Below, one piece after another: positions 1 through 64,000 of a stretch of DNA of 64,000 nt. The DNA comes from Synechococcus sp. 1G10 (GTDB lineage Bacteria > Cyanobacteriota > Cyanobacteriia > PCC-6307 > Cyanobiaceae), in NCBI RefSeq assembly GCF_002252625.1, contig NZ_NQKW01000003.1, positions 1-64,000 of the forward strand, in the 5' to 3' direction. Each line of letters starts with the position of its first letter. Position 1 is the stretch's first letter. The position numbers were made by a program, and so were the translations under genes. Under the pieces are notes generated by a model, which saw nothing but the letters and a program-made list of their open reading frames with translations, ran no database searches and was not told where the DNA came from.

Positions 1-350
1 AGATTGAGGACAGCTTCCTGGTCACCCGAACCATGATCTGGGTGCTGCCGATGCTGGGCTTTCTCGGAACCGTACTTGGCATCTCCGTCTCGATCGGTGG
101 CTTCTCTGGCTTGCTGGCCAATGTGACGGATCTGACGAAGGTGAAGGCTGGCCTCACGCAGGTCACCGGTGGCCTCTCCACCGCCTTTGACACAACCCTT
201 CTGGGGATTGTCTGCGCCGTCGGCTGCATGGTGTTGATGAGCCTGGCTGAGCGCTCGGAGTATCGGCTGGCCGGAGATCTCGAAGCAAGCATCAACGATT
301 CCCTCTTCCCTCGATTGGCTCAAGATGAGACGTCCACGGCGAAGCTCTAG
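1..350 (+). CDS. MotA/TolQ/ExbB-family proton channel protein (C-terminal part)
   Basis: The reading frame is open from the left edge (codons in phase from base 3), so the N-terminus lies outside the window. Visible are a hydrophobic segment containing GFLGTVLGIS and a second one containing AFDTTLLGIVCAVGCM. These match the two signature stretches of the MotA/TolQ/ExbB family (LGTVxGI, and TTxxGL within the last membrane helix), which build the pentameric ion-driven stator of the inner membrane. The gene overlaps the next one by 26 nt, and that gene encodes an ExbD/TolR-like single-span protein, so the two are probably co-translated subunits of one complex. The energised partner (envelope transport, motility or defence) cannot be told from this fragment. 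Family assignment is firm. Confidence 0.85.
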   Translation, partial: IEDSFLVTRTMIWVLPMLGFLGTVLGISVSIGGFSGLLANVTDLTKVKAGLTQVTGGLSTAFDTTLLGIVCAVGCMVLMSLAERSEYRLAGDLEASINDSLFPRLAQDETSTAKL

Positions 351-816
351 TACCGGAGTTGATCTGATCGGCTTCCTCGACATCCTCAGCGCGGTTATGG
401 TGATCGTGCTGCTGGTGATTTCGGTGCTGGCCCTCTCGATCGGGGAGCAGGGAACAACCCAGGCTGCACCTGAACCGTTGCCAGCTGCGGCTTCAGAGTC
501 CAGGACATCCCCCGCTCTCGTCGAGATCACCACGGTGGGTGGCCGTGATGTCACTGCGGCCACTTCCTTCCTGCTTTGCAAGGGAGAGAGCCTGGAGCAG
601 TTCGATCCCGGAAACGGCGAGAGAATCAAGTCTTGGTCACTCGGCACCACCAGTGCTGCTGAGGTGGCTCGGGAACTGGCAGCCCCCAACGTTTACCTGG
701 CGGTATCCGGTTCCTGCTTCCCCTCACTTGACTCTCTGGTAGAAGCCTTCCGGGCCAGCGGGTCGCAGCTTGGTTACGAGCCCACATCAGAGGAGGCCGT
801 CTTGCCATGGCAGTAA
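325..816 (+). CDS. ExbD/TolR-like single-span membrane protein, stator partner 1
   Basis: A 163-aa protein with a short basic N-terminus (MRRPRRSSS), one transmembrane helix at about residues 14-38, and a 125-residue periplasmic tail. The helix begins DLIGFLDILSAVMV, so an aspartate sits at the start of the membrane span as in the proton-carrying helix of ExbD/TolR/MotB. The tail shows no recognisable OmpA-like peptidoglycan domain. The start lies inside the preceding channel gene and the stop overlaps the next start by 10 nt, so this is a tightly coupled three-gene unit. Assignment as a stator B-type subunit is inferred from topology, the membrane Asp and gene order, not from clear sequence similarity. 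Confidence 0.6.
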   Translation: MRRPRRSSSTGVDLIGFLDILSAVMVIVLLVISVLALSIGEQGTTQAAPEPLPAAASESRTSPALVEITTVGGRDVTAATSFLLCKGESLEQFDPGNGERIKSWSLGTTSAAEVARELAAPNVYLAVSGSCFPSLDSLVEAFRASGSQLGYEPTSEEAVLPWQ

Positions 817-1403
817 ATCAGAGAGGTCGTCGTCGCTCTGGTGCAGCCGAGCTGAGCTTCGACAGCTTGATCGATGTCTTCATGAACGTTCTGGGCGTTC
901 TGATGATCACGGCTGTCGTGCTGGCACTCGCGGCTCCAGGGCGGGTCAGCAACCCACAGGCACCCACTCCACAACCACCAGTAGCCCCGCCACCCATTAC
1001 ACAGCCGGAGCGGCCAGCAGCTCGGCTCTCATTGCCACAGGTTGAAGAAGCCGCTACGCGTCCGCTCTATCTCCTGATCACTGGTGATGGCATCCGGCCA
1101 TTTTCCGGGGATGACCTGGAGACGACCGGCAGGTTCTTTACTCTTACGGACCTGGGATCTGCTCTGCAGCTGCAGCCAATCTCAGGACGTGTGATGAGCG
1201 CGGGGGAGTTGCGTTTGTGGCTGAGGCAGTACGACCCAGGATTGCGGCATCTTTCAGCAGCAATCACATCCGATGGGACGGGATACTACAAGGAGGTGCG
1301 CACCATTACCGCAGAGGAAGGCTTCCGCTCCGGATGGCTGACACATGAAGGAAGTGCTGTTGTACTTGGCAGTGGAGGTCGTACAGGTTCTTTAGTCCAG
1401 TAG
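807..1403 (+). CDS. ExbD/TolR-like single-span membrane protein, stator partner 2
   Basis: A 198-aa protein with the same architecture as the gene before it: a basic N-terminus (NQRGRRRSG), then one membrane helix at about residues 20-45 containing SLIDVFMNVLGVLMI, with an Asp at the helix start as in ExbD/TolR. A proline-rich stretch (about residues 50-70) leads into a periplasmic domain of unknown fold. No OmpA-like domain is visible. Overlapping translation with the upstream gene suggests fixed stoichiometry. Having two B-like subunits behind one A-like channel is less common than the usual one-to-one pair. Confidence 0.55.
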   Translation: MAVNQRGRRRSGAAELSFDSLIDVFMNVLGVLMITAVVLALAAPGRVSNPQAPTPQPPVAPPPITQPERPAARLSLPQVEEAATRPLYLLITGDGIRPFSGDDLETTGRFFTLTDLGSALQLQPISGRVMSAGELRLWLRQYDPGLRHLSAAITSDGTGYYKEVRTITAEEGFRSGWLTHEGSAVVLGSGGRTGSLVQ

Positions 1404-1679
1404 GCGCCATCCACCTAAAACTGCGCAGATACAATCACCTGAGTAGAGGCACTTTCTTGCAACATACCCCCCTTCTTGGCAATTCTGCTGCTGGGAACAC
1501 TTGAACACAAGCTGGAGCATAGACAAGAATCATTCTCTAACTAGCCTGAATTGAGCGATGGGTGTGGAAATCCCCCGATCAGGGGATGTGGTGAGACGTG
1601 CGCCCAGGAGATGGTGAAGAGGTCAGGGGGAAGCAGATGCCCATACCCCCACCACCCACCACGACCACCGTTCATAGCC
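1404..1679. other. Intergenic region with a small hairpin
   Basis: I see no convincing gene here. The notable element is a 6-bp-stem hairpin, ATCCCC (1570-1575) and GGGGAT (1582-1587), about 165 nt past the upstream stop. A C-rich stretch (about 1645-1671, CCACC-type repeats) lies directly before the ATG of the next gene, where a purine-rich ribosome binding site would normally sit. Confidence 0.4.
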
Positions 1680-2366
1680 ATGAACCGCTTCCTCACCTCC
1701 GCTGCTGCTGCTGCCATCGCGATCACCGCCTCACCGGCCTACGCACAGCCGACTCCCGCGATCGTCAAGCAATGCCAAACAGCTGCTGATTTTGCTGGTT
1801 GCGTCAAAGCTTTCACTACTCCAGCTGTCGTTAAAGACGAGGTTCAGCCTCTCCGCGATGCCATGAAGCAAGTTGCGGCGCGCCTGACCACAGGCACTAG
1901 CTTGGCTGACTCAACCAGCGTTTACCAGCCTGTCGTTGACCAACTGGCATTGGTAGAAAGCGCTCACGGCTCAGACCCAGCTGTAGTAGCAGCACGCAAG
2001 GCGACCAACATGTTTGGCGTTATGCGCTCGGCATGGGGATTGCGCATTCAAGCCGACGTCAGCCACAAGCTCAACAAGTCCAACGTGTACATCTGCCCGA
2101 CACTCAAGGATACTGCTGACATTTTTGATCAGCAGTTTGAAACCAGCATCAACTTCAACTATTCCACTACTTGGGCGGGACGTCTGTTTGGTGTCAAGCT
2201 CTGCACTGTCGCCGACTATCAGCTGCCTGATTACTACATGCGAAGCGAGATAGTGCAGGTCTTAAACTCTGGCGCTACCCCCACAACGTCAATGGAGAAA
2301 GGAGCACCCTCCTCCACAAAAATCTTCCCACAGCCGGTAAGCGACTACTCATCCGGCTTTCGGTGA
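1680..2366 (+). CDS. Secreted hypothetical protein with signal peptide
   Basis: The start at 1680 was chosen because it gives a textbook Sec signal peptide: MNRFLTS, an alanine-rich core, and cleavage after ASPAYA before QPTPA. The frame is open further upstream, but those residues do not look like a protein start. The mature part is about 205 aa with several cysteines (KQCQTAADFAGC near its N-terminus, later YICPTL and KLCTV), compatible with disulfides outside the cytoplasm. I recognise no family. It is the first of three adjacent genes for small signal-peptide proteins. Confidence 0.7.
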   Translation: MNRFLTSAAAAAIAITASPAYAQPTPAIVKQCQTAADFAGCVKAFTTPAVVKDEVQPLRDAMKQVAARLTTGTSLADSTSVYQPVVDQLALVESAHGSDPAVVAARKATNMFGVMRSAWGLRIQADVSHKLNKSNVYICPTLKDTADIFDQQFETSINFNYSTTWAGRLFGVKLCTVADYQLPDYYMRSEIVQVLNSGATPTTSMEKGAPSSTKIFPQPVSDYSSGFR

Positions 2367-2416
2367 GTCGAGCTTTTCACATCATCCCACCACCCACCCA
2401 CCACCACACCCGCACC

Positions 2417-2923
2417 ATGAAGCGCTTCTTCGATATCGCCGCTGCTGCTGTCCTGCTCTTTGCCGCACCTGTTCACGCACAGAACACCACCGCCCCGTCT
2501 ACCTGGCAGCTCAGTCAATTCTGCACGATGAGGTTTGACAAGAACAACAGCGCAAACTCCAAGGCAATCCGCAACATCGACACCACCAGGGAGCGCTGTC
2601 AGGGGATCTCTGTCTCCCAGAAGGAGAACATCAATGTTCACTTCTCCCCCGTACATCCGTCACTCAGCAAGCCGCTCATCAGTTATGCCCTTGTCGAGGG
2701 TCCATTCGTTGGTAAGCATCCAGTGCAAGCCGTAGTAATCGGCTTGGGAACCCAAGACCAGACGATCCTCCCCGTTCAAGGCGGATCATGTGAAGTTCGA
2801 CCAGACTCGACCGTTGCGTGTTCAGCTTTTACGGAGTCGCTGGAAAATGGTGACTACTTGTCATTCATCAGCGTGGCCTCGTTCGAGGGTCTGGTCCCCG
2901 CTATCCGCACCGCCCTTCGCTGA
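2417..2923 (+). CDS. Secreted hypothetical protein with signal peptide
   Basis: A 168-aa protein beginning MKRFFDIAAAAVLLFAAPVHAQ, a clear Sec signal peptide with probable cleavage after VHA. The mature part has four cysteines (FCTMRF, RCQGIS, GGSCEV, VACSAF), an even number suited to disulfides. No family is recognised. The ATG is preceded by a run of CCACC/CACC units (2384-2416) instead of a purine-rich ribosome binding site, as for the gene upstream. The gene sits 50 nt after its neighbour, so both probably share a transcript. Confidence 0.7.
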   Translation: MKRFFDIAAAAVLLFAAPVHAQNTTAPSTWQLSQFCTMRFDKNNSANSKAIRNIDTTRERCQGISVSQKENINVHFSPVHPSLSKPLISYALVEGPFVGKHPVQAVVIGLGTQDQTILPVQGGSCEVRPDSTVACSAFTESLENGDYLSFISVASFEGLVPAIRTALR

Positions 2924-2994
2924 TAGTCCGCTCGCTGCCCCGATCGCATCGGTGCATTCACCATCCATCCCATCGTCTCCAGACCAACAGAAAA

Positions 2995-3513
2995 ATGAAA
3001 AAGCTCATTCTAACCATTGCCATTTTGACAGCTACGGCATTACCCGCAATGGCTAAACACTGCCCGAGTCTTCCCCGGACAGAAACTAAAGAAATAAAAC
3101 GTAGCGCCTATATTGTCGTTGACTCAGGCCCACCGATTCACTGCATCAAAGATTCACTTAGATCATTTGCAGAAATTGGAGGCCTTGATAAAGACACTTA
3201 CCGATGCGGAGGCTTGACAATACAAAGAATCTCCCCATCGACTAACGCGCTTATAAGCAATGTCCTTAGACGCGACTGGGATTCGTGCTCAAGGTATCGC
3301 TATACCTTGTTTGATAAGCAAGGAAAAGAATTCCGCCTTAACGCCGAATGCCCTTCAGGAGCAATCTCTCCTGAAGTCTTAATTACAAGATGCATCAAAG
3401 ATAACGTAACAACATTTAGCGGTAGAGCAAAGCTTACCAATGATTGGGCGGCTATCTACTTCCACACAGAGAGTGTCCACAAGCCCTTCCCTGTGAAAGG
3501 GCCAAGCCTTTAG
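2995..3513 (+). CDS. Secreted hypothetical protein, AT-rich
   Basis: A 172-aa protein with signal peptide MKKLILTIAILTATALPAMA and a cysteine-containing mature domain (HCPSLP, IHCIKD, YRCGG, DSCSRY, AECPSG, TRCIKD), so six cysteines. Codon use is clearly more AT-rich (AAA, AAT, TTA, AGA) than in both neighbours, which suggests a separate, more recent origin. No family is recognised. It follows a small hairpin at 2940-2952. Confidence 0.7.
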   Translation: MKKLILTIAILTATALPAMAKHCPSLPRTETKEIKRSAYIVVDSGPPIHCIKDSLRSFAEIGGLDKDTYRCGGLTIQRISPSTNALISNVLRRDWDSCSRYRYTLFDKQGKEFRLNAECPSGAISPEVLITRCIKDNVTTFSGRAKLTNDWAAIYFHTESVHKPFPVKGPSL

Positions 3514-3564
3514 TCACCACCGCCCGCCCCGAGCGCATCGGGCATCCTTCACCACCACCCCGCC

Positions 3565-3825
3565 ATGAAATTTGATCTCTACAAAGCAGCCCGTGCAGCA
3601 TCACGTGATGCACGCGAGGCATCCGGCTGCGCCCGCACGGTCTGGAGCCTTGCTTTGACCATCCAGACGATGTTCCGGTCAGCCGACGACGACGACTTAC
3701 CCGTACCCAGCCATGATGTTGCGTTCGAGCTCGACCGTGCCATCAATGACGCAGGGTATGCCATGGCCTACATGCAGGCAACGCTAAATCAACTGCAGGC
3801 AATGCGGGGTGCACTTTGCTGCTAA
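3565..3825 (+). CDS. Small hypothetical protein, probably alpha-helical
   Basis: An 86-aa protein without a signal peptide. The N-terminal third is basic and alanine-rich (KAARAASRDAREASG), the middle carries an acidic patch (SADDDDL), and the rest looks helical. It ends in CC. No family is recognised. It lies 51 nt after the preceding secreted-protein gene, with a small hairpin and a CACCACCACC leader in the gap, the same layout as the genes upstream, which suggests it belongs to the same cassette. Confidence 0.55.
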   Translation: MKFDLYKAARAASRDAREASGCARTVWSLALTIQTMFRSADDDDLPVPSHDVAFELDRAINDAGYAMAYMQATLNQLQAMRGALCC

Positions 3826-3989
3826 CTCGTCCCGTACAGGCTGCAATCCTCCGCCTGAAGATGACGGATGTAGTACTGCCGCTCTTGATGGTGTTGCGCG
3901 AGGAGGTCTGCCTTGTGACAGATCACCAGCGGGGACTGATCGACGAACGCCTCAGCCAGGTGCAGGGCGGCAGCGAGATCGAGAGCCAT
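3822..3989 (-). CDS. Possible small protein, orientation uncertain
   Basis: The minus frame gives a 55-aa helical peptide (MALDLAAALHLAEAF at its start) whose stop overlaps the stop of the convergent 3565-3825 gene. The plus strand of the same bases also gives an open frame (ATG at 3861, stop at 4010). Third-position GC is about equal in both, so composition does not decide. I prefer the minus frame because its residue pattern looks more protein-like, but either could be real, or neither. Confidence 0.28.
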   Translation of the reverse strand: MALDLAAALHLAEAFVDQSPLVICHKADLLAQHHQERQYYIRHLQAEDCSLYGTS

Positions 3990-4281
3990 GCCGCCTATCT
4001 CTCTCACTGATTGAGCTGCTCAAGGAGTCGCCGAAGGTGCGGTTTAACGTGCTCAGCGAGGCGCGGTCACAAAAGTCTGCGGCTGTGCGAAGAAAGGGCT
4101 TGGCGCCTGATCGGCCAAATTCTGTGCGAATCTGAGTCCCTCAGGCCGGGCAGACAACTTCGCTAGCAAAGGGGTAATGCAAGCAGTTGACGTAACTTAC
4201 AATATCTGACAGTTGATCCTAGACTGCGATGCATCTTGCTGAGTTTAGGTGCTATAGCCGTTCTCCCTGGACAAGAGTATT
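3990..4281. other. Intergenic region upstream of EVE-HNH gene
   Basis: Composition turns AT-rich from about 4140. No gene is supported. The stretch 4180-4270 (TTGACGTAACTTACAATAT and following) is AT-rich enough to hold the promoter of the next gene, but I cannot place -35 and -10 boxes with correct spacing. Confidence 0.3.
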
Positions 4282-5460
4282 ATGAGGACTTGGATTTTTC
4301 AAGGAAACCCTTCTATTTTTGATCTTGATGGGTTTCTGCAAAGCCATCCCGTTGATTTTTCCTGGCTTGCAAAGCAGCATCGTGACAAGATCATGCCAGG
4401 AGACGATGTATATGTTTGGAGATCCGCTGGAGATGCCCGTGGCACTGCCGGTATCGTAGCGAAGGCGACGGTGATATCTGAGCCATATGAGGGCCCCGAT
4501 GATCAGGTCTCGGTGCCATACTGGAAGTATGCTTCAAATGCTACATCAGTACAATGTAGAGTTCGAATACGACTAGAAAAGTCTGCGAGTTCACGCGAGA
4601 TAATTAAGAGAGACTGGTTGGTTGAAGATCCTATTTGCCATGACCTGTTAGTTATCCGGCAGCCAGCAGGGACAAACTATCCCGTTAACCAAGATCAAGC
4701 TGATCGACTTGGCCAGCTTTGGTTGCGTACAGGAGTGGACTGGAGTAGAGCAGAGTCGCTGGCTGCACTTCGAACTTACGGATATACGCTTAACCAAGAG
4801 ATCTCTAGGAAGAGAGGCAGCCCAGTGGCAGAGCTTGCTCTCTTGACCGGTCGCTCCGTGAGTGGGGTATATAACAAGATCATGAACTTTCGAGCAATTG
4901 ATCCAAGGGACCAGCGAGCTGGGCTCAAGGGAGGAAGCGATATAGACCGTGCAGTCTGGGCAGAGTTCTTCGACAGGACTAGCCGAGAACTTAATCAAAG
5001 TGCCATAGAGAAGGAGTTTCATTCACTATGGACGAACTCATGGATTCAGAAGTCGCTTGACACTCAATCTGAATCGCTCAAATCAAAAACATCAGCATTG
5101 GCCGCGTTGAGTCAGCAGGAATTATTGCAACGAATCGCCAAGCGGGCCACCTCAGACATTCCTCGATCTGGAACCATTACAACAACTATCTTTGATCGTG
5201 ATCCTGCAGTGATCGTGTTTGCCAAGACTCGCGCACAGTTCCGATGCGAAGTCCCTGGCTGTCTGTACCAGCTATTTCTTAGGTCAGACGGAGAAGCATT
5301 CATCGAGGTCCATCATATTCGGACCCTGGCTAGTGGTGGTACAGACATCCCTGATAATGTTGCATGCCTGTGTCCCTCCCATCACAGGGAAATTCACTTT
5401 GGGATGGAAGGTGGGCGTCTAACCAACCTGCTGCTTGAGCTACGAAAAAGATCAGGCTAA
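4282..5460 (+). CDS. EVE domain-HNH endonuclease fusion (putative modification-dependent restriction enzyme)
   Basis: A 392-aa protein in three parts. Residues 1 to about 145 are an EVE domain, recognisable from MRTWIFQGNP, the MPGDDVYVWRS segment and GIVAKATVISEP. EVE domains are PUA-like pockets that bind modified bases. Residues about 150-245 are the helical region often found before HNH domains in such proteins (TGRSVSGVYNKIMNF, DRAVWAEFF). Residues about 320-385 are an HNH nuclease with CEVPGC, VHHIRTL, an Asn in DNVACLCP and SHHREIH, so the zinc cysteines and catalytic histidines are all present. EVE-HNH fusions are proposed type IV-like enzymes that cut DNA carrying hypermodified cytosines. 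Codon use is more AT-rich than in the host genes. It lies convergent to the terminase gene, a likely defence cargo of the island. Confidence 0.88.
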   Translation: MRTWIFQGNPSIFDLDGFLQSHPVDFSWLAKQHRDKIMPGDDVYVWRSAGDARGTAGIVAKATVISEPYEGPDDQVSVPYWKYASNATSVQCRVRIRLEKSASSREIIKRDWLVEDPICHDLLVIRQPAGTNYPVNQDQADRLGQLWLRTGVDWSRAESLAALRTYGYTLNQEISRKRGSPVAELALLTGRSVSGVYNKIMNFRAIDPRDQRAGLKGGSDIDRAVWAEFFDRTSRELNQSAIEKEFHSLWTNSWIQKSLDTQSESLKSKTSALAALSQQELLQRIAKRATSDIPRSGTITTTIFDRDPAVIVFAKTRAQFRCEVPGCLYQLFLRSDGEAFIEVHHIRTLASGGTDIPDNVACLCPSHHREIHFGMEGGRLTNLLLELRKRSG

Positions 5461-5605
5461 ACTGATATGTCAGAAGCCTCAACGGGGAGAGCGTTGTTGT
5501 AGAGGCAGGCTAGTGAGTGTCACACCTTCCAATGGATCAGGGCCCAGAGGTACCCCCTTAGGCGAGTCACCAGAATCCCTGAGAGGGTCCCAACCACTAA
5601 AGCTT

Positions 5606-7072
5606 TCACCACACCCTGAAGTTCGTCGACCCCACCATGCTCCTGCTGCGCTGCCAAACCACCCCATACCGCACTGCATCCAATGCGTGCTGCGCCGTTC
5701 CATCAGCTACTCGCTCACAATCTGTCGGGTGGCGGGGCAGCGTCGGCACCGTGGCCATCCAGCCCTGACATGCCTTGCTCCATAGGAGCCACGGTGTCTC
5801 CGGGTCACGACTTGCTGCCTGCAGCATCGTGCGGACCAAGGCTAGGCCGTTCGCTTCTCTCACCGAGAGCTTCCCGGCACGGCGAAACCGCACACCGGCA
5901 TCTTGGAAGTCACCAGCCACTGAACCCCTCGGCCCGCCGGTCGCGTTGAACACGGCATCGTCCATCACGATCTGCAGATCCCTTGGCTCCAGTCCCCATC
6001 TGCTCAGCCATTCCTTGAGCGCCATGGCTTGCTCGGCATTGCTCATGTAGGAGCCACGGGTCCAATCCCGTTGCCCACCGCTGGTGCTGGCGCAGACGTA
6101 CATCTCATCGATCAGCCACAGGCTGCCCTTGGGGGCGCTTGGTGGGTCCGGAATGGCCAGATAGAACACCGATGGGGCAGCACAGCCCCAGTCGCCCACC
6201 ACGAAGGGCTTGTGGAGCCTCAGGTTGATCTCCCCAGGCTTCACTTCACGCATGGAGCGGCGCACCGAGAAGCTCGTCCCGAAGAACGCCCCGGCAATCT
6301 CCACGTCCAGCCGCCCTCTGAGCCAGGCATCTAGCAGCGCAGGGTCATCACCACATGCCACCCGCAGGCTGCGGATGTAAGCATCAAGGTCGATGTACTG
6401 GTTGCTGGCCGCAGTGGCACTGAAATAGACGCAGTGCTTCTCCAGGTCCTCGCTGTAGAACCGTGTGGGCTTGCCGGCTTCTGGATAGCCCGAAGGTATG
6501 CCGAATCTTGTCTGCAGCCACGCATGGCCAGCGCCTCCAGGGTTACCCAGCAGGATCACACGGGTCTGGATGCCTTCCGGTGCACGCAATGTGGCCCGTA
6601 CGGTGTCGATGAAGTCACTGGTGGGATGGGTACCGACTTCGTCATGGATGTGGCAAACGTAGCTACGCCCCTGATAGCGGGAGAGTGATTTCTGCATCTC
6701 AACAGGCCCGTTGCCCACATAGCCCAGTTCCACTGAGCCGAAAGGAGCATCAGGCCCACCGAGCTTGAACAGCATCGTGGCGCCGCTCCAAGTGGTGCCT
6801 GGGAAGGCCCTGGCGTAATAGCGCCAAAGCAGGCCCTGCAGTTCAACAAGACCCTGGTAGGTCTGACGTGTGATCAGGCAACTGTACCTGCCCTTGAAGA
6901 TACTGGCATCACGGGCGGTTATCAGCGGAATGGCATAGGACTTGCCAGTACCCCTTGCGGTTATGGCACAAACATCATCAGCCAGCGGGCAATCAAGCAG
7001 AATCCGCTGAGTCAGGTTTGCTTCACCAATCTCCGGGGCTGGTGCAGGCAGCCGTGGTGCGGTCTGAGTCAT
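5606..7072 (-). CDS. terL: Phage-type terminase large subunit
   Basis: A DNA-packaging motor of 488 aa from the ATG at 7072 (496 aa from a TTG at 7096). The N-terminal ATPase has Walker A TARGTGKS and a Walker B-like stretch ending HIHDEVG. The C-terminal RNase H-like nuclease has its acidic positions in VVGDWGCAAPS, IVMDDAVFN and HALDAVRYG. Length and domain order are normal for TerL, with no visible lesion. No portal, protease or capsid gene follows; the next gene on this strand side is the convergent EVE-HNH gene. A packaging enzyme without capsid genes is typical of satellites that use a helper virus, or of a decayed prophage. Confidence 0.88.
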   Translation of the reverse strand: MTQTAPRLPAPAPEIGEANLTQRILLDCPLADDVCAITARGTGKSYAIPLITARDASIFKGRYSCLITRQTYQGLVELQGLLWRYYARAFPGTTWSGATMLFKLGGPDAPFGSVELGYVGNGPVEMQKSLSRYQGRSYVCHIHDEVGTHPTSDFIDTVRATLRAPEGIQTRVILLGNPGGAGHAWLQTRFGIPSGYPEAGKPTRFYSEDLEKHCVYFSATAASNQYIDLDAYIRSLRVACGDDPALLDAWLRGRLDVEIAGAFFGTSFSVRRSMREVKPGEINLRLHKPFVVGDWGCAAPSVFYLAIPDPPSAPKGSLWLIDEMYVCASTSGGQRDWTRGSYMSNAEQAMALKEWLSRWGLEPRDLQIVMDDAVFNATGGPRGSVAGDFQDAGVRFRRAGKLSVREANGLALVRTMLQAASRDPETPWLLWSKACQGWMATVPTLPRHPTDCERVADGTAQHALDAVRYGVVWQRSRSMVGSTNFRVW

Positions 7073-7096
7073 AGCCGGCGAGCATCCTTCCTCCAA

Positions 7097-7335
7097 TCTA
7101 GTCGCGGCTCAATGCGCCACAGGACGGTGAAGATTGGGCGTCAAAATATTCAGCGCGGGTGAAGGTGATGAGGCGCAGATTGCCCCCCCTACCCGGGGTG
7201 GTGAATCTGGGGTGGTTGGCGCTCTGGGGAGTGAGTGGGAGACGAGACTGAAGGGTGGAGATTGCAACCATACCCCCATTCCTTATGCTTACTGGTGGAC
7301 AAGGTAAGCATAGCCTACCTTGCCCAGAGACAGTA
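7097..7335. other. Intergenic region between terL and an upstream hypothetical gene
   Basis: No gene is supported. It contains a perfect 9-bp inverted repeat at 7284-7312, listed separately, and G/C-rich runs around 7180-7245. A GGAGGA motif at 7089-7094, just inside the longer reading frame of terL, may serve as the ribosome binding site for the 7072 start, although the spacing is long. Confidence 0.35.
7284..7312. repeat. Perfect 9-bp inverted repeat
   Basis: TATGCTTAC (7284-7292) and GTAAGCATA (7304-7312) are exact reverse complements with an 11-bp spacer. A second, overlapping inverted pair, AAGGTA (7301-7306) and TACCTT (7316-7321), shares the right arm. The repeat lies 24 nt past the stop of the minus-strand 7336-8046 gene. 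There is no T-run after it, so an intrinsic terminator is doubtful. An operator or a recombinase-binding site is possible given the serine recombinase gene 0.8 kb away. Confidence 0.6.
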
Positions 7336-8046
7336 TCAGCGGTCTGGATAGATCTCGCGGCATAGCTCTTGCGCTCCCCAGCTCATCGCCAGGTTCACAT
7401 AAGCAGCGGTGAAATCGTCTGGGTCATCGATTGTCTGACCTTCCAATGCCTCCAGGGTAGACGTGCATCCGATGGCCTCGCAGTAGGCGTCAAACAGTGC
7501 ACGAATGCTGTCTTCCTGCCGGCCCCAGCGTGCCAGCAGGTCTCGCGTGTAGCACTCCGCCAGGTTCACCCAGTCGCTGTGGTCGAAGTCTTGCAGCGAC
7601 TCTGGGCAATCATCGAAGCGCTCGATGATGTCGTCGATCGCTGCGTTGTTCGGTGCGCTCCAGTTTGTATCGACCCAGCGGCTGCCGGCATCTTCCAGCA
7701 TCTGGCGCAAGGTGGGCGGTTCTTGGTCGTCATCGTCGATGGGCCAGAAACCGAAGTCAGCGCCATCACCCGGATGGCTGCCGAAGAACCAGCCAGGATT
7801 GGCGGCACCGTCGAGCAGCTCAATCAGTTCTTCGATGATTTCGCTTGCGTCATCTGGCAGCTCGGGAGCAACGGGGCTCGATGCACTGCAAGCAAGCAGC
7901 TGAGCACGATCGATCAGACCATCTGGAGCACGGTCTGCGATTCGCAGATCATCGATGGTGCCAAGGAAGGAGTCAGCCAGCTGGTCGGGGCGCAATGTCC
8001 CAGCAGAAATGCTGCCGACGGCAAGAGCCGTGGAGGTGGTAGTCAT
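7336..8046 (-). CDS. Acidic hypothetical protein of the mobile element
   Basis: A 236-aa, strongly acidic protein (SEIIEELIELLDG, PIDDDDQEPP, DDIIERFDDCPESL) without membrane segments. The N-terminal 60 residues are low in complexity and the rest looks helical. I do not recognise a family. It lies between the putative small and the large terminase genes on the same strand and is divergent from the serine recombinase, so it is probably part of the element. Its acidity would suit a DNA mimic or an accessory packaging/antirestriction role, but nothing in the sequence proves this. Confidence 0.6.
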   Translation of the reverse strand: MTTTSTALAVGSISAGTLRPDQLADSFLGTIDDLRIADRAPDGLIDRAQLLACSASSPVAPELPDDASEIIEELIELLDGAANPGWFFGSHPGDGADFGFWPIDDDDQEPPTLRQMLEDAGSRWVDTNWSAPNNAAIDDIIERFDDCPESLQDFDHSDWVNLAECYTRDLLARWGRQEDSIRALFDAYCEAIGCTSTLEALEGQTIDDPDDFTAAYVNLAMSWGAQELCREIYPDR

Positions 8047-8100
8047 GGATGGGGCTCTCAGGCGGGGGAGTTCGAAGGTCTCCGCCTGATCCCCACCACC

Positions 8101-8137
8101 ATAACAGGCTGACGAACGTAGACGTGCTATAACAGGC
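8101..8137. promoter_or_regulatory. Direct repeat ATAACAGGC in the divergent promoter region
   Basis: ATAACAGGC occurs at 8101-8109 and again at 8129-8137, 28 bp apart, within the 110-bp gap between the divergent 7336-8046 gene and the recombinase gene. The second copy forms TATAAC, which could be a -10-like element for the recombinase gene 20 nt downstream. Paired sites 28 bp apart could bind a regulator or the recombinase itself. Confidence 0.35.
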
Positions 8138-8156
8138 GAAGAATTGATGAAGAGCT

Positions 8157-8840
8157 GTGGACCTTGTTGCCTATTACCGCGTCAGCACCCAGCGGCAAGG
8201 GCAGAGCGGGCTTGGGCTTGAAGCTCAAAAGGCTCGCGTGGAAGAGCTGGCACTTCAAAGAAATGCCAAGGTTGTGGCGGAATTCGTAGAGGTCGAGTCA
8301 GGGCGGAAGCCCGACAGACCACAGCTGGCTGCAGCTTTGGAGGAAGCCCGAAAGCAGCGAGCCGCCGTTGCGGTTGCAAAGCTTGACCGGTTAGCACGTG
8401 ATGCTGAGCTGGTGCTTCGGCTGAGCCGTGAAGCGGAGGCCAACGGTCTGGCAGGCTTCTTGTTCTGCGATCTCCCCGACGTTGACGCCACCACCAGCGC
8501 TGGCCGGCTGATCCTGTCAGTGATGGCCAGCGTGGCTGAATTCGAATCGCGCCGGATCAGCGAGCGCACCAGGGACGCCTTGAATGCGGCCAAGGTGAAA
8601 GGCAAGGCGCTCGGTGCTCGACTTCCCAAGCAAGCTGCCGCCAATGCAGAACGTGCTGCCCAGGCTCAACAGGTGGCCGAGAAGCTGGCCGGCATCATTC
8701 GCCCCATGCGTGAACGCGGCGACTCCATGCAGACCATTGCCGAAGCTCTAACAGGCAGCGGGGTCCCCACTACCGGAGGCAAGGGCAAATGGAACGCTAT
8801 GGGCGTCAAGCGTGTCCTCGCCCGTCTAGGCCTCTCTTGA
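8157..8840 (+). CDS. Small serine recombinase (resolvase/invertase family)
   Basis: A 227-aa protein starting at a GTG. The resolvase catalytic domain spans about residues 1-145: YYRVSTQRQGQSGLGL carries the nucleophilic serine, followed by KLDRLARDAE with the active-site arginine and ESRRISERTRDAL leading into the long E helix. The C-terminal part (about 175-227) is a small helix-turn-helix region ending in TGGKGKWNAMGVKRVLARL. Size and layout fit the resolvase/DNA invertase class rather than the large serine integrases. It may resolve, invert or integrate the element. No tyrosine integrase is visible in the island. Confidence 0.9.
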   Translation: MDLVAYYRVSTQRQGQSGLGLEAQKARVEELALQRNAKVVAEFVEVESGRKPDRPQLAAALEEARKQRAAVAVAKLDRLARDAELVLRLSREAEANGLAGFLFCDLPDVDATTSAGRLILSVMASVAEFESRRISERTRDALNAAKVKGKALGARLPKQAAANAERAAQAQQVAEKLAGIIRPMRERGDSMQTIAEALTGSGVPTTGGKGKWNAMGVKRVLARLGLS

Positions 8841-8914
8841 ATGGCAAAGCGAGAGCGTCTGAACTGGACCAATGAATGCACTCCCAGCTCCAGCGTCCTG
8901 AATTCCTTGTCGCA

Positions 8915-9592
8915 TCAGCCACCTGCTGCAGGCCGATTCTCGTTGAATTGCTCGGTGGCAGGATCCACCATGCTCTTGGCCGGTGTCGGTGAAACTGTGG
9001 CCTCGATCTTGCGGGCCTGCTCGCTGGTCTGAATGGGCTCAACATCGAGAGTCCTCACCTCAGACGCACCAGCCCAGCGATTCTCGAAGCTGGCACCATC
9101 AGAAGGCAAATTGAGTTGAATGAAGTTGGTCTGATTGCTGCTCGTATCAGCACTGCCATCCATCAGGCCACAGAACTGAGCCCAGCGAACAAGGGAGCGT
9201 GACAACTCTCCTGCAGTGCGGGGGCTGATGCCGCGTGTGCGCCGTCTGCTGATGACATTGCCATCGGCATCAAGCTCCTCGGTGATCTGGCCATTGATGG
9301 ACTGATAGCGGATATCAGCGGCCAGGGCGCCGAGCGTGTCATCGAACAGCTCGTTGATCTTGACCTTGACTGCATCACAATCAATGCCACGCTCTTTGGC
9401 GTACTTCTCGCCGCGATCAAGGGCACGCTTCAGCGCCATTGGGCTTGGATAGTCCATCTTTCGCTGTATTGATCTCCAAGAGACTCCACGCAGAGTTAGC
9501 TTGTAAGCCTCTATGTCGCGCTCGATCTTTTCTTCATCGCGCTCTTTTGGTGGCTTCCGATTAGGCTTGACTAGGGATTGTGACTGTGACAC
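8915..9592 (-). CDS. Putative terminase small subunit
   Basis: A 225-aa protein from a GTG start. The first 25 residues are basic and hydrophilic (NRKPPKERDEEKIERD). A helix-turn-helix-like stretch follows at about residues 28-55 (LTLRGVSWRSIQRKM), then a helical middle region and a polar tail. This layout (N-terminal DNA-binding domain, central oligomerisation helices, disordered tail) is that of terminase small subunits, which recognise the packaging site. The gene lies upstream of terL on the same strand, separated by one hypothetical gene and the divergent recombinase. The assignment rests on context and topology. Confidence 0.5.
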   Translation of the reverse strand: MSQSQSLVKPNRKPPKERDEEKIERDIEAYKLTLRGVSWRSIQRKMDYPSPMALKRALDRGEKYAKERGIDCDAVKVKINELFDDTLGALAADIRYQSINGQITEELDADGNVISRRRTRGISPRTAGELSRSLVRWAQFCGLMDGSADTSSNQTNFIQLNLPSDGASFENRWAGASEVRTLDVEPIQTSEQARKIEATVSPTPAKSMVDPATEQFNENRPAAGG

Positions 9593-9603
9593 TTGATGCT
9601 AAC

Positions 9604-9999
9604 ATGTCGCTATCAATACTTTGCCATAGACTGCAGGCGATTTGCTACTTCTTTGCAGGAGATTGGCGAGGGCGGTGGTTTGTTGCCGTGGCCCAAATCG
9701 ACAGGGCCGGGCCCGCCGGAGTCGACTTCGCCATCTGGTGCATCGCACCACCCCGCAGGTGCCAACTGCTCAGGAGGGGGGTGGAGCATCGGCTGGCTCC
9801 CGAGCCGCTGGCCGTCATCACCAGGCCACCGCTGGACCAGTTCACCGTGGTGTATCTGCGCCGCATGGCCCAGGCCATAGGGCTCACCCAGGTGGGTGGG
9901 GTGTGGACCTCGAAGGCCAAGCGTGCGGACCTGCTGCTGGCGCTGAAGCATGGCCTGCTGCCGTACACAACGGGTGAAACCAGCTTTAGGCTCTGGTGA
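9604..9999 (+). CDS. Hypothetical protein with SAP-like C-terminus
   Basis: A 131-aa frame from the ATG at 9604, only 11 bp from the divergent start of the putative small terminase gene. A GTG at 9690 (MAQIDRAGPAG) leaves more room for promoters and may be the real start. The C-terminal 35 residues (LRRMAQAIGLTQVGG, SKAKRADLLLALKHG) resemble the helix-turn-helix pattern of SAP/HeH nucleic-acid-binding motifs. No family is recognised. It could be a minor gene of the element. Confidence 0.45.
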   Translation: MSLSILCHRLQAICYFFAGDWRGRWFVAVAQIDRAGPAGVDFAIWCIAPPRRCQLLRRGVEHRLAPEPLAVITRPPLDQFTVVYLRRMAQAIGLTQVGGVWTSKAKRADLLLALKHGLLPYTTGETSFRLW

Positions 10000-10048
10000 T
10001 CTTAGTCAGTCTTCGAGGCGCCCTTAAACCAGTGAGGTTAACTTATTT

Positions 10049-10498
10049 CTAATCCCCAAAGCCCGTGGAGCACATATTTTCTAGTAATTCAATGAATACA
10101 GACCCGTCATACTCTTCGGGATCGATGCAAATTTCTTCCCTGAATAAGTGCTCAAACTTTTTGAAGTATTCCTTAGGGTTAAATAGCATCTCATGACTCC
10201 TGCTGCTATGATTATCTTTGTATCTCGCGTCATAGTCTTCGTCTAAAGTGTATCCAGCATTGTCCGCGCTTTCTTCATTATCAAAGATTATAGCCACTAA
10301 AAGCGCTGTGAGCTGACCAGCTGAGATCCCCTGGATGCAATTCTCAACGCTCCCGATGAACGTTTCAGAAGTAGCACGTATCAACTGCCAAGTAGGATCC
10401 GACATTAGATGTTCATCCGCTTCCTGTAGGGCGTCAAGCAGATCCTGAACGTCCTGCTCTCCATCATATTCAGCTTCTCCAATGCGAAAGGAAGGCAT
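10049..10498 (-). CDS. Acidic, AT-rich hypothetical protein
   Basis: A 149-aa acidic soluble protein (DVQDLLDALQEADEHL, ESADNAGYTLDEDYDARY). Codon use is distinctly more AT-rich than in the replicase gene upstream, so it looks like a separately acquired gene. No signal peptide, membrane helix or known motif is visible. Small acidic proteins of this kind are often immunity or regulatory proteins, but no toxin partner is evident. Confidence 0.6.
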   Translation of the reverse strand: MPSFRIGEAEYDGEQDVQDLLDALQEADEHLMSDPTWQLIRATSETFIGSVENCIQGISAGQLTALLVAIIFDNEESADNAGYTLDEDYDARYKDNHSSRSHEMLFNPKEYFKKFEHLFREEICIDPEEYDGSVFIELLENMCSTGFGD

Positions 10499-10590
10499 GT
10501 CGCTGTTCCCTGCCTAGTCCATGGATAGCTAAGGATCTGCTCTCATGTCTCTCCCCTGCTTAAAGTTCCGTAATGGTCATACGGAAGCGC

Positions 10591-13500
10591 TCAGTGGGCA
10601 TCGCCCCAGCTCTCGCCGACCTGGGCCGCGGCCTTCAGTGGGATGTCTCCCAGGTAGGTCTCCCGGAGCCGCGGGGATGTCATCACGGCCAGGGCCGCGG
10701 CCTTCACCTGCTCCAGCTGATCGCTGGGCACTTCGAGCAGGAACTCGTCATGGATCAGGCCGATCACCCTCACGCCAGGGTACTGATCCAGCTCCTGCCA
10801 CAGGTCTCCAGCGGCATCGGCCAGCAGGTCCTTCCCTGAGCCCTGGATGGGGAAGTTCACGCCGTTCGTGCGGTAGATCGGGAAGGTGGGTCTGGTGCCG
10901 TCAGCGTTGGCGCCGTTGCCGACGTTGCGGATCCTGCGACCGCTGACGGTGCGGACCTGGTAGATGGTGCCGTCCGCGTACTGGGCCATCTCGCGGCTGA
11001 TCTGGGGGTGGAACCGATGCCAGGCGTCGTAGACCTCCCTGGCCTTGTGCTCGGCCACGGGGACGCCCTGGGCGGCGCTCAGCAGCCCCTGCAGGCTCTT
11101 GGGGTAACAGCCGTAGGCCAGGGAGAAGTTGGCTGGCTTGGCGGCGATGCGCTGGGCTGTGGTGACGGCATCCTTCGTCACCAGGCCCTGGGGGCGTGGC
11201 AGATCGAACAGGGTGAGCGCCATCAGGGCGTGGGGGTCCACCCCATCCAGCAGCACCTGGCGGCAGCCGCTGTCGTTGTAGAGCCTGGGGCTGGCCTGCA
11301 GGGCGATCTCGATGCTGTCCCAATCCAGATCCAGCAGCACCGTGTCGGGGTTGCCTGTGACCAGAGCGGCCTTCGTGCGGCCCGTGAGCCCCTGGAAGTT
11401 GAAGCCGTACTGGGGGAGCTTCTCGGTCTTCCACTGGCCAGCCTTCTGGGCTGTGGGGCCATAGACCTCGGTGTCGGATGGAACGCGGCGCAGCTTGCTG
11501 CCCTCACCCAGCTGGGCGCTGGTGGTGGTCCTGCCCGTGTTGGCCCCCAGGATGCGGTAGCTGGGGTGGATGCGGCCATCACCCTGGGCGATGTCGCGGC
11601 GCAGCCAGGTGACCTCCTTCAGGGTGGCGTCCAGGTCGCGCACCTCCAGCAGCAGATCCACGGCGGGGATGCCGCGGTAGGGGGCCAGGGCCTGGGCGTC
11701 GGTGGTGGGTCGGTCCTCCCTCGCCCCCGTCTCCTTGTTCGTCTCCTTCTTCAGCAGCGGTGCACCGACCGCCGCGGCCAGGGCTGGGTGCAGCTGCTCC
11801 ACCGAGCGGTAGTTCTCGATCCCCAGTAGCACGTGCAGACGTGCCACCTTCTCCGTGCGGGCCTCTCGGGCTAGCACCTCCAGACGTGCCAGTTCCTCCA
11901 GGTCCACGGCCAGGCCACGCACCTGTCCATCAGCGCAGGGGCCGATCATCTTGTTCTCCAGGTGCAGGGCCATCACCTGCCCAGTGGCCTTCAGGTGCCC
12001 CTGCAGGGCGTGCGCAAGGGGCCAGACCACCTTGGCATCGGTGGCGGCGTACTGCAGCTGCTCAGCGGTCAAGGCGTTCCCCCAGTCGCTGGTCTGGGCT
12101 TCCTTGTCCAGCTCCTCCCCCAGGTAGTGCCGCGCCACCGACGCCAGGCTGCTGCCCGCCAGGTCACCGATCAGCTGGGACGCCAGCATCGTGTCCCACC
12201 AGCCGCACAGGGGGCGGATCCCCGCGGCAATCAGGAAGGTGGCTTCGAACAGCAGGTTGTGGCCGCACAGGGTCCGCTGTGGGTTGCGCACCAGGGAGCG
12301 GAGCCACTCGATCGCAGGGGCGCCGATCACCGCCACATCCACCACCCAGGTGTGGCTGCCGTCGTGGATCTGCGCCAGGCGGATCTCACCACCCAGGGAG
12401 GGGAACAGGCCCGCCACGTGACGGTGGAGATCTGTGCGGCGGTTGAAGGTCTCCAGGTCGAAGCCGAGCCAGAGCGGCATGGCATCGGGGTCGGGGAGAT
12501 CGGTGGACGCGGCCACGTAGGTGATGTCCTCAGGCAGCTCGCCCTCGAAGGGGGTGGGGATGGGGGCCGCCACCACGCGGGGTTCCACGGGGGTGGGGGC
12601 TGGCTTGGCCTTGATGACCCGCTTCTTCCTGGGGGGCTTGGGGGTGGGCACCAACTCCTGGCCCAGGGGGTCCGCTGCCGCGGGTAGGGGGGTGGAATCG
12701 TCCAGGGGTGGAGCCGAGTCGATTCCACCCTGGGGGCCTGAACGATTCCACCCCTCGCGCGGGGACGTGCGGGGGGTGGAATCGATGGAATCGTTCAGTG
12801 TTTGCAAGGGTTCTTCTGAACGATTCCACACCCCACCCTCCCTGGTCCCCCCGCATATAACGCTTGCGTCGATTCCATCGATTCCACCCTGGGTCTGTCC
12901 CCGCGCGAGGGGTGGAATCGTCCCCGCCCCATCCCCTGCGATCGGTGCCTCGGTGGCTTCCGCTTCACCCCCCACGGAGACGGCCACCACATCCACCACG
13001 GCGGGCGGCGGGTTGCCCTCACCCATGGGCCAGAACTGATCCGTGGGTGTCCCGTCAAGCGTCACCTTCAGGGACTGGACCAGGGACTTCCTCGCCAGCT
13101 GATCCAGGTTCCGCCAGACCGCCTTGTGTGCGCTCGATCCCTGGATGCCCAGAATCTCCACCACCTGCTTCACAGTGGTTCTCTCCCCCTGCTCCCGCCA
13201 GCGCAGACGCACCACGGAGAGAACATCGCCCTGGCGATCGGTCAGATCGTCCTCCACCTTCTGGCGGCGGTTGGCGGCCTCCACCGCGTCGGGGCTGCCG
13301 TGGCTGACCCATTGACCTGTGGCCTTCTCCCGCTCCACCAGGAGACGCACAGGGGCCCCGCCGCGGCCTTCGGTGACCAGAACCCTGCGGTCATCCAGGA
13401 ACCAGTCCTCACCCCTTGCCGCAGGCGCCAGGTTGATGTTCTGGCTGCTCAGAGCTGGAAGGGCGGTGGTCCCCCTGGATGCGGTGCTGGCCGCCGAGTG

Positions 13501-14955
13501 GGAAAGCACCTTGCCGCTGTGGTGAACGATCACCGCACCCGCTCCGTGGGGGGCCAGGGCCTCCATCAGATCCGACGCTGGCTCGGCAAAGCTGGCGTCC
13601 TTCTCCTCCAACCCCAGACCGCGTGTCAGCTCGGCGTAGCTGTCACACAGAACAAGCAGGCCTGGGTGCTTCTCGGCGTAGGCCTCGATCTTCTCGATGC
13701 CGACGGTATCCAGGGTGAGCGGACGGCCCTTGTGGAACAGGCCAACGATCGGCCAGCCGAAGGTGTCGTCCTCGTTCAGCAGGCCGAAGCCGCTCAGCAT
13801 CTCCACCCAGTCATTGGATGGCATATCCACCCCCACCAGCAGAACGGGCGGGCAGGGGCCGATCAGCGGCAAACCCAGGAACTCGGTGGCGCCACGGCTC
13901 CAGGCGGCGATCACTGCCACCAGAAGGCTGGTCTTCCCCGCCTTGGGGAGAGCCACCATCAGGTTCAGGCAGGCGGCCAACAGCACGCCCTCCCACAGCC
14001 AGCGGTCCTTGGTGCGGGTTAGCACCTCCCCAGGTGCCACGGCTTCGGTGTTGCCCCTTGCAGCCCGCTTGGCATCCCAGACGCACTGGAGAAGCTCCTG
14101 ATCCTTCAGCAGGATGTCGAGATCACGGGCAAAGGCCCGCAGCAGGGGAACCCGCTCGGTGACGCGCACCTTCTCGGCCAGCAGGGTGGCGGCCTGCTGG
14201 CGCAGCTTGGCAATCTTCTCCGCGTGGGGCAGCTCGGTGGCGCTGGGGCGGGCTGGCAGCCTGCTGGGGGCATGGCGCAGCAGGTTCATGATCAGCCCTT
14301 GGCGCTCGTGGCCCTCGGCCACCCCCAGCACGTCATCCAGGCCCGCGGTGCCACCAGCACGGAGCAGCACGAAGCGCACCAGCAGGGCGCCAATCTCCTG
14401 GGCCAGAACGTCCGCCAGGTGATTAGCTGCCTCCCACACCCTGAGTTTGGTGGCCACGTCGGCATCGAAGGCCAGGAAGACGGTGCGGTCCTTGAGGGGG
14501 ATCCGCTCCAAGCAGGGGATGGGCTTGCCGTTGCATCGCCACCCATCACAGCCGCTCACCCCCACGACGGCGACCTGGGCCCCAGCCAGAGCCGATGCCG
14601 CGGCCAGGTACTGCTTCGTACCTTCCACAATCACCAATGGCACGTCCGAGCGTGCCACCAGCTCCTGGTGACCAGGCGGCACCGCCAGCACCATCGACGC
14701 CTGGTTGGGCCAGCGGTACTCACCCTTGGGCTGGCCGTCCTTCTCCCCCTTCCACCTGACCTGATGGATTGCTGGACCGTCGAACGGCTGCCAGGTGAAA
14801 ACCATGGGATCCAGCCCGCTCCCCACCAGCCAGCTGTACTTCTCAAACCCGCGCGGCAGATCCAACAGGGAGCTGATCGAGTGAACGGCGGTGGCCCTTA
14901 GGTCGTCGATTCCCGCCGCTAACAGAAAGGCCCTGTGCTCTTCAGACAGTCCCAT
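10591..14955 (-). CDS. TOPRIM-helicase-exonuclease-DNA polymerase A replication fusion protein
   Basis: A 1454-aa multidomain replicase. Residues 1-215 are a DUF3854/TOPRIM-like domain (acidic pieces LVIVEGTKQY at 107-116 and FLAFDADV at 160-167). Residues about 310-550 are a RepA/AAA_25-type helicase ATPase with Walker A LPKAGKTS (336-343), an acidic segment LLVLCDSYAEL (433-443) and VIVHHSGK. Residues 650-800 are a low-complexity linker. Residues 825-990 are a 3'-5' exonuclease with FDLET (832-836), CGHNLLFEATF and YAATDAKVV, so all Exo motifs are present. Residues 1080-1454 are a family A polymerase with motif A LLDLDWDSIEIAL, motif B RIAAKPANFSLAYG and motif C HDE (1402-1404). Every catalytic residue I can check is intact. 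It probably supplies priming-associated, unwinding and synthesis functions for the element in one chain. Confidence 0.9.
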   Translation of the reverse strand: MGLSEEHRAFLLAAGIDDLRATAVHSISSLLDLPRGFEKYSWLVGSGLDPMVFTWQPFDGPAIHQVRWKGEKDGQPKGEYRWPNQASMVLAVPPGHQELVARSDVPLVIVEGTKQYLAAASALAGAQVAVVGVSGCDGWRCNGKPIPCLERIPLKDRTVFLAFDADVATKLRVWEAANHLADVLAQEIGALLVRFVLLRAGGTAGLDDVLGVAEGHERQGLIMNLLRHAPSRLPARPSATELPHAEKIAKLRQQAATLLAEKVRVTERVPLLRAFARDLDILLKDQELLQCVWDAKRAARGNTEAVAPGEVLTRTKDRWLWEGVLLAACLNLMVALPKAGKTSLLVAVIAAWSRGATEFLGLPLIGPCPPVLLVGVDMPSNDWVEMLSGFGLLNEDDTFGWPIVGLFHKGRPLTLDTVGIEKIEAYAEKHPGLLVLCDSYAELTRGLGLEEKDASFAEPASDLMEALAPHGAGAVIVHHSGKVLSHSAASTASRGTTALPALSSQNINLAPAARGEDWFLDDRRVLVTEGRGGAPVRLLVEREKATGQWVSHGSPDAVEAANRRQKVEDDLTDRQGDVLSVVRLRWREQGERTTVKQVVEILGIQGSSAHKAVWRNLDQLARKSLVQSLKVTLDGTPTDQFWPMGEGNPPPAVVDVVAVSVGGEAEATEAPIAGDGAGTIPPLARGQTQGGIDGIDASVICGGTREGGVWNRSEEPLQTLNDSIDSTPRTSPREGWNRSGPQGGIDSAPPLDDSTPLPAAADPLGQELVPTPKPPRKKRVIKAKPAPTPVEPRVVAAPIPTPFEGELPEDITYVAASTDLPDPDAMPLWLGFDLETFNRRTDLHRHVAGLFPSLGGEIRLAQIHDGSHTWVVDVAVIGAPAIEWLRSLVRNPQRTLCGHNLLFEATFLIAAGIRPLCGWWDTMLASQLIGDLAGSSLASVARHYLGEELDKEAQTSDWGNALTAEQLQYAATDAKVVWPLAHALQGHLKATGQVMALHLENKMIGPCADGQVRGLAVDLEELARLEVLAREARTEKVARLHVLLGIENYRSVEQLHPALAAAVGAPLLKKETNKETGAREDRPTTDAQALAPYRGIPAVDLLLEVRDLDATLKEVTWLRRDIAQGDGRIHPSYRILGANTGRTTTSAQLGEGSKLRRVPSDTEVYGPTAQKAGQWKTEKLPQYGFNFQGLTGRTKAALVTGNPDTVLLDLDWDSIEIALQASPRLYNDSGCRQVLLDGVDPHALMALTLFDLPRPQGLVTKDAVTTAQRIAAKPANFSLAYGCYPKSLQGLLSAAQGVPVAEHKAREVYDAWHRFHPQISREMAQYADGTIYQVRTVSGRRIRNVGNGANADGTRPTFPIYRTNGVNFPIQGSGKDLLADAAGDLWQELDQYPGVRVIGLIHDEFLLEVPSDQLEQVKAAALAVMTSPRLRETYLGDIPLKAAAQVGESWGDAH
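12691..12920. repeat. Iteron-like array inside the replicase linker
   Basis: The 10-mer GGTGGAATCG or its complement CGATTCCACC occurs nine times in 230 bp (some with one mismatch). Forward copies are at 12691, 12775, 12784 and 12911. Reverse copies are at 12720, 12743, 12821, 12870 and 12879. Larger units are superimposed: a perfect 24-bp inverted repeat (12743-12766 with 12897-12920), a perfect 13-bp inverted pair (12786-12798 with 12816-12828) and a 15-bp direct repeat (12720-12734, 12879-12893). The array encodes only the disordered linker of the polymerase fusion, so the protein is free to tolerate it. An origin of replication or another protein-binding region is the simplest reading. 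Confidence 0.8.
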
Positions 14956-15060
14956 CTGCCGCTCAGCTCCCCACGACGACTAGGGCGCTGATGAGCCAGG
15001 AACGTTCGACTAAAGCCAGCCTGCCCACCATGGAGGTGGAACATTCTTTGCAGCCAGCCA

Positions 15061-15342
15061 TCAGCCCGCCCTCGTAGCACTCAGCTGCGATGCATGGGCA
15101 GCGTCATACGTCTCCGGTCGGCGCCGACGGGCCTGCTTTGCCGCAAGCTCCAGCAACGTTTCCCGAACACGGGGAACGCTGTAATAGAACCTGCCGCGCT
15201 TTGGCCCGACGGTGTAAAAGTGATGGCCGGGCTTGAGGATGCCCTGTTTTTTGTATTCAGCAAGCTGACGCTCAGAAGGCCCTACGGCCTCCGACAACTG
15301 TGTGATTGGCACCCAGGGGGCGCCCGCTTCTTGGGAAGACAT
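15061..15342 (-). CDS. Small HTH protein, excisionase/AlpA-like
   Basis: A 93-aa protein. Residues about 10-60 form a winged-helix/MerR-like pattern: WVPITQLSEAVG, PSERQLAEYKKQG, then a wing GPKRGRFYYSVPRVRETL. The tail is basic (KQARRRRPE). Xis/AlpA-type regulators of mobile elements have this size and order. It is the gene nearest the replicase on the tRNA side, the usual place for excision control. Function is inferred from fold pattern and position. Confidence 0.6.
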   Translation of the reverse strand: MSSQEAGAPWVPITQLSEAVGPSERQLAEYKKQGILKPGHHFYTVGPKRGRFYYSVPRVRETLLELAAKQARRRRPETYDAAHASQLSATRAG

Positions 15343-15386
15343 GACATACCAGTCTGAATTGACTGGCTTCGTGCCACAAACGTGTA

Positions 15387-15632
15387 TTACTGGTTTTTGC
15401 GTGCCTTGAACCAGGCCCGATCACGGCGTCGGCAGTAATCAACTGCTGCAAGGGCCATCTCGTAGATGACGAAATTCCCCTTGCTCCAGTCGTGCTGGCG
15501 CTGTGGTTTGCCTGGTGGCGGGTTGAACTCGTCCGCTGCCGCCATCATCTCCTGTGCGGAGAGCGTGGAGTCCTTAGGCATCTGGATGATTCCGACGCCG
15601 GACCTTCGTGAGTAGCGGTTGGGTTTGGGCAC
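15387..15632 (-). CDS. Small hypothetical protein
   Basis: An 81-aa basic protein from a GTG at 15632; an internal ATG at 15578 (MPKDSTL) is an alternative start. The middle is proline-rich (FNPPPGKPQRQ) and the C-terminus is a probable helix ending in basic residues (DRAWFKARKNQ). No family is recognised. It is the outermost gene of the element before the tRNA and lies 44 nt upstream of the HTH gene on the same strand, so the two probably form one transcript. Confidence 0.5.
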   Translation of the reverse strand: MPKPNRYSRRSGVGIIQMPKDSTLSAQEMMAAADEFNPPPGKPQRQHDWSKGNFVIYEMALAAVDYCRRRDRAWFKARKNQ

Positions 15633-15785
15633 AACAAGCTCAGCAGTACAGCTTGCGGCAACCCCGACCCAATTCCTGACTGAGCGCCACCCCAGACGGC
15701 TCGGCTACGGACGCGGTTGCTAACGCTTCCACGCCATTCGGTTCTTGATGATGATCTTAATGGCTTCCTGCAGAGGGCCGCAGCA

Positions 15786-15873
15786 GCTTGCAGGCAAACT
15801 CGCGGACAACTCGGCTTGCAAGCGGCGTGGCGAGACGGCCTAGCAGGAAGGGTTGTCCGCGCTTTTGTCCGCG
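15786..15873. repeat. Short repeats beside the tRNA 3' end, candidate attachment region
   Basis: TTGTCCGCG occurs at 15853-15861 and 15865-15873, and its complement CGCGGACAA at 15801-15809. GCTTGCA occurs at 15786-15792 and 15814-15820. They lie 30-120 bp from the 3' end of the tRNA-Pro gene and on the island side, where integrase arm or core sites would be expected. No second copy of the tRNA 3' end is visible elsewhere in the window. Confidence 0.45.
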
Positions 15874-15902
15874 CCCCTTCTGTCTTATGGCTGAGAAGTC
15901 AA

Positions 15903-15976
15903 TCGGGGCGACAGGATTCGAACCTGCGACCTAGTGCTCCCAAAGCACCCGCGCTACCAAGCTGCGCCACGCCCCG
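15903..15976 (-). tRNA. trnP: tRNA-Pro (anticodon TGG)
   Basis: Read on the minus strand, the 7-bp acceptor stem CGGGGCG pairs with CGCCCCG, followed by discriminator A (complement of base 15903). The D arm has GCGC-AGCTTGGTA-GCGC, the anticodon loop TTTGGGA gives anticodon TGG, and the T arm has GCAGG-TTCGAAT-CCTGT. CCA is not encoded. The island lies on the 3' side of the gene, the usual target half for integrating elements. Confidence 0.97.
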
Positions 15977-16044
15977 CCGTTATCGACCTTACCTACCGAG
16001 CTCCAGGCGAATGCGTCAATGCTTGGAAGCTCACTCGGCTCTGG

Positions 16045-19000
16045 TCAGGAGAGAGCGTTCATCCCTACACGCACCATCGAGCCCTGATCGCTGGAGAGCA
16101 CCTCGATGCCGTCGCGGATCCGCTCCTTGAGGGCTCCCACGTGACTGATGATGCCGATCATGCGGCCGCCTTCCCGCAGCCGGTCGAGCTCGTCCATCGC
16201 CAGCTGGAGGTTGTCGGGATCTAGGGTGCCGAAGCCCTCGTCGATGAACAGGGCCTCGAGGTGCACCCCGCCTGAATGGGCCTCGACGGTGTCGGCCACG
16301 CCGAGGGCCAGGGCCAGGGAGGCCTGGAAGGTTTCGCCGCCCGAGAGGCTGCTCACTTCCCGCTCCTCGCCGGTGTAGGCATCGAGGACACGCAGGCCCA
16401 GGCCCGCCTGGCGGCCGCCGCGCCCCCCCTCATCGGTGAGCCGCAGCTGATAGCGGCCTGAGGTCATCAGCTCAAGTCGCTGGTTGGCGTAGCGGCAGAT
16501 ATCGCCCAGATAGGCGGAGAGCACCCAGCGCTGCAGGGATATGAAAGGAGCGGCCTTGCCAGAGCAGCGATCGGCCACGGCACTCAACAACTGTGCCCGC
16601 TCCCGCCGGGCGGCCAGCTCGCCTGCCCCGCTCCTGTGCTCAGAGCTGACCCGCTCGATCTCCGCCTGCGCTCCTCGGGCTTCGCTGTGGCGCTCGACGG
16701 CCGCCGTGCGGGCGGCATCAGCGGTGATCACCGCTTCCTGGGCAGCCGCGGTGTCTGGCCGCTCCACTGGCAGACCGGCCAGGTCGGATGAGGCCAGCAG
16801 TTCCCTCAGCCCGATCAACTCCGTCTCGTAGGCCTTGATCCGCTGGGCCCAGAGCTGGCGCACGTTCTCCTCTCTTAGAGCGGCAACGACGGCCAGGCCA
16901 TCGGCAAACTCCGTTCCGGCCATATCCCTCGCCAGGCGGCCCGAAGCCTGCTCAAGCCGGGTCATGGCAGTGGTGATGGCTTGGCAGCATCCCGCCAGAG
17001 CTTTCAGTGCTTCCTCCAGGGGTTCGAAGGTCTTCAACGCCTGCAGTGGATCGACCCCCTCCCCAAGCTGGCTGGCGATGTCGGCGGTGAGGGTCTGCGC
17101 CCGTTGATTTTCGTCCGCGGCGCCCCTGGACTGCATGGCCAGCTCCGTGCTGGCCGACTGAAGGCTCGCTTGGAGTGCCTGGAGCTCCTGCTCGTGATCG
17201 TTGATCGCCTGCTCCAGGCCGGCCACTGTTTCGGCCAGGGCCTGCGCCGTGGCCAGGCTCTCCCTGGCCTGAAGAGCCGCAGTGCGCGCCGTCAACTTAT
17301 CAAGGTTGGCGCCGCCGGCTTTCTCAAGGACCGCCGCCAGTTCTCCCTGTGACTTCTGCACACCAACCGCGGCTTGCTCGGCCGCCTTGGTTGCCGCGTT
17401 CAGCTGGCTCTCCGCCGCAGTGATCGCCTCATCACTGACGGCGTCCAGGGATGGCTGAGCTGGTGTCGGATGGTTCGCCGAACCGCAGACGGGGCAGGGG
17501 GCTCCAGATTCCAGTCCGGCGGCGAGCCGGGCCGCCATGCCGGCAATATGACGTCGCCGGTGATCGTTCAAAGCCGCCTTGGCCTGGCTGAGCCGACCAT
17601 CGGCCCTGGTTTTCGCGGCCGTGGCCTCGTTCTCCTGCTGCTGGGCAGGGGCGATGGCCTCCACGGCTCGGGCGCGATCACGGGCCTCCTCTGCCGCCCG
17701 CTGCAACCCGTTGAGCTGGTCACGGGCCGAGCAGGCTTTGGTGAAGGCATCGGCGGCGGCCTGGCGCGCCTGTTGGCGGCTCTCTATGGCGGCTTTGCTG
17801 CTGGTAAGCCGCTCCTCCGCTCTGCTGGCCAGTCCAGCGGCGGCGGTGGCCCTGGCCCTTGCCTGGGCTGCCTCCATGGCTTGACTGGCCAGGCCCGTCA
17901 GCTCCACCCGTCGCGCCGCCAGGGCATTGCGCGCTTCGCTCAGCTCCTCGAGGCTTGGCGGTGCGATCAGATCGAGCAGGACCAGCGAAGCCGGCAGGGC
18001 CTGAGCGGCGTCCCTGGCCCGGTTAGCCCGCAGCAGCTCTGCCTTGATCCCGGCCTCAAGGCTGCTCAGGGCGTCACGGGCAGCCTGTTCAGCTTCCACG
18101 CTGGGGCGCAGCGCCTCGGCCTGCTCCGCCCTGCTCAGCCGCTGGCGGAAGTCGATGACCGCCTCCTGCTTGGCCTCCAGTTCGCTGAGTCGCGAGAGGG
18201 CCGCTGCGCGCCGATCCCAGCGGTCGGCCGTCTTCTCGATTGCCGCCATCGCATTGCGGGCGACCTCAAGGCTTGCGCCCGCCTGCTTCAGGCTGTCCTG
18301 GGTGCCCCCCACCACCACAGCGATCTGCTCCACCAGCAGGTCCAGGCCCTCCTGATCGTTGGGTACCTCCAAGGGCTGAAGGGCATAGGGGCTCCACTCA
18401 TGGGCGGCCTGGTGGCACAGCACCTCCAGGGTCCGGTTCTGCTCGGCCACCTCGATGCGGGCGGTCTTGGCGCGCTCCTCCAGCCAGCTGCCTGCCTGCT
18501 CGTAGATCACCGTGTCGAAGAGGGTTTTCAGCAGCGCCTCCCGCTCCTCAGCCCTGGCCCGCAGCACTTCGGCGAACTTGCCCTGGGGCAGCAGGATCAC
18601 CTGACGGAACTGGGCGGCATCGAGACCCACCAGCCCCTGCACCTCGCGGGTGACCTCCGTGGTGCGGCTGGCGATCGGCTGCCACTCGTCGCCGACCAGC
18701 CGGAACAGCACCGCCTGCGGCGCCTTCTCGGTGGTTCCCTCACCCCGGGTCTTGGGGGCGGTGTAAGCGGGCGATCGCTCCACGCGGTAGCGGGCCCCGC
18801 CGCTGGAGAACTCCAGGCTCACCCGCGGCACGGCTGAGGGCTCGGCGTGATCCGATTTCAGCGCCTTGACGCTGCGATCCCCCGACACCTCGCCGTAGAG
18901 CGCGAAGCAGAGGGCATCGAGCAGGAAGGTCTTGCCGGCACCGGTGCTGCCGTGGATCAGGAACAGTCCCTCCTGGCTAAGCGCGTCGAAGCCGATCTCC

Positions 19001-19053
19001 ACGGGCTCGGCATAGGGCCCGAAAGCCTCGATCCTGAGCTGGTGTGGTTTCAG
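16045..19053 (-). CDS. sbcC: Exonuclease SbcC (Rad50-type ATPase subunit)
   Basis: The large subunit of the SbcCD nuclease, which opens hairpins and trims DNA ends. Walker A is GSTGAGKTFLLDAL, the coiled-coil middle carries a zinc hook CPVCGS, the ABC signature is SSLSGGETFQ and Walker B is ALFIDEGFGTLDP. A GTG at 19002 is available as a start, but the conserved N-terminus (KPHQLRIEAFGPYAEP) lies upstream in the same frame and begins at a CTG at 19053 that overlaps the sbcD stop codon (CTGA). I therefore place the start there. Length (about 1000 aa) is normal. Confidence 0.9.
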   Translation of the reverse strand: MKPHQLRIEAFGPYAEPVEIGFDALSQEGLFLIHGSTGAGKTFLLDALCFALYGEVSGDRSVKALKSDHAEPSAVPRVSLEFSSGGARYRVERSPAYTAPKTRGEGTTEKAPQAVLFRLVGDEWQPIASRTTEVTREVQGLVGLDAAQFRQVILLPQGKFAEVLRARAEEREALLKTLFDTVIYEQAGSWLEERAKTARIEVAEQNRTLEVLCHQAAHEWSPYALQPLEVPNDQEGLDLLVEQIAVVVGGTQDSLKQAGASLEVARNAMAAIEKTADRWDRRAAALSRLSELEAKQEAVIDFRQRLSRAEQAEALRPSVEAEQAARDALSSLEAGIKAELLRANRARDAAQALPASLVLLDLIAPPSLEELSEARNALAARRVELTGLASQAMEAAQARARATAAAGLASRAEERLTSSKAAIESRQQARQAAADAFTKACSARDQLNGLQRAAEEARDRARAVEAIAPAQQQENEATAAKTRADGRLSQAKAALNDHRRRHIAGMAARLAAGLESGAPCPVCGSANHPTPAQPSLDAVSDEAITAAESQLNAATKAAEQAAVGVQKSQGELAAVLEKAGGANLDKLTARTAALQARESLATAQALAETVAGLEQAINDHEQELQALQASLQSASTELAMQSRGAADENQRAQTLTADIASQLGEGVDPLQALKTFEPLEEALKALAGCCQAITTAMTRLEQASGRLARDMAGTEFADGLAVVAALREENVRQLWAQRIKAYETELIGLRELLASSDLAGLPVERPDTAAAQEAVITADAARTAAVERHSEARGAQAEIERVSSEHRSGAGELAARRERAQLLSAVADRCSGKAAPFISLQRWVLSAYLGDICRYANQRLELMTSGRYQLRLTDEGGRGGRQAGLGLRVLDAYTGEEREVSSLSGGETFQASLALALGVADTVEAHSGGVHLEALFIDEGFGTLDPDNLQLAMDELDRLREGGRMIGIISHVGALKERIRDGIEVLSSDQGSMVRVGMNALS

Positions 19054-20231
19054 CGCTCCCCTCCCTTCGCGGCCGCCTCGAGCGCCTCCCGCAGCAGATC
19101 GCCCTCGGCCTGATTGGCGGCTCTCCCCTGCTGATCCGCGAAGAATGCCGAGGTCAGCTCAAACGGTGAAGCGGCCTGCCGCACCTGCTGGTTGCGCTCG
19201 CTGGCCGTGGAGCGCAGCACCTCCGGCGGACGGTGGCGCAGTTCGGCCACATGGGGGAAGCGCCGGCGCAGTCGGGCCATGGCCTGCAGGGGCAGCACCT
19301 CGTCGGTGAGGATCACCCGCACCCATGCTTTGACGGCCGACTCAAACTGCGGATCACGGCAGAGCTGGTCGATGCCTCCTTCAATGGTGCAGAGCGATCG
19401 GCCCACCCGCAGCGGCACAAGCTCAACCGTTGGCTGGCCTGCCGCGTCGAGCTCCACAATCCGCACCGACTTGGTGTGGTGCTGCTCGGAGAAGGAATAG
19501 GGCAGGGGGGTGCCGGAATAAGCCAGCCGGGGGCCATCCAGCTGCTGGGAGCCGTGCAGATGGCCCAGGGCCACGTAGTCGAAGCCGGCGAAGGCCTCCA
19601 CGCTCACCCGATCGACGTTGCCGACCGTGAGCTCCCGCTCCGACTCCGAGCTCTCCCCACCAGCGACGAAGGTGTGGGCCACGAGCACAGAGCGGTGCTT
19701 CGGCCGCCCCTGGAGATCCCGGCGGATCCGCCCCAGCGCCAGCCGCGTCACCTCGTCATGGCGCAGGCGCACCGGCAGCACCTCCTCCTCCAGCGCACTG
19801 ATCAGGCCAGGCCCATCCACCGCCGGCTCCAGGTAGGGGAGCGGGTAGATCGCCACCGGAGGCCCCCCCAGCCGTGGGCTCACCAGCACCGGCTGATGGG
19901 CCCGGCGCACGTCCCCGCGGATCGTCACCCCGAAGCAGGCCAGCAGGGGGTCGTACACCGACACCCGTACGTGGGAATCGTGGTTGCCGGCGATCGCCAC
20001 CACGGCGGCACCGCACTGCCGCAACTGGGCCAAAGTGTCGTTGAACAGCTGCACGGCCTCGGACGGCGGGATCGCCCTGTCGTAGAGGTCGCCGGCGATC
20101 AGGACCGCATCAACAGCCCCCTCCCTGGTCAGCTCCACGATCCGCGCCAGCGCTGCCGCCTGCTCATCAAGCAGAGAGGCGCCGTGGAAAGTTCGCCCAA
20201 GGTGCCAGTCGGAGGTGTGAAGCAGGCGCAT
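19050..20231 (-). CDS. sbcD: Exonuclease SbcD (Mre11-type nuclease subunit)
   Basis: A 393-aa metallophosphoesterase, the catalytic partner of SbcC. The metal-binding motifs are in order: SDWHLGRTFHG, AGDLYDRAIPP, GNHDSHVR, later VAHTFVAGG and LGHLHGSQ. The gene immediately precedes sbcC with overlapping stop/start, giving a normal sbcDC operon. It is the first chromosomal operon beyond the tRNA-Pro gene. Confidence 0.96.
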   Translation of the reverse strand: MRLLHTSDWHLGRTFHGASLLDEQAAALARIVELTREGAVDAVLIAGDLYDRAIPPSEAVQLFNDTLAQLRQCGAAVVAIAGNHDSHVRVSVYDPLLACFGVTIRGDVRRAHQPVLVSPRLGGPPVAIYPLPYLEPAVDGPGLISALEEEVLPVRLRHDEVTRLALGRIRRDLQGRPKHRSVLVAHTFVAGGESSESERELTVGNVDRVSVEAFAGFDYVALGHLHGSQQLDGPRLAYSGTPLPYSFSEQHHTKSVRIVELDAAGQPTVELVPLRVGRSLCTIEGGIDQLCRDPQFESAVKAWVRVILTDEVLPLQAMARLRRRFPHVAELRHRPPEVLRSTASERNQQVRQAASPFELTSAFFADQQGRAANQAEGDLLREALEAAAKGGER

Positions 20232-20383
20232 CAGCGGCAGTCTGCGCAGGGCCTTCTTCAGCTAGACGCTAAGTGGCCATCGACACCCGGCGGCGGGGGC
20301 AACCGTGATCAAGGCGATCGCAGAACTGCCTGACTGCTCAGGTCAATGGCCCGCTGAGTGGGAACGAATCAGGGCGCCCAGCC

Positions 20384-20641
20384 TCAGTGGTTGCCGGGGT
20401 AGCGCAGCGTCCGCCAGTCGCCGCCGGGGGTGCTCACTTCGACGCCGATGCCGATCGCGTCCTCAAGGCCGTTGCTGTTCTGCTGCCACCACTCCTGGGC
20501 TGCGTCCCAGGCGGCATCCATTGAATCGAAATGGTCGTCGAGGACGGGATGGGGGCAGCAGCGCTGGTCGACCAACCGGTACAGCCGCGCAACTTGGGCC
20601 TGCTTGCCGGTGGAGACGGTACGGAAGGAAGAAAACGCCAT
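20384..20641 (-). CDS. Small conserved-looking hypothetical protein
   Basis: An 85-aa soluble protein (MDAAWDAAQEWWQQ, LEDAIGIGVEVSTPGGDWRTL). The alternation of aromatic and small residues resembles small cyanobacterial proteins of unknown function. No catalytic motif is visible. The ATG at 20641 is clear. It stands alone between sbcD and ridA. Confidence 0.6.
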   Translation of the reverse strand: MAFSSFRTVSTGKQAQVARLYRLVDQRCCPHPVLDDHFDSMDAAWDAAQEWWQQNSNGLEDAIGIGVEVSTPGGDWRTLRYPGNH

Positions 20642-20781
20642 GGCCCCACATCGACAACCTCCCTATGGTGGTGGGTGTGACAGCTGTTGACTGTCACCTT
20701 CATTACAAGACACGGATCTCAAAGGATGCGCGCTGTGGTAGCAACGACATGGGTGACGGCTCAGCCGGTGACCACCAGCCT

Positions 20782-21177
20782 TCAGCTCAGCAGGGCGATG
20801 CAGTCGATTTCGACCAGGGCCCCCTTCGGCAGTGCCGCCACCTGAACGCAGGCCCGAGCCGGCGAGACCCCAGCGGAGAACACCTGCGCGTAGAGGGCAT
20901 TGACCCGGGAGAAGTCGGCCAGGTCGGTGAGGAACACCGTGGTGCGCACCACCTGTTGGGCCGTGCAGCCCGCCGCGCTCAGCACCGCCTGAAGATTGGT
21001 GAGCACCTGCCTGGTTTCGGCCTCCACATCCCCGTCGCCCACCAGCACGCCCGTGGCTGGATCCAGGGCGATCTGGCCGGAGCAGAACAGCAGCCCCCCC
21101 GCCTTGACCGCCTGGTTGTAGGGACCCACCGGTGCTGGAGCAGCGGCCGTGGTGATCGCCTCGGCTGGAGTACCCAT
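20782..21177 (-). CDS. ridA: RidA family enamine/imine deaminase
   Basis: A 131-aa Rid protein, which hydrolyses reactive enamines formed by PLP enzymes such as threonine dehydratase. The typical pieces are PAPVGPYNQAVKAGGLLFCSG, TRQVLTNLQAVLSAAG, VVRTTVFLTDLADF and the C-terminal SPARACVQVAALPKGALVEID, including the active-site Arg-Ala-Cys region. The ATG at 21177 gives the normal length; the longer upstream frame is not needed. The start region overlaps the possible start of the divergent ABC ATPase gene. Confidence 0.93.
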   Translation of the reverse strand: MGTPAEAITTAAAPAPVGPYNQAVKAGGLLFCSGQIALDPATGVLVGDGDVEAETRQVLTNLQAVLSAAGCTAQQVVRTTVFLTDLADFSRVNALYAQVFSAGVSPARACVQVAALPKGALVEIDCIALLS

Positions 21178-22417
21178 GCCCCTGGCAGGTGAAAATGGAA
21201 ATCGAGTGTACGGACCAGGCTCCATCGCCCCTCCCTCCCCAGTCCCGTTGGTTGTCTCCACCGCATTCCAGGCGGATGAGCGACCAGATCCGGTGCGGCT
21301 GGAGAACGTCTGGCACCGCTACCCCAGTTCCCGTGGCGCCACCGACGCCGGCAATCCACAGAACTGGACCCTGCAGGGGGTGAACCTGCAGCTGCATCAG
21401 GGGGAATTGGTGGGTTTGCTGGGCCCTTCCGGTTGCGGAAAGACCACCCTGCTGCGCCTGATCGCCGGCTTCGAGCGTCCGGCCCGCGGCCGGGTGCTGA
21501 TCCACGGCCACGAGGTGGCAGGCCCCCACGGCTGGCTGGCACCTGAGCGTCGTGGGGTGGGCATGGTCTTCCAGGACTACGCCCTCTTCCCCCATCTCGA
21601 TGCCTGGAGCAATGTCTGTTTCGGGCTCAAGCCCCGCCAGGATCGCAGCCGGGCCGCCTGGCTGCTGGAGCTGCTGGGGCTGACGGGGCTGGAGCGCCGC
21701 TACCCCCACGAACTCTCGGGCGGTCAGCGCCAGCGCCTGGCCCTGGCTCGGGCCCTCGCCCCTGGGCCAACTCTGCTGCTGCTGGATGAGCCCTTCTCGA
21801 ACCTGGATGTGGAGGTGCGGCTGAGGCTGCGGGCCGAGCTCCCCGGCGTGCTCAGCCGCTGCCAGGCCAGCGGCCTGATCGTGACCCACGATCCCGAGGA
21901 GGCCCTGGCCATCTGCGACCGGGTCGCGGTGCTGCAGGGGGGGCACCTGCATCAATGCAGCAGTCCGCGGGAGATGGTGCGAGCCCCCGCCTCAGCCTTC
22001 GTGGGCCGCTTCGTGTTGCAGGGAAACCTGCTCGAGGCCCATTGGAGCGGCGACCAGCTGCTCACGCCCCTCGGTGCCTTGCACCCGGAGCCGAGCGAAT
22101 CCATCCCAAGCGCTGATGCCCCTGGCCCCTGGCAGGTGCTGCTGAGTCCATCGGCCTTTGATCTCAACGTCGATCCCAGTGGCCCCGCCGAGGTGGTGGC
22201 ACGCGAGTTTCTCGGGCGTGAGTGGCTCTACCAGGTGCGGCTCGATGCCCTGGGCTCCGCTGCCCCGGTTGATCTCCGCTTTCGACTGCCCCTCGAGCGC
22301 GACTACCCACTCGGCCTGCGCTGCCGCCCGTGGTTGCGGCCCGGCGAGCCCGCCCGTCTCTTCCCCACAGGCCAGAGCCTCTGGCCGTCGGAGTCCCCCA
22401 GCCCCAGGGCGGCCTGA
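21176..22417 (+). CDS. ABC transporter ATP-binding protein (iron/polyamine importer type)
   Basis: An importer-type ATPase of about 413 aa. Walker A is GPSGCGKTTLLRL, the Q-loop FQDYALFPHLD, the signature LSGGQRQRLALARALA, Walker B LLLLDEPFSNLD and the H-loop VTHDPEEAL. The C-terminal TOBE-like regulatory part begins after about residue 250. This pattern fits FutC/FbpC or PotA-like subunits; no permease or binding protein is adjacent, so the substrate is open. The start is uncertain: ATG 21176 overlaps the divergent ridA start, while GTG 21206 or TTG 21246 would avoid this. Confidence 0.85.
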   Translation: MPLAGENGNRVYGPGSIAPPSPVPLVVSTAFQADERPDPVRLENVWHRYPSSRGATDAGNPQNWTLQGVNLQLHQGELVGLLGPSGCGKTTLLRLIAGFERPARGRVLIHGHEVAGPHGWLAPERRGVGMVFQDYALFPHLDAWSNVCFGLKPRQDRSRAAWLLELLGLTGLERRYPHELSGGQRQRLALARALAPGPTLLLLDEPFSNLDVEVRLRLRAELPGVLSRCQASGLIVTHDPEEALAICDRVAVLQGGHLHQCSSPREMVRAPASAFVGRFVLQGNLLEAHWSGDQLLTPLGALHPEPSESIPSADAPGPWQVLLSPSAFDLNVDPSGPAEVVAREFLGREWLYQVRLDALGSAAPVDLRFRLPLERDYPLGLRCRPWLRPGEPARLFPTGQSLWPSESPSPRAA

Positions 22418-23179
22418 TCAGCCCTGCCAGTGGTCCTTGCTGCGGCGACGGCTTGCGAACGTTTCCACATCGCTGGCCCTGAGCATCAGGTTCGTGGCCC
22501 GCTCCAGGGCGATCGTGCTGGGGATGGTGGGTTGATTCCGCCGCCGCCTCTCCTCCACGGCCGCGAGCCGCTCCTGGATCGCCTGACGCTCCGCCCCCGG
22601 CTCCGGACAGTTCGCCGCTGCCCAGCGCAGGTTGTCAAGGGTGTACTCGTGGGCGCACCAGACGCGGGTGTCCCCGGGCAGGGCCCCCAGCCGCTGCAGC
22701 GACTTGTGCATCTCCGTGGGGCTTCCTTCGAACAGCCGCCCGCAACCCGCGGCAAAGAGGGTGTCGCCGCAGAACAGCTCTCCCTTGCCATCCGCAAGCG
22801 GCGGGAGATAGAAGGCCAGGTGCCAGCGGGTGTGCCCGGGCACCGCCAGGACATTCACGCAGCGCCCCAGCAGCTCCAGCTGGTCACCGTCCTGCAGGGC
22901 CACGGTCTGAAAGGGAATGCGCGCCCGGTCGGCGCCTGAAGCCATCACAGCTGCACCAGGCCAGCGGCGCAGCAGTCCAGGGGTGCCGTCGATGTGGTCC
23001 CGGTGGTGGTGGGTCTGCAGCACCGACACCAGCTCAAGACCCTTCCGCTCCAGCCAGGTGATCACCGGCTCGGCCACGCCCGGGTCCACCACCACCGCCC
23101 GTGCACCGTCGTGGAGCACGACGACGTAGTTGTCGTGCAGAACCGGGATCAGCTCCACCTCGCTCTGACTCGCGTCCAT
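22418..23179 (-). CDS. gloB: Hydroxyacylglutathione hydrolase (glyoxalase II)
   Basis: A 253-aa metallo-beta-lactamase-fold enzyme that hydrolyses S-lactoylglutathione to glutathione and D-lactate. The metal motif HHHRDHIDG is present, with further ligand histidines in VPGHTRWH, the [17 protein letters not shown] block typical of GloB, and [13 protein letters not shown]. The gene is convergent with the ABC ATPase gene, with directly abutting ends. Its start faces hisG across a 29-bp gap. Confidence 0.93.
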
Positions 23180-23208
23180 CGGTAAAGTTCAGGTTGCGGT
23201 GTAAGTCC

Positions 23209-23880
23209 ATGATCACCGTCGCGCTAGCCAAAGGGGCTCTGCTGAAGGATTCGGTGCGCTGCTTCGCCGCCGCCGGGCTTGATTTCAGCGCCCTGCTCGA
23301 TGCCGACAATCGCCAGCTGATGGTGCCCAGTCCCTGCGGCCGGGCGAGGGCCCTGCTGGTGCGTAATGGCGATGTGCCTGTCTACGTGGCCTATGGCCAG
23401 GCACAGCTGGGTGTGGTGGGCGATGACGTGCTGCGCGAGCACCAGTTGCCGGTGGCACCACTGCTGGATCTGGGCTTCGGCGGCTGCCGCATGGCCGTGG
23501 CCGTGAAGGAAAACAGCGGCTACACCCGGGCGGCTGAGCTGCCGGCTCACTGCCGGGTGGCCAGCAAGTTCGTGCGCTGCGCCGAAACCTTTTTTGCAGG
23601 GCTTGATCTGCCCGTGGAACTGATCCATCTCACCGGCTCGGTGGAGCTGGGTCCGATCACCGGCATTTCCGAGGCGATCGTGGATCTGGTGGCCACCGGC
23701 CGCACCTTGCGCGACAACGGCCTGGTGGCTCTTGATGAGTTGTTCCACAGCACCGCCCGCCTGATCGGCAATCCCCTGGCACTGCGCTTCGATCTCGGCG
23801 AGCTGCAGCACATCGTCGACAGGGTCGCCACCTCCAGCTGCGCGACCACCACGTCCGCCTCCATCCCATCCCAGCGCTGA
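23209..23880 (+). CDS. hisG: ATP phosphoribosyltransferase, short form
   Basis: The first step of histidine synthesis (ATP + PRPP). The protein is 223 aa from ATG 23209: [16 protein letters not shown], then [16 protein letters not shown], and the PRPP-binding stretch [19 protein letters not shown]. It lacks the C-terminal regulatory domain, so it is the short form that works with HisZ, normal for cyanobacteria. Its stop overlaps the start of the ABC exporter gene (TGATGG). Confidence 0.94.
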
Positions 23881-25679
23881 TGGCCGCCCTCGACCGCCAG
23901 CGACTCGGCCGGCTGCTGCCCTACCTGCGCTACGACCGGCGCCGTCTGATCCTGGTGGTGCTGCTGCTGATCCCCGTGGCCCTGGCCGCTGCGATCCAGC
24001 CCCTGTTGATCGGTCAGGCCATCGCCGTCCTGCGTGGTGAGCCCAGGGCCGCCTGGCTGGCGGGGCAGAGCGTGTCGCAGGCGATCCGCACCCTGGTGTT
24101 GATTCTCTTCGGGGCGGTCCTGCTGCGACTGGCTTTGCAGGGGGCCCAGTCCTACAGCGTCCAGGCGGTGGGCCAGCGGCTCACGGCCCGCATTCGCGAT
24201 GACCTCTTCCGCCACGCCCTGGCCCTCTCGCTGCGCTTCCACGACCGCACGCCGGTGGGCAAGCTGCTCACCCGCCTCACCAGCGATGTCGATGCCCTGG
24301 CCGAGGTGTTCGGCAGCGGCGCCGTGGGTGTGCTGGCCGATCTGGTCAGCCTGCTGGTGATCGGCGTCACGATGATCAGCATCGAACCTCGCCTCGGTTC
24401 CCTGCTGCTGGCCACTCAGGTGCCGGCCACCCTGGTGATCCTCTGGCTGCAGGGCCGTTACCGCAAGGCCAATTACCGGGTGCGTGAAGAGCTGAGCCAG
24501 CTCAACGCCGATCTGCAGGAGAACCTGCAGGGGCTTGAGGTGGTGCAGATGTTCCGGCGTGAGGCCACCAACAGTGCCCGCTTCGCCGTCACCACCAACG
24601 CCTACCGCCGCGCCGTCACCGGCACGATTTTTTATGAAAGTGGCGTCTCGGCCTTCATCGAATGGGTGGCTCTCACCGCCGTGGCCGTGGTGCTGGCCAT
24701 TGGGGGCTGGATGGTGATCGCCGGCACCATCGGCCTGGGCACCCTCACCACCTTCATCCTCTTTTCCCAGCGCCTGTTCGACCCCCTGCGCCAGCTGGCG
24801 GAGCGCTTCACTCAGATCCAGGGAGGACTCACGGCGGTGGAGCGCATCGGTGAGCTGATGGAGCAGCCGATCGAGATCGCCGACCTGGAGCAGGGCCTGC
24901 GCAGCAGTGCCGCCCAGCGCTCGGGACTGCTGCGAGCCAGCGCCGGGGAGGTGATCTTCGAGGCGGTGAGCTTCGCCTACCGCCCGGATGATCCGATCCT
25001 CACCGACCTGAGCTTCCGCATCGCCCCGGGGGAGAAGGTGGCCCTGGTGGGTCCCACCGGCTCCGGCAAGACCACCATCATCCGACTGCTCTGCCGGCTC
25101 TATGAGCCCCAGAGCGGCCGGATCCTGCTCGATGGCATCGACATCCGCGAGCTGCCCAGTGCCACCTTGCGCCAGCGGCTGGGTGTGGTCCTGCAGGACA
25201 CGTTCCTGTTCAGCGGCAACGTGGCAGACAACCTTCGCCTCGATGCGCCGATCCCCCAGGCCGACCTGGAGCGGATCTGCGCCGAGCTGGGTCTTGATCC
25301 CCTGCTGCGTCGCCTGCCTGACGGCCTGGCCACTGAATTGCGTGAGCGGGGCGGGAACCTCTCCTCGGGTGAGCGCCAGCTGCTGTCGGTGGCCCGGGTG
25401 GCGATGCGGGATCCCTCCGTGCTGGTGATGGATGAGGCCACCGCCTTCATGGATCCCTCAACCGAGGCCACGCTCCAGCGCGATCTGGAGCGGCTGCTCA
25501 CCGGCCGCACCGCCATCGTCATCGCCCACCGCCTGGCTACGGTGGAGGCTGCCGACCGCATCCTGGTGCTGCGTCGGGGGCGGCTGATCGAGCAGGGCAC
25601 CCACCGGGAGCTGCGGGCGGCCGGTGGCCTCTATGCCGAGCTGGCGGACCTGCAGGAGCGGGGTCTGGCCCGCCTTTAG
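23880..25679 (+). CDS. ABC exporter, fused permease and ATPase (MsbA-like)
   Basis: A 599-aa half-transporter. The N-terminal about 330 residues hold six predicted membrane helices (for example LILVVLLLIPVALAAAIQ and VALTAVAVVLAIGGWMVIAG). The C-terminal nucleotide-binding domain has Walker A GPTGSGKTTIIRLL, Q-loop LQDTFLFSG, signature LSSGERQLLSVARVA, Walker B VLVMDEATAFMD and H-loop IAHRLAT. The architecture is that of homodimeric lipid or drug exporters. Translational coupling to hisG is probably incidental. Substrate unknown. Confidence 0.93.
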   Translation: MAALDRQRLGRLLPYLRYDRRRLILVVLLLIPVALAAAIQPLLIGQAIAVLRGEPRAAWLAGQSVSQAIRTLVLILFGAVLLRLALQGAQSYSVQAVGQRLTARIRDDLFRHALALSLRFHDRTPVGKLLTRLTSDVDALAEVFGSGAVGVLADLVSLLVIGVTMISIEPRLGSLLLATQVPATLVILWLQGRYRKANYRVREELSQLNADLQENLQGLEVVQMFRREATNSARFAVTTNAYRRAVTGTIFYESGVSAFIEWVALTAVAVVLAIGGWMVIAGTIGLGTLTTFILFSQRLFDPLRQLAERFTQIQGGLTAVERIGELMEQPIEIADLEQGLRSSAAQRSGLLRASAGEVIFEAVSFAYRPDDPILTDLSFRIAPGEKVALVGPTGSGKTTIIRLLCRLYEPQSGRILLDGIDIRELPSATLRQRLGVVLQDTFLFSGNVADNLRLDAPIPQADLERICAELGLDPLLRRLPDGLATELRERGGNLSSGERQLLSVARVAMRDPSVLVMDEATAFMDPSTEATLQRDLERLLTGRTAIVIAHRLATVEAADRILVLRRGRLIEQGTHRELRAAGGLYAELADLQERGLARL

Positions 25680-25682
25680 GAC

Positions 25683-26429
25683 TCAGGGCAGCCGCTCCAG
25701 CCAGGCGTCGATCAGGGCGGCCAGCTGGCGGGGACACTGCCGCATCGGCAAGTGGCCGCAGTCGGGGATGACGGCCAGTTCATGGCCTGGGGCATAGCCC
25801 GCCAGGTGGCGTACGTAGCGGGGAGCCATCACCTGGTCCTGGCTGCCCGCGATCCAGAGGCTCGGCACCTGCAGGGCGGCGGTGAGTGAGGGCAGCTGGC
25901 TGACGGCGCCGCGGTTGGTGCTGCAGGCCAGCAGTCCCCGGGCCGCGCGCGCCTCAGCCACCAGCGGACTGCGGATTGCCTCGGTGCCTGGCAGCCGCGC
26001 TAGCCATCCAGGGCGGTAGCGCAGGAACAGGGAACCCCCTTGCCGCACCCGGGCGAAGGCCCTGGGCTGATAGACCCCGCCGCCGGCGGCGATCTGGATC
26101 ACCCCCCGCAGCCGTGGCCCCAGGAACCCGGCCGCATGCAGGGCGATGCTGCCCCCCAGGGAGTGGCCCATCAACACGATGGGTGAGTCGGGATCGATCC
26201 GGTTGCAGGCCTCGCTGACCCAGCGCCCATAGCTGGCCAGGCTCGGCTGCAGTCCAGCCGGACGCGGTTCCGCTCCGAAGCCCGGCAGATCAGGGCACCA
26301 CAGTCGCCAGCGGTTCTGCAGTTCAGCCGCCAGCGGGTCCCACAGCCGGCCGGAGAGCATCCAGCCGTGCAGAGCGATCAGCAGCAGCCCAGGCTGGTGG
26401 GGTTCCAAGGCCTTGCAGCGAGCAACCAA
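25683..26429 (-). CDS. Alpha/beta hydrolase
   Basis: A 248-aa alpha/beta hydrolase-fold protein. The oxyanion segment is LHGWMLSGRLWDPLA, the nucleophile elbow GHSLGGS, a late acidic residue lies in WIAGSQDQVMAP and the catalytic histidine in PDCGHLPMRQCP, so the triad is complete. It starts at a TTG (26429); no better start is visible. Substrate unknown. The gene is convergent with the exporter and divergent from the acetyltransferase. Confidence 0.85.
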   Translation of the reverse strand: MVARCKALEPHQPGLLLIALHGWMLSGRLWDPLAAELQNRWRLWCPDLPGFGAEPRPAGLQPSLASYGRWVSEACNRIDPDSPIVLMGHSLGGSIALHAAGFLGPRLRGVIQIAAGGGVYQPRAFARVRQGGSLFLRYRPGWLARLPGTEAIRSPLVAEARAARGLLACSTNRGAVSQLPSLTAALQVPSLWIAGSQDQVMAPRYVRHLAGYAPGHELAVIPDCGHLPMRQCPRQLAALIDAWLERLP

Positions 26430-26497
26430 TCACTTCTGGGGGTCTGCCACCAGCCTGCCCTGTAACGCCCTCGATCGGCCAGGATCGTGCCAATGCG

Positions 26498-27004
26498 TTG
26501 CCTCGGCCGTCTGGTTTGGACACAGACCCGCTCCTTTCGAGCATTTACGGCCCCGGCTGGCGCCACTGCCCCAGTCCGAACCCCCAGCTGGAGCTGGTGC
26601 TCAGCCTGGAGCGGGAGATCGATCTGGTGGAACTCGAGCAGCTCTGTGATGCCGTCGGCTGGAGCCGCCGTCCGATCAGGCGAGTGCGCAAAGCCCTGCA
26701 GAACAGCCTGCTGAGGGTGGGGCTCTGGCGCCATGACCCGCGGGTGCCGCGCCTGGTGGGCTTCGCCCGCTGCACCGGCGATGGGGTGATGGAGGCCACG
26801 GTCTGGGATGTGGCCGTCCACCCCCTGTATCAGGGCGCTGGCCTGGGGCGACAGCTGATGGACTACGTGCTCGAGCAGCTCAGGCTGATGGAGGTAGACC
26901 GGGTCAGCCTGTTCGCCGATCCCGAAGTGGTGGGGTTCTATCAGTCGCAGGGGTGGGAGCTGGAACCTCACCAGCGGCGCTGTGCCTTCTGGTATTCACC
27001 CTGA
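26498..27004 (+). CDS. GNAT family N-acetyltransferase
   Basis: About 168 aa. The acetyl-CoA-binding motif A is VWDVAVHPLYQGAGLGRQLMDYV, containing the Q/RxxGxG/A pattern as QGAGLG. It is followed by VSLFADPEVVGFYQSQGWE, the usual beta5 region of GCN5-related enzymes. The start is probably the TTG at 26498, though a later one is possible. Substrate unknown. Confidence 0.85.
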   Translation: MPRPSGLDTDPLLSSIYGPGWRHCPSPNPQLELVLSLEREIDLVELEQLCDAVGWSRRPIRRVRKALQNSLLRVGLWRHDPRVPRLVGFARCTGDGVMEATVWDVAVHPLYQGAGLGRQLMDYVLEQLRLMEVDRVSLFADPEVVGFYQSQGWELEPHQRRCAFWYSP

Positions 27005-27029
27005 CCCTCCTGAGGTCCAGCCGGCCTGC

Positions 27030-27746
27030 TCACAGCTGGTAGTACCGGGCTGCCAGGGCCGCGGGATCAACACCGCGGCGCCAGTCGCGCCGTAACCGGG
27101 CATTGCGCCAGGCCGTGCCCCAGACCCCCAGGCGCCGCCAGCGCCGTCCATCCACCTGCACAGGCAGCCCGAGGTCGTGGATCGGGCCCAGCTGGCGCAG
27201 CCGCAGGATCAGATCGAGATCTTCCATCAGGGGCAGGGCCCGCAGGCCGCCGGCGCGCTCCAGCAGGCGCCGCGGCAGCAGCAGCCCCTGGTCGCCATAG
27301 GGCAGCTGGCCGAGGCCGCTGCGCATCCGCACGCCCAACTCCACCAGGCGCAGGACAGGACCTGCCCCCTGGATCTGCAGGCGGAAACACCAGGCGGCCT
27401 CAGGGGCGGCCATGGCCCGCTGCACCGCCGAGCACCATCCTGGCGCCAGACGCAGGTCGCCATGCAGCAACAGCAACCAGGCGGCACGGCTGCGGGCGAC
27501 TCCCGCCGCCAGCTGACAGCCCCGTCCGCCTGGCGCCTGCATCACCCGTGCTCCCGCCAGGCCCGAGAGGCTGGGGCTGCCATCACTGCTGCCCCCATCC
27601 ACCACCAGGCAGCTCTCGATCAGGCCGGCGGGAGCCATGGCCAGATCCGCCAGCAGGGCAGGCAAGTGCCCCGCCTCGTTCAGGGCAGGGATCACCACCG
27701 CAAGGGGGGCGCCGACGGCAGATGGTGCAGCCGTTGTTGCCCTCAC
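27030..27746 (-). CDS. TIGR04283-type glycosyltransferase
   Basis: A 238-aa GT2-fold enzyme: VVIPALNEAGHLPALL at the N-terminus, the acidic VVDGGSSDGS, LLLLHGDLRL as the metal-binding region, and LLLPRRLLERAGGLRALP. It overlaps by 4 nt with the next gene, a DUF2064/TIGR04282 protein. This pair is regularly neighbours in cyanobacteria and has been annotated as arsenosugar biosynthesis glycosyltransferases. No arsenic-specific gene is adjacent here, so the substrate is open. Confidence 0.87.
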   Translation of the reverse strand: MRATTAAPSAVGAPLAVVIPALNEAGHLPALLADLAMAPAGLIESCLVVDGGSSDGSPSLSGLAGARVMQAPGGRGCQLAAGVARSRAAWLLLLHGDLRLAPGWCSAVQRAMAAPEAAWCFRLQIQGAGPVLRLVELGVRMRSGLGQLPYGDQGLLLPRRLLERAGGLRALPLMEDLDLILRLRQLGPIHDLGLPVQVDGRRWRRLGVWGTAWRNARLRRDWRRGVDPAALAARYYQL

Positions 27747-28366
27747 CCCAGCCAGGGCTCCAGGTCCCCGGGGCGGTCCAGGTCGCTGTGAACCGCAAGC
27801 AGAGCTGGATCCAGCTCCTCAAAGGCGGCCCGCTCCAGGGTGCGGCGGAGCACGTCGTTGCTGCCCCATGGAATTCCGCTGAGCAGGCTGGAGCGGCGCG
27901 CAGTGAGCCCGATCAGCCAGTAGCCCCCATCGCTGGCCGGTCCGAGCACCAGGGGGCTTTGGGCGAACGCGGCGAAGGCCGCTTCGAGATCCGCGCTGCT
28001 CAGCAGGGGCAGGTCGGTGCCGATCAGCAGCACCTGCTGGGCACCCTCGCCGAAAGCGCGCGCCAGCTGCCTGGCCATCCGGCTGCCCAGGCCACCGATC
28101 CCCTGCGGTACGGCGCGGTGGGCGCCGAGGCTTTGGCCCCAGCGCCGGGCGCCCCGCGGGCCCAGGCCGCTCACCGCCAGCACCAGGTCGATGCCGCCCA
28201 GCTGGCGAGCTGCAGCCATGGTGTGCTCACTCAGCCGGCTTTGGATACGGGCGGCTGCCTCGGGGCCGATGCCGGCCGCCAGACGGCTTTTGCAACGCCC
28301 CGCTGCTGGCCAACGGGCCATCACCACCAGCTGCCTCCTGGGACGGATCAGCGTCAGCGGGCTCAC
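27743..28366 (-). CDS. TIGR04282-type glycosyltransferase (DUF2064)
   Basis: A 207-aa nucleotidyl/glycosyltransferase-fold protein. VVMARWPAAGRCKSRLAAG is the nucleotide-binding N-terminus, LLIGTDLPLLSSADL the acidic centre and LGPASDGGYWLIGL the substrate loop. All are standard for this family. It is the upstream member of the overlapping pair with the GT2-type gene, and its own start nearly abuts the end of the HtrA protease gene, with 4 nt of overlap. Confidence 0.88.
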   Translation of the reverse strand: MSPLTLIRPRRQLVVMARWPAAGRCKSRLAAGIGPEAAARIQSRLSEHTMAAARQLGGIDLVLAVSGLGPRGARRWGQSLGAHRAVPQGIGGLGSRMARQLARAFGEGAQQVLLIGTDLPLLSSADLEAAFAAFAQSPLVLGPASDGGYWLIGLTARRSSLLSGIPWGSNDVLRRTLERAAFEELDPALLAVHSDLDRPGDLEPWLG

Positions 28367-29523
28367 TCGCCGGAGCGCAGCTCCGCCGGCTCGAGGGTGA
28401 CGCTGCGGCTGCTGTTCCCTCGTCTGATGCTGATCGACAGGGGCTGGCCCACCTTGCCCTGATCAACGGCCACCTGCACTTCGGAAGGATTCTTCACCGC
28501 CTTGCCACCAACGGTCTCGATCAGGTCGCAGGGCTTCAGGCCCGCCTTGGCTGCCGGGCTGTCCTTGAGCACCTCCACCACCACGACCCCATCGGTTTCC
28601 GGCAGGCGGCATTCGCTGGAGGTGGCATTGATTTCCCGTGCCAGTCGAGGAGTGAGCGCCTGCAGGCGCACTCCGATATAAGGGTGTGAGGCGCGTCCCT
28701 TCTCCAGGATCTGGGCGGCGATCTGCTTACCCAGGTTGATCGGGATCGCGAAGCTCAGACCCGCCCCAGGCGCCTGGCGGATGGCGGTGTTCACCCCGAT
28801 CACCTGACCGCGGTCGTTGATCAGGGGGCCGCCGCTGTTGCCGGGGTTCACCGCCGCATCGGTCTGGATGTAGGGCACCCGCTGGCCTTCGCCGATGGCA
28901 TTGGTGCGCTGAATCGCGCTGATGATGCCCGCCGTCACGGTGTTGTCGAGGCCAAGGGGGTTGCCGATGGCGATTGCCCATTCACCAGGACGCACCTGAC
29001 TGGAATCCCCCAGGGGCGCCACCGGCAGCTTCTGGGCGACCACCCGGACCACAGCGATGTCGGTGAGGGGATCGGCCCCAAGCACCTTGCCGTTGAAGCT
29101 GCGCCCATCCGGCAGGGTCACCGACACTTCATTGGCACCTTCCACCACGTGGGCGTTGGTGAGGATCACCCCGTCGGAGCGGGTGATGAAGCCCGACCCC
29201 TGGCCCTGCTGCTGCTGGATCGAGGGTCCCCCGCCGAACAGGCCCCCGAGGGGATTGATCACCCGTTTGACCGTGTCGATGCGGACCACAGCGGGACCGA
29301 CCTTCTCGACCGCCTTGACGATGAAGTTGCTGCCCACCTGAAGCGGTGCGGCTGGCGGGGCGTCACTCACGCGCGGACCCGGGGCGGTGGGGCCACCCCT
29401 GGGCAGCCCAGGGATGTTCGGCAGCGGGATTGCGCAGCTGGCCAGGAGGAATCCACAGAGGCCGGTGGCGGCCAGGACCCGGCGACGGGGGGTCAGGAGG
29501 CCAGAGGCGCGTTGGGGAGTCAT
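28363..29523 (-). CDS. HtrA/Deg-type serine protease, lipoprotein
   Basis: A 386-aa periplasmic or lumenal quality-control protease. The ATG at 29523 gives an N-terminus with basic residues, a hydrophobic stretch and lipobox LASC, so the protein is probably lipid-anchored. The trypsin-like triad is visible: His in ILTNAHVV, Asp in DPLTDIAVVRV, Ser in NPGNSGGPL. One PDZ domain follows (about residues 280-380, with VVVEVLKDSPAAKAGLKPCD). This is the HhoA/HhoB/HtrA class of cyanobacteria; I cannot tell which paralogue. It is divergent from dnaA. Confidence 0.92.
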   Translation of the reverse strand: MTPQRASGLLTPRRRVLAATGLCGFLLASCAIPLPNIPGLPRGGPTAPGPRVSDAPPAAPLQVGSNFIVKAVEKVGPAVVRIDTVKRVINPLGGLFGGGPSIQQQQGQGSGFITRSDGVILTNAHVVEGANEVSVTLPDGRSFNGKVLGADPLTDIAVVRVVAQKLPVAPLGDSSQVRPGEWAIAIGNPLGLDNTVTAGIISAIQRTNAIGEGQRVPYIQTDAAVNPGNSGGPLINDRGQVIGVNTAIRQAPGAGLSFAIPINLGKQIAAQILEKGRASHPYIGVRLQALTPRLAREINATSSECRLPETDGVVVVEVLKDSPAAKAGLKPCDLIETVGGKAVKNPSEVQVAVDQGKVGQPLSISIRRGNSSRSVTLEPAELRSGE

Positions 29524-29640
29524 GGCTGGGGAGCGGAGCGGGGCCGCGAAGCCGAGCGGGTCCGCGAAGCGCTTCATTAAAGACGGTGCAGGTCGGGGGA
29601 GCTGCCTATATTCGGCCACTGGCTGAGTGAGGGTTGGACG

Positions 29641-31074
<1,434 letters not shown>

Positions 31075-31083
31075 GATGGCAGG

Positions 31084-32034
31084 TCAGGTGAGCGGCAGGC
31101 TGGGATCGAGCCCTTCCACTTCCCCCTGAAACACGCGGCTGGCGGTGATGTCCTCGGCCTGGATCGTGATCAGGTCCAGCTTGGTCAGACCCCGCCCCAT
31201 GTGGTTGAAGAGCCGGTTGGCCTGACGCATGCGTGCCCGGTCGATGGCATTGCGGATAGAGCGGCCATTGGCGAAGAAGGGCAGCTGCATACGCCGCTTG
31301 ATATATTCGTAGAAGGCGGCTTGGGCCTCATCGCCGAAGCGGTAACTCTCGGCAGCCAGAATCAACTGGGCGATAGCCAGCAATTCTGCGGCGGTATAAT
31401 CAGGGAAATCAATGTGATTGGCCACCCGTGAGGAGAGGCCAGGATTCGACTGGTAGAAGATATCCATCTTATCTTTGTAGCCTGCGAAGATCACAACCAG
31501 GTCGTCGCGATTGTTCTCCATCACCTGAAGCAGGATCTCTATAGCTTCGGCGCCATAGTCCCGTTCGTTCTCAGGGCGGTAGAGATAGTAGGCCTCATCA
31601 ATGAAAAGCACACCGCCCATTGCCTTCTTGAGCATGTCACGGGTCTTGGGCGCGGTGTGCCCGATGTACTGGCCCACCAGATCATCCCGGGTTGCGGTCA
31701 CGAGATGGCCCTTGCGCACGTATCCCAGCCGGTGCAGGATCTCGGAAATTCGCTCAGCCACAGTGGTCTTGCCGGTACCGGGGCGGCCCGTGAACGACAT
31801 GTGCAGACTCGGCGCTGCCGTGGCCAGGCCCACTTGCTTGCGCGCCCGCTCCACCACCAGCAGCGCCGCGATCTCGCGGATGCGCGTTTTCACCGGCTTG
31901 AGCCCGATCAGGTCGGCATCGAGTTGGTCGAGCACTTCCTGCACATTGGCGGCCTCGTAGGCCTCCTGCAGGTTGACCGGGGCATCGAGGTCAGAGGGAG
32001 CGTTGCCGGCTTCGGGCTCAGGCAAGGAGGTCAT
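31084..32034 (-). CDS. cbbX: Rubisco activase CbbX
   Basis: A 316-aa AAA+ protein that remodels inhibited Rubisco. Walker A is [14 protein letters not shown], Walker [14 protein letters not shown], then [16 protein letters not shown] and the arginine-finger region [12 protein letters not shown]. It is the last gene of the carboxysome supercluster on the minus strand and overlaps the start-side gene acRAF by 17 nt. Its position with cso genes and close match to red-type CbbX make the assignment firm. It ends convergent to dnaA with a 9-bp gap. Confidence 0.95.
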
Positions 32035-32275
32035 CGATGGCCGCAGCGAAGGCGTGGTCGGCGGAGGCGATCGGGCTGTCGTCGCCGTCGGAGCGCAGGG
32101 TGATGTTCACGTAGGTGCGTCCGAAGCTGATATCTGGGTAGCGGCCCTGCTGTACGCACAGGTCGTTGAGGCGGTCAAGGAAGGACCGGTTGCTGGCGTA
32201 ATCGGCGAATTCGATACGCCGCTCGAGCCGCTCGGCTTGTTCGGGTTTTGGGCGCGGGGTCCAGGGCTGCTCCAT
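32018..32275 (-). CDS. acRAF: Alpha-carboxysome Rubisco assembly factor (pterin dehydratase-like)
   Basis: An 85-aa protein resembling pterin-4a-carbinolamine dehydratase. [20 protein letters not shown] and [13 protein letters not shown] match the family, but the canonical EHHP-type catalytic histidines are replaced ([13 protein letters not shown]). In alpha-carboxysome operons such proteins act as the Rubisco assembly chaperone acRAF and not as dehydratases. The ATG at 32275 gives the usual size. It lies between chpX and cbbX and overlaps cbbX. Confidence 0.88.
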
Positions 32276-32285
32276 GGGATCCAAG

Positions 32286-33434
32286 CTACGGCAGGGGGTC
32301 GAGGCAGTCGGTTCGGGCTGCCGCCAGTCGGGCGGCCCAGGCGGCGGCATAGGCACGGTTGGCCTCACGGGCCGCCGGTTCGGGGCTGTTCAGGGGATGG
32401 GGGAAAGTGCCACGGATGGCTGCGTTGGTGACGCAGAACATCGACTTCTGGAAGCTCATGCAGATCTTCACGCGTACGTCGCCCTCACCCCGGGTGCGCT
32501 TGCGGTAGAGCCCATCCAGCCGTTGCGGCAGGTGACGGAACATGTCCTGCATCAACAGGCTGGGGGGTATGCCGGCTCCCATCGTGGGAAGTGGATCGGC
32601 GAACAGGGCTCCGTAGGCGAACTTGGCCTGATCCGGGGAGATCTGCTGAGCCTGGGCATTGAAGCTCACAGTGCCCAGGAACGGCAAACCTCGCAAGAAA
32701 ACCGCCTCCACGTAGGGCACCGCCACATCCACCAGGAAGGTGAGCCCCGCCTCCGGTGGCAGCACCCAGAGGTTCTCACCCGCCACCTCCACCCCGTAGG
32801 TGATCGGGTTGGCGGCGGCGGCCACCAGGCCGTCCTTGATGAACTCCACCACCGCCTCGATCGAAGCCACGCTGCCGTCGGCTTCAGCGCGGGCAAGATC
32901 GAGGAACAGATCGCTCATCACCCGCCAGAACTGGCCCAGGGCGTGGGTCGTGGCCGCCGTGCGGATCATCTCGATCAGGAAGCCCGAAAACAGCGGATGC
33001 AGCAGGGCCAGCAACGGATCGCGCCGGGTCTTGCGGCGGATGATCACGGCGCAGTTCTCGGCGAAAGCCGCAGAATCAAGGTATGCATCGAGGCCGCCGG
33101 TGCCGTGCCAGAGCATCGCCTTCATGCAGTATTCGGCGTACTCGAAATTGATCCGATCGTGGTTGAGGTGGCGCCAGATCTTCGCGGGGCTCTTCTCGCC
33201 ATCGAGGTACTTGAACAGCGGCACTGGCACCAGAAACTGATGTTCGGCCTGGAAGATCAGGTTGGTGCTGTAGGCATCGAGCACCTCCCCGTAGCTTTTG
33301 AGCACATCCACCACTTCGATTAGATGCTCGCGGGTGTCGGCCAGCAACGTCTGCCCCGCCAGCAGTTTCGCCTCCAGCTCAGCGGCGGTGGGCATGCCAC
33401 CGCTGTGCACCAGCTCGGCCGGGATGATCGGCAT
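32286..33434 (-). CDS. chpX: CO2 hydration protein ChpX/CupB
   Basis: A 382-aa protein from ATG 33434. It is the carbonic-anhydrase-like subunit bound to specialised NDH-1 complexes that convert CO2 to bicarbonate at the membrane. Recognisable pieces are EHLIEVVDVLKSYGEVLDAY, PLFKYLDGEKSPAKIWRHLN, PLLALLHPLFSGFLIEMIR and the C-terminal KICMSFQKSMFCVTNAAI. It follows ndhD4 with a TGATG overlap. The association with ndhF4/ndhD4 points to the constitutive (CupB/ChpX) system. Confidence 0.93.
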   Translation of the reverse strand: MPIIPAELVHSGGMPTAAELEAKLLAGQTLLADTREHLIEVVDVLKSYGEVLDAYSTNLIFQAEHQFLVPVPLFKYLDGEKSPAKIWRHLNHDRINFEYAEYCMKAMLWHGTGGLDAYLDSAAFAENCAVIIRRKTRRDPLLALLHPLFSGFLIEMIRTAATTHALGQFWRVMSDLFLDLARAEADGSVASIEAVVEFIKDGLVAAAANPITYGVEVAGENLWVLPPEAGLTFLVDVAVPYVEAVFLRGLPFLGTVSFNAQAQQISPDQAKFAYGALFADPLPTMGAGIPPSLLMQDMFRHLPQRLDGLYRKRTRGEGDVRVKICMSFQKSMFCVTNAAIRGTFPHPLNSPEPAAREANRAYAAAWAARLAAARTDCLDPLP

Positions 33435-34996
33435 CAGCCCAGTCCTCCAGGCTGAAGTCCCCATAACGGCGCTGCCGCGAGCTGAAGCGCCGACACCAGG
33501 GCAGGCAGCTGGGCGATCGCCGTGCTCGTGCTCTCACTCAGGCGCCCCAGGCCCGCGGGCAGCAGGCCGATCGCCACCACAGCCATGGCCAGTCCCGTCG
33601 CCGGAATCGTTTCCCGGGGTGCCACAGGCGCAAGCCGCACATCAAGACGACCGTGGGCCACAGGGTCAGTCGCTGGGGTGATCGCCAGCCGGCCGAAGAA
33701 GGCGCGGTTCACCAGCAGCAGGAAGTAAACCGCCGTCAGACCCGAGCCCAGCATCGAGAGCAGCGTGGCCAGCGGGTAGGCGCTGATGCTGCCGCGGAAC
33801 ACCATGAACTCGGAGATGAAGCCCGCCATGCCCGGCATGCCGGCGCTGGCCATGACCCCAAGGATCATCAGCGTGCCGGTGAACGGCAGGCCCCGCTCCG
33901 GGTTGAGCAGCCCGTGCAGCACCGTCAGGTCGCGGGTGCCGGTCTTGCGGTAAACGATCCCCACCAGCAGGAATAGCAGAGCCGAGATCAGCCCGTGGCT
34001 CACCATCTGGAACACCGCCCCGAGAATCGCAACCGGTGTGGCCGCCGCCGCCGCCAGCAGGATGTAGCCCATGTGGCCCACCGAGCTGTAGGCCACCATC
34101 CGCTTCATGTCCTTCTGGGCAATCGCCGCCAGCGAACCGAACAACACTGAAACCGCCGCCCAGATCGCCAGCCCTGGTGCCAGCTGCGCCCAGGCCTCCG
34201 GGAACAGTCCCAGGCAGAAGCGCAGCAGGCCATAGGTGCCGAGCTTCAGCAGCACCCCAGCCAGCAGAACCGACACCGGCGTGGATGCCTGGGTGTGGGC
34301 GTCCGGCAGCCAGTTGTGGAAAGGGAACAGCGGCACCTTGATGCCGAAGCCGATCAACAGCGCTCCAAGCAGCAACAATTGGCTGCCCATCGCCAGCTGC
34401 TCGCTGCTGACCGGTGTGAGGCTGAAATCGACCGTGCCGGTGGCCAGGGCCAACCCCAGGAAGGCACCCAGGATCAGTATTCCCGACACCGCCGTGAAGA
34501 TAAGGAACTTGGTGGCCGCATAAGCACGGTTGGCACCGCCCCAGATGCTGATCAGGGCCCAGAGCGGGATCAGCTCAAGCTCATAAAAGAGAAAGAAGAG
34601 CAGCAGGTTCTCAGCCAGGAAGGCGCCGTTCACAGCGCCACTGATCACCAACAACAGGGCGAAGTAGATGCGCGGCCGCTGGCTGATGTCTCGCGTGCAG
34701 ATCGCCGACACCAGCGTCAGCGCGCCGTTGATCAGCACCAGCGGCATCGACAGGCCGTCGACGCCGAGCCTGTACTCGAGCCCGAGGCCGCTCACCCAGG
34801 GCAGCGCCTCCTGCAGCTGCATGGCGCTGCTGGTGGGATCAAAGCGGGCGAGGACGATCAGGCTCCAGGCCAGTTGCAGGCCGAGCACCACCAAGGCAAC
34901 CGCCCGTAGCCGTCCTGGGGGCAGCTGGCCGGGCCAGAGCACGAGGGCCAGAGCGCCGGCGAAGGGGATCAGCAGCAGGATGCTCAGCATGGGCAT
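33434..34996 (-). CDS. ndhD4: NAD(P)H dehydrogenase-like complex subunit NdhD4
   Basis: An antiporter-like membrane subunit of about 520 aa of the CO2-uptake NDH-1 complex. The start MPMLSILLLIPFAGAL (34996) is preferred over a GTG four codons upstream. Family marks are YRLGVDGLSMPLVLING, FLFFLFYELELIPLWALI with the conserved membrane Glu, FGIKVPLFPFHNWLPDAHTQ with the conserved Lys, and KDMKRMVAYSSVGHMGYI. About 14 membrane helices are expected. It lies between ndhF4 and chpX. Confidence 0.94.
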   Translation of the reverse strand: MPMLSILLLIPFAGALALVLWPGQLPPGRLRAVALVVLGLQLAWSLIVLARFDPTSSAMQLQEALPWVSGLGLEYRLGVDGLSMPLVLINGALTLVSAICTRDISQRPRIYFALLLVISGAVNGAFLAENLLLFFLFYELELIPLWALISIWGGANRAYAATKFLIFTAVSGILILGAFLGLALATGTVDFSLTPVSSEQLAMGSQLLLLGALLIGFGIKVPLFPFHNWLPDAHTQASTPVSVLLAGVLLKLGTYGLLRFCLGLFPEAWAQLAPGLAIWAAVSVLFGSLAAIAQKDMKRMVAYSSVGHMGYILLAAAAATPVAILGAVFQMVSHGLISALLFLLVGIVYRKTGTRDLTVLHGLLNPERGLPFTGTLMILGVMASAGMPGMAGFISEFMVFRGSISAYPLATLLSMLGSGLTAVYFLLLVNRAFFGRLAITPATDPVAHGRLDVRLAPVAPRETIPATGLAMAVVAIGLLPAGLGRLSESTSTAIAQLPALVSALQLAAAPLWGLQPGGLG

Positions 34997-35020
34997 GGGT
35001 GGCTCCACCAGCAGCTCGGG

Positions 35021-36889
35021 CTATCCATGCAGCCACTCCAGCCACTGCAGCGAGGCAAGCAGCAGCACGATCGCCAGCACCACCGTGAGCAGGTAGCTCT
35101 GCAGCTGGCCGCTGACGCCGAGCTTGAGGCCATCGGCACTGGCCAGAGACAGCCGTCCGATTCCGTTCACCAGGCCGTTCACCACCCTGCTGTCGAGCCA
35201 GTCGCTCAGCCTGGCCAGGCCGGCCACCGCCGCGACGATCGTGGCCCGGTAGATGCGATCGGTGTAGAAGTCGGAGGCGAGCAGATCCTGCAGCACTCGC
35301 AGCGGCTGGAGCAAAGAGCGCGACCAGAACTTGTGAAGCGGCGCCACAGCGCCGCCGGCCACCCCAACCAGCCCGCTGGAGACAACCGCAATGGCCACCG
35401 GCAGGGAGAAGGAGGCGATGCCCGGAACAGGATCGAGGCGGCCCATCAGCGCCGGCATCAGTGCCACCAGCACCGTCAGGCTCACCATCGGCAGCGCCAT
35501 CAGCCAGTTCACCTCCGGGGCGCGCTTGGTTTTGGGCATCGACGGGCCAAGGAACACGTGCCGGTAGACGCGGGTGAGGTTGAAGGCGGTGAGGGCATTA
35601 GTGAGCAGGCACACGGCCGCGAAGAAGGGCTGCTGGTGGGCAAAGGTCTCGACCAGCAGCCCAAAGCACCAGAAGCAGCCCAGGGGCAGCAGGCCTACCA
35701 GGCCGGCCGAGCCCACCAGGTAGGCGCTGGTGGTGGCGGGCATGCGTGAGCCGAGACCTCCCAGTTCGGTGAGGTCCTGGCAGTTGGTGGTGGCGATGAT
35801 GCTGCCCACGCTCATGAACAGCAAGGCCTTGGAGAGGCCGTGGGCAAACAGCAGCAGCAGCGCGATCGCCGGTTGCTGCAGAGCAATCGCGATGAACACC
35901 AGCCCCAGGTAGGAGGTCGTGGAATACGAGAAGGCCCGTTTGATGTCCACCTGGGCGATGGCCACCAGGGCGCCGGCGAGGGCGCTGATCGTGCCCACCA
36001 CCAGCAGCACGGTGGTGGCCAGGGGGGAGAAGCGCAGCAGTGGCATCACCTTCATCAGCACCAGGGCGCCGGCGGTGACGACCACCGAGTTGCGCAGGAT
36101 CGAGGCCGGATTCGGCCCCTCCATCGCCTCATCGAGCCAGAGGTGCATCGGGAACTGGGCGCACTTGCCCATCGGTCCGGCAATCATCCCCAGCCCGAGC
36201 AGCGTGCCGGCAAGGGGCGTGAGCGCACCGCTGGCGTCGGCCTCAGCGGCCCAGACGTAGAGATCCTGGAACTCCATTGAGCCCGCCCAGGCCGAGAGTG
36301 CCACCATCCCCATCAGCAGCAGCACATCGCCCACCCGCTTGGTGAGGAAGGCGTCGCGCGCGGCCGTGACCACCAAGGGCTGGGCATACCAGAACCCCAC
36401 CAGCAGATAGGTGGAGAGGGTGAGCATCTCCAGCAGGAAATAGCTCATGAACAGGCTGCTGCTCAGCACCACGCCGGCCAGAGCTCCTTCAAAGAAACCA
36501 ACCAGCGCGTAGAACCGCGCCAGCGACCATTCCTTGTCGAGGTAGCCGAGGGCGTACACCTGGCCCAGCAGGCTCAAGCCCGTCACCAGCTCAAGCGCCG
36601 CCAGGTTGGTGAGCGAGAGGTCGAAGCCGATGCGCAGGTCGAGGTCGGCGGCCTGGAACCAGGGGAACTCCAGGTGCTGGGGGCCGAGCTGCCACACCTG
36701 CTGCAGGATCAGGCTGCCGTGGATCACCGCCAGCAGCGTGACCAGCAGATTCAGGTAAGCAGCTGGGCGTGGGCCGTTGCGCTTGAACCAGCCCGCCGCC
36801 CACGGCAGCGACAGCAGCATGCCGCTGAATCCGTAGAGAGGAATGATCCAGACCAGCTGGATCGGCAGGGACAGGGAGGAGGCGGACAA
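35021..36889 (-). CDS. ndhF4: NAD(P)H dehydrogenase-like complex subunit NdhF4
   Basis: A 622-aa membrane antiporter-like subunit, partner of NdhD4 in the CO2-uptake NDH-1 complex. Marks are IGFDLSLTNLAALELVTG, AGPMGKCAQFPMHLWLDEAM with the conserved proton-path Lys/His region, EGPNPASILRNSVVVTAGALVL and AQVDIKRAFSYSTTSYLGL. Translation begins at a TTG (36889); I see no ATG that keeps the N-terminal helix. It follows the ferritin-like gene by 23 bp in the carboxysome supercluster. Confidence 0.94.
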   Translation of the reverse strand: MSASSLSLPIQLVWIIPLYGFSGMLLSLPWAAGWFKRNGPRPAAYLNLLVTLLAVIHGSLILQQVWQLGPQHLEFPWFQAADLDLRIGFDLSLTNLAALELVTGLSLLGQVYALGYLDKEWSLARFYALVGFFEGALAGVVLSSSLFMSYFLLEMLTLSTYLLVGFWYAQPLVVTAARDAFLTKRVGDVLLLMGMVALSAWAGSMEFQDLYVWAAEADASGALTPLAGTLLGLGMIAGPMGKCAQFPMHLWLDEAMEGPNPASILRNSVVVTAGALVLMKVMPLLRFSPLATTVLLVVGTISALAGALVAIAQVDIKRAFSYSTTSYLGLVFIAIALQQPAIALLLLFAHGLSKALLFMSVGSIIATTNCQDLTELGGLGSRMPATTSAYLVGSAGLVGLLPLGCFWCFGLLVETFAHQQPFFAAVCLLTNALTAFNLTRVYRHVFLGPSMPKTKRAPEVNWLMALPMVSLTVLVALMPALMGRLDPVPGIASFSLPVAIAVVSSGLVGVAGGAVAPLHKFWSRSLLQPLRVLQDLLASDFYTDRIYRATIVAAVAGLARLSDWLDSRVVNGLVNGIGRLSLASADGLKLGVSGQLQSYLLTVVLAIVLLLASLQWLEWLHG

Positions 36890-36912
36890 ATGGGGGGCGC
36901 AGAGGGCCTTGC

Positions 36913-37380
36913 CTAGAAGGTTGCGCGCTCAAGCAGGCGGGCCGGGCCGGCGTTGAGAACGGCAAGCCATTGGTTGAGTTCCTCGCCGTGTTGTCGTTCC
37001 TCACTCCATAAATCCTGAAAGAAGGTGGAGTTGGCTTCATCACCGATCAGCAGGCAGAAGCGACTGGCCTCGGCATACAGCTCAATCAGTTCGTCCTCCA
37101 GCACGATATTCAGTTGCAGCAGCCCGAACAGGTCGCGGGCGATGCTCACCGGCTTCAGCTGGGACGCGGCAGGCGCTACGCCGAGCCGAAGCATCTGTTG
37201 CACCAGCCGCTCGGCATGCTGCATCTCCTCGACCGTTTCCTGGCGGAACCGGTCGGCGGAACCGCCATCGCCCCAGAGGGCGAGCAGGGAGGCCTGGGTC
37301 ATGTACTGCTGAACCGCGGACAGTTCCAGGCTCAGAGTTCGTCCCAGATAGCCCAGCACCCGAGGGTGAACGGTCTGCAT
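36913..37380 (-). CDS. Bacterioferritin-like protein of the carboxysome cluster
   Basis: A 155-aa four-helix ferritin-like protein. LSLELSAVQQYMTQASLL carries the first ligand Glu, ETVEEMQHAERL gives the ExxH pair, and EDELIELYAEASRF and WSEERQHGEELNQW give the second set of Glu/His ligands, so the di-iron site looks complete. Bacterioferritin-like genes are common neighbours of alpha-carboxysome operons; their role there is unclear (iron storage or redox protection). It lies 6 nt downstream of the csoS1E-like gene. Confidence 0.85.
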   Translation of the reverse strand: MQTVHPRVLGYLGRTLSLELSAVQQYMTQASLLALWGDGGSADRFRQETVEEMQHAERLVQQMLRLGVAPAASQLKPVSIARDLFGLLQLNIVLEDELIELYAEASRFCLLIGDEANSTFFQDLWSEERQHGEELNQWLAVLNAGPARLLERATF

Positions 37381-37385
37381 GGTGA

Positions 37386-38009
37386 TCAGCTCCTGCGCTC
37401 AGCGCCGCTGAAGGCAAGGATCGGCTCCAGTTCGCTGTGGGGGCGGGCAATGATGTGGGCGGCCACAAGACCATCTCCCACACGCTCGCAGGCATCGGCC
37501 CCGGCGCGCACGGCGGCGTTGACTGCACCGGTTTCGCCGCGCACCATCACGGTCACGTAACCGCCACCCACGAATTCACGGGAGATCATCGTCACTTCAG
37601 CGGCCTTGGTCATGGCGTCAGCCGCCTCGATCGCGGGTACGAGGCCGCGGGTCTCGATCATGCCGAGAGCAATGCCGTGCGGAGTAGATGCCATGGCTTT
37701 GGAGGGGGAGGAGGGGGACTTGGGGGGAGGTGTGGTGCCACCGGAGCGGCCGCGGCTGGCGGCTGCCGGGGTGCTGCCGCTGGCCTTGGCCGGTGGGCTG
37801 GGGGCCGCTGCTGCGGGGGCTGAGGCAGGGGTGCTGCCACTGGTTGCGGATGAACCTTGGGCTGGAGGCGGGTCCACGGCTTTGTCCGCAGGGGAGGGGG
37901 ATGAGGGTGTGGTCGAGGCGGGAAGTGCCTTGGCGGAGGCAGCTCGGCTCACACCGCTGCTGGCGCTGGTGCGCCGGGAGGAGGGCTGGCGGGAGGAGGG
38001 TGTGGCCAT
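37386..38009 (-). CDS. csoS1E: BMC shell protein with long low-complexity N-terminus (CsoS1E-like)
   Basis: A 207-aa protein from ATG 38009. The first about 105 residues are rich in Ser, Pro, Ala and Thr with scattered Lys/Arg, probably disordered. The remainder is a BMC (Pfam00936) hexamer-forming domain starting GIALGMIETRG. The domain is 80 of 87 residues identical to the CsoS1 encoded at 44675-44986. N-terminally extended CsoS1 paralogues (CsoS1E) are known from some picocyanobacteria, and the position after csoS4B fits. The extension may link shell to cargo or project from the shell. Confidence 0.85.
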   Translation of the reverse strand: MATPSSRQPSSRRTSASSGVSRAASAKALPASTTPSSPSPADKAVDPPPAQGSSATSGSTPASAPAAAAPSPPAKASGSTPAAASRGRSGGTTPPPKSPSSPSKAMASTPHGIALGMIETRGLVPAIEAADAMTKAAEVTMISREFVGGGYVTVMVRGETGAVNAAVRAGADACERVGDGLVAAHIIARPHSELEPILAFSGAERRS

Positions 38010-38055
38010 GGAACGAGCTGGGCTGACGGCAGGAAGGAGGTGGAGGGAGGGAGGA

Positions 38056-38307
38056 TCAACCGTCTGGATCCCAGAGATCAATGATCCCAGCAATCGTGAG
38101 GTCGGTCTGGGTATCAGGAACGCCGGTGGCAAAGCGAGCGGCGGAGCCACTGGCGGTGAACACCCAGTTGCCTGGTGCGGCGCCCACCGGGTCGACGGCC
38201 ACCATCAACTTGCCTTTGGTGGAGCGCAGGATGCGGAGTTGCCAGTGGAGCAGGCCTTCCACCCGTTGGCTGCAGACGAGGGAGCCGGTGACTTGCATGA
38301 TTTCCAT
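38056..38307 (-). CDS. csoS4B: Carboxysome shell vertex protein CsoS4B
   Basis: An 83-aa pentamer-forming BMV (EutN/CcmL, Pfam03319) protein that caps shell vertices. It begins MEIMQVTGSLVCSQRV, then KGKLMVAVDPVGAAPGNWVF with the conserved PGNW turn, and ends TDLTIAGIIDLWDPDG. Its start overlaps the csoS4A stop at 38307. Normal length and position in the operon. Confidence 0.95.
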   Translation of the reverse strand: MEIMQVTGSLVCSQRVEGLLHWQLRILRSTKGKLMVAVDPVGAAPGNWVFTASGSAARFATGVPDTQTDLTIAGIIDLWDPDG

Positions 38308-38591
38308 CAGGCTGCTCCAGAACGTGGCTGCGGAACAGGTAAGCCAGCATCCGGGTCCCAGTGGTCGATGATCCCCACGATCGTGAGGTCGCTGGGATAG
38401 GACTTGCTCCCGGCGGCTTCACGGGCGGCTGAACTGCCCACACAGATCACCCAGTCGCCGGGGATGCAGCCAACGGCGTCGACGGCCACCTTCTGGGAAC
38501 TGCCATCCAGCACCACCTGGAGATGTTTGTGCTCGAATTCGGGGATTCGGTTGGTGGACACCAGGGGCTTGAGGACTTTGCAGATCAGCAT
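38307..38591 (-). CDS. csoS4A: Carboxysome shell vertex protein CsoS4A
   Basis: A 94-aa BMV pentamer protein: MLICKVLKPLVSTNRI, KVAVDAVGCIPGDWVICVG, SDLTIVGIIDHWDPD. It is a paralogue of CsoS4B directly downstream; both occupy shell vertices. It starts only 1 nt after the csoSCA stop, so translation is probably coupled. Confidence 0.95.
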   Translation of the reverse strand: MLICKVLKPLVSTNRIPEFEHKHLQVVLDGSSQKVAVDAVGCIPGDWVICVGSSAAREAAGSKSYPSDLTIVGIIDHWDPDAGLPVPQPRSGAA

Positions 38592-38592
38592 C

Positions 38593-40155
38593 TCAATGGC
38601 CTCCAGCTTGTTCCAGCTTGATCGACGACCCGACCGTTTCGGCGGGAACGTGACGATCGCGGTCGCGCACGCTCAGCAACGTGTGCAGAAGACCGCTGCC
38701 CATCAGATCGGGATAGCGGTTGCGAATGGCGTCATCCGTCCGCTGGCAGTAGAGCACGGCCCGTTCGCGGGCCCCCGGCACACTGCCGTGGTAATCGAAA
38801 CGAATCACCACCGGAATCGGCAGCCCGCGGGACACGTTCAGTCCCTTGAAGATCTTCACTCCCACGTCGAGATCGGCAGCCCCTTCTTCGACAGTGTCCA
38901 TGTGGGCGAAGTAAGTGAGATTGCGCAGATGAATCTCCTTGAAACCGATGCCGACTCCGATGAAGCGCTCGGCATGGCCCGCATCGGCGTAGGCCCCATC
39001 GTGATAGGTACGCACGAAATCGATCTGGGAGATGTTGTGCTCAATCAGGCGGGCGATCAGCCGCCCCATCCCCGGATCAACGGCCCCGTCGGGAACGCCG
39101 TCCCCGTTGCCTGAGCGGGCGCCCAGCACCAGGGCCAGCACCCTGTCCCGGGCAGCCTCGGCAGGGAGATCCTGGGTGGCGCTGTACACGTCAAGGGCAT
39201 CGAGCCAGCGCTCCTGATCAGTGTGGCCGCTCACATCGGGCACATGGACACGGATGGCATCGGTGTCGGTGTCCAGCCCGACCAGGAGCAGGTCAACGGA
39301 GGCCCCGCAGCAGAAGCTGTTCTCCACCGCCTGCTGGAACTCCTGCAGGCGAAGCAGTCCCCCGGCAGCGGCGGCGGAATCGTTGGAGCCATGGGCCGCA
39401 CACCCCTCGTGCCTGGGGTCCCTTGAGCTGAAGTGATACACCACCACCTTCAGGTAGCGGGTTGGCTCATGGGCGCCATTGGGCCGAGCTTCCCGATAGC
39501 GCAGATGCTCGGTGCGCACCCAGCGGTCGACGGTGTTCTCCACATCGAACATCGCGCCGGCATGGGGACGGCGGCGGACTGATCCGAAGGGCAGACGCAG
39601 GGCATAGGCGATGGCATGGGCCAGACGACCATCCGCGCAGGGGCTCACATCCAGCAGATGAAACCCGCAGGAGAGCAGAAAGGCATTGAAGGCTTCGGCG
39701 CTCTCGCTTCCTTCCTGACCCTGGAGCGGATCGTCGCGGAAGAAGCTGGCACTGACCTGCTCATAGGCCTCGTACAGGCACCACGCGAACAGGCTGCGCA
39801 TGTCGAGTTGGTTGACCCAGGCCGACTCCAGAATCGTGGCGGGCAACGCATGGCCGAGCTCTCTGAGGGCATGGCGCTGGGCCTGCTCCACAAAGTCATC
39901 GTCGTGTTGCAGGGCTGAGAGGCGCTTGAGCACGGGCACAATCCGGTCGAACGACTGCTTCACCTGGCTGTCGTAGGCCTGGAGGCGTTCGTTGGCCGCT
40001 GCATCGCTGAGCGGATGACGGTTCCGGACCGCGGTGATGCGGCTAGCTCTCCCCAGCGCTGAGCCGGAAAGAGAGGGGCTGGTAGCGGGACGGCGGGCTG
40101 GGGCCGTGGGAGCCAGGGGCCTCTCGGCTGAGCCGTAGCGGCGGGGGCGGGGCAA
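38593..40155 (-). CDS. csoSCA: Carboxysomal carbonic anhydrase CsoSCA
   Basis: A 520-aa epsilon-class (beta-like) carbonic anhydrase inside the carboxysome that converts bicarbonate to CO2 for Rubisco. The zinc ligands are visible: Cys in DVSPCADGR, His in VVYHFSSRD and Cys in HEGCAAH. The N-terminal about 50 residues are basic and disordered (RPRRYGSAERP), the region known to bind Rubisco. The C-terminal third is the degenerate second CA-like domain. Normal length; it lies between csoS2 and csoS4A. Confidence 0.95.
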   Translation of the reverse strand: MPRPRRYGSAERPLAPTAPARRPATSPSLSGSALGRASRITAVRNRHPLSDAAANERLQAYDSQVKQSFDRIVPVLKRLSALQHDDDFVEQAQRHALRELGHALPATILESAWVNQLDMRSLFAWCLYEAYEQVSASFFRDDPLQGQEGSESAEAFNAFLLSCGFHLLDVSPCADGRLAHAIAYALRLPFGSVRRRPHAGAMFDVENTVDRWVRTEHLRYREARPNGAHEPTRYLKVVVYHFSSRDPRHEGCAAHGSNDSAAAAGGLLRLQEFQQAVENSFCCGASVDLLLVGLDTDTDAIRVHVPDVSGHTDQERWLDALDVYSATQDLPAEAARDRVLALVLGARSGNGDGVPDGAVDPGMGRLIARLIEHNISQIDFVRTYHDGAYADAGHAERFIGVGIGFKEIHLRNLTYFAHMDTVEEGAADLDVGVKIFKGLNVSRGLPIPVVIRFDYHGSVPGARERAVLYCQRTDDAIRNRYPDLMGSGLLHTLLSVRDRDRHVPAETVGSSIKLEQAGGH

Positions 40156-40193
40156 GGTTCAGTGCTGCGACAGGGAGGAACGTGGAGAGAGAC

Positions 40194-42599
40194 TCAACCT
40201 CGGGCACCGCCTGAAACGGTGATCAGTGAGCCTTTGTCGGTGTTGCCACTGGAGCCGGTGACGCGGCTGACCGGTTGCACCACTTCGTCATTGCGCTTGA
40301 GGGGGATGGCGGCCATTGCCGTCATTGGCCCGGTGCGGGTGGGATTGCGGCGTCGGGCTGATACACCCTCGGTGCCGGTAACGCGCTTGCCCCGATCCCA
40401 GTCGTCACCGGTGATGTTCAGACCGGCGGAAATGCCTTCCCCTGTGACTCGGCTGGTGGGCCGCACGTCTTCATCAAGGCTGACCGGCGCACTGGGAAGA
40501 GGCGCCGCAGCCTGGGGGCGGGGTGGCAGCACCGAGGTCTGACGCCGCATCGGGGGAAGCGGCTGCGGCTCGGGGCTGCGCTGGTCGAAACGTGCCTGTT
40601 CGGTGCCGGTGACCTTGCCACCGGCCAGATCAAAAGGGCCGGTGATCCTGGCGCTGGTTTCGTAGCGGGTGCCGGTGACAGCGGAGCCGCGCTCCCGCTG
40701 CTGATGGGCAGCCCTTGCTGGGGATTGCACGCTGAACTCCTGCCAGGGCTGGGGGTCCAACGGTTGGGGGAAATCGGCTTCGTGACCCTGGGCGGCGCTG
40801 CAGGCTTCGTTGTATTGATCGACGCCGATGTACGGGGTGCCGGAGATGGTTTCACAGGCACCTTTGGAGGCCCCGGTCATCACCCCGCCGATACCCGGTT
40901 GCAGGCCGCTCATGCGCGGTCCGGGGGTGCCGGCGCGGGCTGGAGTCCGCTGGCGGATGCCGCGAACCGAGGAGGAATCGCACCAGGCGCTGGCTTGCTC
41001 GAGTCCGGCGTAGGGCGTGCCGGTGACGGCCTTGCAGGTACCGGGCTCATCACCGGTGACCTTGGATGAGCGACCGGTGCTGGTGCCTGAGACGATCAGC
41101 TGTTTGTTGGTGAGGCTGAACCCGACCTTTGCCGCTTCGGGCTCAGGGCGAGCACCGCAGAAATTCTGGTACTGCTGGCTGCCGATGTATTCATCGCCGG
41201 TGACACGGCGGCAGCTGCCAGGTTCATCACCGGTGACCTTGTCACTGCGACCGACAAGAGTGCCGGTGATACCGGTGCCCCTGAGGGTCTGGACGCTGGC
41301 CACCTTTGGCGGAGCCTGGCCAGGCGTGCTGATCGAATCGGAGCCCAGGTACTGGGTGCCGGTGGGCTGGATGCCTGCACCGTGCTCATCGCCGGTGACC
41401 CGCTCAGAGCGTCCCACCATCACACCCGAGACCGGCCGCCCGGCAACGGTCTGGCTGAGTCCCACCTTGCGGGGACTGACGGAGGTGATGCCGCAGTAGG
41501 CCGCCGCCTGATTCGCTGAGATGTACTCGGTACCGGTGATGGATTTGCAGGTGCCGGGTTCATCTCCGGTGACCTTTTCGGAGCGACCCACCTCATTGCC
41601 GGTGACCCGGTTGCCGTGGCTGGTGGCCGTGACGCGCACCTTGGCGGGTTGAAGGGGGGAGGGCTCGTTCTGACAGAAGCTGCGGAAAATCTCAGCTCCC
41701 ATGTATTCGGTCCCGGTGATGGGACGGCAGGTGCTGGCCTCGTTACCGGTCGTCTTCTCGGAACGGTTGGCCTGGGTGCCGGTGACCACCTGACCGCGCA
41801 GGGTTTCACTGGCGCTCACCTTCCAGCTTGCGTCCTGGGCACCTTCAGGCTTGTTGGGCCCGCGGCGGGGACCCGTGGGCCGGGTGACTCCTGTGCCGCG
41901 GCTGACGGCACCCGCGCCGTTCTTGCTCTTGAGATCGCGGATGCGGTGGGCCAGTTCCCGGCTGCTGATGTCGGGGTTCGACTGGCGCACAACGGCCGCG
42001 GTGCCGCTGGAGCTGTTGGTTGAGGCCGACTTGCCGCGCTTGGAGAGAGCTTCCCGGCGGGCCATCACAATGGCGCGGCTGGGATTGAACTGGGCGGAGC
42101 GCTTCGAGGTCGGCCGGGTGCCGTTGCTGCGGCGATCGCCGAGAGAACTGGAAGGAGTGGAGCTCAAGGAGAAAGCGGGCCGGCTGACCGCTGGCGGCTG
42201 CGGGCTCACGGGCTCTGGGGTTGGGGTGGAAACGGCGCGCAACGAGCTGCCATCACGACTGCGATCCTTGCTTGTGTCAGCCCGCTTGCCGCGTTTGCTG
42301 AGGGCCTCACGCCTTGCCAGGACCAGATCCCGGCTCGGGTTGCTGATGGCGGCGCGGTTGACCGAGCGGGATGGGCTGGTGGAACCATGACCGCCGCTGC
42401 TGAACAACGGCTTGGAGGGCGCACTGACCTCGTGGCTGACGGCCGGTGCCACCGGGGTGATCGAGCGGGTGGGGCGGGCCTCAGCGGCGCTGCGGGTTCG
42501 GTTGGCGCTGTTGGCGTACCGCTTCTCCGCCGATTTCCCGGCTGTGGAGAGCGCCATCCGGCGCGCAAGGGCCGCTTCGCGACTGGATTGAGATGCCAT
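40194..42599 (-). CDS. csoS2: Carboxysome assembly scaffold CsoS2
   Basis: An 801-aa intrinsically disordered scaffold linking Rubisco to the shell. The ATG at 42599 starts MASQSSREAALARRMALS. The N-terminal region has four basic Rubisco-binding repeats (LARREALSKRGK type). The middle region has about five M repeats of the form VTGT-x-x-GRS-x-KVTGDEPGTCK-x-VTGTxY, most with a pair of cysteines. The C-terminal region (VTGTRYETSARITGP, SRVTGEGISAG, ITGDDWDRGKRVTGTEG) binds the shell. The third M repeat lacks both cysteines. In Halothiobacillus a frameshift gives a short form; I cannot identify a slippery site here. Confidence 0.96.
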   Translation of the reverse strand: MASQSSREAALARRMALSTAGKSAEKRYANSANRTRSAAEARPTRSITPVAPAVSHEVSAPSKPLFSSGGHGSTSPSRSVNRAAISNPSRDLVLARREALSKRGKRADTSKDRSRDGSSLRAVSTPTPEPVSPQPPAVSRPAFSLSSTPSSSLGDRRSNGTRPTSKRSAQFNPSRAIVMARREALSKRGKSASTNSSSGTAAVVRQSNPDISSRELAHRIRDLKSKNGAGAVSRGTGVTRPTGPRRGPNKPEGAQDASWKVSASETLRGQVVTGTQANRSEKTTGNEASTCRPITGTEYMGAEIFRSFCQNEPSPLQPAKVRVTATSHGNRVTGNEVGRSEKVTGDEPGTCKSITGTEYISANQAAAYCGITSVSPRKVGLSQTVAGRPVSGVMVGRSERVTGDEHGAGIQPTGTQYLGSDSISTPGQAPPKVASVQTLRGTGITGTLVGRSDKVTGDEPGSCRRVTGDEYIGSQQYQNFCGARPEPEAAKVGFSLTNKQLIVSGTSTGRSSKVTGDEPGTCKAVTGTPYAGLEQASAWCDSSSVRGIRQRTPARAGTPGPRMSGLQPGIGGVMTGASKGACETISGTPYIGVDQYNEACSAAQGHEADFPQPLDPQPWQEFSVQSPARAAHQQRERGSAVTGTRYETSARITGPFDLAGGKVTGTEQARFDQRSPEPQPLPPMRRQTSVLPPRPQAAAPLPSAPVSLDEDVRPTSRVTGEGISAGLNITGDDWDRGKRVTGTEGVSARRRNPTRTGPMTAMAAIPLKRNDEVVQPVSRVTGSSGNTDKGSLITVSGGARG

Positions 42600-42758
42600 G
42601 TCCGCCCTGTGAAGAAACAACCTGGAAGGAGACAGCTGGAAAGAACTGGTGAAGGGAGGACCCATGACCTGCCGTTCACCAGCCCCTCACGAGCTGTCGG
42701 AAGAATGAATAGTGAGGGCAGCAGGTTCCGGGTATGAGGCCGGAACCTGCTGGAGTGA

Positions 42759-43100
42759 TCAGCGTGCTTCGAAGACCACGAAGCAGGAACCCTGACTCTG
42801 GGTGTAGGCGTCGTAGCCGACCAGACGGACGTGATGGTCGGGGTAGGCGCGGTGGCAGCCTTCGAGCTCACTGACGATCACGCCCAAATCCTTCTCACCG
42901 AAGAAGGGCAGTTTCCAGTACGACCAATAGGTCGACATCGAACGGCTGGGGTGGACGTGCTCGACAAGCGGGCTCCATCCCTGGGCAATGATGTAAGCGA
43001 TCTGGTCGTAGATCTCGTCCTGTGACATCGGCGGGAGGAAGCCGAATGTCTCCAGGGTGGCGACTGTTTGGTAGTCACCCACGGTGCTCTTGAAGGGCAT
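42759..43100 (-). CDS. cbbS: Rubisco small subunit, form IA
   Basis: A 113-aa CbbS: ETFGFLPPMSQDEIYDQIAYI, WSYWKLPFFGEKDLGVIVSELE, and C-terminus GSCFVVFEAR. The length and the short betaA-betaB loop are those of form IA. It lies between cbbL and csoS2 in the cso operon. Confidence 0.98.
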   Translation of the reverse strand: MPFKSTVGDYQTVATLETFGFLPPMSQDEIYDQIAYIIAQGWSPLVEHVHPSRSMSTYWSYWKLPFFGEKDLGVIVSELEGCHRAYPDHHVRLVGYDAYTQSQGSCFVVFEAR

Positions 43101-43191
43101 GGGGATCCTTGTGGGGAATCAGGTGAATGCAGGCAAACCGGATGTGACCGAAGGGAAGGAGTTTCTCCCTCCCTTAGGTCAACAGCCCCGA

Positions 43192-44604
43192 TCAGTTGAC
43201 GTCAAGTTTGTCGACGGTGTCGAACTCGAACTTGATTTCCTTCCAGGTCTCGAGCGCGATGGCGAGCTCGGGGCTGTGCTTCGCGGCTTCCATGAGGATG
43301 TCGCGGCTCTCCTTCTCGATCTCACGACCGGCGTTGCGGGCCTTGACGCAGGCTTCCAGGGCCACACGGTTGGCGGCGGCGCCAGCGGCGGAACCCCAGG
43401 GGTGACCGTGGGTACCACCACCGAACTGCAGCACGGAGTCGTCGCCGAAGATCGCCACCAGCGCGGGCATGTGCCACACGTGGATACCGCCGGAGGCCAC
43501 AGCGAAGACGCCGGGCATCGAACCCCAATCCTGGTCGAAGAAGTTGCCGCGGCTGCGGTCTTCGGGAACGAAGGATTCACGCAGTTGGTCGATGAAGCCG
43601 AGGGTGGTCTGGCGATCACCTTCCAGCTTGCCCACCACGGTGCCGGTGTGGAGCTGGTCACCACCGGAGAGGCGCAGGCACTTGGCCAACACCCGGAAGT
43701 GGATGCCGTGCTTGGGGTGACGGTCGATCACCGCGTGCATGGCACGGTGAATGTGCAGCAACATGCCGTTCTTGCGGCACCACTTCGACAAGCCGGTGTT
43801 GGCCGTGAAGCCACCGGTGATGTAGTCGTGCATGATGATGGGCTGGCCCAGTTCTTTCGCGAACTCGGCACGCTCATACATCTCCTCGGGAGTGGCGGCG
43901 GTGCAGTTGAGGTAGTGCCCCTTCTTCTCGCCGGTTTCTTCCTGAGCCAGCTGTACAGCTTCGGCCACGAACTCGAAGCGGTTCTGCCAGCGCTGGAAGG
44001 GCTGGGAGTTGATGTTTTCGTCGTCCTTGGTGAAATCGAGACCACCGCGGAGGCATTCGTACACCACCCGGCCGTAGTTCTTGCCGGAGAGGCCGAGTTT
44101 CGGCTTGATCGTGCAACCCAGCAGGGGACGGCCGTACTTGTTCATCCGGTCGCGCTCGACGCAGATTCCGTTCGGCGGGCCGGGGCAGGTCTTGATGAAG
44201 GCCATCGGGAAGCGGATGTCTTCCAGACGGAGGTGGCGCAGGGCCTTGAAGCCGAACACGTTGCCCACCAGGGAGGTGAGCACGTTGGTGATCGAGCCTT
44301 CCTCGAACAGATCGAGCGGATAGGCGATGAAGGCGTAGAACGACTCCTTGTCACCGGGAACGTCTTCAATCCGGTAGCAACGGCCCTTGTAGAAGTCGAG
44401 ATCGGTGAGGAGCTCGGACCACACGGTGGACCAGGTACCGGTCGAGGATTCGGCAGCCACGGCAGCGGCCACTTCTTCCTTGGGAACGCCTTCCTGACCA
44501 GTGACCTTGAAACAGGCCAGCAGGTCAGTGTCGAGGGGAACGTAGTCGGGAGTCCAGTAAGTGTCCCTGTACTCCTTGACCCCAGCGTCGTACTTCTTGC
44601 TCAT
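43192..44604 (-). CDS. cbbL: Rubisco large subunit, form IA
   Basis: A 470-aa catalytic subunit that fixes CO2 onto ribulose-1,5-bisphosphate. The carbamylated lysine and metal ligands lie in [17 protein letters not shown], loop 6 is [12 protein letters not shown], and the N-terminal domain has [19 protein letters not shown]. Sequence and operon position are those of alpha-cyanobacterial form IA. It follows csoS1 by 70 bp; an AGGAGA-type ribosome binding site is visible before the ATG (around 44613). Confidence 0.99.
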
Positions 44605-44674
44605 GGGGAAAATCTCCTTGTTGGTCGGGTGGGAAAGATGAGAGTGCTGCGCTCCGTCAGGGGCGCGTCAGACC

Positions 44675-44986
44675 TCAGTCCTTGGAACCCAGACCGAAGT
44701 TGCTGTTCAGGGCCGGCTCGACTTCACGGTGGGGGCGGGCGATGATGTGGGCAGCCACCAGGCCGTCGCCCACGCGCTCACAGGCATCGGCACCGGCACG
44801 CACAGCCGCATTGACGGCCCCGGTTTCACCGCGGACCAGAACGGTCACGTAGCCGCCACCCACGAACTCACGGCCGATCAAACGCACTTCGGCGGCCTTG
44901 GTCATGGCGTCGGCCGCTTCGATTGCCGGCACGAGGCCGCGCGTTTCGATCATGCCGAGGGCGATGCCCATGGTTTCATTCGCCAT
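44675..44986 (-). CDS. csoS1: Major carboxysome shell protein CsoS1
   Basis: A 103-aa BMC-domain protein that forms the hexagonal shell tiles. It contains GIALGMIETRGLVPAIEAAD, the pore loop region REFVGGGYVTVLV and RPHREVEPAL. It is the first gene of the cso operon, with GGAG about 10 nt before the ATG as ribosome binding site. Its BMC domain is nearly the same as that of the extended paralogue at 37386-38009. Confidence 0.98.
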   Translation of the reverse strand: MANETMGIALGMIETRGLVPAIEAADAMTKAAEVRLIGREFVGGGYVTVLVRGETGAVNAAVRAGADACERVGDGLVAAHIIARPHREVEPALNSNFGLGSKD

Positions 44987-49318
<4,332 letters not shown>

Positions 49319-49352
49319 AGCCGGCCGCCTCGCTCCATCTTCCCGCCCGCGA

Positions 49353-49691
49353 TCAGAGTTGGCGAGCTCTGAAGGTGTCGCAGCTGTTCATGTTGCCGCT
49401 GCGGAAGCCATCTGATGTGCCCAAACGCCGGCAAGATAGTCAGCCATGACCTCCATGCGCACCGAGAGCTGGTTGTACTGGGCTGTGGCAAGCCCGTGCT
49501 GGGCCTTCCTCAGCTGGCGTTCGATACCAAGCTGCTTGTGAACGTGGTGGCCCACCTCATGGGCGATCACATAGGCCTGGGCGAAATCGCCGGGTGCTCC
49601 GAACTGCTGCCGCAACCGGCGCTAGAAAGCGAGGTTGATGTACACCTTCTCATCGTGGGGGCAATCAAACGAAGCCATGGCGGCCTGGGCA
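49353..49691 (-). pseudogene. Decayed YpfJ-type neutral zinc metallopeptidase
   Basis: Pieces of one protease remain in the right order. First comes AMASFDCPHDEKVYINLAF. Directly after it an in-frame TAG (about 49618-49620) interrupts the frame, which then continues [19 protein letters not shown] and HEVGHHVH, the zinc-binding HExxH region. The frame proceeds to [16 protein letters not shown]. In another frame the C-terminal tail [18 protein letters not shown] follows at once, without the roughly 60-70 residues normally between. The N-terminal part is missing altogether. One nonsense codon, an internal deletion with frameshift and N-terminal loss make this a pseudogene. The open piece 49388-49615 could still be miscalled as a gene. 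Confidence 0.88.
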
Positions 49692-50579
49692 TCAAATTTC
49701 GGCGGCAGCTCGCTCCACCAGCCGTCGTGCTACGGCCTGCACGCCGGTGTGGGCGTAGGTGTCGGTGAAGGCATCCAGAAAGGCGGCCAGCTGATCCATC
49801 CGCCCCTGCCAGGGTCCGAGCGTGGATTCAAGCGCCTGGACGGCCCTCTGGCCGGTGAGACCCAGCTGACTGACGAATCCGCCGGCCCATCCGAGCCACT
49901 GGTCGACACCGCGGCGCAGAAAATTCATGTGCTCCGAGTCGCTGCGGCCTGGAATCAGCGCGGCCATCCGTCCGTAGGCCGGCAACTTGCGCAGATCGCC
50001 GCTGCCGGCCGCACCCAGCAGCCCATCGAGACGGGAGAGGGCCTGATCCCCGAGCGGTAGCAGCCCGTCGAAGCAGACCAGGGCCGCCATCCGCACCCTG
50101 GCTTCGCCGGCGTAGTCCGCCAGGGCGGCGCCGAAGTCGGCGAAGCTGTCGCCAGGGAGTCCGTTCACCTGGGTGAAGGCCAGCAGCTCGGCCCCCACCT
50201 TCAGGCTCAGATCCACCGCCTGGAGGGTGTCACCAGGTGGGGTGACGCTGGCTATCCGCTTGAGCAGCGGCACTCCTGCTGTGACGTTGGCCAGCACCCG
50301 CAGCCCGCCGGTGGCGTGCTGGGAGCGATTCACGGCGTCGTAGAGGCTCAGGGCCCGCTCGTAACCCTCATGACGGGCGAGGCTTAGCTGATCGGCGCGT
50401 GCCCGCACCTGGCGCACCAGTTCGGGATCATCGCTGCCGATCACCTCGCGGATCAGCCTGTCAGCGCTGGTGAGGTTGCTCCAGCCGCCGGGCACAAGGG
50501 TACTGATGCCCTTGAGGGACAGCACAGTGAGATCACGGCGGGGAAGGCGCTCTAGGCGCTCGAGGACGGTGCGGCTCAT
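49692..50579 (-). CDS. Hypothetical protein, helical
   Basis: A 295-aa soluble, mostly helical protein with no catalytic motif that I recognise. Starting MSRTVLERLERLPRRDLTVL, it includes LIREVIGSDDPELVRQVRAR and YERALSLYDAVNRS. It overlaps by 4 nt with the upstream membrane-protein gene (50576-51184), so the two are probably translated together. It ends where the metallopeptidase remnant begins, which suggests the remnant was truncated at or near this gene boundary. Confidence 0.7.
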   Translation of the reverse strand: MSRTVLERLERLPRRDLTVLSLKGISTLVPGGWSNLTSADRLIREVIGSDDPELVRQVRARADQLSLARHEGYERALSLYDAVNRSQHATGGLRVLANVTAGVPLLKRIASVTPPGDTLQAVDLSLKVGAELLAFTQVNGLPGDSFADFGAALADYAGEARVRMAALVCFDGLLPLGDQALSRLDGLLGAAGSGDLRKLPAYGRMAALIPGRSDSEHMNFLRRGVDQWLGWAGGFVSQLGLTGQRAVQALESTLGPWQGRMDQLAAFLDAFTDTYAHTGVQAVARRLVERAAAEI

Positions 50580-51184
50580 GAGGCTGGCTGGGGAGCGGCG
50601 GACTTGAGTTCGAGCTGGGGCAGCTGCTCACCGCTGGCGGGGGGCAGGCGGCGGGGCTCAGCGGCCTTGGCGAGCCGCCCGCGGGATGCGGCGGCGGGCT
50701 GAAGTGCCGCCAGGGCCTGGAGATCAAAAGCGCCCAGCAACTCATGCCGGCGCTCGGGTTCTAGCCCTGATCCCTGCCCGATCACTTTGACCTGGAAGCG
50801 GTCGGCCACGAGAAGGGCGCTGGCCTGGGCCCCCTGATCCACCAGAGGCCACCCCTTTAGCCGGGTCTGGACGGCTGCGAACTTGGTGCGGGCCTCCGGT
50901 GCCGTGACTGTGTCGGAGATGGCCAGCAATGCCGTCACCTGACCGTCGTGCTTGAGCTTGGCCTCACTGAATCCCCGCTTCTCCTGGGTGAAGACCACCG
51001 ACTCTCCGGCCGCTGCACTGGGGAACAGCGCATTGAACTCCGTGCCGTTGACCACCTCACGGGTGGAGATCTCGGCAACGGTGCCCCCTGGCAGCCAGGT
51101 GGAGAATGGCAGGAGCAGGATCGCCCCACCAATCAGTGTCACAGCAATGGTGATCCCGATCACCCAGCGCAGAAGGCGCGACAT
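50576..51184 (-). CDS. Membrane-anchored hypothetical protein
   Basis: A 202-aa protein with an N-terminal membrane anchor (LLRWVIGITIAVTLIGGAIL) and an about 115-residue extracytoplasmic domain, then a Pro/Ala/Lys-rich tail (RRLPPASGEQLPQLELKS). It could be a bitopic protein or carry an uncleaved signal. No family is recognised. It overlaps the downstream 295-aa gene by 4 nt. Confidence 0.7.
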   Translation of the reverse strand: MSRLLRWVIGITIAVTLIGGAILLLPFSTWLPGGTVAEISTREVVNGTEFNALFPSAAAGESVVFTQEKRGFSEAKLKHDGQVTALLAISDTVTAPEARTKFAAVQTRLKGWPLVDQGAQASALLVADRFQVKVIGQGSGLEPERRHELLGAFDLQALAALQPAAASRGRLAKAAEPRRLPPASGEQLPQLELKSAAPQPAS

Positions 51185-51241
51185 GCGATCTCCTTCAATC
51201 CTCTGAATCAGCCCATCACTAGCAAGGCTGGAGCGCAGGAC

Positions 51242-52628
<1,387 letters not shown>

Positions 52629-53195
52629 TCAGCGCTGAACCTGGGCCGGCAATGGTTGGGTGCTGATCAAGGGTCTGCCGGACGCGGCCGTGCCAGGCCT
52701 GGCTTCGGCTGGTTCATTCCAGACAACCCGCAGTCGGTTGGGAGCGATCCACTGATCCTGTTCGCGGATCAACTGTTGCTCACCAGTGGTGACGAAGAGT
52801 TGATCGAAACGCTTCTGAGCCTTCTGTAATTTGGCTTTCTCGATCTGAAGGATTGCACTCAGTTCATCATGCTGGTTTAACCGCTGCTGGTAGGCAGCAG
52901 CTAAATGGACCAGGCTGAGGCCCGCCAAGAGAGTTACACCCAGCTTGACGCTGAGGCCAATCACGCTGCAAAGCAATTCCTGCCGATCGGTCGATCCCTG
53001 GTGAATTGCAACCACAGTCGCTGCACTGACTGGTATTGCGGCGGCGGGCCGGGATGCTGGCCGTCGCCCGGATGCCGTCTGACGCTTCGGGGCGGATACG
53101 GGCCTGAGCTGCTGCGCGGCGGACAAGGGGGGGAAGGAGAAGATCTTGCCCGCTTCTAGCAGTTCAGGCCATACATGCCAAGGGCGAGCCCTCGA
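52629..53195 (-). CDS. Hypothetical bitopic protein with FtsL-like topology
   Basis: The frame is open to 53246, but its upstream part overlaps the 3' end of psaM, so the real start is probably inside. I see no ATG between, and a TTG near 53130 is possible; the start given here is arbitrary within that limit. The certain part has a basic, proline-rich cytoplasmic region, one membrane helix (VIGLSVKLGVTLLAGLSLVHLAA), and a heptad-rich coiled coil (LQIEKAKLQKAQKRFDQLF). The topology resembles FtsL/DivIC divisome proteins, but no similarity beyond layout is claimed. Confidence 0.6.
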   Translation of the reverse strand, partial: SRARPWHVWPELLEAGKIFSFPPLSAAQQLRPVSAPKRQTASGRRPASRPAAAIPVSAATVVAIHQGSTDRQELLCSVIGLSVKLGVTLLAGLSLVHLAAAYQQRLNQHDELSAILQIEKAKLQKAQKRFDQLFVTTGEQQLIREQDQWIAPNRLRVVWNEPAEARPGTAASGRPLISTQPLPAQVQR

Positions 53196-53196
53196 T

Positions 53197-53301
53197 TCAG
53201 GCCCGGTAAAGGCTGACGCAGAGACGAATCGCCAGAACGCCGGCATGTGCGGCGACCACCAGGGCGATCAGAACCTCTGCCTGGGTGAGTGTTGTGACCA
53301 T
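53197..53301 (-). CDS. psaM: Photosystem I reaction centre subunit XII (PsaM)
   Basis: A 34-aa single-helix protein, MVTTLTQAEVLIALVVAAHA followed by GVLAIRLCVSLYRA. It matches PsaM in length, in the LTQ/ALVVA start of the helix and in the RL-x3-LYR end. PsaM sits at the trimer interface of cyanobacterial photosystem I. The gene is too short for most gene finders. It lies 53 bp from the divergent CRR6-like gene. Confidence 0.88.
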   Translation of the reverse strand: MVTTLTQAEVLIALVVAAHAGVLAIRLCVSLYRA

Positions 53302-53354
53302 GGACAACGAAGGGGTACAGGTGTCGCCACCATTGTTCGGCTCCCTTCTGCCCG

Positions 53355-53882
53355 GTGTCACAGGATGGCATCGTGCTGTCACAGCTCTTGATGGCTCAAC
53401 CTCCTTCCAGTCTTTCTGTTTCCGCCGAGAGCGTCCGCGCTCTTGATCTTTCGCCGCTTCAACCCTGGGGCGCGTGCGCTCCAGCTGATCTACTCGCGTG
53501 TGCTGGAGCTTTGGGCCTCGACTTTGACTGGCCCCTTCAGCCAGGCGATCCACGCGAGCTCTCAGAACTGCCTGAACTACGCCTGTGGAGTCTGAGGGCC
53601 GATGCGCTTAACCCCTGGCTACCGCTGGTGCTCGACCGCAGCAGCGGCCAGCTTTGCCGCCATGTGGCCATGCTTCTGCCCCATCGCTTCAGCCGCAATG
53701 AGGGGATCCGTTTTGCGCCGGAGAGCCTCGAGCTCTGGATCACCCACCGTTTCTTCCTGCTGGATCACTGGAGCAATGAGCGAGGCCTGAATTGCCGTCA
53801 GGGGCTCGCTCAGATGGCCGCGGTGCTGGGTTTCGAGCTCGATCCCAGCTTCTGGGAGCCGATCAGCCGATCAGCAGGCTGA
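53355..53882 (+). CDS. CRR6-like NDH-1 assembly factor (DUF1817)
   Basis: A 175-aa soluble protein (163 aa if the ATG at 53391 is used). The DUF1817 core is clear: DPRELSELPELRLWSLRADA, PWLPLVLDRSSGQLCRHVAM, LLPHRFSRNEGIRFAPESLE and HRFFLLDHWS. In plants CRR6 is needed for maturation of the NdhI-containing arm of the NDH-1 complex; the cyanobacterial homologue has the same role. Its 3' end overlaps by 20 nt with the convergent TauE/SafE gene. Confidence 0.82.
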   Translation: MSQDGIVLSQLLMAQPPSSLSVSAESVRALDLSPLQPWGACAPADLLACAGALGLDFDWPLQPGDPRELSELPELRLWSLRADALNPWLPLVLDRSSGQLCRHVAMLLPHRFSRNEGIRFAPESLELWITHRFFLLDHWSNERGLNCRQGLAQMAAVLGFELDPSFWEPISRSAG

Positions 53883-54624
53883 AGGCCCGCCGGCCGCTGT
53901 CGAGGGCCAACAGGCCAGTGAGCCCCCGCAGCAGCTGAACCAGGACGGTCTCCGGAACTCTCTCCAGTCGTGCCGCCGACCAGCGGGCCGCCACTGAGGC
54001 CGATCCCCCCAGGATCAGGGCCATTTCCCACTGGGCCTTCGCACCGATCAGGAAGATCACCGACGCTGCCGACGCGGAGCACAACACGGCCAGGGTGCTC
54101 AGGCGTATCGACTCACGTACGGGCAATCGCAGGCACCTGATCATGAGGGGGACCATCAGCAGGCCGCCACCCACCCCCAGCAGCCCACCTGCAAACCCTG
54201 CGACGCTCCCCACCAAGGCCAGAGCCGCCAGCAGCGTCGGTCCTGGAGACGGCTCCCTCTCATTGTCTTGGCGAGGGGAGATCGTCAGAGTCAGGGTCAG
54301 GTACATCAGGGCCTGCAGTCCCAGCAGCTGCCAGCCGCTGAGCAGTCCCCCCAGGCGGCTGAACAGCAGCCCGCTCAGGGCGGCACTCACGCCGATGGTC
54401 AGGCCCATCGCCGGCACCACCCGACCCTGACGCAGGTGCACCCAGGTCCCCCCCAGGGTGGTGGGCACGATCGCCAGGGTGCTGGTGGCCAAGGCCTGAT
54501 GGGGCGCGAGGCCCACCATCAGCAGCATTGGCGAGAACACCAGACCGCCACCGATGCCCAGCAGACCCGAGAGCAGCCCAGCCACCACACCAAGGGGCAC
54601 CAACACCAGCAGATCGCTGAGCAT
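53863..54624 (-). CDS. Sulfite exporter TauE/SafE family permease
   Basis: A 253-aa membrane protein from ATG 54624. Eight helices in two similar halves are suggested: GVVAGLLSGLLGIGGGLVFSP in the first half and VGSVAGFAGGLLGVGGGLLMVP in the second, the duplicated GLLGxGGG motif of the TauE/SafE family. Members move sulfite, sulfoacetate or other small anions; the substrate is unknown. The 3' end overlaps the CRR6-like gene and the start faces the lipoate-ligase-like gene across 8 bp. Confidence 0.9.
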   Translation of the reverse strand: MLSDLLVLVPLGVVAGLLSGLLGIGGGLVFSPMLLMVGLAPHQALATSTLAIVPTTLGGTWVHLRQGRVVPAMGLTIGVSAALSGLLFSRLGGLLSGWQLLGLQALMYLTLTLTISPRQDNEREPSPGPTLLAALALVGSVAGFAGGLLGVGGGLLMVPLMIRCLRLPVRESIRLSTLAVLCSASAASVIFLIGAKAQWEMALILGGSASVAARWSAARLERVPETVLVQLLRGLTGLLALDSGRRAFSLLIG

Positions 54625-54632
54625 GATCGGGA

Positions 54633-55412
54633 TTGAGTGGCGGCCGTACGGTGGCACCAGCATCTTCTGCTGACACCCCTTTCCCGCCAAGCTGGCGCTG
54701 GATCCCGCCCCTTTGCCTGCGCGGCGACTGGCAGATGGCCATCGACGACTGGCTGCTGGATCAGCTGCCGTTCAAGCCAGGGCAGGGAGTCTTGCGCGTT
54801 TACACCTGGAGCACCCCGACTCTGTCGCTCGGCCACCACCAGAAGGTCATCGACCCGTCCTGGAGAAGCGCGAGCCGACAAGGCCGCCTGGCCCTGGCGC
54901 GCCGACCCAGCGGCGGTGGCGCCGTGCTCCATGCCGGCTGCCTCACCTATGCACTGCTCTGGCCCAATCCTCCCCGCCAGCGCCAGCAGGCCTACGGCCT
55001 GGTTGCCGCCTGGCTGGCGCAGGCTCTGGCTTGCCTGGGGCTGCCCCTCAGTCCAGGCCAGGATGAGATCACGGCGCCGGCCTCCAACTGTTTCGCCAGC
55101 AGCACCGCCGCTGATCTGGTGGGCATCGATCGCCAGAAGCGGGTGGGCAGTGCCCAGCTCTGGCGCAGGCGCCAGTTGCTGCAGCACGGCAGCGTGCTGG
55201 TCGCCCCTCCGGCCGCCCTGTGGCAGGAATTGTTCGGTTCACCCCTCAAGGCTCCAGCCACAGCTCCGGGGCTCTCTGTGGCTGCTCTGGAGCAACAGCT
55301 GCGGCTTGCGGCGATCAGGAGTCTGGGGGGAGGACCGCTGCTGGTTGAACCACTGAGCCCAGAGGAATGGGCTGCGGTCGATCGCCGTCGACACAGGTTT
55401 CGCATTTCCTGA
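54633..55412 (+). CDS. Biotin/lipoate A/B protein ligase family protein
   Basis: A 259-aa protein with the LplA/LipB fold: WQMAIDDWLLDQL, LRVYTWSTPTLSLGHHQ, LARRPSGGGAVLHAG as the nucleotide and lipoyl-binding loop, CFASSTAADLVGIDRQKRVG with the catalytic-type Lys region, and LLQHGSVLV. It probably attaches lipoate or octanoate to carrier domains, or is a related scavenging enzyme. The start is uncertain by a few codons because it is tightly divergent from the permease gene. Confidence 0.85.
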   Translation: MSGGRTVAPASSADTPFPPSWRWIPPLCLRGDWQMAIDDWLLDQLPFKPGQGVLRVYTWSTPTLSLGHHQKVIDPSWRSASRQGRLALARRPSGGGAVLHAGCLTYALLWPNPPRQRQQAYGLVAAWLAQALACLGLPLSPGQDEITAPASNCFASSTAADLVGIDRQKRVGSAQLWRRRQLLQHGSVLVAPPAALWQELFGSPLKAPATAPGLSVAALEQQLRLAAIRSLGGGPLLVEPLSPEEWAAVDRRRHRFRIS

Positions 55413-55433
55413 GGAACTGCCAGAGCGCGAGGG

Positions 55434-56660
55434 TCAAGCCTCGCCGCTCTCGGCGATCCCCCGTGCCACCTGGGCCAGGGCCAACCCAAGCGGGTAAGTG
55501 CCCTGGCGCCGGGCGGCCTCCAGCAATGGCTGGGGCAGCCGCAGCCCCAGGCGGGCCAGCACCACTTCAGAGAGTTCCGGGCGCTCCAGGGTGCCGGTTG
55601 GCAGGCCAGCCGAACCCAGCACCAGCAGTCGATCGACACCTGGCTCGTCGAGCTGCAGGGCGGCCTGCCAGAGCGGCGCATCGTGCTGGATGCTTGGCAG
55701 GGTGTCCAAGGGCTGAATGTGGTCCAGCACCCGCTCCTGATCCCAGCGCTGAACAGGCAGATTCTGCAGGGGGTCATCGCCGATCACCCCTTTCCAGCGC
55801 CCTCGCTCGCAGACCAGCACCCAGTCGGGACTGCCATCGCCATCATCCCGCCGCATCCGAGAGAGCTCGCGCAGGGGCGCATCGCCCTCCAGGACCCGAA
55901 ACCGCCGGCGGGAGGCCTCGCTGACCTTGAGGTCCTTGAGGGCTTTCTGTAGGGCCAGCAACTGGATCTGGTTTCTGGATGCGCCCAGTCCGAACCAGCC
56001 GAGCATGATCAGCCAGAAGGCTCCAAGTCCGCCTCCTCGCAGCAGCAGCAACGTGCCCATGCCAACGGCCATCAGCGAGAGGAATCGGCCCATGGCGGCA
56101 GCCACCTGCACGCCGCGCCGTTGACTGCCAGTCCACTGCCACACCAGCGCCTTGACGATCAGTCCGCCGTCAAGCGGCAAGCCGGGGAGCAGGTTGAACA
56201 GGGCCAGCACCAGGTTGAGGGTGCCGAGCTGGCTGACCATTTCACCCAGCAACGGTGAGACATGGACCACGGCATGGCTGCCACCAAGTAAGAGCCCGGC
56301 CAGCAGCAGGCTTACCAGGGGACCGGCGGCAGCCACCTGCAGGGCCGCCATCGCTGTGCTGCATTCCTTCTCGACACTTGCCACCCCGCCAAGCAGGAAC
56401 AGAGTGATGCTGCGCACTTTCACCCCATGGGCGATGGCCACCAGGGAGTGGCCCAGCTCATGCAGCAGCACCGAAACAAACAGCAGCAGCGCTGTTCCCA
56501 GCGCCAGCAGCCACAGGCTGGTGCTGGAGGCCTGTCCCGCCAGCTGAATGCCGTATTGCTGCTCAAAACCCAGGGTGGCGAGCAGCAGGATCACGAACCA
56601 ACTGGGGTGGATGCGGAGCGGGATGCCACCGATCTTGAGGAGCTGCCAACCTTCACCCAC
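55434..56660 (-). CDS. Site-2 protease family metalloprotease with CBS domains
   Basis: A 408-aa intramembrane zinc protease (M50B). The zinc motif HELGHS (HExxH) lies in helix 2, and the third ligand is in NLLPGLPLDGG. The membrane core covers about residues 1-225. The cytosolic C-terminus (about 265-390) has two CBS-type repeats (LLVLGSAGLPTGTLERPE), which often bind adenine nucleotides. Such proteases release membrane-bound regulators; no anti-sigma factor is adjacent. It is convergent with the lipoate-ligase-like gene. Confidence 0.92.
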   Translation of the reverse strand: MGEGWQLLKIGGIPLRIHPSWFVILLLATLGFEQQYGIQLAGQASSTSLWLLALGTALLLFVSVLLHELGHSLVAIAHGVKVRSITLFLLGGVASVEKECSTAMAALQVAAAGPLVSLLLAGLLLGGSHAVVHVSPLLGEMVSQLGTLNLVLALFNLLPGLPLDGGLIVKALVWQWTGSQRRGVQVAAAMGRFLSLMAVGMGTLLLLRGGGLGAFWLIMLGWFGLGASRNQIQLLALQKALKDLKVSEASRRRFRVLEGDAPLRELSRMRRDDGDGSPDWVLVCERGRWKGVIGDDPLQNLPVQRWDQERVLDHIQPLDTLPSIQHDAPLWQAALQLDEPGVDRLLVLGSAGLPTGTLERPELSEVVLARLGLRLPQPLLEAARRQGTYPLGLALAQVARGIAESGEA

Positions 56661-56739
56661 CTGGTTCTGTCCTGCTGATGCCCAGGCCGATCCTGGGCGG
56701 TGTTGATCCGATCCTAGAAAGAGTGGCCCCGACCCTCCT

Positions 56740-57417
56740 GTGGTGTCTCCCCCCCTGTTGAAGATCTGCGGCTTGCGCCAACCGGCCCAGGCCCAGGCGG
56801 TGGCCGGGCTGGGTGTTGACGCCGTGGGGGTGATTGCGGTGCCCTCTTCCCCGCGCTGGCTGGCGCCCGATCAGCGTCTGGTGCTGTTCCAGGCGATGGC
56901 CGCCGGCCGCCCAGACTGCCGAGGTGTGCTGGTGTTGGCGGATCCCGGTGACGAGCTGATCGGGCAGATGGATCCTGCCCATGGCCACCAGGTGCTGCAA
57001 CTGCATGGGCAGGAATCCCCCGCTCGCTGCCGGGAACTGGCCGCAAGAACAGGTTGCAAGATCTGGAAAGCCCTGCGAATACGCGGGCCAGAAGATCTTG
57101 ATCGGGTCCAGGAGTATGGAGACGCGGTGGAAGCGGTGCTGTTGGACGCCTGGGTTCCGGACCAGCTGGGAGGCAGCGGCCGACAGATCCCCACGGCCTG
57201 GCTGGAGGGCTTTCGGCCAGGCCTGCCCTGGTGGTTGGCCGGTGGCGTTGGGCCAGCCAACGCTGCTGATCTGATAGCGAGCTTTCACCCCTGCGGCCTG
57301 GATGTATCCAGTGCTGTCGAGCGAGCACCCGGCGATAAAGATCTCGATCTGGTGCGCGCTTTGGTGCAGGTGGTGAAAGGCGGAGTAGCCCTGGGAAAAT
57401 CGGAACTCAGGTGCTGA
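56740..57417 (+). CDS. trpF: Phosphoribosylanthranilate isomerase
   Basis: A 225-aa (beta/alpha)8 enzyme of tryptophan synthesis. The catalytic Cys is in LLKICGLRQP and the catalytic Asp in AVLLDAWVPDQLGGSG; the phosphate-binding end is WLAGGVGPANAADLI and GLDVSSAVERAPGDKD. It starts at a GTG (56740). The last 11 bp overlap the 3' end of the convergent folE gene. Confidence 0.94.
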   Translation: MVSPPLLKICGLRQPAQAQAVAGLGVDAVGVIAVPSSPRWLAPDQRLVLFQAMAAGRPDCRGVLVLADPGDELIGQMDPAHGHQVLQLHGQESPARCRELAARTGCKIWKALRIRGPEDLDRVQEYGDAVEAVLLDAWVPDQLGGSGRQIPTAWLEGFRPGLPWWLAGGVGPANAADLIASFHPCGLDVSSAVERAPGDKDLDLVRALVQVVKGGVALGKSELRC

Positions 57418-58150
57418 GCAACCCTTGCTGTTGCTTCACCAGTTCGAAGAACTCCTGCTTGAGGCTTGGGTCGTGACGGAAATCACCCCGAACCACTGAA
57501 TTGATCATGCTGGTCTGAGGTTCTTTGACCCCGCGCCACTTCATGCAGTAATGCTGCGCTTTGACAAGAATCGCCAGACCCTGGGGCTTGCACAGACGTT
57601 CGATTTCATCCGCGAGGATCATCACAGCTTCCTCCTGGATGTGTGGACGGGAGAATACCCAATCCGCCACCCTGGTGAACTTGGAGAGGCCGATGACCCG
57701 ATCACCGGGCTTGATCCCGATCCAGCAGTTACCCAGGATCGGCACCAAGTGGTGAGAGCAGGCCGAGCGGATACTGATCGGCCCAACGGTATAGATTTCG
57801 TCAAGATGTTTGACGTTTGGAAAGCTTGCGATCTTCGGCTGTTTGTGATAACGACCCTTGAAGACTTCATGGAGGTACATCCTGGCGACGCGCTCGGCAG
57901 TTTCCTCAGTGTTGTGATCGTTGTCGATGTCGATAACGAGGCTTCGCAGCATCTGCCTGACCTTGCCCGCCACCTCGATCTCGAGCTGATCGAGTTCGCC
58001 CTCGAGCAGATGATCAGCAATGTTGTCGTTGGCGAAGTAGGGCACGCCAGCCTGGTTCAGGCGCTCGCGAATGCGGGCACTGACAGGCCCTGGGGCCACG
58101 TCGGGGGTGATCGACTTGGAGCGAGTGGTGGAGGGGATGGTGGATGTCAT
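57407..58150 (-). CDS. folE: GTP cyclohydrolase I
   Basis: A 247-aa enzyme for the first step of folate/pterin synthesis from GTP. Zinc and catalytic residues lie in the SACSHHLVPILGNCWIGI block and in CMKWRGVKEPQTSMINSVV near the C-terminus. ERVARMYLHEVFKGR is the family start of the core. The first about 55 residues are a polar extension. It is followed upstream by an SDR gene with a 7-bp gap, suggesting an operon. Confidence 0.95.
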   Translation of the reverse strand: MTSTIPSTTRSKSITPDVAPGPVSARIRERLNQAGVPYFANDNIADHLLEGELDQLEIEVAGKVRQMLRSLVIDIDNDHNTEETAERVARMYLHEVFKGRYHKQPKIASFPNVKHLDEIYTVGPISIRSACSHHLVPILGNCWIGIKPGDRVIGLSKFTRVADWVFSRPHIQEEAVMILADEIERLCKPQGLAILVKAQHYCMKWRGVKEPQTSMINSVVRGDFRHDPSLKQEFFELVKQQQGLLST

Positions 58151-58157
58151 GAAAGAC

Positions 58158-58868
58158 TCAGAAAGCGCCAGAGGCGGGCATGAGGGTCAAGTCCTCCACC
58201 ACCTGGGACGGAGGCTGCTGAGCAAGGAACAGCAAGGCTTCCGCGGCTTGATCAACATCAAGCATGGCACGGCGATCGAAGGTGCTGTGGACGGTTTTCG
58301 TCACCCAGAGAGGGGTGTCGACCGCGCCGAGAGTGAGGGTGGAGACGCGAATGCCATGGCTGCGTTCCTCGGCGGCGAGGCAGCGACTGAAAGATTCCAG
58401 CGCCGCTTTGGTAGTGCAATAGGCCCCCCATTCGGGAAACGTATTCCTGGCGGCATGGCTGCTCACGTTGATGATCAGGCTGGATTCTTGCTGACGTAAT
58501 CCAGGCAGGACCGCCTGACAGACCTGAAAGACACTGGTGAGGTTGAGTTGAAGCAACCATTGCCATGCGCCCAGATCCATCGTGGCCAGTTCACCGGTGT
58601 AAGCGGCTCCGGCATTGTTGATCACCACCGTGGGCAGCAGTCCGCGGCCCAGCAGATCACTTAGATAGCCTGGGAGGTTCTGGGAATCGGTGAGATCCGC
58701 CGTCACCCATTCCACTCGTCGGCCGATGGCACGAAGCGGGGCTGCGACGCTTTCGAGATCACCGCCGGAGCGTGCCAGGAGCAGAAGATCCCAGCCTGCA
58801 GCCGCGAAGCGGCTGGCAGCAGCTGCTCCGATGCCCCTGGAGGCACCAGTGATCAAAACGGAAGCCAA
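58158..58868 (-). CDS. SDR family oxidoreductase
   Basis: A 236-aa short-chain dehydrogenase. The cofactor motif is ITGASRGIGAAAASRFAAAGW, then VVINNAGAAYTG (NNAG), catalytic Ser in INVSSHAAR and Tyr-Lys in AYCTTKAALESF. The C-terminus is that of an NADP-type reductase, without a substrate-specific mark. It lies directly upstream of folE on the same strand; pteridine or fatty-acid substrates would both be plausible from the surroundings, but are not shown. Confidence 0.9.
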   Translation of the reverse strand: MASVLITGASRGIGAAAASRFAAAGWDLLLLARSGGDLESVAAPLRAIGRRVEWVTADLTDSQNLPGYLSDLLGRGLLPTVVINNAGAAYTGELATMDLGAWQWLLQLNLTSVFQVCQAVLPGLRQQESSLIINVSSHAARNTFPEWGAYCTTKAALESFSRCLAAEERSHGIRVSTLTLGAVDTPLWVTKTVHSTFDRRAMLDVDQAAEALLFLAQQPPSQVVEDLTLMPASGAF

Positions 58869-58892
58869 GCTGGTCGTGTGTCGAATCGAACC

Positions 58893-59882
58893 TTAAGGGG
58901 TTGCGCCGGATTCCGTGGCCTCTGGATCCAGGATCCGGCCCATGCGCCGGAACTTGGCATAACGCTGCTCCAGCAGGTCGGCTTCGCTGAGCTGACCCAA
59001 TTCTTGCAGGCCCTGAACCAGGGCAACACGCAGGGTCTCGGCAGCCTGGAGCGGTGCCCAGTGGTTACCGCCGGAGGGTTCACTCAACACTGTGTCGACA
59101 ACCCCCAACTGCAGCAGATCGTCAGCGGTGATGCGCAGGGCGGCGGCGGCGGCCGGGGCCTGGGCCGCATCCCGCCAGAGGATCGAGGCGCAGGCTTCAG
59201 GACTGGCCACGGTGTAGACGCTGTGCTCAAACATCAGCAGGCGGTCGGCCACACCGATGCCAAGGGCGCCGCCGGAGCCACCTTCACCGATCACTGTGGC
59301 GATCACCGGAACCCGGAGGCGGAACATCTCGCGCAGATTCACAGCGATCGCCTCGCCCTGCCCCTGCTCTTCGGCGAGCACGCCGGCGTAGGCGCCAGGG
59401 GTGTCAATGAAGCAGAGGATCGGCAAGCAGAAGCGATCGGCATGCTCCATCAGGCGCAGAGCCTTGCGGTACCCACCCGGGGAGGCCATGCCGAAGTTTC
59501 TGGCCACATTCTCCTTGGTGTCGCGGCCCTTTTGGTGGCCGATCAGGACAACCCCCTGCTCACCGATGCGGCCGATGCCGCCCACCAGGGCCTGGTCATC
59601 GGAGCCTCGGCGATCTCCGTGGAGCTCAAACCATTCATCGGTGATCACCTGGATGTAATCCAGGGTGCTCGGCCTCTGGGGGTGGCGAGCCACCTGGATC
59701 TTCTGAGCGGGTGTGAGGGACTGAAAAATCTCCACCCGGCGACGGGCCGCCAGGGTTTCCAGCTGCAGCAGTTGCTGACTGACATCCACTTCCGAATCCC
59801 TGGCCAGCTGGCGGATCTGATCAATCTGATTCTCCAGTTCCACCAATGGTTTTTCGAAGTCGAGCAGTGGGCGGCGGGCCAT
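58893..59882 (-). CDS. accA: Acetyl-CoA carboxylase carboxyltransferase subunit alpha
   Basis: A 329-aa Acc[21 protein letters not shown] at the N-terminus, [16 protein letters not shown], the carboxybiotin/CoA-binding [20 protein letters not shown] and [14 protein letters not shown]. It makes malonyl-CoA with AccB, AccC and AccD. The neighbouring aar and ado genes use fatty acyl-ACP, so this segment groups fatty-acid supply with alkane formation. Confidence 0.96.
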
Positions 59883-59960
59883 GGCGTGGGAAGGGGGACG
59901 GCTCTGGGGGAATCAGTGCTGGCTCATGGGGAGTATCGCCAGCTGATGTGTGATGACCGT

Positions 59961-61007
59961 TCAGACAGCCGCGAGCTGTGGGAGCTGAGCCTGATTCAGG
60001 CCGAGCGAACGGAAGCCATGACGAAGAGAGGCGGCCCCGATCAGCTCCATGTTCGCCAGGGTGATGTTGTTGCGGCCCCAGCTGAAATTGGTGTGAATAC
60101 CCTCGAACTCCAGCAGCATGGCTTCTGCGAAACAGGCAAATAGCTGACGCCTGGGATTTTCCATCTCTGCCATCTCCATCATCTGCCAGCCGATGTCCTG
60201 CCAGAACTCAACGATGCCCCCCTTGATGACGTGCACGTTGGCGCCAGCCACCTTGCTGTCGAGATTCTTGGGATAGCCGCCATCAATCATCAGGCAGGGT
60301 GACTTGAGGCTGGCCGGATCGATGCTCAGGCTCTGCGGCAGGCTGGCCACCCACACCACCACATCGGCTTCTGGCAGGGCCTCTTCAAGGCTGAGGATGC
60401 GGCCGCCGCCAAGTTCGGTCTGCAGATCAAGCAAAGGCTGGGGCTGGCGTGCCACCAGCAGCAGCTCACCGACACCCGTTTTCTGACTGAGCCAGCGGCA
60501 GACGGCACTGCCAATGTCGCCTGTAGCCCCTACCACGGCCACCTTGGCGAGGCTCAGGTCGATGCCTAGAGCTGGTGCGTTCGTTTCCACCTGTTGGGCA
60601 ATAACCCAGGCGGTATGGGTGTTGCCGGTGGTGAAGCGCTCCCACTCCAGAGCGGTGCTTCGGATCTGCTGGTTCTTGAGCAGGTTGAAGTTCTCGAAGA
60701 TGATCGAGGTGAATCCCCCCAGGGCAGTGATGTCAATCCCACTCTTCTGGGCCAGTTCCATCGCGCTGAGCACTTTGCGCCGGGCTGTCTTGAACCGGCT
60801 GAGCATCTCAGGCACGAACACCGAATCGATGTAGGCACCCTCAATGGTTTTGCCAGTGAGGCTGGTGACGCTGAAAGTCTCCACGAGCTGAGGTGGAGCA
60901 ACACACCACAGGTCGAGGTCACCGTCGGCGTATTCGGGAAAACCCAGCTCCAGGGCCTTGCTCCGAGCTTGCTCAAGGCTGGTTGAGTGGCCGATCAGAC
61001 CGAACAT
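59961..61007 (-). CDS. aar: Long-chain acyl-ACP reductase
   Basis: A 348-aa enzyme reducing fatty acyl-ACP to aldehyde with NADPH. The start [18 protein letters not shown] at 61007 is the conserved N-terminus; the frame upstream is not needed. The NADPH motif is [16 protein letters not shown] and the acyl-binding Cys lies in [15 protein letters not shown]. It follows ado, and the pair forms the cyanobacterial alkane pathway. Confidence 0.96.
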
Positions 61008-61118
61008 GCAGCTGTTGAGGGGGGCGGATGGATGCGGCTGTGGCCGACAACACATCCTGCCATGGCTGAAGTAGCTGGAAGAGCTCACCCAGTGGCTGGA
61101 AGAGCGCCTCGAGAGGCT

Positions 61119-61880
61119 TCAGCCCAGCAGCGCGGCGGTGGCCATGCGGGCGATCTCCCTTGTGGTGAAGCCGATGTCGGTTAGAGCTTCCTGGTAAGAG
61201 GTCATGAAGTCGGCCATCAGATCCTCCTGGTCCATCTGCAGCACCGCGGCGTCGCCGGCCACCTGCTCCAGCATCTTGCGCACCAGTGGCAGGTTGACCC
61301 TGTTGGCCTGCTCGAGTTCTTCGCGGGAGGACTCGAGGTTGGCTTTCAGCCATTCCTGACCGTAGTTGAGATGAGTGTATTCATCCTTGACCACACCTTC
61401 GGTGATCTTGCGGGCGAAGGGATCTGCAACGGGGATGTAGATGTGGTAGGCCGAGATGGCAAATGCTTCGATCAGGATGGCCTGGATCAGCAGACAGGTG
61501 ACCACCTTGCCTTCGGCCAGTGCCGTCTGGAAATTGCCATGCAGGGGTGAGAAGAACTCCTTGGCGAAGTCCATGTCGGCAATGACCGACAGATTGTTTG
61601 CGCAGGCCGTGAACCCCTTCTTGTGCTTGAGCTCCATGCGGGCCAGCCGAGCAAGCTCTTCAGCCTGGTCGGGGATCAGGCTGCCGAGCGAAATGTAGTT
61701 GTCGTGGGCTTCCTGCTCACCTTCGATCACAATTGCGTTGATTCGGCTGTAAGCGTCCTTGTAGATGCTGCTGCTGAAATCAGGCAATCCGAGAGCCTGC
61801 TCAGCGCTGGCGCCGAGAGCCGTGGCGGCGGTGGCTGTGGCTGGAGCGGTTGCAGCGATGGTGCTCTCGAGGCTGGACAT
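61119..61880 (-). CDS. ado: Aldehyde-deformylating oxygenase
   Basis: A 253-aa ferritin-like di-iron enzyme making C(n-1) alkanes and formate from fatty aldehydes. ATG 61880 is chosen for normal length. The iron ligands appear in [43 protein letters not shown] and [15 protein letters not shown]. It lies 111 bp upstream of aar on the same strand. Confidence 0.96.
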
Positions 61881-61938
61881 GGCGTCGCCGGCAAGGGGAT
61901 CAGTGTCAGCGACTGTAACCAGGCCTGCCGGAATCGGT

Positions 61939-62733
61939 TCAGGGGTGCGGTGGCCAGTCACTGGTGAGCAGATCCTTGAGCAGCGTGACCCAGCCCTCAA
62001 CAAGGGCTCTGTACAGCGCTTCGCCTAGGGCTCCGTCGGCGCCACGGGCATCTCCCACTACCCCGCTGGCGGAGAGATCGGCTGTCAGCCAAGCGGTGGG
62101 GACAGCGCCCTCAAGACTCCAGCCCGCTGGCGGGGCCGGATCGGGTTGACCCTCCCGGGGCCGTTCATGCCCCACCAGTTCCGGGGCCAGATGCAGCATC
62201 AGGCTCGTTTCGGCCAGTGCTGCATGCAATCCCTCGCTGCGTTCCGGCTCAGGCAGCAGTGCCGCCACCCCTGGCGGACCGCTCCAGAGGAAGCAAGGCA
62301 TCACGGCCAGGCGGGGATGGGCAGCCCGCAGCTGCCGCGCCGCCACCTGCAACAGGGCGATCTGGCCGCCGTGGGCGTTGAAGAGCACCAGGCGCTGAAA
62401 CCCGGCCCGGGCGAGGTCGCCCCCGACGGCCATCACCACCTGGAGCATCACCTCCGCTGGCAGGCTGAGAGTGCCTGGGAAGGCTCCGTGTTCGGGGGAA
62501 AAGCCCAGCTGGAACAGAGGCAGCCGCCAGATTGGCAGATCAGCGGGCAGCTGTTCGAGTACGGCCTGCAGCACCCGTTCGGCAAAGATCGCGTCGGTGC
62601 CCAGGGGCAGATGGGGGCCGTGTTGCTCCACGGCTCCGAACGGCCAGATCACCGTGCTGCCCGCTCGGGCGGCCGCCTCCCGGGCCGCCATCCAGCTGAG
62701 ACCTTCCAGGGCGTGCTTGGCAGGTGCTCCCAT
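61939..62733 (-). CDS. Creatininase family protein
   Basis: A 264-aa member of the creatininase/formamide hydrolase family. The metal-binding parts are [29 protein letters not shown] and [15 protein letters not shown]. Creatininase itself is unlikely in a cyanobacterium; related enzymes act on cyclic amides or formamides in cofactor metabolism. ATG 62733 gives the usual length. It is divergent from the S1-domain gene across 52 bp. Confidence 0.9.
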
Positions 62734-62785
62734 CCTCTCCACGGGCCGATCCTTACAGTGTGGTGCTGTCAGATCACCCTGGGCC

Positions 62786-64000
62786 ATGGCTGGATCGCAG
62801 CGTCCCGTTCCACCCGCAGGCCCCCGCTCCAAGCCGGTGCCTCCTTCCCAGGCGGAGCCGCCGTTGCGCAAGCCTCCCCAGCTCATGTACCTCAGCCGCA
62901 AGGATGAGGAGGAGGACAAGACATCGCCGGCGCCCAGCGCAGAACAGGCCGGATTGAATGCGCCGCAGGGTGCCTCGAGTGCGGCCCCACCCCGTCCGGC
63001 TTCAGCTCCCCAGGCAGGAGCAGAGCTGGCCAGCGATGACGACCGCTTCGAGATCGCGAGCCTTGAAGGCATGACCATGGCCGACCTGATGGGCGCGCCT
63101 GATGGTCCCTCCCGTCAGGCGCGCTCCAGCCGCTCTGCCGCTGGCGCCGGCTCAGGCACCACCACCTCCCGGCCGACCCGAACCGTCGATGATTTCGACT
63201 TCGATGAGGACGCCTTTCTCGCCGCCCTCGATGAGAACGAGCCTGTGGGTGCCACTGGTGATGTGGTCACCGGCACGGTGATCAGCGCTGAAAGCGATGG
63301 GGTTTATATCGACATCGGCGGCAAAGCGCCGGGCTTCATGCCCAAGGCCGAAGCCGGTCTCGGGGTGATCGGCAATCTCAAGGAACGCTTTCCAAAGGGT
63401 CAGCCCGTTGAGGTGCTGGTCACCCGCGAGCAGAACGCCGATGGCATGGTCACGATCAGCGCCCGGGCCCTGGCCCTGCGCCAGAGCTGGGAGAAGTTGA
63501 AGCAACTGGAGGCCGCCGGCAAGGTGGTGCAGGTGAAGGTGACCGGCTTCAACCGGGGCGGCGTCACCTGCGACCTGGAGGGCCTGAGGGGGTTCATTCC
63601 CCGCTCCCAGCTGCAGAACGGCGAGAACCACGAGCAGCTGGTCGGCACTTCTTTTGCCGTGGCCTTCCTGGAGGTGAATGCCGAGACCCGCAAGTTGGTG
63701 CTCTCCGAGAAGCGGGCCGCCAGTGCCTCATTGCTGGCTGATCTGGAGGTGGGTCAACTGGTGGATGGTCAGGTGGTGTCGGTCAAGCCTTATGGCTTCT
63801 TCGTGGATCTCGGTGGGGTCAGTGGTCTGCTGCACCAGTCGTCCATCACTGGCGTTCATCTGCGCGACATCCGGGAGGTCTTCAGCCAGGGGGAGCGGCT
63901 CAAGGCAATGGTCACCCAGATCGATTCCTCCCGTGGCCGGATCGCCCTCAACACTGCCCTGCTCGAGACCCAGCCAGGCGAGCTGCTCACGGCCAAGGAC
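62786..64000 (+). CDS. S1 RNA-binding domain protein (ribosomal protein S1-like), 3' end missing
   Basis: The frame is open from ATG 62786 to the right edge (405 codons). The first about 145 residues are a disordered Pro/Ala/Ser-rich, partly acidic extension (RKDEEEDKTS, TVDDFDFDEDAFLAALDEN). Three S1 OB-fold domains follow: VTGTVISAESDGVYIDIGG, VVQVKVTGFNRGGVTCDLEG and VDGQVVSVKPYGFFVDLGG. Three S1 domains are typical of cyanobacterial S1, and the extension suggests the second paralogue (rps1b type). The C-terminus is not visible. Confidence 0.9.
   Translation, partial: MAGSQRPVPPAGPRSKPVPPSQAEPPLRKPPQLMYLSRKDEEEDKTSPAPSAEQAGLNAPQGASSAAPPRPASAPQAGAELASDDDRFEIASLEGMTMADLMGAPDGPSRQARSSRSAAGAGSGTTTSRPTRTVDDFDFDEDAFLAALDENEPVGATGDVVTGTVISAESDGVYIDIGGKAPGFMPKAEAGLGVIGNLKERFPKGQPVEVLVTREQNADGMVTISARALALRQSWEKLKQLEAAGKVVQVKVTGFNRGGVTCDLEGLRGFIPRSQLQNGENHEQLVGTSFAVAFLEVNAETRKLVLSEKRAASASLLADLEVGQLVDGQVVSVKPYGFFVDLGGVSGLLHQSSITGVHLRDIREVFSQGERLKAMVTQIDSSRGRIALNTALLETQPGELLTAKD

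Follow-up and report, generated by a model that had tools for sequence, protein, structure and literature searches.

A repeat array inside a cyanobacterial replicase gene as the probable replication origin of a tRNA-adjacent mobile element

The gene for a large replicase in Synechococcus sp. 1G10 holds a dense cluster of short repeats within its own coding sequence, which raises the question of whether these repeats follow from the protein or form a DNA site, such as an origin at which the replicase itself would act. We analysed the cluster in the window, i.e. the whole stretch of 64,000 nucleotides, and in related loci (denoted L). The best explanation, and one that we hold as a whole to be very probable, is that the array forms the iterons of a replication origin, that this origin belongs to a satellite- or tycheposon-like mobile element beside a tRNA gene of a picocyanobacterial genome, and that the replicase is the initiator helicase.

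The array and the replicase gene that contains it

The replicase gene and its repeats are laid out as follows.

10591-14955, minus strand: replicase, 1454 aa, with DUF3854, RepA-like helicase, winged helix, linker, 3'-5' exonuclease and DNA polymerase A (Pfam, PHROGs and model)
14326-14661, minus strand: DUF3854 (aa 99-210; Pfam), with VIVEG and FDAD motifs that are TOPRIM-like by eye
13510-14013, minus strand: AAA_25 helicase core (aa 315-482; Pfam); best solved fold RSF1010 RepA
13027-13293, minus strand: winged helix (aa 555-643), the proposed iteron-binding domain (AlphaFold2 model, LexA-type match)
12511-13008, minus strand: linker from winged helix to exonuclease; pLDDT below 50 in its modelled part, from about aa 650
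11992-12390, minus strand: DNA_pol_A_exo1 (aa 856-988; Pfam)
10600-11883, minus strand: DNA_pol_A (aa 1025-1452; Pfam)
12691-12920, no strand: putative iteron array, nine TGGAATCG, with two 9-bp tandem doublets (12777/12786 and 12870/12879)
12693-12700, plus strand: unit 1
12720-12727, minus strand: unit 2
12743-12750, minus strand: unit 3
12777-12784, plus strand: unit 4
12786-12793, plus strand: unit 5
12821-12828, minus strand: unit 6
12870-12877, minus strand: unit 7
12879-12886, minus strand: unit 8
12913-12920, plus strand: unit 9
12733-12793, no strand: left arm of the 61-nt dyad
12870-12930, no strand: right arm of the 61-nt dyad
12780-12828, no strand: 40-bp stretches with the highest AT content in the gene (57%), close to the middle of the dyad; a weak candidate for where the strands open

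We found nine exact copies of the octamer TGGAATCG within 230 bp (12691-12920), all inside the replicase coding sequence and in the strand order + - - + + - - - + over 12693-12920; the 64-kb window has a single further copy, at 30725. The sequence-only reading had described nine copies of a 10-mer here, in both orientations, denser than coding constraints explain and overlaid by longer repeats. The count was slightly overstated, since the exact 10-mer GGTGGAATCG accounts for six of the nine copies and the remaining three are off by one base outside the octamer. The rest of the description held up. Copies lie on both strands and fall in four orientation/phase classes, over TIPP, GGID/DGID, WNRS and NDSI/IDST/DDST; hence, the array is not a peptide repeat. 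When the array region was recoded using the gene's own synonymous codons, the mean was 0.53 copies and the maximum 5, and nine copies were reached in 0 of 20,000 trials. Similarly, matches to GGTGGAATCG with at most one mismatch numbered 21 in the window, relative to a mean of 4.78 and a maximum of 12 in 100 shuffles. The superimposed longer repeats are real; among them is the 61-nt inverted repeat (85% complementary, 76 nt between arms), which gives the array dyad symmetry.

The 10-mer might also have been common across the chromosome, which the earlier reading would have counted against itself. We found 26 exact copies of GGTGGAATCG in the 3.34-Mb genome (84 contigs), i.e. six in the array and 20 elsewhere, and no two of those 20 lie within 1 kb of each other. 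With regard to strand opening, the stretch at 12780-12828 is the richest in AT in the gene, yet it ranks 12 of 29 in the locus, and no general signal of an AT-rich unwinding region was found across 23 arrays.

The replicase has a putative primase part, with a PHROG 'DNA primase' match at aa 106-241. The AlphaFold2 model (aa 241-685, nine sequences, mean pLDDT 75, pTM 0.57) places a RecA-type core before a winged helix (model residues 315-403), and a segment with pLDDT below 50 follows from residue 410; up to model residue 400, the winged helix scores 83-94 per ten-residue block. Among solved folds, the helicase core best matches RSF1010 RepA (1olo; Foldseek E 1.1e-4; TM-score 0.34 by query and 0.57 by target), with a weak sequence-profile match to 1g8y (E 0.009). 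RSF1010 RepA is not known to have an origin-binding winged helix, and a separate protein, RepC, binds the iterons.

The winged helix matches the DNA-binding domain of a LexA chain (profile E 2.7e-4). For the window protein alone, the match to the LexA-type DNA-binding domain is under the Pfam cut-off (E 0.0011); it passes the cut-off in the relative L091 and in phage S-CBS3. A winged helix C-terminal of the helicase core is therefore predicted, for which we propose a role in binding double-stranded DNA. Pfam and PHROGs scans of the replicase gave no family named after lambda O. In the direction of the gene, the octamers begin at aa 679, approximately 35 residues past the winged helix. In L091, a second winged-helix-like copy was seen by eye between the first one and the array, approximately 100-300 nt past the end of the helicase profile.

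Arrays behind the winged helix in relatives, plasmids and phages

Using a profile of helicase plus winged helix (A1), we found relatives in 73 of 400 family genomes at E 1e-20. Regions were taken for 60 of the 90 listed matches, and others were added, among them the window, L037 and L040 (four more rows); the duplicates L077, L078, L084 and L090 and the contig-end-cut L104 and L111 were left out, and 62 loci, window included, were scored. The test region was the 800 bp around the profile end, an array was scored when a 350-bp span held four or more copies of the same octamer without overlap, and 618 other windows from the same loci served as controls. At least four copies were present in 24 of 62 loci relative to 20 of 618 control windows (Fisher p 5e-16), and at least five in 14 of 62 relative to 4 of 618 (Fisher p 1.5e-12); some loci are close kin (e.g. 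L098-L100; L139 and L141), so these counts are not all independent. Dinucleotide shuffles matched the count in 0 of 60 trials for 23 of the 24 array loci and in 1 of 60 for L122. The other 38 loci have fewer than four exact copies. In named contigs, the relatives belong to Cyanobium, Synechococcus and Prochlorococcus (four of eight labelled Prochlorococcus); scans of viral contigs gave no confirmed relative.

The array had been said to occupy a disordered linker. In the window this agrees with the low pLDDT of the modelled linker part; a coding linker is not needed, however, as several relatives have their array just beyond the stop codon. Two loci depart in position: L142 has a AAGAATCC array like that of L139 and L141, displaced to approximately +2.4 kb from the helicase, and in L114 several different octamers, each present six times, crowd together at approximately +2.9 to +3.2 kb.

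The repeat word varies by element, e.g. CCGTGACA (11 copies), GAGTGTCA (nine), GTGAGCCA (nine), AAGAATCC (eight) and GTAGTTGA (seven), and only close relatives have the same octamer. The spacing recurs. Across 27 arrays, the distance between neighbouring copies on one strand is exactly 9 bp in 63 of 123 cases. Since 9 bp is three codons, arrays outside the helicase frame matter here, and 20 of the 63 pairs sit in six arrays without copies in the helicase open frame (L040, whose gene is broken, L093, L098, L105, L139 and L141). Corroborating this spacing, the 39 loci without a strong exact array have 25.1 doublets at 9 bp per 10 kb, relative to 7.5 elsewhere (p 8e-17), where doublets are octamer pairs with at most one mismatch and the test region is set against the rest of the locus. 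In these 39 loci there is also a twofold excess at 18 bp, which is two times nine, a smaller one at 11 and 17 bp, and none at 8 or 10 bp or at 12 and 15 bp, which like 9 bp are whole numbers of codons.

Winged-helix similarity was not significantly correlated with unit similarity across 24 arrays in a crude test (Mantel p 0.13), for which the winged-helix segment was cut by a fixed rule that leaves the domain incomplete in L137, L139 and L141. All four pairs with winged-helix similarity of at least 0.84 have a common unit, and in pairs with similar cores and diverged winged helices the units differ; both sets are too few for a claim.

The sequence-only reading had asked whether the repeat DNA is kept while linker amino acids vary, and this was so in the one pair compared, L035 (a helicase-polymerase fusion) and L042 (no polymerase in frame), whose homologous linkers have the unit AAACTGCCG in common. 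Identity is 310/621 in the helicase part and 34/89 for the linker amino acids. In the DNA alignment, 70 of 72 positions are identical within units of either sequence (97%) relative to 101 of 197 outside (51%), for a single pair and with aligners that can favour repeats; one L035 unit is aligned to a gap in L042. One AAACTGCCG unit reads ETAE in one of the two proteins and KLPS in the other. Such a change of reading frame cannot stem from conservation of the protein. The same linker amino acids without repeats, which would have spoken against a DNA-level role, were looked for and did not occur.

Three cases, i.e. the window, L091 and L094, fuse a RepA-type helicase (AAA_25) to polymerase A, and two further fusions, L035 and L036, have a D5-type helicase (D5/DUF5906). 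Four of these five have a clear linker array; L036 has four copies only, as does the non-fused relative L041. Copy numbers for fusions, phages, plasmids and other families are raw counts, with shuffle controls among these for the window, L091 and L094.

The same helicase is encoded by cyanosiphophages S-CBS1 and S-CBS3. In each genome, octamer copies cluster most densely inside this helicase gene, behind the winged helix, where there are four exact copies; the arrays lie at approximately 28.7 kb in S-CBS1 and 31.5 kb in S-CBS3, and GC skew shows no turn there in either. A search with the L190 helicase, from another family, added S-CBS4 and further plasmids. S-CBS4 has no array, so that the arrangement is present in two of three cyanophages. 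Among plasmids, four of seven carry such an array, with four or more copies, within the gene or immediately after it: Nostoc C057, Nostoc HK-01 plasmid3, Anabaena pANACY.03 and Aulosira plasmid4, the last weaker and tied with another cluster. No array was found in two Gloeothece plasmids, and Synechocystis B12 has a cluster upstream of the gene instead. In other cyanobacterial families, the array is in the gene, after the helicase, in six of eight loci (weakly in L186), behind the gene in L188 and absent in L187; in seven of these loci, the usual distance between neighbouring copies on one strand is 11-13 bp (21 of 29).

The element beside tRNA-Pro

The surroundings of the replicase gene hold these features.

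15903-15976, minus strand: tRNA-Pro(TGG), with its 3' end at or close to the point where genus members cease to be similar
15061-15342, minus strand: small protein with a weak MerR-type HTH match, under the Pfam cut-off; lies upstream of the replicase
8157-8840, plus strand: serine recombinase (PHROG integrase/invertase), same region
5606-7096, minus strand: terminase-large-subunit-like protein, same region

In seven genus members, DNA similarity starts between 15886 and 15933 and runs rightward (one extends just 66 bp beyond the tRNA, and two have no tRNA call there). Leftward similarity stops, except for one match in L171 to a gene of the region. Hence, the 3' side of tRNA-Pro is variable. 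The L171 match (9646-10005 against window 7329-7686) is a 76%-similar gene copy approximately 9 kb from tRNA-Pro, which suggests a related element at the same tRNA-Pro site.

Tycheposons are tRNA-linked mobile elements of Prochlorococcus (PMC10872708, in excerpt), and the region resembles them as a tRNA-adjacent mobile island in picocyanobacteria. In contrast to tycheposons, no tyrosine recombinase was recognised among the scanned window proteins, where the serine recombinase alone was recognised, and no 14-mer of the tRNA recurs within the window as an attachment repeat. For these two reasons, we call the element only satellite- or tycheposon-like. Since the window begins at the start of the contig, the left boundary may lie outside it. 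A search for RNA families in 10500-16000 gave none besides the tRNA.

Positions 1-1404, the left end of the window, and 5605-6541, part of the terminase-like gene, recur in the same genome with 93% identity at 1-1404 and 5097-6033 of L163 (contig C76), which may mean either that the genome has another, related element or that the assembly broke at a repeat. Beside the element, 4282-5460 encodes a fusion of an EVE domain with an HNH endonuclease, which may be a modification-dependent defence nuclease.

The origin reading and its alternatives

From anatomy and comparison, we infer the following mechanism. The winged helix of the replicase would bind the octamers, which are grouped as direct and inverted copies, at 9 bp from one tandem copy to the next, on either side of a short centre. 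Helicase rings would load from both sides of the dyad and the DNA would open; the fused primase-like and polymerase-A domains would then prime and extend. Since the origin would lie within the gene for its initiator, the two would move as one unit, and with its own repeat word in each element lineage, each initiator should start its own DNA only. Iteron origins have several copies of a short replicon-specific repeat in or adjoining the initiator gene, and the arrays agree: the word differs between replicons, and the position recurs in relatives (24 of 62 by exact copies, not all). An origin inside the gene of its own replicase, as the sequence-only reading had proposed, is thus supported as a reading by the finding that, in many relatives, plasmids and phages, the array directly follows the winged helix.

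Against the origin reading we count the lack of a general AT-rich region, the phage skew without a turn, the Mantel result and the 38 loci without four exact copies, as well as the four control windows with at least five copies, the array-less Gloeothece plasmids and S-CBS4, and the upstream cluster in B12.

The same winged helix could bind the array for control, i.e. autoregulation, copy-number handcuffing or incompatibility, which plasmid iterons also serve, and the position and unit data fit any winged-helix function. We consider control alone unlikely: the arrays lie where the helicase part ends or beyond the stop codon, a long way from the gene start, which would be odd for an operator, and the analogous repeats form an origin beside SaPI Rep and a putative origin beside SCCmec Cch2 (PMC7581432, in excerpt). 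Still less probable is a centromere-like partition site bound by a ParB/ParR-type protein. Partition sites are arrays of short repeats, and a ParA gene lies approximately 1.6 kb downstream of the helicase gene in the Nostoc C057 plasmid; however, no ParA was recognised among the scanned window proteins, and none is named in the annotations of S-CBS1 and S-CBS3.

We also weighed a repeat without function, arising at the coding level or by mutation from a low-complexity linker or an inserted short repeat family. The modelled linker part is predicted to be disordered, and such linkers tolerate repeats, but this origin of the array has very little probability and is largely refuted by the arrays outside the helicase frame with the same 9-bp spacing, by the DNA conservation of the L035/L042 units and by the synonymous null; the four orientation/phase classes and the scattered chromosomal copies of GGTGGAATCG point the same way. 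A packaging or helper-phage recognition site of a phage satellite (pac/cos-like or an origin mimic) would suit the terminase-like gene in the same region. We give it hardly any weight, as the same arrangement is found on four cyanobacterial plasmids and the array goes with the helicase gene, not with the terminase.

Returning to the origin reading, known systems offer partial parallels. SaPI Rep, an initiator helicase, uses its C-terminal domain to recognise iterons that immediately follow its own gene, and a putative origin in the corresponding place is bound by SCCmec Cch2 (excerpted text of PMC7581432). The likeness would lie in an initiator helicase with short iterons, here probably bound by the winged helix. 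The helicase families given for SaPI Rep and Cch2 are DUF927 and D5/Primase_Cterm (same excerpt), whereas the core here is AAA_25 and RepA-like. The replicase is not in the SaPI Rep families, although the fused relatives L035 and L036 do carry a D5-type helicase, and the SaPI origin is behind its gene whereas the window array is inside. We know of no polymerase A fused to SaPI Rep. Phage lambda has origin iterons inside its initiator gene O, and these are nearly perfect 19-bp inverted repeats beside a 40-bp AT-rich region (PMC5043065, in part). The window array, as a putative origin, shares the in-gene position and inverted symmetry; it differs in having octamers, 9-bp tandem spacing and no clear AT-rich region. 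Lambda O is not known to act as a helicase or polymerase. In satellite phage P4, the alpha protein (ori1, crr) joins primase, helicase and origin-binding domain and uses short iterons, which are not known to lie in the alpha gene, and no fused polymerase is known.

PLE RepA is an iteron-binding initiator of another satellite (PMC7145576, in excerpt). Apicoplast PREX has primase, helicase, 3'-5' exonuclease and polymerase in one polypeptide (PMC6523293, in excerpt). As described, this domain order parallels that of the window replicase (primase-like, helicase, exonuclease, polymerase A), although PREX is an organelle enzyme of apicomplexans and chromerids. To our knowledge, PREX has no winged helix or embedded origin. 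The arrangement would be a SaPI-like pair of helicase and origin, built on a RepA-type helicase that in three cases, the window among them, is fused to polymerase A, and with the origin in the gene as in lambda. Titles and abstract openings from part of the open-access literature gave no prior description of such arrays in these elements; an earlier description is possible.

If the origin reading is true, the origins of many cyanobacterial islands, plasmids and siphophages could be read from sequence, by looking for an element-specific octamer behind the winged helix of the RepA-like helicase with 9-bp spacing (approximately 11-13 bp in other families). The pairs of winged helix and repeat would be material for studying how origin specificity changes and could supply orthogonal replicons for cyanobacterial engineering, and the coding sequence of a compact replicase would have been shaped most likely by a DNA-binding function. 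A bolder version is tentative, and we lean against it: one 4.4-kb gene would be a complete self-specific replicon, whose single protein combines domains for origin binding, helicase, polymerase, proofreading and primase-like functions and whose coding sequence holds the only origin that this protein recognises; in cyanobacterial islands, plasmids and phages, repeated change of the word with the layout kept would give many mutually compatible replicons.

A secondary motif like GCRSYGCAAGGGGTTTC was seen in or near arrays with different octamers (L093, L123, L126, L127, L140 and others), at most 600 bp past the helicase. Allowing up to three mismatches, we found 13 matches in 42.9 kb of array regions relative to 21 in 573 kb elsewhere, confined to 10 loci; the window is without one. 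This motif is possibly a shared origin core.
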